Below the pieces are notes generated by a model. It searched no databases. It had not been told where the DNA came from and saw nothing but the letters and a program-made list of their open reading frames with translations. Positions 1 through 64,000 of a stretch of 64,000 nt of DNA are shown in pieces; the first letter of the stretch is position 1; each line of letters starts with the position of its first letter. Origin of the DNA: Polynucleobacter asymbioticus (lineage in GTDB: Bacteria; Pseudomonadota; Gammaproteobacteria; Burkholderiales; Burkholderiaceae); assembly GCF_018687575.1 (NCBI RefSeq), contig NZ_CP061297.1, positions 1,556,821-1,620,820 on the forward strand, read 5' to 3'. The translations under genes were made by a program, and so were the position numbers.

Positions 1-2
1 AC

Positions 3-3000
3 CAGCAAAGTCAGAAGCTGAAGACCTCTATTGATATTCAAAATGTCCATCTCAGTAATGGCATTCGCAGTCATGAAGGTCAGCTAGTTGTGCAAACGCC
101 CTGGAGTCCTAATCCAATCAAATTGCAGGCCGACTTTGTACATCACCTTGGTGGACAAGCGGGTAATTGGCGCGACTGGGTTGGAAGTTTTTCATGGAAT
201 TTCTCCGAATTAAACCTTGGTCAGATTTCTAAAGATCTCAATCTTCCCCTGTATGAATTGGCTGGCAAGCTCAACTCCTCAGGCAGCCTAAAGCTTGATG
301 GCGGAAAGACCAATGGCGGACAAATGTCTTTAACGGCTGATCGACTCAGAGTGCAGCTAAACAAAGGTGAGGATCCGCTTGAGTTTGGCAGACTAGAGAC
401 TGATCTAGTTCAAGATACAGATGGCGGCCTCAATTCCATCACCACAAAATCTTTGTCATGGCGAAATATCGATAGCCCCGCCACCGCCCCCCTAGACAAA
501 TTAAGCCCAATTACTTTCCGCTGGCGCCCACCAAAAGATGGTGGCGAGATCAAAGAGTTTGGGTTCTCCTCCCCTAAAATTCAAGTGGAAGATATCGCAC
601 TCTTCGCACTGAATCTTCCTCTCCCAAAAAAGATTCATCAGTGGATCAAAATTTCTGAGGCGGATGGTGAGCTACAGAATTTAGAAATGAATTGGTCTGA
701 AAGTCAATCTGCGCTTTCAGCCTTACCAATACCTGGTAATTGGTTTTCTTCCAACAAGCTCGATTTCACCGTCAGCGCAAAGCTTAATGACATTAGCTTC
801 ACTGGCGTAAATAAATCAATGCCCTCAGCCTCAAATTTATCTGGCAACTTAGTCAGCAATCAGAAGCAGGGTAACTTCACACTGGATTCCAAAAATCTTG
901 AGTTGGGGATGAATGATTTTTTATCCGATCCTGAAATTCAACTGGATCGCGCAAAAGGTGAGATTAGCTGGTCCAAGCAAAAAGGTGGTTGGCAAATCAA
1001 TGCCAAGAAAATGCAGCTCAGCAATCCTGAAATTACCACCAACTTTGACCTTAGCTATCTCATCGGCGCCCCTAAGCAGCCCGATCAAATAACACTAGAC
1101 ATGGAGTTTGTTAAAGCCAAACTGGCGACCGCCCATCGCTATCTGCCAGTTAATATTGATAAAGAAACCCGGCAGTTTCTCAGCAAAGCATTTGAGGCAG
1201 GAGATATTCAGAATGGCTCCCTTCATATTAAGGGAGACCCCAATCAGATTCCCTTCCCCGTGGGAACGGTTGGTGAGCTTGACCTTCATCTTCCCATTTC
1301 TAAAGCAATCTATAAACCAGCACCCTTGCTGCCAAAAAGCCAGGGGGTTTGGCAGGCATTTAGCAACGTCAGCGGCAATATCGATATGAAGCAAGCGAGC
1401 CTGAATGTTGTCATTGATAAAGCTAATTACAAAAAAGTGGTTCTGACAAATGTCAAATCACAAATTCCCAATCTCAGCGCGAAAAATCTAATCGTATTAA
1501 TCAATGGCTCAGTCGAGGGTGATGGCTCCGAAATACTGGAATATTTATTTACATCTCCAGTAGGTGTGCAGCAAGCCAATCTAGCTAAGAACCTCACTTT
1601 AAAAGGTCCAGTTAGTCTAGGTCTTGATTTAAAGATTCCTCTATCTGGAAGCGATGATGTCAATTTCGATGCAAAAATTGTCCTTCCAGGAAATCAAGCG
1701 CAGTGGGGGGAAGTTCCGCCGCTCGATAATTTAAAAGGCAAGATACGAATCACTGAAATTAATCCTGAGTTTGAAAATGTCACTGCAAACTTCTTAGGTG
1801 GCGCCTTTAAGATTTCGAGTGCACCCTCTACAGCAGGAAATTCTAGCTTCAGCATTGGCGGCGATATCAATGCTAAGTTTATTAAAGATTATGTTTCGGG
1901 AAATTTAAAGTCTCGTGCTCATCCAGCGCTGCTATCTGCGATGAGCGGATCAGCAAAATATGAGGGCTTGATCAACTTTAATAAAGCAGGAAGTCAGACC
2001 AATCTGAAGTTTGATCTACGTAATTGGGCAAGTTCTGCCCCTGCCCCTGCCAAAAAGTTAGTGGGAACCCCCATGCTCGGTGAGTTCAATTTTAAAATTT
2101 ACCCAGCAAGCAAAAATAATTTAGTGCGTGCCGATTGGTCTGGAAAATTAGGAGATCAGTATTTCATTCAAGGCAATCTAAATTCTGCCAACGAAGTAAA
2201 AAATGCACTAGGAGTTGGGTCTTTAGCGCCATTGCCACAACAAGGCACTTCGCTGCACCTTGCAAGCAATGAACTGGATCTCGATCAATGGATAGAGTTT
2301 TTGGGGACAGGAAAACAGAAGATTGAAGTGAAAAAATCGGATGCTCCAGAAGGGGATATTCAAATCTCCGCGCAAATTAAAAAATTAACTGCGCTAGATC
2401 GTGACTGGATTGACGTCAACCTGCAGTCACAGAAAAAGAATGCCGTCTGGCAGCTGCGCCTGAATGCACCTCAAATTGCCGGTCAAGCTCAATGGCACCC
2501 AAGCAGTGGCGATCATCCCAGCGGATTGATTGCCGGAAGACTTGCGCGGCTGAAGCTACCGGATCAACGCATTTCTCCAGACTCGATTAACAAGGAGGAT
2601 GTCTCTCAAAAGCCACCTCCTCTTAAGACCCCCGTCAGCCCTAACGCGATTCCTAGTTTAGATTTAACAATTGACGACTTGAGCTGGACAAAAGCAAAGC
2701 TAGGTGCAGTGAAGATCAAATCCAAAACTAGCCAGGATCTATTAAAAGTCGAGTCTATTCAGATTAACAATCCTCAAGGTAATTCGACAATCAAGGGTCA
2801 GTGGAGCGCGCGCACTCAAAGTGCTACCGAAAAGAGTTCGATCACCGTCGATATGAATATCAAAGACGCCGGTCAAATCATTAACCACTGGAGTAATGCA
2901 AGGTCTGTGGAAGGCGGGGAAGGAACGCTCAATGCCTCACTTTCATGGTCTGGGCCACTCTTTTCACCAGCCTATGATTCTCTTGCAGGCAACGTTAGTC

Positions 3001-3608
3001 TTGATCTCACTAAGGGTCGATTACTCGAAGTCAATACTGATGGAGCAAAGTTGCTAGATGTTCTCAGCCTGCAGAGTCTCTTTAGATTTGCGACCTTGGA
3101 CCTAAAAGGCAGTCTCGGAAACTTAGCCACTAAAGGCACATCATTCAATTCAATTAATAGTAATTTTGAAGTTGCGCAAGGAATTGCACAAACCAAGCAA
3201 TTCACCATGATTCTCGATCAGGCCCGAGTTGCAATGACCGGGCAGATTAATGTTCCCAAAGAAACTCAAGATTTACGCATCACTATTTTTCCAACAATTG
3301 ATGCTACAGCCGGCTCATTGGCTGCATTCGTAATTAACCCCATCATCGGCCTGGGTGCGGTAGTTGGTCAGTACCTTATTACCAATCAAATTAATCGAAC
3401 CTTGCAAACGGATTATTTGATTCAGGGCTCTTGGGATAATCCAGAAGTGATTCCGCTTGATCAAAAGGGCCAACCGCTTGATGCAAAAACGCTAGAGACA
3501 ATTCGCACTAAAAATCTCTTGAAAGAGCAAACTAAACCCAGCTCACCAAATTCTGCGCCCGCAAACCCGCCCATAAACCAAAATCTTTCTACCCAAATAC
3601 CAGGCTAA
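3..3608 (+). CDS. yhdP: YhdP-family AsmA-like membrane protein, 5' end cut by window edge
   Basis: The reading frame is open from base 3 with no stop, so the gene begins before the window; the GTG at 90 is an internal codon. About 1200 C-terminal residues are visible. The sequence is rich in beta-strand-like stretches and ends with a conserved hydrophobic block (FVINPIIGLGAVVGQYL, near base 3350) typical of the AsmA_2 end of YhdP/TIGR02099 proteins. The family forms a long bridge across the periplasm for phospholipid transport between inner and outer membrane. In enterobacteria yhdP lies next to tldD, and here tldD is two genes downstream. The last 30 or so residues are a Pro/Ser/Asn-rich tail. 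The family call is confident; the N-terminal membrane anchor cannot be seen. Confidence 0.85.
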   Translation, partial: QQSQKLKTSIDIQNVHLSNGIRSHEGQLVVQTPWSPNPIKLQADFVHHLGGQAGNWRDWVGSFSWNFSELNLGQISKDLNLPLYELAGKLNSSGSLKLDGGKTNGGQMSLTADRLRVQLNKGEDPLEFGRLETDLVQDTDGGLNSITTKSLSWRNIDSPATAPLDKLSPITFRWRPPKDGGEIKEFGFSSPKIQVEDIALFALNLPLPKKIHQWIKISEADGELQNLEMNWSESQSALSALPIPGNWFSSNKLDFTVSAKLNDISFTGVNKSMPSASNLSGNLVSNQKQGNFTLDSKNLELGMNDFLSDPEIQLDRAKGEISWSKQKGGWQINAKKMQLSNPEITTNFDLSYLIGAPKQPDQITLDMEFVKAKLATAHRYLPVNIDKETRQFLSKAFEAGDIQNGSLHIKGDPNQIPFPVGTVGELDLHLPISKAIYKPAPLLPKSQGVWQAFSNVSGNIDMKQASLNVVIDKANYKKVVLTNVKSQIPNLSAKNLIVLINGSVEGDGSEILEYLFTSPVGVQQANLAKNLTLKGPVSLGLDLKIPLSGSDDVNFDAKIVLPGNQAQWGEVPPLDNLKGKIRITEINPEFENVTANFLGGAFKISSAPSTAGNSSFSIGGDINAKFIKDYVSGNLKSRAHPALLSAMSGSAKYEGLINFNKAGSQTNLKFDLRNWASSAPAPAKKLVGTPMLGEFNFKIYPASKNNLVRADWSGKLGDQYFIQGNLNSANEVKNALGVGSLAPLPQQGTSLHLASNELDLDQWIEFLGTGKQKIEVKKSDAPEGDIQISAQIKKLTALDRDWIDVNLQSQKKNAVWQLRLNAPQIAGQAQWHPSSGDHPSGLIAGRLARLKLPDQRISPDSINKEDVSQKPPPLKTPVSPNAIPSLDLTIDDLSWTKAKLGAVKIKSKTSQDLLKVESIQINNPQGNSTIKGQWSARTQSATEKSSITVDMNIKDAGQIINHWSNARSVEGGEGTLNASLSWSGPLFSPAYDSLAGNVSLDLTKGRLLEVNTDGAKLLDVLSLQSLFRFATLDLKGSLGNLATKGTSFNSINSNFEVAQGIAQTKQFTMILDQARVAMTGQINVPKETQDLRITIFPTIDATAGSLAAFVINPIIGLGAVVGQYLITNQINRTLQTDYLIQGSWDNPEVIPLDQKGQPLDAKTLETIRTKNLLKEQTKPSSPNSAPANPPINQNLSTQIPG

Positions 3609-3612
3609 GTAG

Positions 3613-4446
3613 ATGAACATGCCAAGAAATTCCTCTGAACTCAGCATAGCCTCGATACAAATGGTGTCGACCCCTAGCCTCAATGAGAATCTCGAAGTTG
3701 CAGCACGTTTAATTAAAGCAGCTGCGGACAGCGAGGCCCAGCTTGCCGTTCTTCCAGAATACTTTTGCTTAATGGGGTTGAAAGATACCGATAAAGTAAA
3801 AATCCGGGAGGCAGCAGGATCTGGACCGATTCAAGAGCGTCTTGCCGAGATGGCAAAAGAAAATAGCATTTATCTAGTTGCTGGCAGTATTCCTTTGGAG
3901 GCAAAAGAATCCAATAAGGTTCTGAATACCTCTTTGGTATTTGATCCAACGGGGAAGCAAATCGCTCGATACGACAAAATGCATTTGTTTGGCTTTCAGA
4001 CTGAAGATGAGCGTTACGAAGAATCCGAAACAATTGCTGCAGGCAGCCAACCAGGTAAATTTGCAATCAGCGTGAATGAAGTTGACTGGTACTTCGGCTT
4101 AAGCATTTGCTATGACTTACGTTTTCCAGAGCTTTACCGCGCCCTTGGGCAAGTTGATTGCCACATCATTCCGGCTGCTTTCACCTACACTACCGGCAAG
4201 GATCATTGGGAGATTCTCTTGCGCGCCCGCGCTATTGAAAACCAGTGCTATGTACTATCTTCAGCTCAGGGTGGCTTACATCTCAATCAACGTCGAACTT
4301 GGGGTGAGAGCATGCTAATTGATCCCTGGGGAGATGTATTGAGCAATCTACCTGAAGGGGAAGGTTTTATTCAGGGCAAACTCAGCAAAAATAAATTAAA
4401 AGAGGTACGCTCTAAGCTACCGGCACTAAAACACCGCAAGCTTTAA
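3613..4446 (+). CDS. Carbon-nitrogen (nitrilase-superfamily) hydrolase, Nit1-like
   Basis: A 277-residue protein of the nitrilase superfamily, branch 10 (Nit1/YbeM-like amidases). The Glu-Lys-Cys triad is visible: E49 in LPEYFC, K122 in YDKMHLF and C166 in SICYDLRFPEL. Nit homologues remove deaminated glutathione by hydrolysing its amide, and that role is plausible here, although the substrate cannot be read from sequence. It starts 4 bases after the yhdP stop and is followed 24 bases later by tldD, so all three are probably one transcript. The usual family length is 260-285 residues, so it is full length. Alternative: a generic omega-amidase. Confidence 0.85.
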   Translation: MNMPRNSSELSIASIQMVSTPSLNENLEVAARLIKAAADSEAQLAVLPEYFCLMGLKDTDKVKIREAAGSGPIQERLAEMAKENSIYLVAGSIPLEAKESNKVLNTSLVFDPTGKQIARYDKMHLFGFQTEDERYEESETIAAGSQPGKFAISVNEVDWYFGLSICYDLRFPELYRALGQVDCHIIPAAFTYTTGKDHWEILLRARAIENQCYVLSSAQGGLHLNQRRTWGESMLIDPWGDVLSNLPEGEGFIQGKLSKNKLKEVRSKLPALKHRKL

Positions 4447-4470
4447 TACAGAAAGTTCAGCAAAATCAAG

Positions 4471-5961
4471 ATGAGAGCACCAGAAGCATTATTTCCAAGC
4501 GATTGGACGAAGCCCAAAAAACAGGCTGACCTTCTCAAGCTAGCTAAATCTATTCTGCTCGAGCCAACCGGCCTCACCGAGCAAGATTTGCATCACACCT
4601 TTGGCAATATGTTTACACATCAGCTCGACGATGCTGACCTTTATTTTCAGCATACTCGCAGCGAGAGCTGGAGTCTTGAAGAAGGTATTGTGAAATCTGG
4701 CAGCTTCAGTATTGACCAGGGTGTTGGAGTGCGTGCAATCTATGGTGATAAAACAGCCTTTGCTTACTCCGATGAAATTAATTTAGAAGCCCTCAATAAG
4801 GCCGCTAAATCTACTCGTGTCATTGGACCTCAAGGCGGTACACGAGCAGTTGCAAGCAAAATATTTACACCCGTCTCAAACGGACTTTATTCAGATTTAA
4901 ACCCCCTTGACTCACTGGCTCCCCAAGAAAAGATTGCCTTGCTTGAGGGCATTGAGCGTCGCGCAAAAGCACGTGACCCCCGCATCATTCAGGTCATGGC
5001 CAGTCTTGCCGGTGAGTTTGATGTAGTGCTCGTGGTAAGGGCAGATGGTTTGTTGGCTGCCGACGTACGTCCGCTGGTGCGGGTATCGGTTCATGTGATT
5101 GCCGAACAAAATGGTCGTCGCGAATCCGGCTCATCAGGCGGTGGCGCTCGTCACGATTACCATTACTTCAATACAGAGCTCATTAATCAATATGTTGATG
5201 AGGCTGTTGATGGTGCGCTCATTAATTTGGATTCCCGTCCTGCGCCAGCCGGTCCAATGACAGTGGTTATGGGACCAGGATGGCCAGGAGTGTTACTACA
5301 TGAAGCGGTAGGTCATGGCCTAGAGGGTGACTTTAATCGCAAGGGCTCATCTGCTTTTGCTGGCTGTATTGGACAGCGGGTTGCAGCTAAAGGTGTCACC
5401 GTAGTAGATGACGGAACGCTGTCTGGACGTCGAGGCTCGCTCAATATCGATGATGAAGGCACGCCCACTCAATGCACCACCCTGATTGAAGATGGCATTT
5501 TGAAGGGCTATATTCAAGATAGTCTAAATGCGCGCCTGATGAATATGCCCCTCACTGGCAACGGCAGACGCGAGAGTTTTGCCTCCCTACCGATGCCCCG
5601 CATGACCAATACCTACATGCTCGCTGGCAAAGATGATCCTCAAGAAATCGTGGCCAGCATCAAACGCGGCCTGTATGCAGTGAATTTCGGCGGTGGCCAA
5701 GTCGACATTACCAGCGGCAAATTCGTGTTTTCAGCCTCAGAGGCCTATTGGGTTGAAAACGGCAAAATTCAATATCCCGTCAAAGGTGCCACCATCATCG
5801 GCAGTGGCCCTGAATCCCTAAAACAGGTCTCTATGATCGGAAATGACCTGAAATTAGACGGTGGCATTGGGGTTTGCGGCAAGGAAGGTCAAAGTGTCCC
5901 TGTGGGCGTTGGGCAGCCCACTTTACGTATCGACAGCCTGACTGTCGGGGGAACCGCTTAA
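4471..5961 (+). CDS. tldD: Metalloprotease TldD
   Basis: A 496-residue protein of the TldD/PmbA family. The zinc motif HEAVGH lies at residues 277-282, and the Gly-rich segment after it (GHGLEGDFNRKGSS) matches TldD rather than PmbA/TldE. TldD pairs with TldE to form a cytosolic zinc protease that degrades unfolded peptides and processes some RiPP-type peptides and antitoxins. Its partner pmbA is not in this window, as is usual in this group. It is full length and sits at the end of the yhdP-nit-tldD unit. There is a 19-base gap before the next gene. Confidence 0.95.
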   Translation: MRAPEALFPSDWTKPKKQADLLKLAKSILLEPTGLTEQDLHHTFGNMFTHQLDDADLYFQHTRSESWSLEEGIVKSGSFSIDQGVGVRAIYGDKTAFAYSDEINLEALNKAAKSTRVIGPQGGTRAVASKIFTPVSNGLYSDLNPLDSLAPQEKIALLEGIERRAKARDPRIIQVMASLAGEFDVVLVVRADGLLAADVRPLVRVSVHVIAEQNGRRESGSSGGGARHDYHYFNTELINQYVDEAVDGALINLDSRPAPAGPMTVVMGPGWPGVLLHEAVGHGLEGDFNRKGSSAFAGCIGQRVAAKGVTVVDDGTLSGRRGSLNIDDEGTPTQCTTLIEDGILKGYIQDSLNARLMNMPLTGNGRRESFASLPMPRMTNTYMLAGKDDPQEIVASIKRGLYAVNFGGGQVDITSGKFVFSASEAYWVENGKIQYPVKGATIIGSGPESLKQVSMIGNDLKLDGGIGVCGKEGQSVPVGVGQPTLRIDSLTVGGTA

Positions 5962-5980
5962 TACGGCTTAAAATAGTCGC

Positions 5981-7105
5981 ATGAGCCAACAAAACACTAA
6001 TCCCGCAAACTGGTACGCTGCCGTTGATAAAACGTCAGATACGGATGATCAACGTATTCACAACATTACTGTTCTGCCGCCGCCAGAGCATTTGATTCGC
6101 TTCTTCCCAATCTCGGGAACTCCTACTGAAGCACTTATTAGCAAAACGCGTAAAAAGATTCGCGACATCATTCATGGAAAAGATGACCGCCTACTTGTCA
6201 TCATCGGACCATGCTCGATTCATGATCCCAGCGCAGCGGTTGAGTACTGCCAACGCTTGCTCGCAGAGCGCGCTCGTTTTGCTGGTGAACTCGAAATTGT
6301 GATGCGTGTCTATTTTGAAAAACCACGCACGACAGTTGGCTGGAAGGGTTTGATTAACGACCCATACTTAGATGAGAGCTATCGCATTGAAGAAGGTTTG
6401 CGTATTGCCCGTCAAGTATTGATGGAAATTAATCGCCTTGGCATGCCGGCTGGCAGCGAATTCTTAGACGTTATTTCTCCACAATATATTGCCGACCTGA
6501 TTTCTTGGGGCGCGATCGGAGCACGCACAACAGAGAGCCAAGTTCACCGTGAACTCGCATCAGGTCTTTCTGCACCAATCGGATTTAAGAATGGTACTGA
6601 TGGCAACATCAAGATCGCCACCGATGCGATTCAAGCTGCTAGCCGTCCACACCACTTCTTATCGGTACATAAGAATGGTCAAGTTTCTATTGTGGAAACT
6701 AAAGGCAATAAAGACTGTCACGTTATTTTGCGTGGCGGTAAAGAGCCTAACTATGAAGCGCAGTATGTTCAAGCAGCCTGCTCCGAGCTTGAAGCAGCAA
6801 AGCTTCCAGCCAGTTTGATGGTTGACTTATCCCATGCGAACTCCAGCAAAAAACATGAGCGTCAAATTGTGGTGGCAGAAAATATTGCCGAACAAATTGA
6901 GTCCGGCTCAAATCAAATTTTTGGCGTGATGATTGAGAGCCATTTAAACGATGGCGCACAAAAATTCTCGCCTGGAAAAGATGATCCAAGTAAATTGGAA
7001 TACGGCAAAAGTATTACTGATGCCTGCATTAACTGGGAAGACTCAGTTAATGTATTGCAACGTCTAGCTTTAGCTGTGAAGAATCGCAGAAAAGCAAAGA
7101 AATAA
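5981..7105 (+). CDS. aroG: Class I 3-deoxy-7-phosphoheptulonate (DAHP) synthase
   Basis: Condenses phosphoenolpyruvate with erythrose 4-phosphate, the first step of the shikimate pathway. The AroF/G/H signature segments are present: GPCSIHD at 76-82, YFEKPRTTVGWKG at 111-123, the ARTTESQVHRE block near 180 and DLSHANSSKKHERQ near 280. At 374 residues it is about 20 longer than E. coli AroG, mainly at the N terminus, which in this family carries feedback-inhibition contacts. Which aromatic amino acid inhibits it cannot be told reliably, so the symbol is by family. It follows tldD by 19 bases and ends at a strong bidirectional terminator. Confidence 0.93.
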   Translation: MSQQNTNPANWYAAVDKTSDTDDQRIHNITVLPPPEHLIRFFPISGTPTEALISKTRKKIRDIIHGKDDRLLVIIGPCSIHDPSAAVEYCQRLLAERARFAGELEIVMRVYFEKPRTTVGWKGLINDPYLDESYRIEEGLRIARQVLMEINRLGMPAGSEFLDVISPQYIADLISWGAIGARTTESQVHRELASGLSAPIGFKNGTDGNIKIATDAIQAASRPHHFLSVHKNGQVSIVETKGNKDCHVILRGGKEPNYEAQYVQAACSELEAAKLPASLMVDLSHANSSKKHERQIVVAENIAEQIESGSNQIFGVMIESHLNDGAQKFSPGKDDPSKLEYGKSITDACINWEDSVNVLQRLALAVKNRRKAKK

Positions 7106-7141
7106 ATTGACCGAATAAAGCGAGACAGCTTTATTAAGCTC

Positions 7142-7174
7142 AAAAGAGACTAATTTATTTAGTCTCTTTTTTTT
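7142..7174. terminator. Bidirectional rho-independent terminator between the convergent DAHP synthase and adenosyltransferase genes
   Basis: AAAAGAGACTAA at 7142-7153 pairs with TTAGTCTCTTTT at 7159-7170 around a 5-base loop, followed by a T run on the plus strand and by its A-run mirror for the minus strand. The stop codon of the minus-strand gene lies in the loop, so the hairpin doubles as its 3' end. Confidence 0.85.
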
Positions 7175-7724
7175 CATGCTTCCATAAAACATCTTGACCA
7201 CCTGCAGCACGATTGAGTACACGTGCCAATACAAACAGAAGGTCCGATAAGCGATTGACATATTGACGGGGAGCGTCGTAGAGAGGCTCCTCCCAACCTA
7301 AGCGCACAATCGATCTCTCAGCACGTCTGCAGACTGTTCGACAGACATGTGCCTGAGCTGCTGCACGAGTACCACCTGGAAGAATAAATTCAGTCAGGGG
7401 AGGCAAAGTTGCATTGTATTTTTCTAGCCAGATATCTAGCTGGGCTACATGCTCTGGTTTTAGCAAGGTGTAATTAGGGATGCAAAGCTCACCACCCAGA
7501 TCAAATAAGTCATGCTGCACTTGCAAAAATAAGTCGCTCAACTCCTCAGCAAGACTCTCAGGGATGGATTCAGTCATCAAAACGCCGATTTCGGAGTTCA
7601 ATTCATCTACATCCCCCATGGCGCAGACGCGCAGATGATCCTTTTCTACTCGGCTACCATCGCCTAGCCCGGTCATGCCAGCATCACCAGTTCTGGTGGC
7701 TATTTTTGAAAGTCGATTTCCCAT
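7155..7724 (-). CDS. Cob(I)yrinic acid a,c-diamide adenosyltransferase, PduO type
   Basis: Transfers the 5'-deoxyadenosyl group from ATP to cob(I)alamin to form coenzyme B12. The PduO-type N-terminal signature TRTGDAGMTGLGDG spans residues 10-23, and the conserved CRRAER helix lies near 145. The open frame extends upstream to 7853, but the family start is the ATG at 7724 (MGNRLSKIATRTG), giving 189 residues, the usual size. The longer version would run deep into the divergent gene glcD. No B12 biosynthesis genes are nearby, so it may serve salvage of imported corrinoid. The start codon is only 18 bases from that of glcD. Confidence 0.9.
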   Translation of the reverse strand: MGNRLSKIATRTGDAGMTGLGDGSRVEKDHLRVCAMGDVDELNSEIGVLMTESIPESLAEELSDLFLQVQHDLFDLGGELCIPNYTLLKPEHVAQLDIWLEKYNATLPPLTEFILPGGTRAAAQAHVCRTVCRRAERSIVRLGWEEPLYDAPRQYVNRLSDLLFVLARVLNRAAGGQDVLWKHEKKETK

Positions 7725-7742
7725 AAAACTAATTATAGGTAA

Positions 7743-9257
7743 ATGGCTAAAATGATTCCTATGAATATGGTGACCCCACCCCCCGAACTCGCGGCTATTA
7801 CCGCCCTTCAATCCAAACTGGTATCGGCCCTGCGCCCCATCCTCCCAGAGCATGCCTTGCTATGGGAGCCTGAGGACACGATTCCTTATGAATGTGATGG
7901 CCTGGCAGCCTATCGACGCATGCCGCTGGCAGTTGCTCTGCCAGAGACCGAAGCGCAGGTTGCACAGATCCTCAAGGTTTGCTTTGACATGCAGGTGCCT
8001 ATCGTTCCACGCGGATCTGGCACCGGCCTATCTGGTGGCGCCATGCCTATTTCCCAAGGCTTGGTTCTATCGCTAGCCAAACTCAAAAAGATTATCAGTA
8101 TTGATCCTTTCACCAGAACGGCAGTTGTTCAGCCCGGCGTACGTAATCTAGCTATCTCGGAAGCAGTTGCCCATCTTGGCCTGTATTACGCACCAGATCC
8201 ATCCTCGCAGATTGCCTGCTCTATTGGTGGCAATGTGAATGAGAACTCTGGCGGTGTGCACTGCCTTAAATATGGCCTAACACTTCACAACGTACTCAAA
8301 GTTCGCGGTATTTTGATGAGCGGTGAGATCGTGGAATTTGGTAGTCTTGCGCCAGACTCTCCAGGTCTCGATTTATTAGCAATTGTGATGGGTAGTGAAG
8401 GCATGCTTGCCGTGGTAACCGAAGTCACAGTAAAGCTCATTGCAAAGCCAAAATTAGCACGCGTCATCATGGCCAGTTTTGACGATATTGAAAAAGGTGC
8501 CGATGCGGTTGCCGCCATCATCGCCGCAGGAATTATTCCTGCTGGATTGGAGATGATGGATAAAGCCACTACTCGCGCAGTAGAAGAATTTGTTCATGCA
8601 GGTTATGACCTCGAAGCCGAGACCATTCTTCTGTGCGAGTCCGATGGTACGCCTGAAGAGGTTGCAGAAGAAATTGAGCGCATGACTAAGGTGCTCGAAC
8701 AAGCAGGGGCTAGTGGTATTCAGATTTCTCAGAATGAAGCAGAACGCCTGAAGTTTTGGAGTGGTCGTAAAAATGCATTCCCTGCGGCTGGACGCTTAGC
8801 GCCTGATTACTACTGCATGGATGGCACTATCCCACGTAGAAATATTGGCACTCTACTAAGGCGTATTCAGGGCATGGAAAAGAAGTATGGCCTTGCTTGC
8901 CTAAATGTTTTTCATGCTGGTGATGGCAATATGCATCCCCTCATTTTATTTAACGGCGCAGATCAAGAAGAGTGGCATCGCGCTGAGGAATTCGGCACTG
9001 AAATTTTAGAAGCCTGTGTTGAGCTTGATGGCACGATTACGGGTGAACATGGTGTGGGGATTGAAAAGATTAACTCCATGTGCGTTCAATTTGGTGAAGG
9101 TGAACGCGAATCTTTCTGGGGTGTTAAAGCAGCATTTGATCCAGAGCGATTATTAAATCCTGACAAGGCTATTCCTACCCTGAATCGCTGTGCCGAGTAT
9201 GGTCGTATGCGCATTAGTGGCGGCAACTTACCGCACCCTGAGTTGGAGCGCTTCTAA
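7743..9257 (+). CDS. glcD: Glycolate oxidase subunit GlcD (FAD-linked)
   Basis: The catalytic FAD subunit of membrane-associated glycolate dehydrogenase, which oxidises glycolate to glyoxylate. The FAD-binding PCMH-type motif PRGSGTGLSGGA lies at 89-100, CSIGGNVNENSGG near 160-172 and the C-terminal GEHGVGIEK near 438. At 504 residues it is family-typical. Several ATGs lie close together (7743, 7752, 7761) and the ribosome site is weak, so the exact start is uncertain by a few codons. It heads the run glcD-glcE-glcF-yggS-proC. In freshwater bacteria this enzyme allows use of glycolate excreted by algae, which is inference from ecology. Confidence 0.93.
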   Translation: MAKMIPMNMVTPPPELAAITALQSKLVSALRPILPEHALLWEPEDTIPYECDGLAAYRRMPLAVALPETEAQVAQILKVCFDMQVPIVPRGSGTGLSGGAMPISQGLVLSLAKLKKIISIDPFTRTAVVQPGVRNLAISEAVAHLGLYYAPDPSSQIACSIGGNVNENSGGVHCLKYGLTLHNVLKVRGILMSGEIVEFGSLAPDSPGLDLLAIVMGSEGMLAVVTEVTVKLIAKPKLARVIMASFDDIEKGADAVAAIIAAGIIPAGLEMMDKATTRAVEEFVHAGYDLEAETILLCESDGTPEEVAEEIERMTKVLEQAGASGIQISQNEAERLKFWSGRKNAFPAAGRLAPDYYCMDGTIPRRNIGTLLRRIQGMEKKYGLACLNVFHAGDGNMHPLILFNGADQEEWHRAEEFGTEILEACVELDGTITGEHGVGIEKINSMCVQFGEGERESFWGVKAAFDPERLLNPDKAIPTLNRCAEYGRMRISGGNLPHPELERF

Positions 9258-10402
9258 TGTCCACCACCAACAATATGCAGATTGATTTATTTCGTGAGCA
9301 AATTCTGGCAGCAGTCAAAAATAAAACGCCTTTATCCATTGAAGGTGGTGGCACGAAATCTTGGTATGGCAATGCTAATTCCTATACCAAGTTGGATACC
9401 CGCCCCTACGCCGGCATCCTGGAATATCAACCTGAAGAGCTTGTGATTACGGCTTGTGCCGGCACTCCATTAAAAGAGATTGAAGCGGTTCTGGCGGAAA
9501 AGAATCAAGTACTCGCATTTGAACCCCCTCACTTTGGCGACACTGCCACCTTCGGTGGAGCGATTGCTGCAGGCCTAGCGGGCCCTGGGCGCATTAGTGC
9601 TGGCAACTTACGCGACTTTGTTCTAGGCGCACGCATCCTCGATGGAAAAGGTCAAGACTTATCGTTTGGCGGTAAAGTTATGAAGAACGTTGCCGGCTAT
9701 GATGTTTCACGTTTACTGCCTGGTTCCATGGGAACCTTATCGCTGTTGCTCGAGGCTTCTGTAAAAGTATTGCCAAGGCCGGCAGCGACTACAACTCTAC
9801 GCTGCCAGATCCCTCAAGAAAAAGCCTTACAGGTTTTAAATGAATGGGCTGGGCAACCACTACCACTAACAGCCAGTTGCTGGATTGGTAAACCAGGACA
9901 AGATGGTGAGCTGACCATTCGTTTAGCTGGTGCGCTTGCAGCAGTTAAAGCTGCTATTCCTCTGATGAATGCCGCTATTGATGCTGTTGAAGTAGACCCA
10001 GCAGTTGCGCAGATGTTTTGGGCTGACTTACGCGAACAGCGCCTAGCCGTTTTCGCTAACCTACAGGACAATGACACGCTCTATCGTTTGGCGCTGCCAG
10101 CTGCCTGCGGACCACTGAGTCTTGAAAACACGAGTGGTGACATTATTTTGGAATGGCATGGTCAGCAGCGCTGGATTCAAGCGCCTAGTGATGATGCAAC
10201 TTTTGCATCCCTCAAAGCTGTAGCCCATACCCATGGCGGACATGCAACTCGGTTTAAACAAGGTAGTCATGTTGATCCAAGTAATCAACGATTTACCCTT
10301 CTGAGTGAACAAGTGCACTCAACTGCTTTAGAGGCAGTACAAGCACGCCTAAGAGCCGCCTTTGATCCAGCAGGCGTATTTGCTACTTCACGCCTTCCAT
10401 AA
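9257..10402 (+). CDS. glcE: Glycolate oxidase subunit GlcE (FAD-binding)
   Basis: The second flavin-fold subunit of glycolate dehydrogenase, a shorter paralogue of GlcD. It shows the GlcE block GLAGPGRISAGNLRDFVLG followed by a Gly-Lys-rich segment ending NVAGYDVSRL (about residues 105-160). It has 381 residues, usual for betaproteobacteria. Its ATG overlaps the glcD stop codon by one base, indicating translational coupling and equal dosage with GlcD. It lacks an iron-sulphur motif, as expected. Electrons pass from the flavin subunits to GlcF. Confidence 0.93.
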   Translation: MSTTNNMQIDLFREQILAAVKNKTPLSIEGGGTKSWYGNANSYTKLDTRPYAGILEYQPEELVITACAGTPLKEIEAVLAEKNQVLAFEPPHFGDTATFGGAIAAGLAGPGRISAGNLRDFVLGARILDGKGQDLSFGGKVMKNVAGYDVSRLLPGSMGTLSLLLEASVKVLPRPAATTTLRCQIPQEKALQVLNEWAGQPLPLTASCWIGKPGQDGELTIRLAGALAAVKAAIPLMNAAIDAVEVDPAVAQMFWADLREQRLAVFANLQDNDTLYRLALPAACGPLSLENTSGDIILEWHGQQRWIQAPSDDATFASLKAVAHTHGGHATRFKQGSHVDPSNQRFTLLSEQVHSTALEAVQARLRAAFDPAGVFATSRLP

Positions 10403-10410
10403 ATCCTTAT

Positions 10411-11691
10411 ATGCAAACTCAACTCGCCCCCCAATTCGCCAATACTCCAGAAGGTATTGAAGCTGCCAGAATTCTTGGTAAATGCGTCCACTGCGGTTTC
10501 TGCACTGCGACTTGCCCCACTTATCAAATTTTGGGTGATGAACTCGATGGTCCACGTGGTCGCATCTATCTCATCAAGCAAATGGCTGAGGGACAAGTAC
10601 CTACCGAAAAAACACGTATGCATTTAGACCGCTGCCTGACTTGCCGTAATTGCGAAAGCACTTGTCCCAGCGGCGTGCAGTACGGAAACCTTGTGGATAT
10701 TGGTCGTAAGTGGGCAGAAGAAAATACTCCTGAGCGCCCCCTTGGTCAGCGGCTCACGCGCTGGGCTCTCAAAGAAGGTTTAACCAGTCCCAAGTTATTC
10801 AATTCCGCAATGGCGATTGGTCGCTTAGTTCGCCCACTAATGCCAACTGGTATCCAGCGCAAAATTCCTGAAGCTAAAAATAAAGCTTTAGCGGGTAACA
10901 CCGATCCCTATGCAAGGCCACAGACTAGCCACTCTCGGAAGATGCTATTACTGGAGGGCTGCGTTCAACCGGGCATGCTGCCAAATATCAACTCAGCAAC
11001 GGCACGTGTTTTAGATGCACTCAAGATCCAATTAATCAGTGCGCCTAATGCCACTTGTTGTGGCGCATTACGCTACCACCTCAACGATCAAGCTGGCGGC
11101 TTGGATAATGCGAAGCAAAATATCGATGCCTGGTGGCCACAAGTTGAGCAAGGTGTAGAAGCTATTGTGATGACAGCCTCTGGTTGTGGTGTGATGGTCA
11201 AAGACTATGGACATCTATTTGCAGATAATCCTCAATACGCAGTCAAGGCAAAGACAATCTCTGAACTCACCAAAGATATTTCAGAAATACTGCCTGCACT
11301 TCAGGAAGAGCTCATTGCACTAGTGGGTACCGATCCTAGATCTGGCGTGGTGTATCACCCTCCATGCACACTTCAACATGGACAACAAATTCGCGGGAAG
11401 GTAGAGGGTCTCCTCTCCAGCATTGGCATTGGCGTGCGCTTGTGTGCTGATAGTCATCTTTGCTGCGGCTCTGCGGGAACCTATTCAGTAACCCAACCAG
11501 AACTCTCCGAGCAGTTACGCAATAACAAACTGGCCCACCTCAATGCTGCTTGCGAAGAGTCTGGCGCAAAAGTCATTGTTTCTGGAAATATTGGCTGCAT
11601 CACCCATCTTCAGCAAGATGACACTCCAGTGCTGCATTGGATCGAGATTGTTGATCAACTCATTAGCCAACAAGGCCAAACCAAACAATGA
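10411..11691 (+). CDS. glcF: Glycolate oxidase iron-sulfur subunit GlcF
   Basis: The electron-transfer subunit of glycolate dehydrogenase. Two [4Fe-4S] ferredoxin motifs are visible, C25-C28-C31-C35 (CVHCGFCTATCP) and C75-C78-C81-C85 (CLTCRNCESTCP). Two CCG-type heterodisulfide-reductase domains follow: one with EGCVQPGMLPN and CCGALRYH, the other with HPPCTLQHGQ and CCGSAGTYS. It has 426 residues, full length. It starts 8 bases after glcE, and its stop overlaps the next start in ATGA, so translation of the following gene is probably coupled. Confidence 0.95.
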   Translation: MQTQLAPQFANTPEGIEAARILGKCVHCGFCTATCPTYQILGDELDGPRGRIYLIKQMAEGQVPTEKTRMHLDRCLTCRNCESTCPSGVQYGNLVDIGRKWAEENTPERPLGQRLTRWALKEGLTSPKLFNSAMAIGRLVRPLMPTGIQRKIPEAKNKALAGNTDPYARPQTSHSRKMLLLEGCVQPGMLPNINSATARVLDALKIQLISAPNATCCGALRYHLNDQAGGLDNAKQNIDAWWPQVEQGVEAIVMTASGCGVMVKDYGHLFADNPQYAVKAKTISELTKDISEILPALQEELIALVGTDPRSGVVYHPPCTLQHGQQIRGKVEGLLSSIGIGVRLCADSHLCCGSAGTYSVTQPELSEQLRNNKLAHLNAACEESGAKVIVSGNIGCITHLQQDDTPVLHWIEIVDQLISQQGQTKQ

Positions 11692-12413
11692 GTCAAGTCA
11701 CCACCAACCTGATGTTGCTAAAGCAAAGATTGGAGTTGGCAGCTTTGGCAGCCAAACGTGAACCAGAAGACATTCAACTACTTGCGGTAAGCAAAACATT
11801 TCCAGCAATAGCGGTTGAGGAGGCTATGCATGCCGGTCAAACTGCCTTTGGTGAGAACTATGTTCAAGAAGGCGTTGAGAAAATTCAGCAACTCGCCAAA
11901 TTACGTCCTTGGCTAGAGTGGCATTTCATTGGCCCACTGCAAAGTAACAAAACGCGTGATGTTGCAGAACATTTTGACTGGGTACATAGTATTGATCGCC
12001 TCAAAATCGCAGAACGTCTTTCAACCCAGCGTGGAGAATTTTCTAACTTAGGCCCATTGCAAGTTTGCGCTCAAATTAATGTCAGCGAAGAGGAATCCAA
12101 AAGCGGAATAACCCTTGAGGAAGTCGAGGCGCTTTGTGATGCGATCGCCAAACTACCCCACCTTGTTCTTCGTGGACTCATGGCTATCCCTGCGCCTAGC
12201 CAAGATATCCAGCAACAACGCCAAGCTTTTGCCGCCGTTCGTGAGTGTTTTGTTGGAATTAAGGCAAAGCACAGCCATGATCTTGGGTATGACTTCTTTG
12301 ACACCCTTTCGATGGGAATGTCAGATGATATGGAGGCTGCAATTGCCGAAGGCAGCACCATGGTGCGCATAGGAAGCGCTATTTTTGGGAAGCGCGATAA
12401 GATTAAAGTATGA
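11688..12413 (+). CDS. yggS: YggS/PLPBP-family pyridoxal phosphate homeostasis protein
   Basis: A 241-residue alanine-racemase-fold protein of the PROSC/YggS family, which buffers free pyridoxal 5'-phosphate and affects amino acid and keto acid balance. The PLP lysine is K36 in LLAVSKTFPA, and the family segment GENYVQE follows near residue 57. It overlaps glcF by 4 bases and proC by 4 bases. The yggS-proC pairing is very common in proteobacteria; its attachment to glcDEF is less usual. Confidence 0.93.
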   Translation: MSQVTTNLMLLKQRLELAALAAKREPEDIQLLAVSKTFPAIAVEEAMHAGQTAFGENYVQEGVEKIQQLAKLRPWLEWHFIGPLQSNKTRDVAEHFDWVHSIDRLKIAERLSTQRGEFSNLGPLQVCAQINVSEEESKSGITLEEVEALCDAIAKLPHLVLRGLMAIPAPSQDIQQQRQAFAAVRECFVGIKAKHSHDLGYDFFDTLSMGMSDDMEAAIAEGSTMVRIGSAIFGKRDKIKV

Positions 12414-13273
12414 GTACACAACACATCAATCAAAATGCCCACATCACTTTTATTGGTGGTGGCAATATGGGCCGCGCATTAATTAGTGGATTGTTAGCCA
12501 ACGGCTTTGAAGCCAAGCAACTTTCTGTAGTCGAAGCCAATGCCAGCACTGGTCTGCAATTACATCAAGATTTTGGTGTGCAAATCATCGGCGCTCTGGA
12601 TCAAATTGCATTTGACTTCTCCAAGAACAATGTTGTGGTCATGGCGATTAAACCTCAAGATTTCAATGTAGTAGCCAAGTCTTTAAGTGCCAAACTCAAA
12701 CATGCAACAGGACTAGGCCCCCTCATTTTGAGCATTGCCGCGGGTATTCGTCTTAAGGATATGAGTCGCTGGCTTGATCATGATCGTTGTGTGCGTGCGA
12801 TGCCCAATACCCCCGCTCTGATTGGCAAAGGCATTACTGGTTTATTCGCCGATGCTGCAGTAAATCCAGCCGATCGTGCCTTAGCGGAAACGATTTGTAA
12901 TGCAGTGGGTCAAGCAGTCTGGGTCAATGAAGAAAAACTGATGGATGCGGTTACTGCTGTCTCTGGTAGTGGCCCTGCCTATGTCTTTGCTTTCTTAGAG
13001 GCAATGCAATCGAGCGGTGAGAAGCTTGGACTTGATCCCACTACTGCTCGCAAATTAGCTTACGCCACCCTAGAGGGCGCCACACAGCTTGCCCATAACT
13101 CCGATGAACATGCAGGGGTACTGCGCGAACGGGTCACCTCAAAGGGCGGCACAACCGCTGCTGCACTAGATATGCTGAAGCAACTCGATTGGCATGGTGC
13201 ACTTGAAAAAGCAATTGATGCTGCAAGCCAACGTGGCAAGGCCATGGGTGATGAGTTAGGTAAGACCCAATAG
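12410..13273 (+). CDS. proC: Pyrroline-5-carboxylate reductase
   Basis: Reduces 1-pyrroline-5-carboxylate to L-proline with NAD(P)H. The Rossmann motif GGGNMG is at residues 16-21. The C-terminal ProC signature region is intact ([16 protein letters not shown] near 185, then [14 protein letters not shown] near 243). It has 287 residues, slightly longer than E. coli ProC (269) because of a short N-terminal tail. Its first codon overlaps the yggS stop. The last 18 bases overlap the 3' end of the convergent ubiA gene. Confidence 0.95.
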
Positions 13274-14107
13274 GATTCCTAGAAATAGGAATCCACCCAA
13301 CCAGTTGTTGTGACGAAAAGCCTGAAAGCATTCCTCGCGTTTGCGAGTAGCTACTAGCTTCAGGTGATATACAGCGCAAGCTAAAGCCAAACACCATCCC
13401 ACCCAAAAGTAATTGCTGAGATTTGCTAATTGAGCCACCCAAATCTGACTCAGAAATAGCGCACCGTAACTTAGGGCAATTGCGAGAACATCAAAGCGAC
13501 CGAAAGTAATAGCTGAAGTACGCAAACCTAAACGCAGATCATCATCACGATCGACCATGGCATAAGCCGTGTCATAAGCAATGGCCCAGAAGATGTTTCC
13601 TGCAAATAAAATCCACGCCTCCAGCGGAATAAAGCCCAGGACCGCTGCATAGGCCATCGGAATGCCAAAGCCAAAGGCAATGCCCAAGACTGCTTGTGGA
13701 ATAGCAAAGAACCGCTTGGTAAAGGGATAGAGAATCGCAACTGCCAAAGCAAAGAAAGAAAGTTCTTTGGTCAGGGCATTTAGAGGCTGGATCAGAAGGA
13801 GTGCGATTAAAGCCAATAAGGCCGCTAGAACTAATGCTTCTTTTCCAGAAATCTTGCCACTGGTAATTGGCCGATCTTTAGTTCTCAAGACATGACGATC
13901 AAAGTCTTGATCTGCATAGTCGTTGATAGCGCAGCCGGCGCTGCGCATTAAAAAAGTACCTAAGGTAAAAATAATGAGGAGATGCCATTGGGGAAAGCCA
14001 CCGCTGGCTAACCATAGCGCCCACAAAGTAGGCCACAATAGCAATAGCGTTCCGATTGGCTTATCTAGGCGAATCAAATAGGCATAAGCAAGAATACGAT
14101 CACGCAT
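13256..14107 (-). CDS. ubiA: 4-hydroxybenzoate octaprenyltransferase
   Basis: An integral membrane prenyltransferase that attaches the polyprenyl tail to 4-hydroxybenzoate in ubiquinone synthesis. It shows the first Asp motif NDYADQDFD at 62-70 and a second Asp-rich motif ([14 protein letters not shown]) near 186, with about eight hydrophobic segments. At 283 residues it is full length. It converges on proC with an 18-base overlap and lies 48 bases upstream of the recG stop on the same strand. The chorismate lyase gene ubiC is not beside it. Confidence 0.94.
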
Positions 14108-14155
14108 CAGATAAATAGTCTTTTTTTATTAACAATCCCGCTCATGGCGTCATTA

Positions 14156-16243
14156 TCAAGCTTTTAGAAATTCCGTACGAGAGCCTAACCAGCGCTCGAG
14201 ATGACGCTCCACTAAATCACCATGCTCTGCCAGTAAACGCTCTGCTGCTGTCTGTGCCAACTCAATCAACCACGCATCGCGCTGCAGATCGACAAACCGC
14301 AACATTGCATCACCAGATTGCTTAGCCCCCAATAACTCACCAGGACCCCGTAGCGATAAATCTCGCTCCGCAATCACAAAGCCATCTGAAGTTTCTCGTA
14401 AAGTCTGAAGGCGCTCCTTAGCAGCTAAAGATAGGGGTTCTGCATACATCAAGATGCAAACTGAATCTGCCGAACCGCGCCCTACACGCCCGCGTAACTG
14501 ATGAATCTGCGCATAGCCAAAACGCTCAGCATGCTCGATCACCATGAGGGCTGCATTAGGTACATCCACACCCACTTCAATTACCGTGGTTGCTACTAGC
14601 AATTGAATTTCATTGGCCTTAAACGCAGCCATCACAGCAGCTTTCTCTTCACTTTTTAAACGGCCGTGCACTAAGCCAACTTTGAAGTTTGGCAATGCTT
14701 GTGTCAGCTGCTCAAAACTTTCAACTGCAGTTTGTAATTGCAATACTTCTGACTCTTCAATCAAAGGGCAAACCCAATAGGCTTGCAGCCCCTTTGCTAG
14801 CCAGTCATGTAAACCGCTAATTACTTCATCTCTACGCGCCGCCTTCACCACCTTAGTAGCAATCGGCTTTCTACCGGGAGGTAATTCATCAATCACAGAA
14901 ACATCCAAGTCGGCGTAATAGGTCATCGCTAAGGTGCGAGGAATAGGAGTCGCTGACATCATGAGCTGATGACAATAAAAAAGTTCAGAACCAACCCGCT
15001 GCTGAATCTCTAAACGCTGCCTCACACCAAAACGATGTTGCTCATCGATTACTGCTAAACCCAACTTAGCAAAGCTCACCTTATCTTGAATCAGGGCATG
15101 TGTACCGATAATGAGTTGAGCCTCACCACTCTCAATCATTTCTTGCGCCAGTCTTTTTTCCTTGGCTTTCAAGCTACCAGAGAGCCAAGCAATCTTGACT
15201 CCTAAGGGCTCAAACCATTCCTGCATTTTGAGGTAGTGCTGTTCAGCCAAAATTTCCGTGGGCGCCATGATGGCGGCTTGATAGCCATGATCCATCGCGC
15301 GCGCAGCAGCCAGAGCTGCAATCACTGTTTTCCCACTGCCTACATCACCTTGCAGCAAGCGATTCATGGGATAAGTATTCGAGAGATCAAGCCCAATCTC
15401 GGACCAGACACGCGCTTGAGCACCTGTCAAACTGAATGGCAGAACTTTGAGTAAGCCATCCTCAATGCTGGAATTTTTTTTGTTTGCTTTACTTGCTTGC
15501 TGATCCTTCGAAAAACTAGGAGCGCGTCTTTCTCTACGAATAGCATGAGCTCGCTTCAAAGAAATTTGCTGGGCGAGTAATTCTTCAAACTGCACGCGGC
15601 GCCAAGCAGGATGTGTGCGCTCTAAAAGTGATTGGGTATTGGAATCAGCAGGCGGTTGATGCAAATAGGTAATCGCATCTTGTAGCGGTGGCCAATCATT
15701 TGTTGGCAAAATTTCTGCCATGAGCTTGGATGGTAAAAACTCTGCCAAACTTTCTTTGAGGCTAGCATCCTGGAGAGCTTTGAGCACCGCCTTGCGAATA
15801 ATGGTTTGCGAAATACCAGCACTTGCTGGATAAACAGGAGTTAAGCTCGCTGGCAATGGTGCCTCTGGAATAACTGCACGGACAGTAGGGTGAACCATCT
15901 CAGCGCCTTGATAGCCCTCTCGAATTTCACCCCGTACCCGGACATGACTACCGACTGCCATTTGTTTTTGCTGACTGGGATAGAAATTGAGGAAGCGGAG
16001 CTGTAGCGAGGCAGTGTCATCTTCAATCGTGACCAAAAGCTGCCTTCTAGGGCGGAACGTCACCTGATTGCGAATGACAACACCCTGAGTCTGAATCGAG
16101 TGAAATCTTCCCAATCCCAAAGCTTCCTCAATGGTAAACAGCTCAGTCTCGTCCTCGTAACGGGAAGGTAGGTGCAAAGCAAGTGCCATAGGGCTGTTTA
16201 AACCCATCTTTTCGAGTGCAGTTGGCGGTCGCTTAGTCGTCAT
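14156..16243 (-). CDS. recG: ATP-dependent DNA helicase RecG
   Basis: A branch-migrating helicase for stalled forks and recombination intermediates. It has an N-terminal wedge (OB-fold) region to about residue 150, Walker A GDVGSGKT at 299-306, a DEQH box near 405, and helicase motifs IV-VI including the LRGRVGRG arginine-finger segment. The frame is open to 16279, but that start would overlap queA. The ATG at 16243 (MTTKRPPTALEKMG) gives 695 residues, close to E. coli RecG (693). The first wedge helix appears a little shorter than in enterobacteria. The start is 30 bases from the divergent queA start. Confidence 0.94.
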   Translation of the reverse strand: MTTKRPPTALEKMGLNSPMALALHLPSRYEDETELFTIEEALGLGRFHSIQTQGVVIRNQVTFRPRRQLLVTIEDDTASLQLRFLNFYPSQQKQMAVGSHVRVRGEIREGYQGAEMVHPTVRAVIPEAPLPASLTPVYPASAGISQTIIRKAVLKALQDASLKESLAEFLPSKLMAEILPTNDWPPLQDAITYLHQPPADSNTQSLLERTHPAWRRVQFEELLAQQISLKRAHAIRRERRAPSFSKDQQASKANKKNSSIEDGLLKVLPFSLTGAQARVWSEIGLDLSNTYPMNRLLQGDVGSGKTVIAALAAARAMDHGYQAAIMAPTEILAEQHYLKMQEWFEPLGVKIAWLSGSLKAKEKRLAQEMIESGEAQLIIGTHALIQDKVSFAKLGLAVIDEQHRFGVRQRLEIQQRVGSELFYCHQLMMSATPIPRTLAMTYYADLDVSVIDELPPGRKPIATKVVKAARRDEVISGLHDWLAKGLQAYWVCPLIEESEVLQLQTAVESFEQLTQALPNFKVGLVHGRLKSEEKAAVMAAFKANEIQLLVATTVIEVGVDVPNAALMVIEHAERFGYAQIHQLRGRVGRGSADSVCILMYAEPLSLAAKERLQTLRETSDGFVIAERDLSLRGPGELLGAKQSGDAMLRFVDLQRDAWLIELAQTAAERLLAEHGDLVERHLERWLGSRTEFLKA

Positions 16244-16273
16244 CGTTAAAATCCAATACCTGATGGTAATGCT

Positions 16274-18474
<2,201 letters not shown>

Positions 18475-18596
18475 TAGCCCTAAGATAGCAAATCAGCCCT
18501 CAAAGCCCCATACAGTTTAGAATTGCGGGTTTACGGCTTCGCTTTAAAAGCCTAAAACTGAAGCAGTTTCCGATTGGTAATTAATGGAGGTTTTGT

Positions 18597-18923
18597 ATGT
18601 GGATTAGTAACGCTTTTGCCCAGGCTCCAGCCGCGGGTGCAGATTCCGGTGGCTTGATGAGCTTCCTTCCGCTGATTTTGATGTTTGCAGTGCTGTACTT
18701 CATCATGATTCGCCCACAAATGAAGCGTCAAAAAGAAACTAAAGCAATGCTTGAGTCTCTTTCAGTTGGCGATGAAGTTGTGACTGTTGGCGGCATCATC
18801 GGCAAAGTGACTGCATTAAAGGATCAAGTTGTGACTGTTGAAATTTCTGCTGGTACTGAAGTACAGATGCAAAAAGGTGCCATCACAACAGTATTGCCAA
18901 AAGGCTCACTGAAGTCTGCTTAA
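18597..18923 (+). CDS. yajC: Preprotein translocase subunit YajC
   Basis: A small inner-membrane protein of the SecDF-YajC holo-translocon. There is one N-terminal membrane helix (about residues 22-41, PLILMFAVLYFIMIRPQ), then a cytosolic domain with the YajC pattern GDEVVTVGGIIGKV. It has 108 residues, normal size. A strong ribosome site (GGAGG) sits 7 bases before the ATG. The 122-base gap after tgt leaves room for a separate promoter, but I could not pin one down. Confidence 0.95.
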   Translation: MWISNAFAQAPAAGADSGGLMSFLPLILMFAVLYFIMIRPQMKRQKETKAMLESLSVGDEVVTVGGIIGKVTALKDQVVTVEISAGTEVQMQKGAITTVLPKGSLKSA

Positions 18924-18948
18924 TCAGCTTGTTTAAAAGTATCTCAAT

Positions 18949-20808
18949 ATGAATCGCTACCCTCTCTGGAAATACATAGTCATCCTATTTGCTTTATTAA
19001 TAGGAGGACTGTATTCATTACCCAATTTCTACGGAGAGGCTCCAGCGGTTCAAGTCTCATCCGCCAAACCAACCATTAAGGTTGATTTGGCGACTCAGTC
19101 TCGAGTGGAAAAGATTCTGACCGATGACAACATTAATAACACCGGCATCTTCTTTGAATCTACAGGCAATGTAGGCTCAATCAAAATTCGTTTTAACAAT
19201 ACTGATATTCAATTGCGTGCTCGTGACTTGTTGCAGCAGAAATTGAACATCGATCAAAACGAACCCAATTTCACAGTTGCATTAAACCTACTCTCCAATA
19301 CACCGGGTTGGTTAAATGCACTCAACGCATTACCAATGCCCCTCGGCCTCGACTTGCGTGGTGGCGTTTACTTCCTGCTCCAAGTAGATATGAAGGGCGC
19401 CGTTCAAAAGAAGGTGACTTCCTTAGCTACCGATATTCGTAGTCAGCTTCGTGACAAATCGATTCGTCAACAAGGTATCGAGCGTGGTCAAGATTCCATT
19501 ACTCTGACTTTCGGCAGCACCGAAGATGCTGAAAAGGCTCGCTCCGTCTTGATGACTAGCCAGCCTGATCTGACTTGGCAAATTAAGCCAACTGGCCTGT
19601 CTCTGAAACTCGTGGGCGAATTTAAACCTACCGCCCTGAAAGAGATTCAAGATAACGCAGTAAAACAAAACATTGTTACGCTCAATAAGCGCGTGAATGA
19701 ATTAGCAGTTAAAGAGCCGGTTATTCAACAACAAGGTGCTGAGCGCATCGTTGTTCAACTCCCGGGCGTACAAGATACTGCTCGTGCCAAAGACATTATT
19801 GGACGCACTGCAACCCTCGAATCTAGATTGGCTGACCCAATCGTTTCGACTATCGCCATTGGTGAAACTCCACCTCCAGGTATGGATGTATTCCGCTTCG
19901 GAGAGAACCGGCAAGGCGTATTCAAAAAATCAGTTATTTTCAGTGGTGATCGCATTACTGATGCAAGCGCCGGATTCGATCAAAATCAACGCCCTGCTGT
20001 GAATATCTCCCTGGATGCTGCTGGTGGCCGAGTGATGCAAGAAGTCACTCGTGAAAACATCGGCAAACCGATGGGCATGATCTTGTTTGAAAAAGGCAAA
20101 GGCGAGGTTCTCACCATCGCTACGATTCAAGGCGAATTTGGCTCCAAGTTTCAGATTACTGGTCAACCCACCACTGAGAGCGCGAATGATTTAGCTCTCT
20201 TGTTACGTGCAGGCTCACTTGCAGCACCTATGGAAATCATTGAGGAGCGCACGATTGGACCCAGCCTGGGCGCAGAAAATATTGAGAAGGGCTTCAAGTC
20301 ACTCATCATTGGTTTTGGAGCTATCTCCATTTTCATGATTGCCTACTATCTGCTTTTTGGCACATTCTCAGTTGTAGCGCTTGCAGTGAACTTATTGCTA
20401 CTGATCTCCGTGTTGTCGATGTTGCAAGCCACTCTCACCTTACCAGGCATCGCTGCGATGGCGTTGGCGCTCGGTATGGCGATTGACTCGAACGTCTTGA
20501 TTAACGAACGTATTCGTGAGGAGTTGCGCAATGGTGCCGCCCCACAAACAGCGATTGCTGTTGGCTTTGATAAAGCATGGGCAACGATCCTGGACTCAAA
20601 CGTCACCACCTTAATTGCTGGTCTTGCATTGCTCGCATTTGGCTCTGGTCCAATCAAAGGCTTTGCGGTAGTGCATTGCCTTGGTATTTTGACTTCGATG
20701 TTCTCAGCAGTCTTTTTCTCACGTGGCCTAGTTAATCTCTGGTACGGCAGAGGTAAAAAAGTTCAGAAACTCGCTATCGGCCAAGTTTGGCGCCCACAGG
20801 AGAAATAA
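18949..20808 (+). CDS. secD: Protein translocase subunit SecD
   Basis: The large subunit of SecDF, which uses the proton gradient to assist late export across the inner membrane. There is one N-terminal helix (about residues 9-25), a long periplasmic region with the P1 signature LGLDLRGGVYFLLQVD near 130, and five C-terminal helices with the SecD motif ALGMAIDSNVLINERIREE near residue 505. At 619 residues it is full length. secF starts 3 bases after its stop, so the two are translated as a pair. Confidence 0.96.
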   Translation: MNRYPLWKYIVILFALLIGGLYSLPNFYGEAPAVQVSSAKPTIKVDLATQSRVEKILTDDNINNTGIFFESTGNVGSIKIRFNNTDIQLRARDLLQQKLNIDQNEPNFTVALNLLSNTPGWLNALNALPMPLGLDLRGGVYFLLQVDMKGAVQKKVTSLATDIRSQLRDKSIRQQGIERGQDSITLTFGSTEDAEKARSVLMTSQPDLTWQIKPTGLSLKLVGEFKPTALKEIQDNAVKQNIVTLNKRVNELAVKEPVIQQQGAERIVVQLPGVQDTARAKDIIGRTATLESRLADPIVSTIAIGETPPPGMDVFRFGENRQGVFKKSVIFSGDRITDASAGFDQNQRPAVNISLDAAGGRVMQEVTRENIGKPMGMILFEKGKGEVLTIATIQGEFGSKFQITGQPTTESANDLALLLRAGSLAAPMEIIEERTIGPSLGAENIEKGFKSLIIGFGAISIFMIAYYLLFGTFSVVALAVNLLLLISVLSMLQATLTLPGIAAMALALGMAIDSNVLINERIREELRNGAAPQTAIAVGFDKAWATILDSNVTTLIAGLALLAFGSGPIKGFAVVHCLGILTSMFSAVFFSRGLVNLWYGRGKKVQKLAIGQVWRPQEK

Positions 20809-20811
20809 GTC

Positions 20812-21782
20812 ATGGAATTTTTCCGGATCAAAAAAGATATTCCTTTTATGCGCCATGCATTGGCGCTCAATGCGATCTCTTTATTCACTTTTTTTGCTGC
20901 TGTTTTCTTCCTCTGGCAAAACGGTCTTCACCTATCGATTGAGTTCACTGGCGGCACAGTGATGGAGGTTTCCTATCCACAAACCGCTCCTCTCGATTCA
21001 ATTAGATCGAAGGTAGAAAAGCTCGGCTACGCCGATACCCAAATCCAAAACTTTGGTAGTTCACGTGACGTCATGATTCGTCTGCCGCTACAGAAAGATG
21101 CTGAAGGAAAAATCATTTCCTCTGCTGATCAAAGTGCAGCCGTTATGCAAGCGCTTGAGCCGGCCAATTCTGGAGTCAAGTTGCAGCGCGTAGAGTTTGT
21201 TGGCCCCCAAGTTGGTCGTGAGCTAGCGATCGATGGATTGATGGCTCTACTATTTGTGATCATCGGGATCGTGATTTACCTCTCCTTCCGCTTTGAGTGG
21301 AAATTTGCTGTCGCAGGCATCATCGCAAACTTGCATGACATCGTGATTATTCTTGGCTTCTTTGCCTTCTTCCAATGGGAATTCTCACTCTCCGTATTGG
21401 CTGCAGTTTTGGCTGTATTGGGCTACTCTGTAAATGAATCTGTGGTGATCTTTGACCGTATTCGCGAGAACTTCCGCAAATACCGCAAGATGAGTACCCG
21501 CGAAGTGATTGATAATGCAATTACGAGCACCATTAGCCGTACCGTGATTACACACGGCAGTACTGAAATGATGGTTTTGGCAATGCTGATTTTTGGTGGC
21601 CCCACCCTCTTCTACTTTGCCCTAGCACTCACTATCGGTATTTTGTTCGGTATCTACTCCTCGGTATTCGTGGCAGCAGCTCTAGCTATGTGGCTTGGTG
21701 TCACCAGAGAGGATTTGATTAAGGGCGATAAAAAGCCAGATGATGTTGCCCGCAACGATGACCCCAACTTTGGGGCGCAAGT

Positions 21783-21786
<4 letters not shown>
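20812..21786 (+). CDS. secF: Protein translocase subunit SecF
   Basis: The partner of SecD. It has an N-terminal helix, a small periplasmic domain with the SecF signature IEFTGGTVMEV near 43-53, then five helices including SVNESVVIFDRIRENFRKY near 205. At 324 residues it is family-typical. The last 4 bases overlap the stop region of the convergent waaA gene, so there is no room for a terminator between them. Confidence 0.96.
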
Positions 21787-25241
<3,455 letters not shown>

Positions 25242-25265
25242 ATCAGGTAATAGCTAATGAAAGGC

Positions 25266-25296
25266 GCTTAGGCGGAAATAATTCCGCCGCCTAAGC
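25266..25296. terminator. Hairpin at the convergent 3' ends of the GST gene and mnmA
   Basis: GCTTAGGCGG at 25266-25275 pairs perfectly with CCGCCTAAGC at 25287-25296 around an 11-base loop. It covers the last mnmA codons. There is no long T run on either side, so it may be a weak terminator or an mRNA 3'-end stabiliser. Confidence 0.45.
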
Positions 25297-26383
25297 AGAT
25301 ATCTCCGTCATATAGAACGGCAGACTGGCCTGGGGTCACTGCCCACTGAGCCTCTGGAAAAGCCAGTTCAAAGCTCAAAGGTCCTTCTACTCTAGTAGTA
25401 AGTGAGCATGCTGAGTCGGCCTGGCGATAACGGGTTTTTGCTGAATACTGCCCAGGTGTAGGCGCCACTCCATCTACCCAGCTAGCATCTATTGCAGAGA
25501 GTTGCTTAGCCAACAGCCATGGATGTTCGTGACCTTGCGCTACATATAGCGTGTTGTTGGCCACATCTTTACGCGCCACATACCAAGCATCGCCATTGCC
25601 ATCTTGACTGCCGCCTAGACCAATGCCCTTGCGCTGCCCTAAGGTAAAGAAGGCTAGCCCCATATGCTCTCCTACCGTTTTACCTTCTGGAGTTTTAATC
25701 GGCCCTGGGGTGCGCGGCAAATAGCGGTTTAAGAACTCCCGGAAAGGGCGCTCACCAATAAAGCAAATACCAGTGGAATCTTTTTTGCGCGCATTGTGCA
25801 AACCAATTTGCTCGGCAATCTTACGCACTTCTGTCTTTGGAATCTCCCCAAGTGGGAAGAGCACATTTGCTAATTGAGTTTGAGTTAAGCGGTGTAAGAA
25901 GTAGCTTTGGTCTTTACTAGCATCCAGCGCTTTCAATAACTGTACCCGGCCACCCTGATGTCGAACCCGCGCATAGTGGCCAGTGGCAATAGCATCTGCA
26001 CCCAAACTCATGGCGTGATCTAAAAAAGCTTTGAACTTAATTTCTGCATTACAGAGCACGTCGGGGTTGGGGGTTCGCCCTGCAGCGTATTCCCGCAAAA
26101 ACTCCGCAAATACCCGTTCGCGATACTCAGCAGCAAAATTGACCGCTTCGACATCAATTCCAATCAAATCAGCCACAGACACCACATCCAACCAATCCTG
26201 ACGGGCGGAGCAATACTCATCACTGTCATCGTCTTCCCAGTTTTTCATGAAAAGGCCAATCACCTCATAGCCTTGCTGCTTCAGCATCCAGGCCGCAACA
26301 GACGAATCTACCCCTCCAGACATGCCCACAACGACTTTGGATGGTTTTGAGGCGGGTATTGCGGAAGAATTGAGCGGGATCAT
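25268..26383 (-). CDS. mnmA: tRNA-specific 2-thiouridylase MnmA
   Basis: Thiolates U34 of tRNAs for Lys, Glu and Gln. The PP-loop [13 protein letters not shown] is near the N terminus. The two catalytic cysteines are visible in [10 protein letters not shown] and [11 protein letters not shown] start at 26383 ([12 protein letters not shown]) gives 371 residues, close to the family norm. An in-frame ATG at 26422 adds 13 residues and has an AAGG 8 bases before it, so the longer form of 384 cannot be excluded. It is convergent with the GST gene and divergent from pntAA. Confidence 0.94.
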
Positions 26384-26482
26384 CAAAAAATGCGAGAATT
26401 CAATATAAGCTGAAAACCCCATTGTAGAAGCCTTAACTCAAGTTAGCCTCAAGAGCTGTAATGAGATGGCATAAAACATCAG

Positions 26483-26518
26483 GGTATGCATATATATGTG
26501 TATTCGCGTATATATACC
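26483..26518. promoter_or_regulatory. AT-rich imperfect inverted repeat upstream of pntAA
   Basis: GGTAT (26483-26487) and ATACC (26514-26518) bracket alternating TA tracts that can pair imperfectly. It lies 42 bases before the pntAA start, in the mnmA/pntAA divergent gap. It could be an operator, an easily melted promoter element or a leader hairpin; nothing identifies the factor. Confidence 0.3.
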
Positions 26519-26559
26519 TAAAATAGATTATTTGAATCATTAGCATTTGGAGACATGCC

Positions 26560-27690
26560 ATGCGCATAGGAGTACCGCTGGAAATCAGACCTGGGGAAAC
26601 TCGGGTTGCCGCCACACCGGAAACCGTTAAGAAGCTGATTGGCCAAGGCCATACAGTTGTTATTCAAAAGGATGCAGGTGTTACCGCCAGCCAACCAGAC
26701 TCTGCGTACGAAGCAGTTGGGGCGACTATTGGTAGCGCAGCAGATGCCTTTGGAGCGGAGATCGTTCTGAAAGTGCGTGCGCCCGAAGCAGCAGAGCTAA
26801 AGCAAATTAAAGCAGGCAGCGTGCTACTTGGCATGCTCGATCCATTTGATAACGACAATATTGCTGCGATGGCTGCACAAGGTGTGACTGCATTCTCTCT
26901 AGAGGCCGCCCCACGAACCACTCGCGCCCAAAGCATGGACGTTTTATCTTCACAAGCGAATATTGCAGGTTACAAAGCAGTGATGGTCGCTGCCAATGAG
27001 TATCAGCGTTTCATGCCGATGTTGATGACTGCAGCAGGAACCGTTAAAGCAGCTCGCGTACTGATCTTGGGTGCCGGTGTCGCTGGTCTCCAAGCGATTG
27101 CAACTGCAAAGCGTTTAGGCGCTGTTATCGAGGCATCTGATGTACGCCCTGCCGCTAAAGAGCAAATTGAATCTCTTGGCGCTAAGTTTGTCGACGTTCC
27201 TTATGAGACGGATGAAGAACGTGAAATCGCTCAAGGTGTTGGTGGCTATGCGCGTCCAATGCCAGAAGCTTGGATGAAGCGTCAAGCAGCTCTGGTTGCT
27301 GAACGTGCTCAACAAGCTGACATCGTTATTACTACCGCTTTGATTCCAGGTCGTAAGCCACCAGTCTTATTGCACAGCGATACCGTTGCCAATATGAAAG
27401 CGGGCTCTATCGTGATTGACTTAGCAGCTGGTCGCGGTGACAACGGTTCAGGCAACTGCCCTTTGACAGAGGCTGACAAGATCGTCGTAAAAAATGGTGT
27501 GAAGATTATTGGCTACACCAATCTAGCTAGCATGGTAGCTGCAGATGCTTCCGCTCTGTATGCGCGTAACTTGCTTGACTTCATGAAGCTCATCGTTGAC
27601 GCAGAAGCGAAGTTAGTTATCCCAACGGATGACGATATCGTTAGCGCCTGTCTCATGTGTCGTGACGGCCAAGCCGTCCGTAAAAACTAA
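26560..27690 (+). CDS. pntAA: NAD(P) transhydrogenase subunit alpha part 1 (soluble NAD(H)-binding domain I)
   Basis: The peripheral dI component of proton-translocating transhydrogenase, which transfers hydride between NAD(H) and NADP(H). It begins MRIGVPLEIRPGETRVAATP, the alanine dehydrogenase/PNT N-terminal signature, and has the NAD-binding GAGVAGLQAI near residue 170 and a GYTNLASM segment near 320. At 376 residues it ends where the transmembrane part would start in E. coli PntA. The gene split is the normal arrangement in many alpha- and betaproteobacteria, not a frameshift. The ribosome site is TTGGAG. It heads a three-gene operon. Confidence 0.94.
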   Translation: MRIGVPLEIRPGETRVAATPETVKKLIGQGHTVVIQKDAGVTASQPDSAYEAVGATIGSAADAFGAEIVLKVRAPEAAELKQIKAGSVLLGMLDPFDNDNIAAMAAQGVTAFSLEAAPRTTRAQSMDVLSSQANIAGYKAVMVAANEYQRFMPMLMTAAGTVKAARVLILGAGVAGLQAIATAKRLGAVIEASDVRPAAKEQIESLGAKFVDVPYETDEEREIAQGVGGYARPMPEAWMKRQAALVAERAQQADIVITTALIPGRKPPVLLHSDTVANMKAGSIVIDLAAGRGDNGSGNCPLTEADKIVVKNGVKIIGYTNLASMVAADASALYARNLLDFMKLIVDAEAKLVIPTDDDIVSACLMCRDGQAVRKN

Positions 27691-27714
27691 TAGAACCCAT
27701 TCGAAGGAAACATC

Positions 27715-28053
27715 ATGGATCTCGCTGCTTTTCAAAGCATCCTCACAGTCCAAAACATCACCGTGTTTGTATTGGCCATTTTTGTTGGCTATCACGTAGT
27801 TTGGAACGTTACCCCTGCACTCCACACTCCACTCATGGCGGTTACCAACGCTATTTCTGGAATCATTATTGTTGGCGCCTTACTTCAAACTGAAGTGATT
27901 GGTGGCGATGAAATCACCCTCACCAGCATCATTGGTGCAGTGGCAGTCTTCTTAGCCTCAATCAATATTTTTGGTGGCTTTATGGTCACCCGTCGCATGC
28001 TTGAAATGTTCAAGAAAAAGGCCCCTAAGGCTGATGCGGCTGGAACTAAATAA
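27715..28053 (+). CDS. pntAB: NAD(P) transhydrogenase subunit alpha part 2 (membrane domain)
   Basis: A small membrane subunit of 112 residues with three hydrophobic helices (about 17-36, 43-61 and 69-90). It ends in a Lys-rich cytosolic tail. It corresponds to the C-terminal membrane portion of E. coli PntA and forms part of domain II, the proton channel. It lies 24 bases after pntAA with an AAGGAAA ribosome site, and pntB follows 32 bases later. Confidence 0.93.
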
Positions 28054-28085
28054 AACTAGAACAAGATCTTATAGAGACCACAATA

Positions 28086-29453
28086 ATGTCAAACATAACC
28101 GCGATTTCCTATCTCATTTCCTCGGTGCTTTTCATCCTCGCTCTGCGTGGATTGTCTTCGCCAACTACTTCACGCCAAGGTAACACCTTCGGCATGATCG
28201 GCATGCTGCTTGCCGTGATTACTACCTTCATGATTCCCGACTTCAAGCCAGTCTTCTCATTGATAGTTGGTGCAATTGTTGGCGGTGCTGTCATTGGAAT
28301 CATTGCTGCTAAGCGCGTGCAAATGACTAAAATGCCTGAGCTCGTAGCGCTCATGCACTCATTTGTTGGCTTATCAGCTGTATTGATTGCTATCGCAGCG
28401 GTATACAACCCAGCGCATGACCATACTGGCGCTCAAAAGATTGAACTCTTTATTGGCGCATTCATTGGTGCAATCACCTTTACTGCTTCAGTCATTGCCT
28501 TCGGCAAACTTTCCGGTAAAGTGAGCGGCAAGCCAGTGACATTTGCTGGACAGCATTTACTGAACCTCATCCTAGCAATTGGTATGGTTGGTGGTGGCGT
28601 CATGTACTTCATGACCGGTAGCCACGAAGCATTCTTAGTGATGTGTGCAATCGCATTGGTATTGGGTGTGACTTTAATCATCCCAATCGGCGGAGCGGAT
28701 ATGCCAGTTGTTGTATCGATGCTCAACAGCTACTCTGGGTGGGCAGCTGCTGGTATTGGCTTCACCTTAAATAACCCAGTCCTGATCATCGCCGGCGCCT
28801 GCGTAGGCTCTTCTGGCGCAATTCTCTCTTACATCATGTGTAAAGCGATGAACCGCTCCATCTTGGCTGTATTGCTTGGTGGCTTTGGTGCTGAAGCTTC
28901 TGCTAGTGGCGCTGATGATGGCGGTCCAAAGAACTACAAAACTGGCTCCCCAGAAGATGCTGCCTTCCTAATGGAGAATGCGGACACCGTTGTGATCGTT
29001 CCTGGCTACGGCTTAGCAGTTGCGCGCGCTCAGCATGCGCTGAAAGAATTGACCGAGAAGTTAACTCATCACGGCGTCACTGTGAAGTATGCGATTCACC
29101 CAGTTGCCGGTCGTATGCCTGGTCATATGAACGTATTGCTGGCAGAGGCTGAAGTCCCCTACGATCAAGTATTTGAGATGGAAGACATCAACAGTGACTT
29201 TGGTCAGGCTGACGTGGTTCTAGTACTTGGTGCGAACGACGTGGTCAACCCTGCCGCCCGCACACCAGGTAGCCCAATCTTCGGTATGCCAATCCTAGAG
29301 GCATTCAAAGCTAAAACCATTATCGTGAACAAGCGCTCCATGGCTGCCGGTTATGCTGGCCTTGATAACGAACTGTTCTACATGGATAAAACCATGATGG
29401 TCTTCGGTGACGCGAAGAAAGTAGTTGAAGATATGGTGAAGTCTGTCAGTTAA
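28086..29453 (+). CDS. pntB: NAD(P) transhydrogenase subunit beta
   Basis: Contains the remaining membrane helices of domain II (about eight or nine segments up to residue 260) and the soluble NADP(H)-binding domain III. Domain III shows VIVPGYGLAVARAQ near 300, AGRMPGHMNVLLAEA near 340 and the conserved VLGANDVVNPAAR near 378. At 455 residues it is close to E. coli PntB (462). It ends 24 bases before a strong terminator. With pntAA and pntAB the complex is complete, so NADPH can be made at the cost of proton motive force. Confidence 0.95.
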   Translation: MSNITAISYLISSVLFILALRGLSSPTTSRQGNTFGMIGMLLAVITTFMIPDFKPVFSLIVGAIVGGAVIGIIAAKRVQMTKMPELVALMHSFVGLSAVLIAIAAVYNPAHDHTGAQKIELFIGAFIGAITFTASVIAFGKLSGKVSGKPVTFAGQHLLNLILAIGMVGGGVMYFMTGSHEAFLVMCAIALVLGVTLIIPIGGADMPVVVSMLNSYSGWAAAGIGFTLNNPVLIIAGACVGSSGAILSYIMCKAMNRSILAVLLGGFGAEASASGADDGGPKNYKTGSPEDAAFLMENADTVVIVPGYGLAVARAQHALKELTEKLTHHGVTVKYAIHPVAGRMPGHMNVLLAEAEVPYDQVFEMEDINSDFGQADVVLVLGANDVVNPAARTPGSPIFGMPILEAFKAKTIIVNKRSMAAGYAGLDNELFYMDKTMMVFGDAKKVVEDMVKSVS

Positions 29454-29477
29454 GTATTAAATCTTTCCAATAAAAGG

Positions 29478-29497
29478 CCGCCTACGGGCGGTTTTTT
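29478..29497 (+). terminator. Rho-independent terminator of the pnt operon
   Basis: CCGCC (29478-29482) and GGCGG (29487-29491) form a stem with a TACG tetraloop, followed directly by six T residues. Confidence 0.9.
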
Positions 29498-29560
29498 ATT
29501 GCGTTAATATATCTATAGGCGCCTCTAGAGCGCTCAAAATAATATGAATTCGAGACAAAA

Positions 29561-30526
29561 ATGAATATCAAAAAACATCTATTTCTAGTAATGGGTTTGG
29601 CTTGGATTGCATCCGTGCAGGCTCAGAATACTTACCCTAATCGACCAATTCAAATGATCATGCCTCTTCAAGCTGGTAGCGGTGTTGATATTTTGATGCG
29701 CCCAATTGTGCAAAAGATGGGCGAAAACTTAGGTCAAGCCATCACGATTGAAAATCTCCCTGGGGGTGCTGGTTTAATCGGGGCAACTAAAGTAGCCCAA
29801 GCTAATTCGGAAGGTTACATATTGGGCGCCTTTAACGACAGCATCTTGACGATGCTACCCAATCTGCACAAGAAAATTGATTACGACCCCGTCCAAAGTT
29901 TTGTCCCAGTCGCTGAAGTTGCTGCAATTACATTCGTGATGGTAGCCAACCCGTCTTTTCCGGGAAACACAGCTGCAGACTTAGTGCGCATAGCCAAGGA
30001 AAATCCAGGGAAAATTGATTACGCCTCAGGCGGTAATGGCTCTCCTCAGCATATTGGCATGGAAATCTTTCGTCAGTACACCGGAGCGCCATTAGTGCAT
30101 ATTCCCTACCGAGGAGCTGCGGCAGCAGTAACTGATGTCATGGCAGGCCAAGTTCCTGTGATGATTAGCGCTTTATCAGTTGTACTCCCTCACATTCGAT
30201 CGGGGAAGTTAAAGGTATTAGGTATCACGAGTAAATCACGCTCTCCACTACTACCAAATGCGCCAACAGTCAGCGAGAGTGTAAAAGGCTATGAGTTCTC
30301 AACCTGGGGCGCCATCGTTGCACCCAAAGGCGCATCTCCAGCAGTTATTAGCAAACTTAATGATTCGCTGGCATTAGCACTGAAGGATCAGAAGCTACGC
30401 GATCAACTAGTTCAGCAAGGTTTTGAGTTTGTACCTTTGGGTCCAGATCATCTAAAAGAAATGATTGCCCAAGGTCTGGTAAAGATGAAAAAAGTTATCA
30501 AGGATGGTGGTATACAACCAGACTAA
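29561..30526 (+). CDS. Bug-family (TctC-like) tripartite tricarboxylate transporter substrate-binding protein
   Basis: A periplasmic solute-binding protein. The N terminus is a clear signal peptide with likely cleavage near residues 20-21 (SVQA-QN), followed by the Bug start YPNRPIQMIMP. The ligand-clamp segment YASGGNGSPQHIGME lies near 153 and HIPYRGAAAAV near 183. At 321 residues it is standard. Bug proteins bind carboxylates or related small molecules for TctAB-type carriers, but no tctA/tctB genes are here, so it is an orphan receptor of unknown ligand. It has its own terminator. Confidence 0.9.
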   Translation: MNIKKHLFLVMGLAWIASVQAQNTYPNRPIQMIMPLQAGSGVDILMRPIVQKMGENLGQAITIENLPGGAGLIGATKVAQANSEGYILGAFNDSILTMLPNLHKKIDYDPVQSFVPVAEVAAITFVMVANPSFPGNTAADLVRIAKENPGKIDYASGGNGSPQHIGMEIFRQYTGAPLVHIPYRGAAAAVTDVMAGQVPVMISALSVVLPHIRSGKLKVLGITSKSRSPLLPNAPTVSESVKGYEFSTWGAIVAPKGASPAVISKLNDSLALALKDQKLRDQLVQQGFEFVPLGPDHLKEMIAQGLVKMKKVIKDGGIQPD

Positions 30527-30552
30527 GCACTAACACTCGAAACACTTCAATA

Positions 30553-30584
30553 AAAAACGCCTGGTCTTTTGAACCAGGCGTTTT
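30553..30584. terminator. Bidirectional terminator between the Bug receptor gene and groEL
   Basis: AACGCCTGGT (30556-30565) pairs with ACCAGGCGTT (30573-30582) around a 7-base loop, with an A run before it and a T run after it. It serves both convergent genes. Confidence 0.88.
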
Positions 30585-30622
30585 AGTTTCTACAGCTAGA
30601 TAGCTGAGGAAATTTACGGCAA

Positions 30623-32290
<1,668 letters not shown>

Positions 32291-32301
32291 TTAGGTACCG
32301 A

Positions 32302-32592
32302 TTACTTCTGTACAACAGCCATGATGTCTTCTTCGCGCATTACGAGAAGCTCATCGCTGCCGACCTTAACTGTTTGACCTGCATATTTGCCAAATAACAC
32401 GCGATCGCCAACCTTGACGTCTGGTGCATTCAACTTGCCGCTGTCATCACGCTTGCCTGGGCCAACTGCCAATACTTCGCCTTGATCAGGCTTTTCAGCA
32501 GCAGCGTCCGGAATAATGATTCCAGAGGCGGTTTTTGATTCTTGATCTAAACGTTTAATGATTACGCGATCATGTAAAGGACGCAGATTCAT
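32302..32592 (-). CDS. groS: Co-chaperonin GroES
   Basis: The 10-kDa lid of the GroEL cage, 96 residues. It begins [15 protein letters not shown] and has the mobile-loop region [13 protein letters not shown] near 18-31 and the end [14 protein letters not shown] strong ribosome site (AAGGAGAAGG) precedes the ATG. It is the first gene of the operon, with promoter and CIRCE operator at 32702-32757. Confidence 0.98.
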
Positions 32593-32701
32593 TCCTTCTC
32601 CTATGTTAGTAAGTGTTAACTAATTAAAAAACCAATATAAATCAATGTGTTGCAATCTCTTAACACGAAGGCAACAAGCTTTTCAGCTGAATAAGCCTGT
32701 T

Positions 32702-32728
32702 TTAGCACTCGCGTGTAGGGAGTGCTGA
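32702..32728 (-). promoter_or_regulatory. CIRCE operator (HrcA-binding site) of groESL
   Basis: TTAGCACTC, nine bases, GAGTGCTGA: the CIRCE inverted repeat (TTAGCACTC-N9-GAGTGCTAA) with one mismatch in the last arm. It abuts the -10 box of the minus-strand promoter, the normal position for HrcA repression. hrcA is not in this window. Confidence 0.92.
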
Positions 32729-32757
32729 TTATATAGGTCTGAATCTAAAGATTTCAA
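32728..32757 (-). promoter_or_regulatory. groESL promoter
   Basis: Read on the minus strand: TTGAAA (32752-32757), an 18-base spacer and a perfect TATAAT (32728-32733). The -35 sits in CTTGAAA, which also fits the sigma-32 -35 consensus, so heat-shock and vegetative recognition may overlap. The -10 overlaps the edge of CIRCE. Confidence 0.75.
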
Positions 32758-32776
32758 GGGCGTATTCACCTTAAAT

Positions 32777-32834
32777 TTCAAAAGGACTTCCTGCACTTTC
32801 TATAATGAAGGCAGGAAAGTAGGTAGATTCCTAC
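32777..32834 (+). promoter_or_regulatory. Probable promoter and inverted TTCCT/AGGAA repeats before the bvgR/A/S-like operon
   Basis: A perfect TATAAT lies at 32801-32806, with a weak -35 (TTCAAA at 32777-32782, spacer 18). TTCCTGC (32788-32794) and GCAGGAA (32811-32817) form an inverted repeat spanning the -10. A further TTCCT (32828-32832) faces the AGGAA, and GTAGG/CCTAC (32819-32823 and 32830-32834) can form a small hairpin. From memory, BvgA binds heptads like (T/A)TTC(C/T)TA; ATTCCTA at 32827-32833 fits. The assignment to the neighbouring regulator is inference. Confidence 0.45.
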
Positions 32835-32910
32835 ATATAAATAAGCCTTAAGCCCTTACCGCTCCAATCCGTCCTGCCTAGACTGGCTATTCAATGATTG
32901 GAGAATGCTG

Positions 32911-33738
32911 ATGAGCCCGAAATCCCGGCTGTACACGCTTGTAAAGGCTTGGAAGAACAAACCCTTCCAAGAAGTGCGCGATGCCTGCGGCCAGCCTTGG
33001 CTTGGTCTTAGCGGAGAAGCGCTAGAAGAGCACCAGTCCTGGTCCCAGCGACAAGCGATTAGTAACGAACCCATCTTTAATAGCCAAGGAAGCAAGCTGA
33101 CGAGCTCTTTATTTAGACCATTACTGACTGCCAACGACAAACAGCTCCTCAGATTATTCATGGAGGGCCTGGATACGATTACCTATTGGTATCGCAGCGG
33201 TCGCTTTATTCCTGGCATCTTGCCCATACCAGCGAAAAACCTCACTTCCAGTGACTTCATTGATGCTTTGAGCGACCTGATCTTGAATTCTCGACTACCC
33301 GTTGGTCTAGTAAGCCTGGGAGTACACAAACTTGAGGATGCCGACTCCATGGATTCCTGCATGGAAGGTCTATTGCGCATGCGCCGCCTTGGCGTCTTAA
33401 TCCATGCCCTCGATTTTTGTGGGGCCAACTCACAGATTCAATGGATTAAACACATGGAACCGGAGGGCATTCATATCGAGATGGGGCAATTCCGTACCGA
33501 AGGCTTGCCAAATGAAATGATTTCTCTTGGCCAGCAATTCCATTCCCAAATCTATGCCAGGAACATTACCTTGGTTAAGGATTTAGAAAATGCCATGGCG
33601 ATGGGAGTACACCACTGCTATGGCGGACTGATGATGCCACCCTTAAGTCGTCATCAAATGCTACACGCGAGCGATAGCCGCATCGCCAAAGCCATTTTTT
33701 CGCTGCACCCTCATAAAAACCTAAATGGAGACAAGTAA
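32911..33738 (+). CDS. Degenerate EAL-domain protein, BvgR-like
   Basis: A 275-residue protein whose latter two thirds follow the EAL fold pattern but without the catalytic residues. The usual EALLR motif is replaced around residue 65 (TSSLFRP after NEPIFN), the DDFGTG loop reads LDFCGA at 167-172, and the metal- and substrate-binding Lys/Glu positions are also changed (IHIEMGQF; SQIYARNIT). It is therefore unlikely to hydrolyse cyclic di-GMP and may act by binding a partner or nucleotide. The ATG at 32911 is preferred over 32905 because GGAG lies 7 bases before it. Its stop overlaps the response regulator start by one base. Bordetella BvgR is also an EAL-type protein beside bvgAS, which is why I suggest that relation. 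Homology over this distance is not proven. Confidence 0.75.
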   Translation: MSPKSRLYTLVKAWKNKPFQEVRDACGQPWLGLSGEALEEHQSWSQRQAISNEPIFNSQGSKLTSSLFRPLLTANDKQLLRLFMEGLDTITYWYRSGRFIPGILPIPAKNLTSSDFIDALSDLILNSRLPVGLVSLGVHKLEDADSMDSCMEGLLRMRRLGVLIHALDFCGANSQIQWIKHMEPEGIHIEMGQFRTEGLPNEMISLGQQFHSQIYARNITLVKDLENAMAMGVHHCYGGLMMPPLSRHQMLHASDSRIAKAIFSLHPHKNLNGDK

Positions 33739-34361
33739 TGAGAAAACGCGTGATGTTGGTAGATGACCATCCAGCTATGCTGATGGCATTAAAAAGTATG
33801 TTGCAGGATCAATTGCTTTTTGAGATAGCAGGACAGGCGCAGCATGGAGAGGAGTGTCTACGCTCAATCAAAGAAGTAAATCCCAATATGGTGATATTGG
33901 ATTTAGACATGCCCAAAACTGATGGCTTTGATGTAATCCGTCGGATTGGATTGATGCATCCAGAGGTTCGCATTCTGGTGCTATCTAGCCTAGATGAAGC
34001 AGTCTATGGTGGCAGGGTGCGATCCCTGGGCGCGCACGGCTTTGTGAATAAAACCGCTGGGGCAGATGTCATTTTGGCTGCATGCGTGGCCATCTCACAG
34101 GGATACACCTTCTTCACTCATGGAAAAAATGGCAATACCTCACTAAGCGATAACGATAAATTGGCGCTGATATCCGATCGCGAGTTGCAAGTCATGAAGT
34201 ATCTCGGCAAAGGCAATACCAATCAGCAGATATCGGACTTATTGCACATTAGCAATAAGACAGTGGCAACCTATAAGACTAGAGTCTTTGACAAACTAGG
34301 CATTAACAATATTGCTGATTTGATCTTGTTCTGCCGCATGAACAACATCATCGAAAGCTAA
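33738..34361 (+). CDS. NarL/FixJ-type response regulator, BvgA/EvgA-like
   Basis: A 207-residue regulator with an N-terminal receiver domain (D9 and D10 acidic pocket, phosphoacceptor D55 in VILDLDMP, K105 in FVNKT) and a C-terminal LuxR-type helix-turn-helix at about 145-205, with LISDRELQVMKYLGKGNTNQ and SNKTVATYKTRVFDKL. The GYTFF segment between domains and the NKTVATYKTR recognition helix are close to BvgA and EvgA. Its ATG overlaps the stop of the EAL-like gene, and GGAG precedes it. The hybrid kinase starts 7 bases after its stop, so this is the expected phosphorelay output. Confidence 0.9.
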   Translation: MRKRVMLVDDHPAMLMALKSMLQDQLLFEIAGQAQHGEECLRSIKEVNPNMVILDLDMPKTDGFDVIRRIGLMHPEVRILVLSSLDEAVYGGRVRSLGAHGFVNKTAGADVILAACVAISQGYTFFTHGKNGNTSLSDNDKLALISDRELQVMKYLGKGNTNQQISDLLHISNKTVATYKTRVFDKLGINNIADLILFCRMNNIIES

Positions 34362-34368
34362 AGCCAGT

Positions 34369-36783
34369 ATGCATCGATTCATCTTGAAAAAAGTATTAGC
34401 GCTCTACTGTATCTATGGAGGCCTAGCGTATGCAGGTCCCTTTAGTACTGCAGAGCAATCATGGATCGATGCCCATCCTGTTGTGCGATTTAGTATTCAT
34501 GAGAAATATGCGCCTTACCTCACTCCGGAAAATATGCGAGAAAGTGCGGGGCCTTTTAAGGCGCTGCTGTCAGAAATTGAAGAGTGCACAAAGCAGCAAT
34601 ATGTAGCAGTATGGAGAAAAACAGATTCAGAAGGCTTGAAGCAGCTCCGAACAGGCGAGGTAGATTTCATCATCGATCCGCCAAATATTAACGACCATGT
34701 TTTGAAATTCGGCTCTCTATCTGAAGCCATCTTTTGGGGGCATGATGCCGTCATCAGCAAAGCCTCTAGCAGACTGGACTCAGCCAATCTCAAGATTGGC
34801 TACTTTGATCGAGGTCTTGAAAATGCACCCTACAGTGAGAGCAAGGAAAGCCAAGCACCAGGCAACTTAATTCAATCCCTCATTAAAAGTGATATCGAGG
34901 CACTAGTTATGCCTATTCGCTTAGCACGTCAACTAATCCGTGAGGCCAACAATTCAGAGCTCAAAATTGACGGTTTATATCGTCGAGATCCTTTTGCATA
35001 TCGCTGGCTCATTTCAGAGCAAGATGCCCCTTTACACGATGTATTAAGGCACTTTCTGAATGACTTAGATCCGATTGCTTCACGCCAGCTTTTTGCTTTA
35101 GACGATGAGCTCCAGTCAAAATCAACCCTGTTGCCTTGGCTCAGTGCCATCTTTGTGCTGATGATTAGCGGGGTCATGTTTTACCAACTACACAGAAAAT
35201 ATTTCCATCAAAAGAAAGCTGCCCTTGAGCTGCTGCACTCCAAGGAGTTAGCTGAAAAAGCAAATGCTGCCAAGTCTGCTTTTCTAGCGACGATGAGTCA
35301 TGAAATTCGTACGCCAATGAATGCCATCTTGGGTGTTCAAGAACTACTTCTCGGTAGTGCGCAGTTTCCAAATAAAGATAAGCCTCTATTAAAAAGTGCT
35401 CAAGCATCCGCTGAATCTCTCTTGGGCATGCTAAATCAAGTGCTAGATATTTCTAAGATTGAGGCTGGCAAACTGACTCTCAATCTAGAGCCCTGTAATC
35501 CACATCAATTGATCATGGATATTCATGCGGCATTTTCTACGGTAGCTAAAAAGCAAGGGCTACTTCTCCACACTTCAATTGACCCCAGAATCGCCGAAGT
35601 ACTCATGATTGATTCCTTGCGACTACGACAAGTTCTACAGAATTTACTCAGCAATGCAATTAAATTCACTTTCGAAGGTGAGGTGTACTTTTCGATCACC
35701 ATCCTTGCAGATGATCATGCCGGCCAATTAATCGAGTTCCGGGTAATTGATACTGGGGTCGGAATGGGTAGCGATCAAATCAAGCTGGCTCTGCAGGCTT
35801 TTGAGCAATTACCCGCTGCCCAAGAGTCTTACCTATCCGAGCAAAAAAGGGGAACAGGACTTGGACTCACCATCACTAATCACCTAGTGAACTCGATGAA
35901 TAGCCACCTCTATTTTGAAAGTGCCCCAGGCTTTGGAAGTAATGTTCACTTCTCAGTCGCCTTTCCCAGAACCAGCGCTGCAGCTCCACAGACTAAAAGC
36001 TTTGATTCAATCACCATAACACCTAAAGGCTTAAGGTCAAAAAGACCGGGGCGAAAAAACTGTGGCATCCATGCTCTGGTGGTTGAAGATCACCCAGCAA
36101 GTCGCCAAATTTTGTCACTTCAATTGGAGGCGCTTGGTATTCATACTTGTGTTTGTGAGAATGCTGATATTGCACTAGAGTTAATCAAAGACCATCACTT
36201 TGATCTCATGCTGACAGATCAATCTATGCCCGGAATGCAAGGCTCTCAATTAGCTCAACATATCCGAGCCCTAGGTAATCGTGACCTCATCATTATTGGT
36301 GTCACAGCCGATATCTATGCCCTAGACTCACGCCATCAATTTTTATCCTCGGGGATGAATGGCATTCTTATCAAGCCGCTGAGCTTAAGCGCACTTGAGA
36401 ATGAACTCATGCGCTATTTTGATTCCGGCCCAGATTCCGTCTGTACGGATGAGCCTTATTCGTTTGATGCCTTCTCTAATCTCATCAAAGACGATCCGCA
36501 TCAGATCTGCGTGATCTTGGAGGAGATTGAAAAAGTGCATCTGGACGCCTTGATGCAATTACGTCAAAACAATAATCAAGCCCCACTTAATGAAAAACAA
36601 TTTCAGAGCCTGGTTCATAAAGTCAAAGGTGGCGCACAACTACTCCAAGCTACTCAATTCATTCAAGCCTGCCAAGCTCTTGAGGTCAGCAGCCCCCTTT
36701 TAGAGGGTATTGAGGAATTCATCGCATTACTAGAAGAGCAAAATCAAATAATCGAGGCCTACAAGAAAAGATATCAAGAGTAA
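34369..36783 (+). CDS. Hybrid sensor histidine kinase, BvgS/EvgS-like, with one Venus-flytrap domain
   Basis: Domains in order: signal peptide 1-22; a single periplasmic SBP_bac_3-type Venus-flytrap domain about 25-248; one membrane helix about 254-273; HisKA with H311 in SHEIRTPMNAILG; HATPase with N429 (LLSNAIKF), DTGVGMG at 461-467 and GTGLGL at 495-500; receiver with D574 and D617 and K669; C-terminal HPt with H750 in VHKVKGG. The expected relay is H311, D617, H750, then the upstream response regulator. At 804 residues it is much shorter than BvgS (about 1240), having one rather than two flytrap domains and no PAS domain before HisKA. The flytrap domain probably senses a small molecule, identity unknown. 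Confidence 0.9.
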   Translation: MHRFILKKVLALYCIYGGLAYAGPFSTAEQSWIDAHPVVRFSIHEKYAPYLTPENMRESAGPFKALLSEIEECTKQQYVAVWRKTDSEGLKQLRTGEVDFIIDPPNINDHVLKFGSLSEAIFWGHDAVISKASSRLDSANLKIGYFDRGLENAPYSESKESQAPGNLIQSLIKSDIEALVMPIRLARQLIREANNSELKIDGLYRRDPFAYRWLISEQDAPLHDVLRHFLNDLDPIASRQLFALDDELQSKSTLLPWLSAIFVLMISGVMFYQLHRKYFHQKKAALELLHSKELAEKANAAKSAFLATMSHEIRTPMNAILGVQELLLGSAQFPNKDKPLLKSAQASAESLLGMLNQVLDISKIEAGKLTLNLEPCNPHQLIMDIHAAFSTVAKKQGLLLHTSIDPRIAEVLMIDSLRLRQVLQNLLSNAIKFTFEGEVYFSITILADDHAGQLIEFRVIDTGVGMGSDQIKLALQAFEQLPAAQESYLSEQKRGTGLGLTITNHLVNSMNSHLYFESAPGFGSNVHFSVAFPRTSAAAPQTKSFDSITITPKGLRSKRPGRKNCGIHALVVEDHPASRQILSLQLEALGIHTCVCENADIALELIKDHHFDLMLTDQSMPGMQGSQLAQHIRALGNRDLIIIGVTADIYALDSRHQFLSSGMNGILIKPLSLSALENELMRYFDSGPDSVCTDEPYSFDAFSNLIKDDPHQICVILEEIEKVHLDALMQLRQNNNQAPLNEKQFQSLVHKVKGGAQLLQATQFIQACQALEVSSPLLEGIEEFIALLEEQNQIIEAYKKRYQE

Positions 36784-36831
36784 TGATGGGTAGTCTGCAG
36801 ATCTTGCGCGCCAAGGTTTATCCTATAGGGA

Positions 36832-38391
36832 ATGCACACTCGAAACACTTCGCTCGCTACCTCTGTCCTGCTGGCCAGCTTATTGAACTGCCTACTTCTC
36901 AGTACATGGGCACATTCTGCCGATCTAGTTTCCCAAGAAACTGCCCTTCAGTACATTCCGAAAGCTGTAGCCACTAGCCTTGAAAAGAGCCAAATCCCCA
37001 AAGAGGCCATCAGTATTTCAGTAGTGGAGATTGAGCCAGGGCGGGCTGGGAAAGTAATAGCAAAAACAGAGCTCGATTGGCGCTCTAAGCAGGCGATGAA
37101 CCCTGCTTCTACTATGAAGCTCATCACCACCCTTACTGGCTTGGATGTATTGGGGCCCCAGTATCGTTGGCGCACAAACATTTATACCGATGGACTGATT
37201 CGACAAGGAACTCTCAAAGGCAATCTGTATTTACAGGGTACCGGTGATCCAAAGTTAATTCCCGAAGAATTCGCCAAAATGATGAAGGCCCTGCAAAATC
37301 TGGGCATCCAGAAAATTGATGGCAATTTATTTTTTGACAGAAGCGCCTATGCCCCCAGCGTCATGGAACATAACACCATTGATGGTGAATCATTACGCGC
37401 CTATAACGTACCACCCGATCCGCTGCTATACGCTTTTAGAACACTTTCATTTCAACTTGGCAAATCTCGTACCGCAGACTTTATCGATATTGGCTACACA
37501 CCACCGCTATCTCAACTCAAAGTAATCAACCAAATGCAATTGGTAGATCAATCTTGCGATAGCTGGAAAAGCAATATTCGCTTTAACCTCGATCCAGAAG
37601 GCAATGGAACCACCACCAACCAACTGCTCACTGCGCAGTTCTCTGGTAGCTTTCCAAAAGCCTGTAAGGGCGTGAACTATAACGTTGTGGCTTTAGACGC
37701 CAACACCTTTCTGACGCAAGGTTTTGCAGCGGCCTGGGAGCTAGCTGGTGGATCTTGGACTCAAGCACCCATTGGAAAATCTGGTACCGTGCCTCTAGCA
37801 GCACGACTCCTGCTGCAGTTTGAGGGCATTCCTTTAGCTGATGGTGTACAAGACATTAACAAGTACTCCAATAATGTTATGGCCAGACAACTCATGCTGA
37901 CCCTAGCTTTAGAAAAAATGGGTAAACCAGCGACTACTGAAAATGGTGAACTCGTCATTCAGAGTTGGTTAAAGGGTTTAGGGCTTCAGTTCCCAGAACT
38001 CGTGATTGAAAATGGTTCTGGGCTATCTCGCAATGAAGCCATTTCAGCCGAGCATTTGAATCAATTATTAGTTGCAGCTCGCAACTTGTCTGTGGCAGAT
38101 ACGTTTTATAACAGTCTACCGATTGCCGGCACAGATGGCACCATGCGCAATCGCCTCATGACGCATTTACGGAAATTTCTGCATTTAAAGAAAAAGCCTG
38201 AAGCGCGAATCAAGACGGGCTCACTTGCTGATGTCAGAGCCATATCAGGCTATGTGATGAGTAAGTCTGGAAAAATGTATGCAGTGACCTCATTCATTAA
38301 TCACCCCAATGCTTGGAGAGGTTTAGAGGCGCATGATCAACTATTGGCGTGGCTACTAGATGATGGCCCAGAACCAAAACACGCACGCTGA
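36832..38391 (+). CDS. dacB: D-alanyl-D-alanine carboxypeptidase/endopeptidase, PBP4 (DacB)
   Basis: A class C penicillin-binding protein acting on peptidoglycan cross-links in the periplasm. It has a signal peptide to about residue 30, SxxK at S93-K96 (STMK), SxN in KYSNNVMARQ near 343-349, and KTG in RIKTGSLADVRAISG near 463. At 519 residues it is slightly longer than E. coli PBP4 (477). It follows the kinase gene by 48 bases on the same strand and may be partly co-transcribed. The last 55 bases overlap the 3' end of the convergent threonylcarbamoyl-AMP synthase gene. Confidence 0.94.
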   Translation: MHTRNTSLATSVLLASLLNCLLLSTWAHSADLVSQETALQYIPKAVATSLEKSQIPKEAISISVVEIEPGRAGKVIAKTELDWRSKQAMNPASTMKLITTLTGLDVLGPQYRWRTNIYTDGLIRQGTLKGNLYLQGTGDPKLIPEEFAKMMKALQNLGIQKIDGNLFFDRSAYAPSVMEHNTIDGESLRAYNVPPDPLLYAFRTLSFQLGKSRTADFIDIGYTPPLSQLKVINQMQLVDQSCDSWKSNIRFNLDPEGNGTTTNQLLTAQFSGSFPKACKGVNYNVVALDANTFLTQGFAAAWELAGGSWTQAPIGKSGTVPLAARLLLQFEGIPLADGVQDINKYSNNVMARQLMLTLALEKMGKPATTENGELVIQSWLKGLGLQFPELVIENGSGLSRNEAISAEHLNQLLVAARNLSVADTFYNSLPIAGTDGTMRNRLMTHLRKFLHLKKKPEARIKTGSLADVRAISGYVMSKSGKMYAVTSFINHPNAWRGLEAHDQLLAWLLDDGPEPKHAR

Positions 38392-39431
38392 AGACGATCT
38401 CGCACGCCATCCCACTCTTCCCCTGCTGGCGGCTCCGGAAATAAAATGAGATCCCAACCTTGTTGATCTAAATCTCGCAAAGAGCGATATAAACGACTTG
38501 CAAATGTAGTGCTATCACTTGGCACAATCACTTCCTCAAAATGTACCGATGGATGTCCATCCTCACCCAAGGAGGAATCTGAATCCCAAACCGCAACCGC
38601 TACCCGTGACTTAATATCCGGAAACTCGCTAAGCGCATCCAAGACTCTGCCTGATGAGTACATTCTTAATGGGGTTGTTGGGGCGTAATGGGCACGCAGA
38701 CTGCCAGAAACTCTTGGTGTTTCGTTACCCTGTTTTGTTGAGTTGCTTTGACCAGGCAAATAGACTTTGATACCTGTCTTGGCAAAAATTTCTCCAGGCG
38801 TAATGAGCCCTGGTCGCAATAAGACTGGGTGATCACTAGAGGACAAATCGATGATGGTAGATTCAATTCCAACTTCGCAATCACCACCATCCAAAATCAT
38901 CAGATCAAGCATGCCTTCAAACTCGCTGCGGACGTCGGCTGCACTGGTTGGTGACACCTTGCCAAAACGATTAGCTGATGGAGCAACTACTCCGCCCTTA
39001 AATTTACGCAATAGTTCTTGTGCAATAGGATGAGCGGGCGCACGAATGGCTACCGTATCCTGACCACCCGTAAGTTCATTTAGAACACTTTTATCTTTTT
39101 TAAAGACCAGAGTCAGCGGACCCGGCCAAAAGGCACTAACTAGTTTTAATGCGTCTTCTGACAAATCTCTTACCCACGGGGCTAAAACTGGAAGCCAATC
39201 AACTTGTGCTTGATCAAACTTATCAGGGGCTGCCAAGTGAACAATCAGCGGATGATTGGAGGGTCTACCCTTGGCAGTAAAGATCTGTTTGATTGCATCA
39301 GGGTTCTTTGCATCTGCCCCCAAACCATAAACTGTCTCAGTCGGAAAGGCGACTAAGCCACCATCTCGCAAAGTTTGAACTGCTTCATTAATTACCGCAG
39401 ATGATTGTAGTGGGCTACTCTCGCTAGACAT
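38337..39431 (-). CDS. tsaC: L-threonylcarbamoyladenylate synthase, Sua5 type
   Basis: Makes threonylcarbamoyl-AMP for t6A37 in ANN-decoding tRNAs. The YrdC domain with FPTETVYGLGADA near 31-43 and KGRPSNHPLIVH near 53 is followed by a linker and the Sua5 C-terminal domain (PRVSGSLRAHYAPTTP near 240). At 364 residues it is the long Sua5 form rather than the short TsaC. It is the last gene of the minus-strand purine/glycolysis run, 2 bases after purK. Its 3' end overlaps dacB by 55 bases. Confidence 0.93.
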   Translation of the reverse strand: MSSESSPLQSSAVINEAVQTLRDGGLVAFPTETVYGLGADAKNPDAIKQIFTAKGRPSNHPLIVHLAAPDKFDQAQVDWLPVLAPWVRDLSEDALKLVSAFWPGPLTLVFKKDKSVLNELTGGQDTVAIRAPAHPIAQELLRKFKGGVVAPSANRFGKVSPTSAADVRSEFEGMLDLMILDGGDCEVGIESTIIDLSSSDHPVLLRPGLITPGEIFAKTGIKVYLPGQSNSTKQGNETPRVSGSLRAHYAPTTPLRMYSSGRVLDALSEFPDIKSRVAVAVWDSDSSLGEDGHPSVHFEEVIVPSDSTTFASRLYRSLRDLDQQGWDLILFPEPPAGEEWDGVRDRLQRACFGSGPSSSSHANS

Positions 39432-39433
39432 TT

Positions 39434-40618
39434 CTAGGGCTCAATCCCTACTTCAACTGCGACAGCCGCACAATTTTGGCGGGCTTGATTGAGTGACTCT
39501 CCCAAGCAGTTGATGTGACCCATCTTACGGCCCATGCGTGGATCAGATTTTCCGTAGAGATGTAACTTCGCATCTGGGTGAGATAGCACCTTATCCCAAG
39601 CAGGCTCTCTTGTCTTATCTTCGCTACCCTCGTACCAGAGATCCCCCAAGAGATTGAGCATAGAAACGGGTGCTAGCAAGCGGGTATCACCCAGAGGTAG
39701 ACGAGCCATGCTTCGAACCTGCTGCTCAAACTGACTACTGACACAGGCATCCATGGTGTAGTGGCCGGAGTTATGTGGACGGGGAGCAATTTCATTTGCG
39801 ACGATGTCACCGCTCTTGAGCACAAAAAACTCAACGCATAAAACACCTACGTAATCAATCTTACGAATGAGCGCTTTAGCAGCTTCAATAATTTTTTTCT
39901 CTTGAGCAGGCTTAAGAGATGGTGCTGGCACGGTGGAGGTATGCAAGATACCGTCGCGATGGATATTTTGAGAAACAGGATACGCAACTACCGCATCATC
40001 ATATCCACGCACCACCAAAGCGGATACCTCAAAATCTAAATCCATGCGCTTTTCAAGAACACAAGGCACCTTACCCAGTTCAGCCCAAGCAGCAACGAGG
40101 TTGGCCGAGTCATAAACAGTAATTTGACCTTTGCCGTCGTATCCCATGCGGGCTGTTTTCAGAATGCCGGGAAATAGATCTGCAGGCACATGCTCAATAT
40201 CTGCATCATGTTCAATAACGCAGTAAGGCGCAGGACCAATATTGGTTTCCGCTTTCCAGGTCGCCAAAAACTTTTTCTCGGCAACGCGGTTTTGAGCCAG
40301 CGATACGCAACTACTGCGAGGTGCTACAAAGACACCTAAGGATTCGAGCTCATCTAAAGCTTGTGCAGGGACATTTTCAAATTCCGTACTAACGGATTTG
40401 CATAATGCTGCCATCTCTTTCAGCGCAACAGAGTCGGTGTAATCTGCTTGAATAAATTTTTCTGCAATGGAACCAGCGGGACTATCCGATCCAGGATCCA
40501 GAACGCAGACCTTGTATCCCATAGCTTGAGCAGCTTGTGTAAACATCCGCCCTAATTGACCACCACCTAAAATTCCTAAATACGAGCCCGGCAAAATGGG
40601 CTCCAAACGATCTGCCAT
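39434..40618 (-). CDS. purK: N5-carboxyaminoimidazole ribonucleotide synthase
   Basis: The ATP-grasp enzyme that carboxylates AIR to N5-CAIR using ATP and bicarbonate. The N-terminal LGILGGGQLGRMFTQAA segment and the C-terminal EIAPRPHNSGHYT block (near 265) are diagnostic of PurK. At 394 residues it is in range for betaproteobacteria. It begins 4 bases after purE ends, so the two enzymes that act in sequence are made together. Confidence 0.96.
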   Translation of the reverse strand: MADRLEPILPGSYLGILGGGQLGRMFTQAAQAMGYKVCVLDPGSDSPAGSIAEKFIQADYTDSVALKEMAALCKSVSTEFENVPAQALDELESLGVFVAPRSSCVSLAQNRVAEKKFLATWKAETNIGPAPYCVIEHDADIEHVPADLFPGILKTARMGYDGKGQITVYDSANLVAAWAELGKVPCVLEKRMDLDFEVSALVVRGYDDAVVAYPVSQNIHRDGILHTSTVPAPSLKPAQEKKIIEAAKALIRKIDYVGVLCVEFFVLKSGDIVANEIAPRPHNSGHYTMDACVSSQFEQQVRSMARLPLGDTRLLAPVSMLNLLGDLWYEGSEDKTREPAWDKVLSHPDAKLHLYGKSDPRMGRKMGHINCLGESLNQARQNCAAVAVEVGIEP

Positions 40619-40622
40619 CTTC

Positions 40623-41117
40623 TTAATATCCCGGCAAATTCATAGAGCGCGCAGTATCGGACTGCTTCGCGCGAAACTCTGCTAGCTGTTTTGCTAAAGC
40701 AGGATCATTCACTGCCAAGTTGGCAATCACATGCAAAGCTGCATTGGCAGCACCCGCCTCACCAATCGCAAATGTTGCCACTGGAATGCCCTTCGGCATT
40801 TGCACGATGGAATACAGAGAGTCCTCACCGCGTAAATATTTGCTAGCAACCGGAACGCCATAGATTGGAACGATGGTTTTGGATGCCAGCATGCCCGGTA
40901 AATGCGCAGCGCCACCAGCACCAGCAATAATCGCCTTAAGGCCATTTTTGGAAGCATTTTCTGCATAGGCAAACATGTCATCTGGCATGCGATGAGCAGA
41001 AACCACTTTAGCCTCGTGAGCAATACCAAATTGCTCCAACATTTGAGCGGCATGCTGCATGGTGTCCCAATCTGAATTGGATCCCATTACTATTCCGACT
41101 ACTGGCTTTTTGCTCAT
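40623..41117 (-). CDS. purE: N5-carboxyaminoimidazole ribonucleotide mutase
   Basis: Converts N5-CAIR to CAIR. A 164-residue class I PurE with the phosphate-binding GSNSDWDTM at 13-21, the SAHRMPD motif near 40 and [11 protein letters not shown] near 68. It lies between purC (81 bases upstream) and purK (4 bases downstream) on the minus strand. Confidence 0.96.
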
Positions 41118-41198
41118 TTACCTCTCCAAATGCCCTGATTTACATCGTTAATCTATCTAAGACCTTATTATCCCAGCCTTTTTAGGGCTTCAAGGAAA

Positions 41199-42095
41199 TC
41201 AAGCCTTAGTTAAGCGAGCAAGAGCTTCGCGATACTTTTCCGCTGTTTTATCAATCACATCCGCCGGCAATGCAGGTGCAGGGGCTGTTTTGGGCCAAGG
41301 CTTGCCATCCACCATAGCTGTTTCGAGCCAGTCCCGCACAAATTGCTTGTCATAGGAAGGGGGATTGGCACCCACATAGTAGGTTTCAGCAGGCCAAAAA
41401 CGGGAAGAATCAGCGGTGAGGATTTCATCCATCAATACCAGCTGGCCAGCATCATCCAAACCAAATTCAAACTTAGTATCAGCAATAATGATCCCGCGAG
41501 TAGCAGCATATTCAGATGCTTCTTTGTACAAACGAATGCTCACTTCACGAATCTGATTGGCCAACTTCTCACCAATCATCTCGATTACCTTGTCAAAGGA
41601 AATATTCTCATCATGCTCACCCACTTCTGCTTTAGCTGCAGGAGTAAAAATGGGTTCAGGTAACTTCTGTGCATTTTCCAAACCTTCTGGCAATGCAATC
41701 CCACAAACTTTTCCAGTCTCTTTGTAATCTTTCCAGCCGCTACCAGCAAGGTAGCCACGGACTACCGCTTCAACCAAGATTGGCTTGAGTCGTTTCGCTA
41801 CTACTGCACGACCTTTAACTTGATCTACTTCATCAGCGGGGACAACGCTCTCAGGATCAATACCCGTCAGGTGATTCGGAATTACCTTAGCTAACTTGTC
41901 AAACCAAAAGTTAGCCATCTGATTGAGTACGATGCCCTTCTCAGGAATCGGCTGACCCATCACTACATCAAACGCAGATAGACGATCAGTGGTGATCATG
42001 AGCAGCTTGTCCTCACCTAATGCGTACACATCGCGGACCTTGCCCTTGGAGAGTAACGGTAATGACTTAATAGAGGTAGCGTACAAAGCTGGCAT
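41199..42095 (-). CDS. purC: Phosphoribosylaminoimidazole-succinocarboxamide synthase
   Basis: Adds aspartate to CAIR to make SAICAR. It has 298 residues of the longer SAICAR synthetase type (as in yeast Ade1), with [20 protein letters not shown] near 17 to 36, [16 protein letters not shown] near 108 and [15 protein letters not shown] near 220. It starts 7 bases after fba ends and completes, with purE and purK, the AIR-to-SAICAR steps. Confidence 0.96.
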
Positions 42096-42102
42096 ATTTA
42101 TC

Positions 42103-43167
42103 TCACTTCACGATCTGGGCTAATTTGCCACTCTTGTACAGCTCAGCCATTTTTTCCAGGGGAATTGGCTTAATTTTGGATGCCTGACCTGAACTACCAA
42201 AAGCATTGAAGCGCGCAATACATACCTTCTTAGCAGCTTCACGCGCAGGCTTAAGGTAATCACGTGGATCAAACTTGCTTGGGTTCTCAAACATGTAACG
42301 GCGGATCGCACCAGTCATTGCCAAACGAATATCGGTATCAATATTGATCTTACGCACACCGTTCTTAATGCCCTCTTGAATTTCTTCAACGGGCACACCG
42401 TAAGTTTCTTTCATATCGCCACCAAACTCACGAATCTCCGCAAGTAACTCTTGTGGAACACTGGATGAACCATGCATCACTAAATGCGTATTCGGAATGC
42501 GCATATGAATTTCTTTAATACGATCGATTGCTAAGATATCGCCTGTCGGCTTCTTCGTAAATTTGTAGGCACCATGACTAGTACCAATCGCAATCGCCAA
42601 AGCATCACATTGAGTTGCTTTTACAAAATCAGCCGCTTGCTCAACATCTGTCAATAACTGCTCGCGCGTCATCTTGCCATCGGCACCATGACCGTCTTCT
42701 TTGTCGCCCTGCATCGTCTCCAACGAGCCGAGAACACCCAACTCAGCTTCAACAGTAACTCCAATAGAGTGGGAGAACTTCACCACTTCTCTCGATACAT
42801 CGACGTTGTACTCATAGCTAGCAACCGTCTTACCATCAGCCTCTAAAGAGCCATCCATCATCACACTGGTAAAGCCACTCTTGATGGCAGCCATACATAC
42901 TGCAGGGCTTTGACCATGATCTTGATGCATCACAACAGGAATATGCGGGTAAGCTTCAACTGCAGCAGAAATCAAATGACGTAAAAACGATTCGCCAGCA
43001 TATTTACGAGCGCCAGCAGAGGCTTGCATGATCACCGGAGAATCTGCTTCATGAGCAGCCTCCATAATCGCTGTTACTTGCTCTAAATTGTTAACGTTAA
43101 ATGCTGGCAAGCCGTAGCCGTTTTCAGCAGCGTGATCCAAGAGTTGTCGCAAAGATACTAAAGCCAT
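42103..43167 (-). CDS. fba: Class II fructose-bisphosphate aldolase
   Basis: Zinc-dependent aldolase interconverting fructose 1,6-bisphosphate and the two triose phosphates. The signature [13 protein letters not shown] near 78-90 carries a zinc His, and [10 protein letters not shown] (near 233) and [15 protein letters not shown] (near 275) are the other active-site blocks. At 354 residues it belongs to the FbaA/CbbA Calvin-type subgroup common in betaproteobacteria. No Calvin-cycle genes accompany it, so a glycolytic or gluconeogenic role is most likely. Confidence 0.95.
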
Positions 43168-43229
43168 GATGGTCTCTTAATTAGAAATGTTAGTGATAAA
43201 TAGTTTGAATAAAAATCTTAAGGGATGAG

Positions 43230-44666
43230 TTACTTCACCTGAATAATCTTGAGTGAATTGGTACCACCTGGCTCGCCCATAGGCTCACCCGAAGTCAGCA
43301 CCACAACGTCACCCTGCTTTACTGCGCCCAACTTCTTCAGGCAATCCTCCACCTCTTGCAAGGCGGTGTCTCGTTGCTTGGTGTAATCCAAGCCAATAGG
43401 GAATACATTGCGATACGTACTCAAGGCGCGCTGAGTTGCAATCTTTGAGGTTAAGGCAAAGATGGGCAAATGAATATTGTGACGACTCATCCAAACTGCT
43501 GTAGATCCTGAGTCAGTTAAAGCAGCAATAGCATTGGCATTGAGATGATGTGCTGTAAATAGCGCTCCCAAGGCAATCGTTTGATCAATCCGCGAGAAGG
43601 TTTGATCCAAGAAATCCGTATCCAGTTTTACGCGATCTGACTTTTCTGCCTCAACACAAATCTCAGCCATTGCCTTGATAGTTTGAACAGGGTACATACC
43701 CGCAGCCGATTCTGCAGACAACATGACGGCATCTGTGCCATCTAATACAGCATTAGCTACGTCACTGACTTCAGCACGAGTAGGCACTGGAGCATTGATC
43801 ATGGACTCCATCATTTGCGTAGCAGTAATTGTGAATTTGTCAGCCTCTAGTGCAAGCTTAATCATGCGCTTTTGCAAAGCAGGCACTGCAGCATTACCCA
43901 CCTCAATCGCTAAGTCGCCTCGTGCAACCATAATGCCGTCGCTCTCCGCAATGATGCTATTGAGCGCAGCAGGTTCAATCGCTTCGGCACGCTCTACCTT
44001 TGCAATCGTGCGCACTTTACCAACGCCATGTTTTGCACTGGCTGCATCAGCTAGCTTGCGAGCATAGGCCATATCTGCACCATCTTTTGGAAAACTGATT
44101 GCTAAGAAATCGACGCCCATCGCAATCGCTGCATCCAAATCAGCAATATCTTTTTCTGTCAGTGCTGGAGCAGTCAAGCCACCACCAGCACGGTTAATGC
44201 CTTTGTTATTGGAGAGAGGTCCACCTTGCTCAACCGAGGTAAAAATTTCTCCACCCCGAACATTCTCAACGCGCAGTACAACTAAGCCATCATTTAACAA
44301 GAGACGATCGCCAGGTTTGACATCTTGCGGCAGCTCTTTGTAATCTAAGCCCACGCGCTCTTGATTGCCGAGCTCGCAAGCTACATCCAAAATAAATTGG
44401 GCGCCTTCTTTTAAAAGAATTTTGTTATCAACAAATTTACCTACGCGAATTTTTGGGCCCTGAAGATCGGCCATGATGCCAACCTCTTTGCCAACTTCAG
44501 CAGAAATACTGCGTACCAAATCGTGACGAGCTTTGTGGTCAGCAACAGTGCCGTGAGAAAAGTTCATTCTCACAACATCCACACCTGCACGAATCATCTC
44601 GCGCAATACTTCAGGCTTTTCTGATGCAGGCCCTAATGTGGCAATGATCTTTGTTGCTCTCAACAT
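43230..44666 (-). CDS. pyk: Pyruvate kinase
   Basis: Converts PEP and ADP to pyruvate and ATP. It has TKIIATLGPAS at the start, VVRMNFSHG near 31-39, the K/Mg site region IMVARGDLAIEVG near 242 and MTQMMESM-type loop with APVPTRAEVSDVANAV near 285. It has 478 residues, full length. It is 2 bases downstream of pgk and 62 bases upstream of fba, all on the minus strand. Confidence 0.96.
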   Translation of the reverse strand: MLRATKIIATLGPASEKPEVLREMIRAGVDVVRMNFSHGTVADHKARHDLVRSISAEVGKEVGIMADLQGPKIRVGKFVDNKILLKEGAQFILDVACELGNQERVGLDYKELPQDVKPGDRLLLNDGLVVLRVENVRGGEIFTSVEQGGPLSNNKGINRAGGGLTAPALTEKDIADLDAAIAMGVDFLAISFPKDGADMAYARKLADAASAKHGVGKVRTIAKVERAEAIEPAALNSIIAESDGIMVARGDLAIEVGNAAVPALQKRMIKLALEADKFTITATQMMESMINAPVPTRAEVSDVANAVLDGTDAVMLSAESAAGMYPVQTIKAMAEICVEAEKSDRVKLDTDFLDQTFSRIDQTIALGALFTAHHLNANAIAALTDSGSTAVWMSRHNIHLPIFALTSKIATQRALSTYRNVFPIGLDYTKQRDTALQEVEDCLKKLGAVKQGDVVVLTSGEPMGEPGGTNSLKIIQVK

Positions 44667-44668
44667 AT

Positions 44669-45880
44669 TTAATCTTTCGCTCTTTCAGCCAATACCGCAA
44701 AGGCTGGCAAGGTTTTACCTTCTAAGAATTCTAAGAAAGCACCACCGCCAGTAGAGATGTAATCCACTTGATTCTCAATACCGTACTTTGCAATTGCAGC
44801 TAAGGTATCGCCGCCACCCGCAATCGAGAAAGCTGGCGAATGGGCAATCGCTGCCGCCAACATCTTGGTGCCACCACCAAACTGGTCAATCTCAAATACA
44901 CCTAATGGGCCGTTCCACACAATCGTGCCGGCATGCGCCAACATAATAGATAGGCGCGCAGCAGTTTTAGGTCCAATATCCAAAATCATGTCGTCTTCTG
45001 CAACTTGATCTGCAGGTACGCGGTTCGCACGCGCCAATGGTGATAGTTCATTCGCAACTACGACATCCTCGGGAATAGGAACATGCGCACCGCGCTTTTC
45101 CATAATCTCCATGATTTCGCGCGCTTCATCAACCAAGTCAGGCTCAGCTAGTGACTTACCAATTGGTAAACCTTTAGCCAACATAAAAGTATTAGCAATA
45201 CCGCCGCCAACAATCAACTCATCCACCTTATCAGCTAAAGCCTTCAGAATGGTTAGCTTTGAAGACACTTTAGAGCCTGCCACAATCGCCACCAATGGGC
45301 GCTTGGGATTTGCTAGGGCACGACTCAAGGCATCTAACTCAGCGGCCATCAAAGGTCCAGCGCAAGCAATCGGGGCGAATTTAGCTACACCATGGGTAGT
45401 TGCCTCAGCACGGTGGGCAGTGCCAAATGCATCATTGACATAGACATCACAGAGAGCAGCAATCTTCTTAGCTAACTCATCGTTATTCTTTTTCTCACCT
45501 ACATTGAGGCGGCAGTTTTCAAGCAAAACCAATTCACCTGGATTCACTTCAAAACCACCATTAACCCAATCACTAATTAAAGGAACTTTGCGATTCAAAA
45601 GGCTTGCTATCCGATCGGCTACTGGCGCCAAACTATCCTCGGGCTTAAATTCACCTTCCGTTGGCCGTCCCAAGTGGGAAGTCACCATAACCGCCGCCCC
45701 GGCATCCAAACACATCTGTACCGCCGGCATCGAGGCTCTGATACGCGTGTCTTCGGTGATATTGCCCACATCATCCTGAGGGACATTGAGGTCGGCGCGG
45801 ATTAAAACCCGCTTTCCCTTGAGAAGTCCTGCTGAAGCTAATTCGCTAAGGCGTTTTACTTTAAAGAGAGATTCCGGCAT
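44669..45880 (-). CDS. pgk: Phosphoglycerate kinase
   Basis: Transfers phosphate from 1,3-bisphosphoglycerate to ADP. It has the N-terminal signature [13 protein letters not shown] near 24-36 and the C-terminal nucleotide-binding [10 protein letters not shown] near 355. The frame is open to a GTG at 45943, but the ATG at 45880 ([14 protein letters not shown]) gives 403 residues, the normal size; no good ribosome site marks either start. It is the first gene of the pgk-pyk-fba-purC-purE-purK-tsaC run. The gap stopping this gene from the next is 2 bases. Confidence 0.94.
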
Positions 45881-46013
45881 GAGAATGGGTAAATTGAGTG
45901 GTTTATGGGGAATGCTCCATTCTAAATCGTCCGAGCCCCTCACCCCAAAGGAATTGGGCTACTCCGCCACGCTCCCTGCTCTACAATAAAGCCTTGGTCG
46001 CTTTATTGGGCCT

Positions 46014-46045
46014 AGGGGCTAAAACCTCGGTCTAGCGCCCTGTTT
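46014..46045 (+). other. Imperfect hairpin in the ilvE leader
   Basis: AGGGGCTA (46014-46021) can pair, with one bulge, with TAGCGCCCT (46033-46041), followed by GTTTT. It lies about 50 bases before the ilvE start in the pgk/ilvE divergent gap. It could be a leader terminator or attenuator, but no leader peptide is evident. Confidence 0.3.
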
Positions 46046-46093
46046 TACCCAATTGAATTACCCAATTTATTACATATTTAAAAGGTAGAGAAA

Positions 46094-47017
46094 ATGTCGA
46101 TGTCCGACCGCGATGGCTTTATTTGGTCCGATGGGAAGCTCATTCCCTGGCGTGAGGCCAATGTTCATGTGCTAACCCACAGCCTCCACTATGGAATGGG
46201 TGTATTCGAAGGCATTCGCGCCTACAAAACCCCCCAAGGCACCGCCATTTTCCGCCTTCCAGAGCACGTTAAGCGCCTATTTAATGGAACCAAGATTTTC
46301 CAGATGAGCATGCCTTGGTCTCCAGAGCAGATTAGCAAGGGCATTATTGAGGTGGTTAACAGCAATAAGCTGGAATCTTGCTACATTCGCCCAATTATCT
46401 TTATCGGCTCCCAAAAACTCGGCATATCTCCAAAAGGCAACAGCATCCACACCGCAATTGCTGCCTGGGAATGGGGCGCCTATTTGGGCGAGGATGGCAT
46501 CAATAAAGGTATTCGCGTTAAAACCTCCTCATTTACACGCCACTTTGTGAACTCTTCACTAGTTCGTGCCAAGGCCTCTGGTTACTACATCAACTCCATC
46601 TTGGCCAATCAAGAAGTCACTGCCAATGGATATGACGAAGCTTTGCTGCTCGATACAGAGGGCTACGTATCCGAAGGATCTGGCGAAAATATCTTTATTG
46701 TTAACAACGGCATTATTTACACCCCAGATCTAGCTTCTTGCTTGGATGGCATCACTCGTAACTCCATCATGCAAATTGCCAAAGACCTTGGCTATGAGTT
46801 ACGTGAGAAGCGCATTACTCGTGATGAAGTGTATTCAGCGGATGAAGCCTTCTTCACTGGCACTGCTGCTGAAGTAACGCCAATTCGTGAGTTGGACGAT
46901 CGCACTATTGGGGATGGTAAGCGCGGCCCAATTACCGAGCAAATCCAGAAGACCTACTTTGATGCGGTTTACGGTAGAAGCGAGAAGTACAAGTCTTGGT
47001 TAACTTACGTTAAGTAA
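46094..47017 (+). CDS. ilvE: Branched-chain amino acid aminotransferase
   Basis: Class IV PLP aminotransferase for the last step of Val, Leu and Ile synthesis. The PLP lysine lies in RAKASGYYINSIL near residue 157, and the class IV segment (EGYVSEGSGENIFIV) is near 197. At 307 residues it matches E. coli IlvE (309). An AAAGGTAGAG ribosome site precedes the ATG. It heads a plus-strand group with a zinc-finger gene 14 bases later. Confidence 0.95.
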   Translation: MSMSDRDGFIWSDGKLIPWREANVHVLTHSLHYGMGVFEGIRAYKTPQGTAIFRLPEHVKRLFNGTKIFQMSMPWSPEQISKGIIEVVNSNKLESCYIRPIIFIGSQKLGISPKGNSIHTAIAAWEWGAYLGEDGINKGIRVKTSSFTRHFVNSSLVRAKASGYYINSILANQEVTANGYDEALLLDTEGYVSEGSGENIFIVNNGIIYTPDLASCLDGITRNSIMQIAKDLGYELREKRITRDEVYSADEAFFTGTAAEVTPIRELDDRTIGDGKRGPITEQIQKTYFDAVYGRSEKYKSWLTYVK

Positions 47018-47031
47018 TAGGAAATCAGAGA

Positions 47032-47223
47032 ATGAGTGAAGCTCAAGTTGTGAAGGTGAATGGCAATACTGATTTGCCTTTGCATTGCCCAACCAATAAA
47101 ACCCCTAGCTGGAATTCGCATCCGCGCGTATTTCTCGATGTTGCTAAGACGGGCGAAGCAAAGTGTCCTTATTGCGGCACTGAGTACAAACTCATTCCTG
47201 GTACCGAGCCCCACGGGCACTAA
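47032..47223 (+). CDS. Zinc-finger CHCC domain protein (NDUFS6/YacG-size)
   Basis: A 63-residue protein with a C19, H30, C45, C48 pattern (CP...SHP...CPYCG), the zf-CHCC fold seen in the mitochondrial complex I subunit NDUFS6 and in short bacterial proteins. Its bacterial role is not established; it may help complex I or another metal site. The gene usually lies between ilvE and waaF in Burkholderiales, as here. Confidence 0.88.
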   Translation: MSEAQVVKVNGNTDLPLHCPTNKTPSWNSHPRVFLDVAKTGEAKCPYCGTEYKLIPGTEPHGH

Positions 47224-47229
47224 ACCCAT

Positions 47230-47252
47230 CAGCACCCCAGCATGGGGTGCTG
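47230..47252. other. Perfect 10-bp hairpin between the zinc-finger gene and waaF
   Basis: CAGCACCCCA (47230-47239) pairs with TGGGGTGCTG (47243-47252) around a 3-base loop, 7 bases after the zinc-finger stop and 17 bases before the waaF ATG. No T run follows, so it is more likely an mRNA stability or processing element than a full terminator. Confidence 0.55.
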
Positions 47253-47268
47253 TGTCGGGATACCTGAT

Positions 47269-48306
47269 ATGAATCGTATTCTGATCATCGCCCCCAACTG
47301 GATTGGTGATGCCGTAATGTCCCAGCCCCTGCTGGCAAATCTGAAAACTATTTATCCACAGTCTCAAATTGATGTTTTAGCAAGCCCTTGGGTTGCGCCC
47401 ATTTATCGCGCCTGCGATGAAGTTCATCAGGTGATTGAAGCACGCCTAGAGCATAAGCAATTGCAATGGGGTTTACGCAAGCAACTCGCCAGGCAACTGG
47501 AATTAAATCAATACGATGCTTGCTTTGTTCTGCCCAATAGCCTGAAGTCTGCTCTCATTCCTTGGCTTGCCAATATTCCGTTACGAATTGGCTATCGCGG
47601 AGAGATGCGCTTTGGTTTAATCAATCTTGCCTTAGACAATCCCAGCAAGATTGATCGCCCTCCAATGGCAAATCATTACCTTGCACTCTGCAATGTCATA
47701 GATCATTCAGAAAAAATTGATACCCATAAGCCTGTTGACCCTAGGCTCAATATCTCTCCTGAGGCTAAGAAATCGGTTAGCGATAGGTTACAAGCAACTG
47801 CGATTCAGGAAAAATCGGTTTATGTTTTTTGCCCTGGGGCTGAGTACGGCAAAACAAAACGCTGGCCTACCGAGCACTTCGCCACTCTCGCACAACAGTT
47901 AATGGCTCAAGAGCCAGATGCTCACATCATTCTTTTAGGCAGTAAGAGTGATCACGAACTAGGTGAGGAAATTATTGCCAAAGCCACAAACGCTACACAA
48001 ATTCAGAACTGGTGTGGAGAAACTTCGCTAGATGAAGCGATTGCTCTTATTGGCATGGGTAAGGCACTCATCAGCAATGATTCTGGATTAATGCATATCG
48101 GCGCTGCATTAAAAGTGCCTCAAGTAGCGATCTTTGGGTCAAGCGATCCACAGCATACCCCACCACTGTCTGAGAAAGCTCAAGTTATTTGGCTTCACTT
48201 GCCGTGTAGCCCTTGTCACAAGAGAGAGTGCCCATTGGGACATCTCAAATGCTTAAAAGATATTTCGCCAAGCAATGTATTTCAAGCCATTCAGAATATT
48301 CATTAA
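47269..48306 (+). CDS. waaF: ADP-heptose:LPS heptosyltransferase II
   Basis: A GT9 glycosyltransferase that adds the second heptose to the LPS inner core at the cytosolic face of the inner membrane. It begins MNRILIIAPNWIGDAVMSQP; the C-terminal nucleotide-sugar site has FCPGAEYGKTKRWP near 184 and ISNDSGLMHIGAALKVP near 264. The frame is open to 47242, but the ATG at 47269 is the conserved start, giving 345 residues. Also typical is the cysteine-rich end, CSPCHKRECPLGHLKC. Confidence 0.94.
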   Translation: MNRILIIAPNWIGDAVMSQPLLANLKTIYPQSQIDVLASPWVAPIYRACDEVHQVIEARLEHKQLQWGLRKQLARQLELNQYDACFVLPNSLKSALIPWLANIPLRIGYRGEMRFGLINLALDNPSKIDRPPMANHYLALCNVIDHSEKIDTHKPVDPRLNISPEAKKSVSDRLQATAIQEKSVYVFCPGAEYGKTKRWPTEHFATLAQQLMAQEPDAHIILLGSKSDHELGEEIIAKATNATQIQNWCGETSLDEAIALIGMGKALISNDSGLMHIGAALKVPQVAIFGSSDPQHTPPLSEKAQVIWLHLPCSPCHKRECPLGHLKCLKDISPSNVFQAIQNIH

Positions 48307-48340
48307 TTTTGCATCAATCTAAGCCACCAGAAAGTAAGCC

Positions 48341-48775
48341 ATGTCAAAACTAGCCAGACTTTTTCATAATGCAGATGATGTAGTAGATGCCTGGCGCGAC
48401 GCCTTAAAACATCGTGATGTTAAAGGTGCTCTAGCAATTTGGCTGGATGATGACTCAATTACTTGTGTACTTCCGGAAGGTCAACGCCTTAGTGGTCATG
48501 CAGAAATTCGAGCCGGCCTGGAGCGCCTCCTAGCCAAGCAAGCGCTATTTTTAGAGCCCATTGCCTGCATTAGCCATTCAGTTTTAGGTGCCGCCATCTA
48601 CGACACTACGGAAGCAGTTCATCTGCGTGCCGATCAAATTGAGGCAGAGTTTTTCCTCAATATCACTTTAGTTTTGTTACAAGATAGTCAAGGGTGGCGT
48701 ATCGCCCACCTGCATGCAAGTCATTCAACTGAAGATACTTTTGACGCACCCTCAACTCCACACGGACTGCATTAA
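48341..48775 (+). CDS. NTF2-like (SnoaL-type) domain protein
   Basis: A 144-residue single-domain protein with the NTF2-like pattern: an N-terminal helix with VDAWRDALKHRDVKGALAIW, the DDSITCVLPEGQRLSGHAEIR stretch and a C-terminal HLHASHS strand. Such proteins are YybH-like and of undefined function, often binding small ligands in a cone-shaped pocket. It follows waaF by 34 bases, but nothing ties it to LPS synthesis. Confidence 0.8.
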   Translation: MSKLARLFHNADDVVDAWRDALKHRDVKGALAIWLDDDSITCVLPEGQRLSGHAEIRAGLERLLAKQALFLEPIACISHSVLGAAIYDTTEAVHLRADQIEAEFFLNITLVLLQDSQGWRIAHLHASHSTEDTFDAPSTPHGLH

Positions 48776-48803
48776 TTCCTAATGGTGCAAAGAGTGCTAT
48801 CTC

Positions 48804-49418
48804 ATGGATGAGCAAGTTCTAAGGTCTCTCATTAAGTGGCCCAATGTTCCCCACTGCTTTGGCTGGCTAGCACTTGATCGTCGTGGGCAATGGCGTATGC
48901 GTGATGAATTCGCACAAGCCAATCAATTAGCGGGAAGCGTCATTCAGCATACTGCTCTCAATGAATTCATCTCCAGAAATTACGCTTGCGATTCTTTGGG
49001 TAGATATTTTTTTCAGAACGGGCCTCAGCGGGTTTTCATTACACTGGATGCAACGCCATTCATTGTTAGAATCATTCCCACTGAAAATGGTCCTCAGCTA
49101 TTAACCCAGTGTGGCACAGAGATAAAACCGCAGGGCGCCCTGAGTGATGAAAAAGGCAATATCTATATCACTGGATTCATTCCGCAATCACTCTCTGATC
49201 AAATCGAGAGTGCGATATTTAATAGGACAGAATTGCTATCGGTTGCACTACTTCATGATCATGATTTAGATTTATTCTCAGATCAATCGAAAGTACTAGA
49301 GGATGCCTGTAGCTTTAGAGGCTCTTGGCAGTGGAATGGAAAAGATTTACCAATTGAACCTATCCACTCAACCGAACTGGGTGAGCGCTTTCACTTCATG
49401 AAAGTACCCAGCAATTAA
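48804..49418 (+). CDS. Conserved protein of unknown function
   Basis: A 204-residue protein I cannot assign with confidence; it resembles uncharacterised DUF2946-neighbour type proteins annotated in Burkholderiales, but I do not trust the number. There is no signal peptide, membrane helix or metal motif. Visible patterns are an N-terminal WPNVPHCFGWLALDRRGQWR block and a central PFIVRIIPTENGPQLLTQCG segment, suggesting an alpha/beta cytosolic protein. It follows the NTF2-like gene by 28 bases and its stop directly abuts that of the convergent M48 protease gene. Confidence 0.7.
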   Translation: MDEQVLRSLIKWPNVPHCFGWLALDRRGQWRMRDEFAQANQLAGSVIQHTALNEFISRNYACDSLGRYFFQNGPQRVFITLDATPFIVRIIPTENGPQLLTQCGTEIKPQGALSDEKGNIYITGFIPQSLSDQIESAIFNRTELLSVALLHDHDLDLFSDQSKVLEDACSFRGSWQWNGKDLPIEPIHSTELGERFHFMKVPSN

Positions 49419-51137
49419 TTAGCCGGGCATATTTTTACCCTGCTCCTTCAACTCCTCTTGATATTGCTTTTGCATTTCTCGAAGACGTGCATCGATGCTG
49501 GAGGCTTGATAGAAATCTACCCCGCCAGAAGATCGAGCAATCTTGAGTTGTTCAATGGCAGAAGGCCAAGCGCCCTCGAGCGCATACTTTTCTCCAAGAG
49601 CGTAATGGCGCATTGGCACGTTCTTTGCTTGGTCATAGGCATTCGATAGCATGGTCCACCACACGACCTCATTGGGCTGCAACCTAGTACGCGCTTTTAA
49701 CCAGGCAATGGCGTCATTAGTACGACCTAGCTTGAGATAGGCATTCATCATTGCTGCTCCAGCAGCATAGGATTGTGGGTAGGCTTTTAAAGTCGCCTGA
49801 GCAATTTGCAGGGCCTCCTCGTTTTTACCTCTCGCCAATGCCAACTCGGAGGCTGTAATGTCCAGGGAAAGACTTTGCCGCTGAATTGGTGAGCCCGGTG
49901 CACTGGCGTTGTTAGCTAAATTGCGCGCTTGCTGTAAAAAGCCTGCAGCCTGATCAAACTTGCCCTGCTTTTGAGCTACTAGCGCAAGTCCATAAAAGCC
50001 TTCCATCTGCTTTCCTGGGGCTGACTGTTTGCTTAAAGCTTCAAAGGTATTTTTTAAGTCATACATCTGACTCGAGCTTCCGGATTGCTCCATGCGAGCA
50101 CGTGCTTTAATGAAATAAAACTCTACTGCCGTCGATACATTTTTGTTGGCGATATTACGAGCACGATCTTGCATATCTGCAATACGATCGGTGGTTAGAG
50201 GGTGGGTACGTACATAGGATGGTACGCCGCTGTCCATGATGCCCGTGGCTTTTTGTAAGCGCTGAAAAAATCCTGGGGCACCATTTACGTCATAACCACT
50301 CGCTGCCAGAATCTGAAAACCAATTCGATCCGCTTCGCGCTCGGCATCTCTTGAGTAGGAGAGTTGGTTATTTACCGCCACTGCTTGACCGCCCTGCATC
50401 AGGCCAGATGCTGCACCTGGATTACGTGAGGCAGCTAAAGCGCCCAATAATATGCCCGCAAGAGCGATCATAGTATTGGTGGTCTGCTTATCCATTTGTC
50501 GCGCTAGGTGGCGCTGTAACACGTGGCCTGTCTCGTGACCCATGACTGAAGCAACCTCAGAGTCAGTCTCGGCGCTAACTAGTAATCCCGTGTGAAAGCC
50601 AATAAATCCACCTGGTAATGCAAATGCATTAATACTGCTGTCTTTAACAGCGAATACCTCAAAGTTATAGGCTCCACTACCCTGCTCATTAGCACCACCT
50701 AATTGCAAGCGTTTTGCAGCTTGCAATAGCCGTCGCTCCATCTGGTTTAAAAAATCATAGATTGGTAAATCATTCGAATAATCTGCATCCGGACGAATCT
50801 GGCGCATGATCATCTCGCCATATTTTTTCTCATCCATCCGACTTAAGGTATCGCCACCAGGATCACCCATATCTGGAAGCACAAAGCTTGGTTGGATTTG
50901 AGGTGCATTACGTGACGGCAGATTCGAGGAGCGGGCATCAGGCGACTGAACCGCTCTACCCAGGTTTTGTAAAGCTGCCGACTCACCTTGAACCGACACA
51001 TCACCTGTTACCAAGGAAGGCGCAGGTCCAGCTGCGTAGACCAAGCTGGCACTAGGGCAGGCTAAGCTCAGAATGAGCTGGCCTGCCAAAATTTGCTTAA
51101 ATAGCGATGATTTATGTGATGTCTTTATGACTTGCAT
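49419..51137 (-). CDS. M48-family periplasmic metalloprotease with TPR repeats, BepA-like
   Basis: A 572-residue exported protein. The signal peptide runs to about residue 36. The zinc protease motif is HETGH at 201-205, with the third ligand Glu in READRIG near 268. The C-terminal half (about 340-560) is alpha-helical with TPR-like repeats. This matches BepA (YfgC), which checks assembly of outer-membrane LptD and BamA substrates. It is longer than E. coli BepA (487), partly from an N-terminal linker of low complexity. It converges with the previous gene with no spacer and diverges from moaC across 23 bases. Confidence 0.9.
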
Positions 51138-51160
51138 CCCTATATGGTAAAACTTATCCC

Positions 51161-51634
51161 ATGAACAAACTAACTCATTTTGATGCCAGTGGCCAAGCCC
51201 ATATGGTTAATGTTGGAGACAAGCCCAATACCCACCGGATTGCCATTGCTACAGGCAAAATCACCATGCTCCCAGAGACCTTCGGAATGATCGAAGCTGG
51301 TACCCATAAAAAAGGGGATGTTTTGGGTATCGCCCGAATTGCAGGTATTCAGGCATCCAAGAAGACATCCGACTTAATCCCACTCTGTCACCCACTAGCT
51401 TTGACACACGTGAGCCTAGAGTTCACTCTCAACAAAGATGCCAGCAGTATTACCTGCCAAGTCAGAGCCGAGACCACTGGCCCTACTGGCGTAGAAATGG
51501 AAGCCCTCACCGCAGTCCAAGTCGCCCTCCTCACAATCTACGATATGGCCAAAGCAGTAGATAGAGGTATGGTGATGGGTGATGTCCATCTACTAGAGAA
51601 GAGTGGTGGGAAATCTGGGGAGTGGAAGGCTTAA
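51161..51634 (+). CDS. moaC: Cyclic pyranopterin monophosphate synthase MoaC
   Basis: Forms cyclic pyranopterin monophosphate in molybdenum cofactor synthesis. MoaC blocks are present: [18 protein letters not shown] near 63-80 and [14 protein letters not shown] near 105-118, with the active-site lysine in the [10 protein letters not shown] segment near 128. At 157 residues it is full length. No other moa or moe gene is here. Confidence 0.95.
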
Positions 51635-51661
51635 TTTATTAGCTACTCGATTGAAATGATG

Positions 51662-51681
51662 AAGCCACCCTAGGGTGGCTT
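51662..51681. terminator. Bidirectional hairpin between convergent moaC and pilin genes
   Basis: AAGCCACCC and GGGTGGCTT form a perfect 20-base palindrome, followed by a short T-rich stretch (GATTTCTT) on the plus strand. The uridine tract is weak, so termination may be partial. Confidence 0.65.
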
Positions 51682-51709
51682 GATTTCTTATAGAGCACTA
51701 ATCACTAGA

Positions 51710-52213
51710 TTACTTCGTGATGCGGCACTCAGAAGGCAATAGCTGAGGCAGTAGATTTGTTTCACTCGAGCGACAAGACCAACCGCCAGCCCAAGTCGAT
51801 CCCTCTGGCTTGGATAAATCAATTGCTTTGGGTATGTTGGCATCTGGATTATTTGTGGGAATGAGATGTAAGGTATTTTTATTTTCCGGGGCGACGTTAT
51901 TCTGAAAGTCGATGGCAATAGCACCGGATGGTGTGATCTCAATTAACTTCACACTTCGAGTTGGTACAAAAGTAAAGGAGCCATGGGTTGCATCATCCAT
52001 TGGCACAGTGCCTCTACTAGCAAAAGCTTCTGTGACAGCCAGCTTTGCGCTTGAGGAGAGATTCATACCCTCCACGACGCGGCTGCGAGCAATGTAATCT
52101 TGATATTGAGGAACGGCTACCGCTACCAGAATGCCAATGATGGCAACTACCACCATTACTTCAATCAAGGTAAATCCAGACTCTTGCTGCTGATCTTGTG
52201 TAGACATATTCAT
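51710..52213 (-). CDS. pilA: Type IV pilin (PilA/PilE-like major pilin)
   Basis: A 167-residue prepilin. The prepilin peptidase site G13-F14 (GFTLIEV) is followed by Glu at +5 and a continuous hydrophobic helix to about residue 37, then [10 protein letters not shown], as in class IVa pilins. Two C-terminal cysteines (C147 and C163) form the expected D-region disulfide loop. The leader is 13 residues from the first ATG, or 11 from the ATG at 52207. No assembly genes are adjacent. It lies alone between two terminators, so it likely has its own promoter. Confidence 0.9.
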
Positions 52214-52280
52214 GAGCTCCTGAGGTTTAAATGCCTCATCATCCAGTCTATACCCAACACACTCAAGACGTCCAAATGTA

Positions 52281-52311
52281 AGAAAAGCCGGCTGTTAAGG
52301 CCGGCTTTTCT
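52281..52311. terminator. Terminator downstream of terC
   Basis: AGAAAAGCCGGC (52281-52292) and GCCGGCTTTTCT (52300-52311) form a stem with a 7-base loop, flanked by A and T runs. On the minus strand it stops terC transcription before the pilin gene. Confidence 0.85.
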
Positions 52312-52332
52312 GATTAATACGAAAGGAAACAA

Positions 52333-53031
52333 TTACGCTTTTTTACTGCTCCGCTTCGCAAGCTCTCCAAGAGCCATAACGCCGATAGCACCTACAGCAC
52401 CTGCTAGCAAGCTATAGCTTTCGACTCCAGCCCCAAAGAACTTCATCACACCAGGGTCGGAAAGCATCATGCCGCCAGCAATCCAGCCTAGTAAGCCAGC
52501 ACCAGCCGTAACAATGATCGGGAAGCGATCGATGAGGTACAAAACGATACGGCTGCCACCAATGATGAGCGGCACAGAAACCAACAAACCGAAAACAATA
52601 TAGCCAAGCTGATGGGCTTGATCGTCTACCTGACCTGCTGCACCTGCAATCGCTAGAACGTTGTCTAGACTCATGACAATATCCGCAATGATGATGGTCT
52701 TGATGGCTGCAAATAGCTTGTCAGGCGCTTGAAGATCATGACCCTCATCACCACCTGTATCTACCATTAACTTGTAACCAATCCACAGGAGTGCAAGAGC
52801 ACCAACAAACTTCAAGAAAGGGATTTGCAGCAAAGTTACCGCGAAGGCAACCAGCACAATACGCAAAATAATTGCGCCAGCTGTTCCCCATAAGATACCC
52901 TTACGACGCTGATTAGGGTGTAGGTTTCTGCAAGCTAAAGCAATCACTACCGCGTTATCGCCGCCCAACAGAATATCGATCAAGATGATCTGCGCAACGA
53001 CAGACCAATCTAGCATTGTTAAAAACTCCAT
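52333..53031 (-). CDS. TerC-family integral membrane protein, YjbE type
   Basis: A 232-residue protein with about seven membrane helices. Helix 1 and the region near 110 carry the conserved acidic pairs of the family (LIDILLGGDNAVVIALA near 17-33; ADIVMSLDNVLAIAG near 115), thought to bind metal ions. YjbE-like TerC proteins have been linked to metal efflux, including manganese loading of exported proteins, but the ion here is unknown. It lies 82 bases downstream of sucD, beyond a terminator. Confidence 0.9.
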   Translation of the reverse strand: MEFLTMLDWSVVAQIILIDILLGGDNAVVIALACRNLHPNQRRKGILWGTAGAIILRIVLVAFAVTLLQIPFLKFVGALALLWIGYKLMVDTGGDEGHDLQAPDKLFAAIKTIIIADIVMSLDNVLAIAGAAGQVDDQAHQLGYIVFGLLVSVPLIIGGSRIVLYLIDRFPIIVTAGAGLLGWIAGGMMLSDPGVMKFFGAGVESYSLLAGAVGAIGVMALGELAKRSSKKA

Positions 53032-53074
53032 GTCATCCTCTTATATTTTTATGTTTTAACCACAGGTGCTACAG

Positions 53075-53100
53075 AAAAGGATGCTATCAGGCATCCTTTT
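53075..53100. terminator. Terminator between sucD and terC
   Basis: AAAAGGATGC (53075-53084) pairs with GCATCCTTTT (53091-53100) around a 6-base loop. Read on the minus strand it ends in TTTTCT and closes the sucCD unit. Confidence 0.85.
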
Positions 53101-53112
53101 CCTAAAGCGTAA

Positions 53113-54006
53113 TTACAACATGGCTTTGAGCAAAGCTGCCATTTCTGATGGATTTCTTGTTACTTTAAAGCCACATTCCTCCATAACAGCCAGCTTGGCG
53201 TCTGCTGTATCGGCACCACCAGAAATCAATGCACCAGCGTGGCCCATGCGTTTTCCAGGAGGCGCTGTTACACCAGCGATAAAGCCAACAACTGGCTTTT
53301 TCATATTGGCCTTGCACCAACGAGCAGCTTCAGCTTCATCTGGACCGCCGATTTCGCCAATCATGATCACCGCATCGGTATCTGGGTCTTCATTAAACAT
53401 ACGCATCACATCAATATGCTTCAAGCCATTGATTGGGTCCCCACCGATACCTACCGCTGTGGACTGACCTAAACCGATTGCTGTCAATTGACCAACCGCT
53501 TCATAAGTCAGGGTGCCAGAACGGCTAACTACACCGATACGACCCTTTTTATGAATATGGCCAGGCATGATGCCGATCTTGATTTCGTCAGGCGTGATGA
53601 TTCCAGGGCAATTTGGGCCAAGCAGCAAAGTCTTCTTACCACCAGCTGCTTCTTTGGCAGTCATCTTATTGCGCACTTCTAGCATGTCCTTGACTGGAAT
53701 GCCTTCAGTAATACAGATCACAAAATCGAGGTCAGCTTCAACAGCCTCCCAAATTGCAGCAGCAGCGCCAGGAGGTGGAACATAAATTACAGAAGTGGTT
53801 GCACCAGTTTGCTGAGCAGCTTCTTTTACAGTTCCATAGATTGGAATGTTGAAAATAGACTCGCCTGCTTTTTTAGGATTTACACCAGCTACAAAACAGT
53901 TTTTTCCGTTTGCGTATTCCTGGCACTTCTCAGTGTGGAATTGACCAGTCTTACCAGTAATACCTTGAGTAATTACTTTAGTATTTTTATTTACCAAAAT
54001 AGACAT
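53113..54006 (-). CDS. sucD: Succinyl-CoA synthetase alpha subunit
   Basis: The CoA-binding subunit of the TCA-cycle enzyme that makes ATP or GTP from succinyl-CoA. It has the N-terminal GITGKTGQFHTEKC near 16-29 and the phospho-His loop region GHAGALISGG near 253. At 297 residues it is slightly longer than E. coli SucD (289). It starts 15 bases after sucC ends. Confidence 0.97.
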   Translation of the reverse strand: MSILVNKNTKVITQGITGKTGQFHTEKCQEYANGKNCFVAGVNPKKAGESIFNIPIYGTVKEAAQQTGATTSVIYVPPPGAAAAIWEAVEADLDFVICITEGIPVKDMLEVRNKMTAKEAAGGKKTLLLGPNCPGIITPDEIKIGIMPGHIHKKGRIGVVSRSGTLTYEAVGQLTAIGLGQSTAVGIGGDPINGLKHIDVMRMFNEDPDTDAVIMIGEIGGPDEAEAARWCKANMKKPVVGFIAGVTAPPGKRMGHAGALISGGADTADAKLAVMEECGFKVTRNPSEMAALLKAML

Positions 54007-54021
54007 ATTGAAGTTCCTTGA

Positions 54022-55191
54022 TTATTTGTTTTTCGCAACAGCGGCAACTACCTTAGTAGCAGCTTCTGCCATTGAATCGGCACTAATGATTGGCAAACCA
54101 GAGTCAGCAAGAATTTTCTTGCCCAACTCTTCATTGGTACCCTTCATGCGCACAACCAAAGGCACAGTCAAGTTCACAGCCTTACATGCTGTTACTACGC
54201 CATCAGCAATCACATCGCAACGCATAATGCCACCGAAAATATTGACCAAAATTGCTTCAACACTCTTGTTCTTGAGCATGATTTTGAATGCTTCAGTTAC
54301 TTTTTCTGCAGTCGCGCCACCACCAACGTCCAAGAAGTTTGCTGGCTCGCCGCCAAACAACTTAATCGTATCCATCGTAGCCATTGCTAAGCCAGCACCA
54401 TTCACTAAGCAACCAATGTTGCCGTCAAGTGAGATGTAGGCCAAGTCAAACTTAGAAGCTTCGATCTCAGCTGCATCTTCTTCATCAATATCGCGATAAG
54501 CCACGATTTCTGGATGACGATACAAAGCATTCGGATCGAAATTGAATTTAGCGTCAAGCGCCTTGATCTTGCCATTACCTTCGAGAATCAATGGGTTGAT
54601 CTCAACCAATGAAGCATCGGTTTCCCAATAGGTCTTATACAAATTCTTAAACACATCACTAGCCATTGGAATAGACGCATCTGGAACTCCGATGCCTTTC
54701 GCAATGATCTGGCAATCAGCGTCAGTTAAACCAATCAATGGATCAACAAACACTTTGATAATTTTTTCTGGGTGAGATTCTGCAACCTCTTCAATATCCA
54801 TACCGCCTTCGCTAGAAGCCATGATCACATTCTTTTGTGTGCCACGGTCAGTAACGATACTGAAGTAGTACTCTTTTTTAATATCTGCGCCATCTTCAAT
54901 TAAGAGGCGATTTACTTTTTGACCTTCTGGACCAGTTTGATGGGTCTTCAACTGCATACCCAAAATTTCAGAAGCGTACTTTTTCACTTCGTCCATGCTG
55001 CGTGCTAATTTCACACCGCCGCCTTTACCGCGACCACCTGCATGAATTTGAGCTTTCACAACCCATACTGGGCCACCTAATTTTTCAGCGGCTTTAATTG
55101 CCTCATCAACACTAAATGCAGGGATGCCATTTGGAACAGGCACATTAAATTGGCGTAGTAATTCTTTGCCTTGGTACTCATGAATTTTCAT
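54022..55191 (-). CDS. sucC: Succinyl-CoA synthetase beta subunit
   Basis: The ATP-grasp subunit of succinyl-CoA synthetase. It begins [15 protein letters not shown] and has the nucleotide-binding [12 protein letters not shown] near 53-64, and [16 protein letters not shown] near 275. At 389 residues it matches E. coli SucC (388). GGGAGTAATA precedes the ATG. The 187 bases between it and recX hold no gene that I can see. Confidence 0.97.
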
Positions 55192-55378
55192 TATTACTCC
55201 CGAAACGGTATCTTTTGCAAGCGATGAGGATTAGTAAAACCGGTTTTTCCTTGACCACCTATTTACCCAATAAACAACCCAAAAGCGGTTTATCTGAATA
55301 AATGGGAGGGGTTTAGCCGACTCCATAAGTCTATCATGCTGCAATGCGGCAACATGGCCTATCTGCTCCGTAATTGCC

Positions 55379-55915
55379 CTAGTCTGGGCGTCCGGCGACC
55401 ACCTTAGAAACAACATCCAAACTGAATCCCTTGGAGGCCAAAAAACGGTATTGACGGGCACGCTCCTTTTGCTCTGTTGCCAAAGCACCAAATTTACGCA
55501 GCCATAGCTCATGGGCGCGTTGATATTCAGTCTCTTTAAGATTTTTGAGTAGATCGGCCGTCTTTGAGCTATCTACCCCAGCCTGTGCAAGTTCATCCTG
55601 TATTTTTCGGGTACCAAAGCGCTCGCTGCGGCGGCGAACCAGAGCTTCTGCAAAGCGTTGATCAGAAAGCCAGCCACGAGCCTCAAAATCATCTAAAACA
55701 GCCTCAATCTGGGCGGTTATAGGAATAGCTGGGGCAATTTCCCCGGAATCTTCCTCGGAGGACTTCAACTTCAGCATCCTTGCCGCTGACTCTTCTAGTT
55801 TCGCTGCCAGCCCCTTGCGGCTGTACTCTCGCATAGACAAAAGCCGCAAAGCCCGAGCTTTGAGACTCGGGCTTTGTTTTTTACTTCCTTTAACGGTGCC
55901 ACCTAATTCTGACAT
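55379..55915 (-). CDS. recX: Regulatory protein RecX
   Basis: Inhibits RecA filament growth. The RecX pattern is seen in LKARALRLLSMREYSRKGLAAKLEE near the N terminus (three-helix repeat start; residues 18-42), GWLSDQRFAEALVRRR near 100 and EYQRAHELWLRKFG near 137. The ATG at 55915 gives 178 residues and lies 7 bases after the recA stop. The longer frame from 55942 would overlap recA. A strong hairpin at 55848-55875 lies in the first part of the coding region and may reduce recX expression relative to recA. Confidence 0.9.
   Translation of the reverse strand: MSELGGTVKGSKKQSPSLKARALRLLSMREYSRKGLAAKLEESAARMLKLKSSEEDSGEIAPAIPITAQIEAVLDDFEARGWLSDQRFAEALVRRRSERFGTRKIQDELAQAGVDSSKTADLLKNLKETEYQRAHELWLRKFGALATEQKERARQYRFLASKGFSLDVVSKVVAGRPD
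55848..55875. other. Strong hairpin inside the 5' coding region of recX
   Basis: AAAGCCCGAG (55848-55857) pairs with CTCGGGCTTT (55866-55875) around an 8-base loop. The T run (GTTTTTT) follows on the plus strand, where no gene is transcribed. In the recX direction the stem is followed only by GCGGCTTTTG, so it would be a weak or partial terminator about 40 bases into recX. Confidence 0.6.
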
Positions 55916-55922
55916 CGAAGAA

Positions 55923-57011
55923 TTACGCTTCCTCTTCTTCACTCAAAACGTCGCTCACCACTGCTGTACCAGCCTTGACGCCCAATTTCGCACGAATCTT
56001 GGCTTCAATGTCTTGAGCAATAGCTGGGTTCTCTTTTAAGAACTCGCGCACATTATCTTTTCCTTGACCAATGCGATCACCGTTATAGGCATACCAAGAA
56101 CCAGACTTTTCAACGATATCGGCTTCAACACCCATATCAATAATTTCGCCTTCTCTGGAAATTCCAGCGCCGTACATGATGTCGAAGATGGCTTCACGGA
56201 ATGGTGGGGATACCTTGTTCTTTACAACCTTCACGCGGGTCTCGTTACCAACCACTTCATCGCCTTTCTTGATACTACCGATACGACGAATATCCAAACG
56301 CATAGAAGCGTAAAACTTGAGTGCATTGCCACCAGTAGTTGTCTCAGGTGAACCAAACATCACACCAATCTTCATACGAATCTGGTTAATAAAGATCACT
56401 GTTGTATTGGTACGCTTGATTGCGCCAGTCAGCTTACGCAAGGCTTGGCTCATCAGGCGGGCCTGGAGACCTGGCAATGAATCGCCCATATCACCCTCAA
56501 TCTCCGCCCTTGGCACCAAGGCCGCTACAGAGTCAATAACAATCAAGTCAATGGAACCGGAGCGCACTAGAGCGTCAGCAATTTCCAAGGCTTGCTCACC
56601 AGTATCTGGTTGTGAGATCAATAAATTATTGACGTCCACACCTAAGCGTGAAGCATATTGAACATCTAAGGCGTGCTCAGCATCAATAAAGGCACAAGTT
56701 CCGCCAATCTTTTGCATCTCTGCAATGGCATGCAAAGTTAATGTTGTCTTACCTGAAGATTCTGGGCCGTAAATCTCAATCACGCGCCCACGGGCTAAAC
56801 CGCCAACTCCAAGTGCAATATCTAAACCCAATGAACCACTAGAAACGACCTGAATATCTTGATGAATCTCTGCATCGCCCAATCTCATGATTGAGCCCTT
56901 GCCAAATTGCTTCTCAATTTGCGCCAAGGCTGCAGTCAATGCCTTTTGCTTGTCTCCGCTCATGCCGTCAAATTCTGATGAGGCTGATTTTTTCTTATCA
57001 TCCAAGGCCAT
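55923..57011 (-). CDS. recA: Recombinase RecA
   Basis: The strand-exchange protein and SOS co-protease, 362 residues. Walker A is [10 protein letters not shown] near 76-85, with [18 protein letters not shown] near 155 and [17 protein letters not shown] near 225. The C terminus is acidic (SEEEEA), as is usual. It is the first gene of recA-recX and has a LexA box about 70 bases upstream. Confidence 0.98.
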
Positions 57012-57081
57012 TTTTTAATTCCTTTTCGCTATGTATTGGGCTATTTCCCGAAGTTTTTGTGCTTTTCAACAACTCAGAAGT

Positions 57082-57101
57082 TACTGTATATAAAAACAGT
57101 A
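57082..57101 (-). promoter_or_regulatory. LexA (SOS) box upstream of recA
   Basis: TACTGTATATAAAAACAGTA matches the E. coli-type SOS box CTGT-N8-ACAG perfectly in the outer arms. It lies 71 bases before the recA start on the minus strand, in the 118-base gap after the DUF2878 gene. lexA itself is not in the window. Confidence 0.9.
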
Positions 57102-57129
57102 TTATTTGCAAGCGGCTTTTTACAGGAAT

Positions 57130-57663
57130 TTACGGATTTTTTACTAGGCCATCGTTGATTGAGGTGCGATCCCAGTAAAAAAAGAGGGGTATGGCAACTC
57201 CCCAGGCCAGTCCAAGCAGAACAAGGCCGCCGATTTGGCCGTTGACGCCCCACGCCCCCGCACCCATTCTGACCCCAGCCTCGTAAGACATAGGGCCGGC
57301 AATGGCACCCAGAACCACTCCCAGGATGGATCTACCTCGTAACCAAGCCAAAGAGCTATTAATGGTGCTAGCGACTAAGGCCCAAAGAGTCCACATCCAT
57401 ACTGGCGAGAGGTAGGCACTAGGCCAGGAATTCTCAAAGTTTAAGAAACCCCAATAAGCAATGAGAGTGTCGACTACCGCCCCAAATAAGGCTGCCTTCA
57501 GGAGCAGTTTTAGCTCCGCAAGAGGTCGTGGCGCAAACCAGACATGAATTGCAAGATAGGCCAAAGTAGCAACAACAGGCCAAAAGACCTGTTGATTGGC
57601 TGCACCAATGACGCAAGCAAACCAACCAGCTTGGAAAAAGACGAAATTCCAAAATTTAGCCAT
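57130..57663 (-). CDS. DUF2878-type integral membrane protein
   Basis: A 177-residue protein with about five membrane helices and no recognised catalytic motif. It starts MAKFWNFVFFQAGWFACVIG, like DUF2878 proteins, and ends with a short basic-acidic tail. The frame is open to 57702, but that would run into the terminator hairpin, and the ATG at 57663 fits the family. It lies between the tRNA-Met gene and recA; function is unknown. Confidence 0.8.
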   Translation of the reverse strand: MAKFWNFVFFQAGWFACVIGAANQQVFWPVVATLAYLAIHVWFAPRPLAELKLLLKAALFGAVVDTLIAYWGFLNFENSWPSAYLSPVWMWTLWALVASTINSSLAWLRGRSILGVVLGAIAGPMSYEAGVRMGAGAWGVNGQIGGLVLLGLAWGVAIPLFFYWDRTSINDGLVKNP

Positions 57664-57691
57664 CAATCGAACCCGAGTGACATTACTTAAG

Positions 57692-57724
57692 AAAAAGGCC
57701 ACTGCCGGTGGGCAATGGCCTTTT
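57692..57724 (-). terminator. Terminator of the tRNA-Met gene
   Basis: AAAAGGCCACTGCC (57693-57706) and GGCAATGGCCTTTT (57711-57724) pair with a single mismatch and a GGTG loop. Read on the minus strand it begins 5 bases after the tRNA CCA and ends in TTTTTC. Confidence 0.85.
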
Positions 57725-57728
57725 GATA

Positions 57729-57805
57729 TGGTGGCGAATCAGGGATTTGAACCCCGGACCTGCGGATTATGATTCCGTCGCTCTAACCAGCTGAGCTAAT
57801 TCGCC
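57729..57805 (-). tRNA. tRNA-Met, anticodon CAU (elongator type)
   Basis: A full cloverleaf of 77 bases with encoded CCA. The acceptor stem GGCGAAT/ATTCGCC is perfect, the D arm is GCTC/GAGC, the anticodon loop is ATCATAA with CAU, and the T arm is CGGGG/CCCTG around TTCAAAT. The anticodon stem has an A-C mismatch at its top pair (27-43). It lacks the three G-C pairs of initiator tRNA, so elongator Met is favoured; tRNA-Ile2, whose CAU is modified to lysidine, is a less likely alternative. Confidence 0.93.
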
Positions 57806-57860
57806 GAACTCGTAATTGTAAATGATCAGACGCCTTCTGTCTAAACCAAAAGGGGTTGAT

Positions 57861-58268
57861 TTACTTAATCTGAAAGACGCTTATCGCATCATCCCGGTTA
57901 TAGCGGACAAAAACCTCGATTTTCTTAGCCAGAAAGAGCTTTTTTAGCACTTCATCTTTGTTCTCAAAAATGATGGCGGTTTGCTCCGGATAGCGTGAAA
58001 AAGGATCGCTCATCACCTCGATAGACTGTCCATCCACCTTGATCATACGAATAGTACGCTTATAAAGACGGTCAGGCTGAATAAAAATCAGCCGCTTGAC
58101 GTACTTATCTAAAACCAATTTTTGCCCCTGCTCATTGGTCTTGAAGTAATAAACCAACTCATCCTTGCCGTTAGTAGTGACGTCCCGCTCCTCATCCCAC
58201 TTAGCAAATGCAGTCTGGCTGCTCAGCGCATAAAGAATTGCCACCACCAATAATCTATAAAGAGGCAT
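57861..58268 (-). CDS. Small exported protein of unknown function
   Basis: A 135-residue protein with a clear signal peptide (hydrophobic core about 5-17, likely cleavage after AFA at 22). The mature part has a repeated strand pattern with charged residues (KLVLDKYVKRLIFIQPDRLY; KKIEVFVRYNRDD) and no cysteines, suggesting a soluble periplasmic beta-rich protein. I do not recognise the family. It diverges from the MOSC gene across 49 bases. Confidence 0.7.
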   Translation of the reverse strand: MPLYRLLVVAILYALSSQTAFAKWDEERDVTTNGKDELVYYFKTNEQGQKLVLDKYVKRLIFIQPDRLYKRTIRMIKVDGQSIEVMSDPFSRYPEQTAIIFENKDEVLKKLFLAKKIEVFVRYNRDDAISVFQIK

Positions 58269-58317
58269 TATTCACTTTCTTAGTTTGATTATTTCATCTT
58301 ATCAGTCATCTACACCT

Positions 58318-58929
58318 ATGCAACTTCTCTCCATATCTTCTGGCAAAGTCATGCCACTCTTTGGATCGCATCACCCAAATTACTCACAAGTAGCCTCAGC
58401 CATTCATAAACAATCGATTAGCAATCTTGCCTCCCCCACTCCCGTTGAAATTACTCGACTTGGTGTTGCCGGCGATGAGCAGGCAGATCCCTCAGTGCAT
58501 GGTGGAATAGAAAAAGCGATTTATGTATATCCAGTTGAGCACTATGCTTTTTGGAATGAATTACTTTCTCGTGAGACTAAGAAGCCCGTTGACCTAGCGC
58601 TGGGAGCTTTCGGTGAAAACTTCACCATTCAAGGCTTGCTGGAAACGGAGGTATTTGTCGGGGACCAAATGCAGATTGGTGAACTTCAATTTACCGTAGT
58701 CAAACTTCGTGAACCCTGCTTTAAGTTCAATGCCAAGATGCACTACAAGGGCGCAGCCAAAGCCATGCTGCAATCCGGTTTTAGTGGGTGGTATCTACGT
58801 GTAAATCAAACTGGTCTTCTCGCAGCAGGCGCCGCAATCACTGTTCTGCCAGGCCAAAGAGTGACCTCGATTGCGGATCAAAACCTAGCGCTCTTTAATC
58901 GAGGCAATCAAAAAGATCTTTGGGATTAA
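58318..58929 (+). CDS. MOSC-domain protein, YiiM-like
   Basis: A 203-residue MOSC-domain protein. The MOSC pattern VAGDEQADPSVHGGIEKAIYVYP near 57 and GAFGENFTIQGL near 98 are present, and the conserved cysteine is in REPCFKFNAKM near 139. YiiM-like proteins bind a molybdenum cofactor and reduce N-hydroxylated purines such as 6-N-hydroxylaminopurine. A TTG at 58285 extends the frame, but ATG 58318 is the natural start. It converges on the transporter gene with a shared terminator. Confidence 0.88.
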   Translation: MQLLSISSGKVMPLFGSHHPNYSQVASAIHKQSISNLASPTPVEITRLGVAGDEQADPSVHGGIEKAIYVYPVEHYAFWNELLSRETKKPVDLALGAFGENFTIQGLLETEVFVGDQMQIGELQFTVVKLREPCFKFNAKMHYKGAAKAMLQSGFSGWYLRVNQTGLLAAGAAITVLPGQRVTSIADQNLALFNRGNQKDLWD

Positions 58930-58957
58930 TCGCTGTACTGAATTTTTAGCAATAAAA

Positions 58958-58984
58958 AAACCCGACCACATCGTGGTCGGGTTT
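58958..58984. terminator. Bidirectional terminator between MOSC and MHS transporter genes
   Basis: AAACCCGACCAC (58958-58969) pairs with GTGGTCGGGTTT (58973-58984) around a 3-base loop, with an A run before it and T-rich sequence after it. It serves both convergent genes. Confidence 0.9.
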
Positions 58985-59009
58985 AGTTTTTGAAACAGCC
59001 TAGTAAAGC

Positions 59010-60680
59010 TTAGTCTTTAGCGTAAATGTCTACGTCTTTGGTTTCTTTAATAAACAGTGTACCGATTACCAATGTCACCGCAGCGATGATGATTGGGTAC
59101 CAGAGACCGTAGTAAATATTACCGTTTTGCGCAACCAAGGCAAAGGCGATTGTTGGCATCAAGCCACCGAACCAACCGTTACCAATGTGGTATGGCAAAG
59201 ACATAGAGGTGTAGCGAATACGGGTTGGGAACATCTCAACCAACATCGCAGCAATTGGGCCATAAACCATGGTTACCAAGATCACCAAAATTACCAAAAT
59301 ACCAAGAATCGCAGCATGGTTGATGCCAGCAGGATCAGCCTTTGCAGGATAACCAGCAGCATTCAATGCCTCACGAATCGCTTTCTTGAACTCAGCATCT
59401 TTTGCTTTTGCATCAGCTGGAGCTAGACCTTTTGCAGAGTAACCCTGAATCTCTGTATCGCCAATCTTCACAACAGCAGTACCGCCGGCTGGGCCAGGGA
59501 TTGTTGTGTAGCTTGCAGAGTTAGAAGCCATAACTTGCTTTGCAATGTCGCAAGAACTTGTGAACTTCGCAGTACCTGTTGGGTTGAACTGGAAAGTACA
59601 TTCGTTTACATCAGCAGTAATACTTGCTGGTGCAGTAGCCATCGCCTTTTCTAACGCTGGGTTAGCAAAGTGAGTTAAACCGTTGAACAAGGAAACTGGT
59701 GTGTTCGGGATGTACAGAATGATGGCGAGCAACAAGCCACCCATGATGATGACCTTACGGCCGATCTTGTCTGACAAAGTACCGAAGATCACGAAGAATG
59801 GTGTGCCGATTACCAATGAAGCAGCAATCAACAAGTTCGCAGTCTTAGGATCTACCTTCAACACTTGAGTGAGGTAGAACAAAGCGTAGAACTGACCTGT
59901 GTACCAAACCACCGCTTGACCTGCAACCAGACCAAACAATGCCAAGATAACAATCTTCAAGTTCTTCCATTGACCGAATGATTCTGTCAAAGGCGCTTTA
60001 GAAAGTTTGCCCTCTTCCTTCATCTTCTTAAATGCTGGAGATTCGTTCATCGATAAACGGATGTAAACAGAAACGCCCAACAATACGATTGAGAGAAGGA
60101 ATGGAACGCGCCAGCCCCAGACATCAAAGTCTGCGCCAGTGAATTCACGTGTGAACAAAATCACTAACAAGGACAAGAACAAGCCAAGAGTAGCTGTTGT
60201 CTGAATCCAAGCTGTGTACGCGCCACGCTTACCGTGAGGAGCATGCTCCGCAACGTAAGTAGCAGCACCACCGTACTCACCACCCAAAGCCAAACCTTGA
60301 AGCATACGCAATGCGATCAAGATAACTGGGGCAGCAACACCGATAGTTGCATAGTTAGGCAAACAACCTACGACGAAGGTTGCGCCACCCATCAAGAGGA
60401 TCGTCACCAAGAAGGTGTACTTACGACCAATCAAATCACCTAAGCGACCAAATACCAAAGCGCCGAATGGGCGAACGATAAAGCCGGCAGCAAATGCTAA
60501 CAAAGCAAAAATGAAGGCTGAGCCAGCATCTAAGCCTGAGAAAAACTGCTTGGCCATAATGGCAGCCAATGAACCGTAAAGATAAAAGTCGTACCACTCA
60601 AAAACCGTACCTAAAGAGGAAGCAAAAATAACTTTGCGTTCTTCAGCGGTCATTGGGGCTGCTTTAGTTGATGTTGACAT
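59010..60680 (-). CDS. MFS transporter, MHS (metabolite:H+ symporter) family, with large periplasmic insertion
   Basis: A 12-helix major facilitator of the MHS family (ShiA/ProP/KgtP relatives). It has FEWYDFYLYGSLAA near 27-40, motif A GRLGDLIGRKYTF at 78-90 and its repeat TLSDKIGRKV at 301-310, and RMLQGLALGGEYGGAA at 125-140. Between helices 9 and 10 there is a soluble insertion of roughly 125 residues (about 327-453) with two cysteines (C361 and C377), predicted to be periplasmic. At 556 residues it is over 100 longer than ordinary MHS carriers. The substrate is not readable; an organic acid is a guess. An AGGAG ribosome site precedes the start. Confidence 0.88.
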   Translation of the reverse strand: MSTSTKAAPMTAEERKVIFASSLGTVFEWYDFYLYGSLAAIMAKQFFSGLDAGSAFIFALLAFAAGFIVRPFGALVFGRLGDLIGRKYTFLVTILLMGGATFVVGCLPNYATIGVAAPVILIALRMLQGLALGGEYGGAATYVAEHAPHGKRGAYTAWIQTTATLGLFLSLLVILFTREFTGADFDVWGWRVPFLLSIVLLGVSVYIRLSMNESPAFKKMKEEGKLSKAPLTESFGQWKNLKIVILALFGLVAGQAVVWYTGQFYALFYLTQVLKVDPKTANLLIAASLVIGTPFFVIFGTLSDKIGRKVIIMGGLLLAIILYIPNTPVSLFNGLTHFANPALEKAMATAPASITADVNECTFQFNPTGTAKFTSSCDIAKQVMASNSASYTTIPGPAGGTAVVKIGDTEIQGYSAKGLAPADAKAKDAEFKKAIREALNAAGYPAKADPAGINHAAILGILVILVILVTMVYGPIAAMLVEMFPTRIRYTSMSLPYHIGNGWFGGLMPTIAFALVAQNGNIYYGLWYPIIIAAVTLVIGTLFIKETKDVDIYAKD

Positions 60681-60730
60681 CAGTAGCTCCTAACTATTTT
60701 TATTAAATGAAAAACAACGGGACGATTATG

Positions 60731-60748
60731 CTTTGAAAAAATTCAAAG
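60731..60748. promoter_or_regulatory. Palindrome upstream of the MHS transporter gene
   Basis: CTTTGAA (60731-60737) and TTCAAAG (60742-60748) form a perfect inverted repeat with an A4 centre. It sits directly upstream of CATAAT (60725-60730 read on the minus strand), a possible -10 for the transporter gene. It is a candidate operator. Confidence 0.45.
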
Positions 60749-60784
60749 AAATCCACTAGTTAGGGTAATTCCCCATCAAATTGG

Positions 60785-60801
60785 ATCGGGGTTTTCCCGA
60801 T
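60785..60801. promoter_or_regulatory. Second palindrome in the transporter/GGT divergent gap
   Basis: ATCGGG (60785-60790) pairs with CCCGAT (60796-60801) around GTTTT. It lies 90 bases before the GGT-like start. It may be an operator or a hairpin; no T run follows. Confidence 0.35.
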
Positions 60802-60890
60802 AAAACTGCAAACTAGAGGCCATAAAGCAACATTTATTAGCTTAGCGTCTAATACCAAAACAACGCATTCATTATTTGGAACCAAAAATC

Positions 60891-62489
60891 ATGCAACAAA
60901 AATGGGGTATTCGAGGTATGGCGGTAGCGCCACACTCGCTGGCATCTGAATCTGCTTTAGCAGTCCTGCGCGAAGGCGGCAATGCACTTGAGGCCATGAT
61001 TGCTGCAGCCGCCACAATTGCAGTTGTCTATCCCCACATGAACTCCATTGGTGGAGACTCTTTCTGGGTGGTTCACTCCCCTGGTAAAGCCATGGGCGGA
61101 ATTGATGCCTGCGGTGCAGCTGCCGGCCTAGCAACTAAGCAGTGGTACGCCGAGCGCGGAATCACTAAAGCCATTCCTTTTCGAGGTGCTATTGCAGCCA
61201 ATACAGTTGCTGGCACTATTTCTGGCTGGGGTGCCGCACAAAAGCTTTCGCAACAGGGCCTCAGCGGCAAACTCCCCCTCTCACGCCTACTGGCAGATGC
61301 GATTCACTATGCAGAAGCTGGGGTTCCGGTTACCTATAGCCAATCTAGCCTCACCGCCAAAAAACGAGCTGAGCTGAGTGATATTCCCGGATTCGCTGAA
61401 ACATTTCTAGCTGATGGCCAAGCACCTAATGTAGGCAGCATCTTCAAGCAAGAACGTCTTGCGAAAACCTTGCGCCAAATTTCTCGTAAGGGCACAGAAG
61501 ATTATTACCGTGGTGATTTAGCTGAATTACTTGCTAAGGAGCTCACGGAAATCGGCAGCCCTCTTAGGTTATCGGATCTTCATCGCCATCAAGCCAAACT
61601 GATTGATCCGCTTGAACTCAAACACAGCATGGGCAATGTCTACAACATGACCCCGCCAACCCAAGGCGTTGTGTCTTTAATGATCATTGGTATCTTGGAT
61701 CAACTCAATCTCAAGCGCTTTAAGGTTGATGGCGCTGAGTATGTTCATCATTGTGTTGAGGCTACTAAACAAGCCTTCATGGTCAGAGATCAATATGTGA
61801 CTGATCCCGCCTATATGACAAAGCATGCTCAATCTTTCTTGTCCCCCGCCTTTTTAAAGAAGTTGGCAAAAAATATTGATCCTGAAAAAGCTTTACCTTG
61901 GGGTCAAGGCAAAGGGCCTGCAGATACGATTTGGATGGGCGTAATTGATGGAGATGGAAATTGCGTTTCCTTCATTCAAAGTATTTATCACGAGTTTGGT
62001 GCCGGCATCGTGCTACCTAAATCTGGTGTGAATTGGCAGAACCGCGGATGCAGCTTCTCGCTAGATCCAAAAACACTCAACCACCTTGAACCCTATCGCA
62101 AACCATTCCATACATTGAACCCAGCCATGGCTCTATTTAAGGATGGTCGGTCTATGGTGTACGGCACGATGGGTGGCGATGGCCAACCCCAAACGCAGTG
62201 CGCCGTCTTTACCCGCACGGCGACATATGGTCTTGATCCACAAGATGCGATTAGCCGCCCACGTTGGCTGCTTGGTAGAACCTGGGGTCAAACTAGTGAC
62301 AGCCTTAAATTAGAGTCACGCTTTAGTCCATGGGTTGCCAAAGAACTACACGCCCTGGGACACGAAATTGAAATGCTCGATGCCTTTGATGAAACTGTTG
62401 GCCATGCGGGTTGTATTATTCGTGACCCATCCGGCACGCTGCATGGTGGCTGGGATCCTCGCAGCGATGGCGCTGTTAGCGCGTTTTAG
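60891..62489 (+). CDS. Gamma-glutamyltransferase-family Ntn hydrolase
   Basis: A 532-residue precursor of the GGT fold, expected to cleave itself so that a Thr becomes the new N terminus. The putative nucleophile is the Thr in ADTIWMGVIDGDGN near residue 350, followed by the FGAGIVLP segment; GGDGQPQTQ near 430 is the oxyanion region. It has no signal peptide, so it is predicted to be cytosolic, unlike E. coli Ggt. Substrates of such proteins include glutathione, cephalosporin side chains and other gamma-glutamyl or acyl amides; here it is unknown. ATG 60891 is chosen over TTG 60876. It overlaps the TRIC gene by 14 bases at its 3' end. Confidence 0.85.
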   Translation: MQQKWGIRGMAVAPHSLASESALAVLREGGNALEAMIAAAATIAVVYPHMNSIGGDSFWVVHSPGKAMGGIDACGAAAGLATKQWYAERGITKAIPFRGAIAANTVAGTISGWGAAQKLSQQGLSGKLPLSRLLADAIHYAEAGVPVTYSQSSLTAKKRAELSDIPGFAETFLADGQAPNVGSIFKQERLAKTLRQISRKGTEDYYRGDLAELLAKELTEIGSPLRLSDLHRHQAKLIDPLELKHSMGNVYNMTPPTQGVVSLMIIGILDQLNLKRFKVDGAEYVHHCVEATKQAFMVRDQYVTDPAYMTKHAQSFLSPAFLKKLAKNIDPEKALPWGQGKGPADTIWMGVIDGDGNCVSFIQSIYHEFGAGIVLPKSGVNWQNRGCSFSLDPKTLNHLEPYRKPFHTLNPAMALFKDGRSMVYGTMGGDGQPQTQCAVFTRTATYGLDPQDAISRPRWLLGRTWGQTSDSLKLESRFSPWVAKELHALGHEIEMLDAFDETVGHAGCIIRDPSGTLHGGWDPRSDGAVSAF

Positions 62490-63105
62490 TAATAAACAAT
62501 TTGGGTACGCGCAGATCCCAGTGAATAGCAGCTGCGCGTAATCCAAAAATAGCGAGCATACAAATCACTGATCCCTCAAGCGTGAACTCAGGGAAGAAAT
62601 TGAGAATCAGGATATAGATACAGCAACCCAATGTGACAGGAATTGCATACAGCTCATGCGACATCAATAAAGTTTTTCTACCAGCCAAGATGTCACGCAG
62701 TAAGCCGCCGCCAATCGCAGTGACAACCCCCAAGATTACTGGTGCAACTGGCAAGCCAAAGCCCAGGCTCCAAGCCTTATCGGCCCCCTGAATTCCAAAC
62801 AAGGCAGCGCCAAGGCCGTCGATATACAGCATCCATCGATAAATCTGAGGTTGCGTAAAAAAAGATTCGGCTACAAAAGTCACTATGCATGCGCCCAATG
62901 CCACCCAAATATAAATCTGAGCAATCGACCAAAAAGCGGGCACTTCTAAAATGATGTCTCTCAGAGTTCCGCCGCCAATGGCGGTAATCACACCCAATAC
63001 CAGCACACCAAAAAGATCAACGCCGCGATCGGCAATAGCCAGCACCCCAGTCACTGCAAAAGCGACTGTGGCAATCATTCCAATCCAGAAGTTGATTTGA
63101 TCCAT
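62476..63105 (-). CDS. TRIC-type (UPF0126/YadS-like) membrane protein
   Basis: A 209-residue membrane protein with two tandem three-helix repeats, each with its glycine-rich turn: GGGTLRDIILEVP near 41-53 and GGGLLRDILAGRK near 133-145. These are the signatures of bacterial TRIC (trimeric intracellular cation channel) proteins. Prokaryotic members form potassium-permeable trimers in vitro, but the physiological role is open. It converges on the GGT-like gene with a 14-base overlap. Confidence 0.9.
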   Translation of the reverse strand: MDQINFWIGMIATVAFAVTGVLAIADRGVDLFGVLVLGVITAIGGGTLRDIILEVPAFWSIAQIYIWVALGACIVTFVAESFFTQPQIYRWMLYIDGLGAALFGIQGADKAWSLGFGLPVAPVILGVVTAIGGGLLRDILAGRKTLLMSHELYAIPVTLGCCIYILILNFFPEFTLEGSVICMLAIFGLRAAAIHWDLRVPKLFITKTR

Positions 63106-63185
63106 GGCATCTAGTCTAAATCACCGACTCCGGCCAATCAATGAAGCCCTGAATATACTGAGGGTAATGACATCAAGGAATCTTT

Positions 63186-63866
63186 ATGAATACTCAGCTT
63201 TATAGTTTTTGGCGTAGCTCAGCAGCCTTTCGGGTGCGCATTGCGCTTAACTTAAAAGACATGGAATATGAAGTTATCCCAGTACACCTTCTCAAAGAGG
63301 GTGGCGGACAACGCGCCCCTGAATATGCAAGGAAGAATCCCAATCGTTTAGTACCGCTTTATACCGATGGCACTCACACCATCCACCAATCGCTTGCCAT
63401 CATCGAATACCTTGATGAGATTCAAGCAAATCCGCCGCTATTACCTCAGTCTGCAATTGATCGAGCATGGGTTCGCGCAGTAGCAATGGACATTGCAATT
63501 GAAATTCATCCGCTGAATAATTTGAGAGTGTTGCGCTACCTCATGAAAACCTTAGGCGTGAGTGCAGAGGCAAAAGATGCCTGGAGTCAACATTGGATGA
63601 CTGTAGGTTTAGATAGCCTAGAAAAACAATTAAGTGCAGATAAGAGAGTGGGCCGTTTTGCTTATGGTGATCAACCCGGCTTGATTGATATTTTCTTGGT
63701 GCCACAAATATTTAATGCACTCAGTGTAAAGATGGATATGAAAGCCTATCCAACGCTGATGAAGATATTTAATGAATGCATGCAGCTACCAGCATTTATT
63801 AATGCCTCTTGGGAAAATCAAATCGATGCGGAAGGTTCAAATCCTCCCCCACCATCAGATCAATAG
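63186..63866 (+). CDS. maiA: Maleylacetoacetate isomerase-like zeta-class GST
   Basis: A 226-residue zeta-class glutathione S-transferase. The N-terminal active-site segment WRSSAAFRVRIAL is the counterpart of the SSCSxR motif, but the cysteine is Ala. NPNRLVPLYTDG and the QSLAIIEYLDE binding segment follow at about 52-78, and the C-terminal FAYGDQPGLIDIFLVPQ block near 157. It may isomerise maleylacetoacetate in tyrosine breakdown, or maleylpyruvate in gentisate breakdown. No neighbouring aromatic-degradation gene decides this. Confidence 0.85.
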   Translation: MNTQLYSFWRSSAAFRVRIALNLKDMEYEVIPVHLLKEGGGQRAPEYARKNPNRLVPLYTDGTHTIHQSLAIIEYLDEIQANPPLLPQSAIDRAWVRAVAMDIAIEIHPLNNLRVLRYLMKTLGVSAEAKDAWSQHWMTVGLDSLEKQLSADKRVGRFAYGDQPGLIDIFLVPQIFNALSVKMDMKAYPTLMKIFNECMQLPAFINASWENQIDAEGSNPPPPSDQ

Positions 63867-63877
63867 TGCAGCGAAGG

Positions 63878-64000
63878 TCAGGAGATCTTTTTCAGGGTTT
63901 GCTGATATCGCTGCGCATTTTTGACATAACGACCAGCGATATCTTCAATGCCTGCAATCTGCTCTGGTGTCAGCGTTTTGACTGCCTTAGCAGGCGAACC
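63878..64000 (-). CDS. Gamma carbonic anhydrase-family protein, C-terminal fragment at window edge
   Basis: A short minus-strand frame runs from the window edge to a TGA at 63878-63880. The 40 visible residues begin GSPAKAVKTLTPEQ and end RYQQTLKKIS, the C-terminal helix that follows the left-handed beta-helix in gamma carbonic anhydrase/YrdA proteins (the GSPAK turn is conserved). The rest of the gene lies beyond the window. It is convergent with the preceding GST gene, 11 bases apart. Confidence 0.8.
   Translation of the reverse strand, partial: GSPAKAVKTLTPEQIAGIEDIAGRYVKNAQRYQQTLKKIS

Follow-up and report, generated by a model that had tools for sequence, protein, structure and literature searches.

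In Bordetella, bvgR is oriented opposite to bvgAS. The mode of action of BvgR is described in a review as poorly understood, with an active-enzyme model and a c-di-GMP-receptor model both current (PMC12805831). Here we analysed a 64,000-nucleotide stretch of the Polynucleobacter asymbioticus genome (contig NZ_CP061297.1, positions 1,556,821 to 1,620,820; hereafter the window), in which the plus-strand block 32911–36783 carries, in this order, genes for a degenerate EAL protein, an EvgA/BvgA-type response regulator and a hybrid histidine kinase. The locus has in common with BvgA/BvgS/BvgR an EvgA-type regulator, a flytrap hybrid kinase and a His-Asp-His relay. It also shares a linked, catalytically dead class III EAL protein, as BvgR is characterized in PMC11537037, a likeness of description and not of sequence. 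No published account of this operon in Polynucleobacter was found in the literature searched. We propose, with a probability of about 0.6, that it encodes a phosphorelay of the Bvg/Evg lineage, mostly autoregulated, with a non-enzymatic and c-di-GMP-independent EAL partner.

Operon layout and distribution

The initial annotation had read the block as a compact plus-strand operon for a degenerate EAL protein, a regulator patterned on BvgA/EvgA and a flytrap hybrid kinase with a full His-Asp-His relay, and each of these elements was recovered. The three open reading frames lie where it had placed them (Table 1), the EAL and regulator genes overlapping by 1 base and the regulator and kinase genes being separated by 7 bases; Pfam scored the EAL domain below its cut-off and found Response_reg and GerE in the regulator, and H311, D617 and H750 were all present in the kinase. 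The EAL start was set at 32911 and not at the first ATG of the ORF (32905), because some relatives possess the 32911 start alone.

Table 1. Features of the EAL–regulator–kinase locus, in window coordinates.
Feature	Position	Strand	Basis
Palindrome GTAGGTAGATTCCTAC, candidate regulator-binding site for autoregulation	32819..32834	+	upstream motif scans
Candidate sigma-70 promoter (TTACCG, 17 bases, TAGACT)	32856..32884	+	read by eye
Degenerate EAL protein, 275 aa	32911..33738	+	Pfam, ORF, structure model, active-site columns
NarL/EvgA-type response regulator, 207 aa	33738..34361	+	Pfam Response_reg and GerE, tree, structure search
Hybrid histidine kinase, 804 aa	34369..36783	+	ORF, Pfam, kinase-core tree, relay residues
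Single periplasmic Venus flytrap sensor domain	34435..35124	+	profile search, model pLDDT 86.0, fold search
Predicted transmembrane (TM) segment, residues 253-271	35125..35181	+	Pfam, TM prediction
HisKA and HATPase_c; phospho-acceptor H311 at 35299-35301	35269..35961	+	Pfam
Kinase receiver domain; D617 at 36217-36219	36076..36402	+	Pfam, residue alignment
Hpt domain; H750 at 36616-36618	36553..36735	+	Pfam, residue alignment

The EAL gene was present in 85 of 91 Polynucleobacter genomes, and the order EAL then regulator was observed at all 84 loci, which were fetched from EAL matches. The co-occurrence of the three genes, which the initial annotation had put forward as a check, holds at the genus level, with the EAL gene tracking regulator and kinase. 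Judged from sequence, this constant order and the low dN/dS values given below argue for a real operon far beyond chance expectation. The operon is old and belongs to Polynucleobacter.

The EAL gene might have no more than its promoter in common with a two-component pair of the ordinary kind and serve an unrelated process, which we regard as unlikely. Consistent with such a role, correlation of evolutionary distances picked out no EAL partner (dacB 0.95, kinase sensor 0.94, kinase core 0.69) and revealed no specific co-evolution with the kinase, and the regulator outlived the EAL gene in the reduced genomes G017, G721 and G023. Because the regulator was intact in G017 (EAL gene broken, kinase lost) and G721 (both broken), it may be able to act alone. 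Mere promoter sharing is countered by the EAL–regulator adjacency at 84 of 84 loci, by the six EAL-less genomes of the 91, where no close regulator or kinase was found either, and by adjacency of an EAL gene to the same regulator clade in three other families. Outside the genus, such a gene adjoined 9 of the 22 Burkholderiales places of that clade (7 of the 9 in one family, 6 of those in one genus), and it adjoined all 4 places where a two-flytrap kinase was found.

Regulator, hybrid kinase and flytrap sensor

The regulator carries the receiver residues D9, D55 and K105 and a LuxR-type DNA-binding domain, and its best solved structure was EvgA (7.3e-33). In a tree that contained no named Bordetella BvgA and in which several E. 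coli rows formed long branches, the genus regulators, EvgA, FimZ and five Burkholderiales regulators made up one clade (100/99), apart from NarL, UvrY, RcsB and UhpA; an unrelated NarL-type regulator was ruled out by this tree. The median dN/dS of the regulator was 0.004, in common with the very strong constraint described for BvgA (PMC2737282).

All His-Asp-His-Asp relay residues were present across kinase and regulator. The H311 column held H in 83 of 83 kinases (window included), and the D617 and H750 columns held D and H in 82 of 83 each, the exception being L051, whose kinase is broken in two. Pfam recognized HisKA, HATPase_c and Response_reg in the kinase; its Hpt match (21.3 bits) stayed under the 24.6-bit cut-off. 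HisKA begins at residue 301, within about 30 residues of the TM end (271), and no PAS domain was found between membrane and kinase in Pfam at E 0.1.

The 804-aa kinase has one flytrap and not the tandem flytraps of the BvgS-type architecture. Its flytrap region had no Pfam match; SBP_bac_3 was found in 5 of the 19 sensors scanned (best 7.1e-4), and a profile built from these 19 sensors retrieved EvgS and BvgS in the PDB. By sequence, the periplasmic domain of EvgS and the second flytrap of BvgS came nearest to this flytrap, and the sensor was modelled with a periplasmic-binding-protein fold. The fold search ranked the RmcA binding-protein domain first and BvgS VFT2 second and third; this search alone does not pick out BvgS, as other solute-binding proteins score nearly equal.

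The kinase-core tree, built from 47 of 48 rows (E. coli BarA missing; EvgS on a long branch; no named Bordetella sequence), placed 19 genus cores, EvgS and BvgS-like kinases in one clade (96/91), which also took in two kinases adjoining regulators of the regulator clade. Among NCBIfam models, TorS scored highest, followed by BarA, with EvgS eighth; despite this order, a generic hybrid kinase was ruled out by the kinase-core tree. As far as trees can tell, regulator and kinase belong to the Bvg/Evg two-component lineage by descent.

Loss of the sensor is graded within the genus. Of 82 genus kinases, 21 had an eroded flytrap or none at all (2 of the 84 loci had no kinase ORF of 500 aa); the regulator ORF was present in all 21 of these loci and a full-size EAL ORF in 19. 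The Bvg-like reading of the initial annotation stands in its main parts: the grouping with EvgAS/BvgAS-like pairs is borne out by the two clades, the EAL gene tracks the pair in the genus, and a reduced version fits a kinase with one flytrap and no PAS match. Its suggestion of an ancestral form was rejected, since the two-flytrap, PAS-bearing relatives point instead to a derived form that arose by reduction.

The degenerate EAL protein and c-di-GMP

The EAL-like protein consists of a predicted amphipathic N-terminal helix, a low-confidence linker and an EAL-fold domain devoid of an active site. Its structure model (pLDDT 79.8) matched EAL domains at E values down to 1e-12, and its Pfam EAL score was 22.7 bits vs the 31.3-bit cut-off; thus, it shows the fold of the EAL phosphodiesterase family PF00563 and lacks both the catalytic residues and a score above the family cut-off. 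Among 78 full-length genus proteins, from which 7 of the 84 loci were excluded because their EAL ORF fell short of 255 aa, being broken or lying at the edge of a contig, the usual residue was never present at 6 of the 9 active-site positions inspected, and the Glu of the EAL motif was missing in all 78. The replacements were themselves recurrent, with N replaced by P and K by H in 75 proteins each, E by G in 71 and Q by Y in 74. Nineteen proteins retained the second Asp, and each of two Glu positions was retained in 2 proteins. This loss matches the definition of class III EAL proteins as given in PMC11537037.

That the protein is an active c-di-GMP phosphodiesterase, the reading given by public annotation, is scarcely conceivable. 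The label "diguanylate phosphodiesterase", borne by database entries among the 120 best of 613 matches, and the EAL fold speak for it; six of nine active-site residues absent from 78 of 78 proteins, the score below the Pfam cut-off and the lack of a GGDEF match in the genome of the window speak against it, and the missing active-site residues rule it out. The public label is probably wrong for the Polynucleobacter family.

Fast sequence change (mean difference 0.32 over 44 loci) and broken copies in some genomes could mark a decaying remnant retained in the operon by chance. This is very improbable given a median dN/dS of about 0.10 with a maximum of 0.19 (112 of 171 pairs), an ORF that reached 255 aa or more at 77 of the 84 loci, and conserved replacement residues.

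The genome of the window, a single contig that is 99.99% complete, yielded neither GGDEF nor EAL matches at 1e-5 and no PilZ match at 0.1; no recognisable GGDEF domain by which its host could make c-di-GMP was thus found, though a synthase of an unfamiliar kind is conceivable. In all, GGDEF matches were absent from 31 of the 91 genus genomes, 22 of these having a completeness of 90% or more and a contamination of 5% or less, and 29 of the 31 retained the EAL-like protein. Its persistence in genomes without a recognisable c-di-GMP synthase suggests that it probably acts through protein contacts. A non-catalytic c-di-GMP receptor informing the phosphorelay, the model proposed for BvgR in the review cited above (PMC12805831), would accord with the 60 of 91 genomes that have GGDEF domains, 56 of which also have the EAL-like protein. 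We hold this model to be distinctly improbable, considering the 29 GGDEF-less genomes that keep the protein, including the complete genome of the window with no PilZ match, and the six active-site positions that never carry the usual residue.

Upstream palindrome, proposed mechanism and comparison with known systems

Upstream regions were scanned for 79 of the 84 loci (L065, L078, L092, L100 and L118 missing) and the window (n = 80). The palindrome GTAGG-N6-CCTAC was exact in 62 of the 80 regions vs 0.015 expected from mononucleotide shuffles, at a distance of 91–93 bases in 59 of the 62; in the window, it precedes the EAL start by 92 bp. TAGACT occurred within the last 100 upstream bases in 67 of the 80 regions and in none of the 9 one-TM loci, a class from which L051 (broken full-length kinase) and L116 (contig-end fragment) were excluded. 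As the exact palindrome was missing from all 9 one-TM loci and present in 2 of the 6 two-TM loci, autoregulation would not be genus-wide.

A possible likeness to the BvgA-type target, an inverted repeat of the TTTCCTA heptad described in PMC4314077, lies in one half of the candidate site: the right half-site matched at 6 or 7 of 7 positions in 63 of 65 sites, the left half being weaker. A 13-kb E. coli evgAS stretch contained no EvgA-like TTCYTACA pattern, and heptad scores upstream of evgA reached 9 of 14 vs 11 in the window (scores without shuffle control). At 11 regulator loci outside the genus, a heptad-like element was clear only in L271 (0 of 200 shuffles as good); as many as 4–9 of 200 shuffles did as well in L224, L268–L270 and L281, and 20 in L225, and the element was at chance in L226, L227, L228 and L272. 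With up to 2 mismatches, the palindrome had 49 matches in the genome of the window, fewer than the 158 of a backwards control; therefore, no regulon was inferred.

In the autoregulated phosphorelay that we favour, the flytrap kinase would pass phosphate from H311 via D617 and H750 to D55 of the regulator, which in its phosphorylated form would bind the upstream palindrome and, in most of the genus, adjust the operon's own promoter. The co-translated EAL-like protein, neither acting as an enzyme nor needing c-di-GMP, would most likely be a protein partner that tunes either the regulator or the core of the kinase, and its N-terminal amphipathic helix may keep it close to the membrane; RNA, the membrane or another regulator could also be its partner. 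More tentatively, and against the odds as we see them, it may serve the Bvg-type phosphorelay as an input or regulatory subunit that does not depend on c-di-GMP; after one branch lost its flytrap, this cytoplasmic protein would remain as a possible signal source for kinase and regulator.

Compared with Bordetella, which has two flytraps, the Polynucleobacter operon has one and no PAS domain was found in it; the EAL gene comes first and on the same strand, the sensor is lost in part of the genus, and the genome of the window has no GGDEF match. By sequence, EvgA and the periplasmic domain of EvgS of E. coli are the closest solved structures for regulator and sensor, and EvgA and EvgS fall in the same tree clades; EvgS differs in having two flytraps and a PAS domain (the latter as described in PMC5573083). 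No EAL gene was among the ten annotated features surrounding evgAS. In the descriptions of RocS1/RocA1/RocR of Pseudomonas aeruginosa, a BvgS-like kinase, a DNA-binding regulator and an EAL protein are likewise encoded together (PMC12051241, PMC3083521). RocR differs by its own receiver domain fused to an active phosphodiesterase, whereas the Polynucleobacter protein has neither receiver nor active site, and rocA1 is divergent from rocR-rocS1, unlike the same-strand operon here. YdiV/RflP, a degenerate stand-alone EAL protein of enterobacteria, is not known to be linked to a two-component operon. By description, it resembles the Polynucleobacter protein, in that it is reported to alter a regulator's DNA binding (PMC7515728). 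With an analogous dead EAL protein under purifying selection beside the same kind of relay, and with 31 of the 91 genomes searched having no recognisable c-di-GMP synthase, Polynucleobacter offers a natural test for models of BvgR, and the graded loss of the flytrap within one genus, with the relay kept, provides material on what the sensor contributes to a Bvg-type kinase.

Gene order and distribution of the operon

The operon in the window is real and conserved. The three ORFs proposed by the initial annotation as a tightly packed plus-strand operon were confirmed, and the residues of the proposed H-D-H phosphorelay were located in the kinase (H311, D617 and H750), together with D55 of the regulator. 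The operon lies between divergent groES/groEL on one side and a dacB-like gene on the other (named by eye), within the single 1.84-Mb contig of this genome.

Coordinates of the operon and its upstream elements in the window
Feature	Position	Strand	Remark
EAL-like protein, 275 aa	32911-33738	+	ORF confirmed
Response regulator, 207 aa	33738-34361	+	ORF confirmed
Hybrid kinase, 804 aa	34369-36783	+	ORF confirmed
Flytrap (periplasmic sensor domain)	34435-35124	+	within the kinase
Palindrome	32819-32834	+	candidate regulator-binding site
CIRCE-like inverted repeat, TTAGCACTC-N9-GAGTGCTGA	32702-32728		upstream of groES, read by eye

A search of 150 genomes detected the EAL-like protein in 85 of 91 Polynucleobacter genomes. 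No full-length match occurred outside the genus in the overlapping sets of 150, 399 and 299 (family) genomes, where matches were confined to the EAL portions of different proteins, most of them longer. Of the 40 genus genomes listed in the family search, 39 gave a match, some of them fragmentary. The 64 loci found among genome contigs are labelled as Polynucleobacter or as betaproteobacterial/Burkholderiaceae MAGs, bar a Polynucleobacter-type locus in a MAG labelled Thermoflexus (L182), which is probably a mislabelled or mixed record. The contig of L182 has the same length (14617) as G025:C58, a contig assigned to Polynucleobacter.

The co-occurrence of the three genes in the claimed order held within Polynucleobacter: among 84 genus loci fetched via EAL matches, the regulator followed the EAL-like gene in all 84 and the kinase directly followed the regulator in 82. 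A dacB piece lay downstream in 83 of these loci (as immediate neighbour in 73), and groES lay divergently upstream in 67, with 10 loci cut on that side. At L072 and L088, an opposite-strand ORF (472 or 532 aa) sits between kinase and dacB. Nine of ten further genus loci kept the order, whole or broken; in the tenth (G565) the EAL-like gene and kinase were found as pieces only, and no regulator was found. G565, G017, G023 and G721 are small genomes with broken dacB neighbours in which the operon is decaying, differently in each; the regulator is intact in the latter three.

The six EAL-less genomes among the 91 (G022, G037, G051, G067, G069 and G084) contained no close regulator (28% identity at best over the full length) and no close kinase (the best, in G084, grouped with generic kinases in the tree), so the operon seems to be missing from them as a unit; G069 and G084 are at least 99% complete. 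Neither the EAL-like gene nor the regulator was found in G655, from a separate genome draw.

Bvg/Evg relatives and loss of the flytrap

The closest solved structure to the regulator was EvgA, and those closest to a sensor profile of 19 sequences were EvgS (4.9e-11) and BvgS (1.6e-7). As had been proposed, both proteins grouped with EvgAS/BvgAS-like pairs: the genus regulators formed one clade with EvgA, FimZ and five Burkholderiales regulators (support 100/99), as did 19 genus kinase cores with EvgS and BvgS-like kinases (96/91). The NCBIfam result for the kinase, with TorS, BarA and five others scoring above EvgS, counts against this placement.

Across 399 genomes of the order, the regulator scored above 195 bits at 22 non-genus places (next score, 187), nine of which have an EAL gene adjoining the regulator or kinase (L224, L225, L228, L268-L272 and L281; L283, with its EAL gene ~5 kb off, was left out). 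One family supplies seven of the nine, with a single genus accounting for six of them, which leaves the linkage spread over three families in all. Two-flytrap kinases were found at four of the places (L225, L228, L271 and L272), each with an EAL gene nearby as one of the nine. At L228, a gene with an intact EAL domain, the regulator and the kinase follow in that order on one strand. At L225, in another family, the receiver-EAL protein (8107-9444) beside the two-flytrap BvgAS-like pair has a partly degenerate active site; beside Bvg-like pairs, EAL domains may thus have degenerated on more than one occasion. The Polynucleobacter operon looks like a reduced member of a wider EAL-linked Bvg-like arrangement.

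A full flytrap is present at 60 genus loci and in L051, a full-length kinase broken in two; four loci carry a partial one. Flytrap-less kinases comprise six two-TM loci (579-637 aa, at least two predicted membrane segments) and 11 one-TM loci (510-538 aa, at most one); one remaining locus is without kinase and another has a contig-end fragment. The ten flytrap-less rows formed a single clade in the kinase-core tree (97/91) with flytrap-bearing outgroups, so the simplest reading is a single loss, plus partial erosions elsewhere. All flytrap-less loci but one (16 of 17) kept an EAL ORF of at least 255 aa; the exception, L092, is truncated at a contig end.

The EAL-like protein and c-di-GMP

An AlphaFold model of the EAL-like protein (pLDDT 79.8) matched EAL domains in Foldseek at E down to 1e-12. 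Its proposed degeneracy was borne out: none of the 78 full-length sequences has the usual residue at any of six out of nine active-site positions, four of which each show one predominant replacement. At the other three, the second Asp is retained in 19 sequences, and the two Glu residues (that of TET and the late one) in two each. Most loci conserve the N-terminal helix, which in the window protein is amphipathic (hydrophobic moment 0.49). Median dN/dS, from 14-19 close relatives of the window (29-112 pairs per gene within dS limits), was ~0.10 for EAL, 0.10 for the kinase and 0.057 for dacB. Purifying selection was stronger on the regulator than on GroEL (0.004 vs 0.020).

Pfam searches matched GGDEF in 60 of 91 genus genomes and found none, as far as recognisable synthases go, in 31, including that of the window; completeness reaches 90% and contamination stays within 5% for 22 of the 31, and the others may miss genes. 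The EAL-like protein is carried by 29 of these 31. EAL passed the Pfam cut-off in 27 of 91 genomes; the genome of the window had no such match and none to PilZ. The sequences strongly suggest that the EAL-like protein would act non-enzymatically and independently of c-di-GMP; we infer for it a partner and target genes.

A palindrome upstream of the operon

Exact GTAGG-N6-CCTAC was found in 62 of 80 upstream regions (0.015 expected from mononucleotide shuffling); in 59 of these 62, its 5' end precedes the EAL start by 91-93 bases. It occurred in 55/58 full-flytrap (window included), 3/4 partial, 2/6 two-TM and 0/9 one-TM loci, in L051 (1/1) and at the contig-end kinase fragment (1/1), and was absent from the kinase-less locus (0/1). 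TAGACT was found upstream of none of the nine one-TM loci. GTAGG-N4-TTCCTAC has a single exact match in the genome of the window. Two-mismatch palindromes, such as are expected by chance, lie there at G000:C1:140184 and 811211 (L290 and L306), upstream of mraZ-like and 2-oxoglutarate-dehydrogenase-like ORFs (named by eye). We infer that the operon is autoregulated via the palindrome upstream of the EAL-like gene, the one-TM branch excepted.

Among 65 sites, scored with a single degenerate position permitted per side, 63 had a right heptad that differed from TTTCCTA by one base at most. TTTCCTA is the heptad published for BvgA (PMC4314077), and the right half of the Polynucleobacter palindrome resembles it. 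The operon is a variant within the Bvg/Evg kind, new in form.
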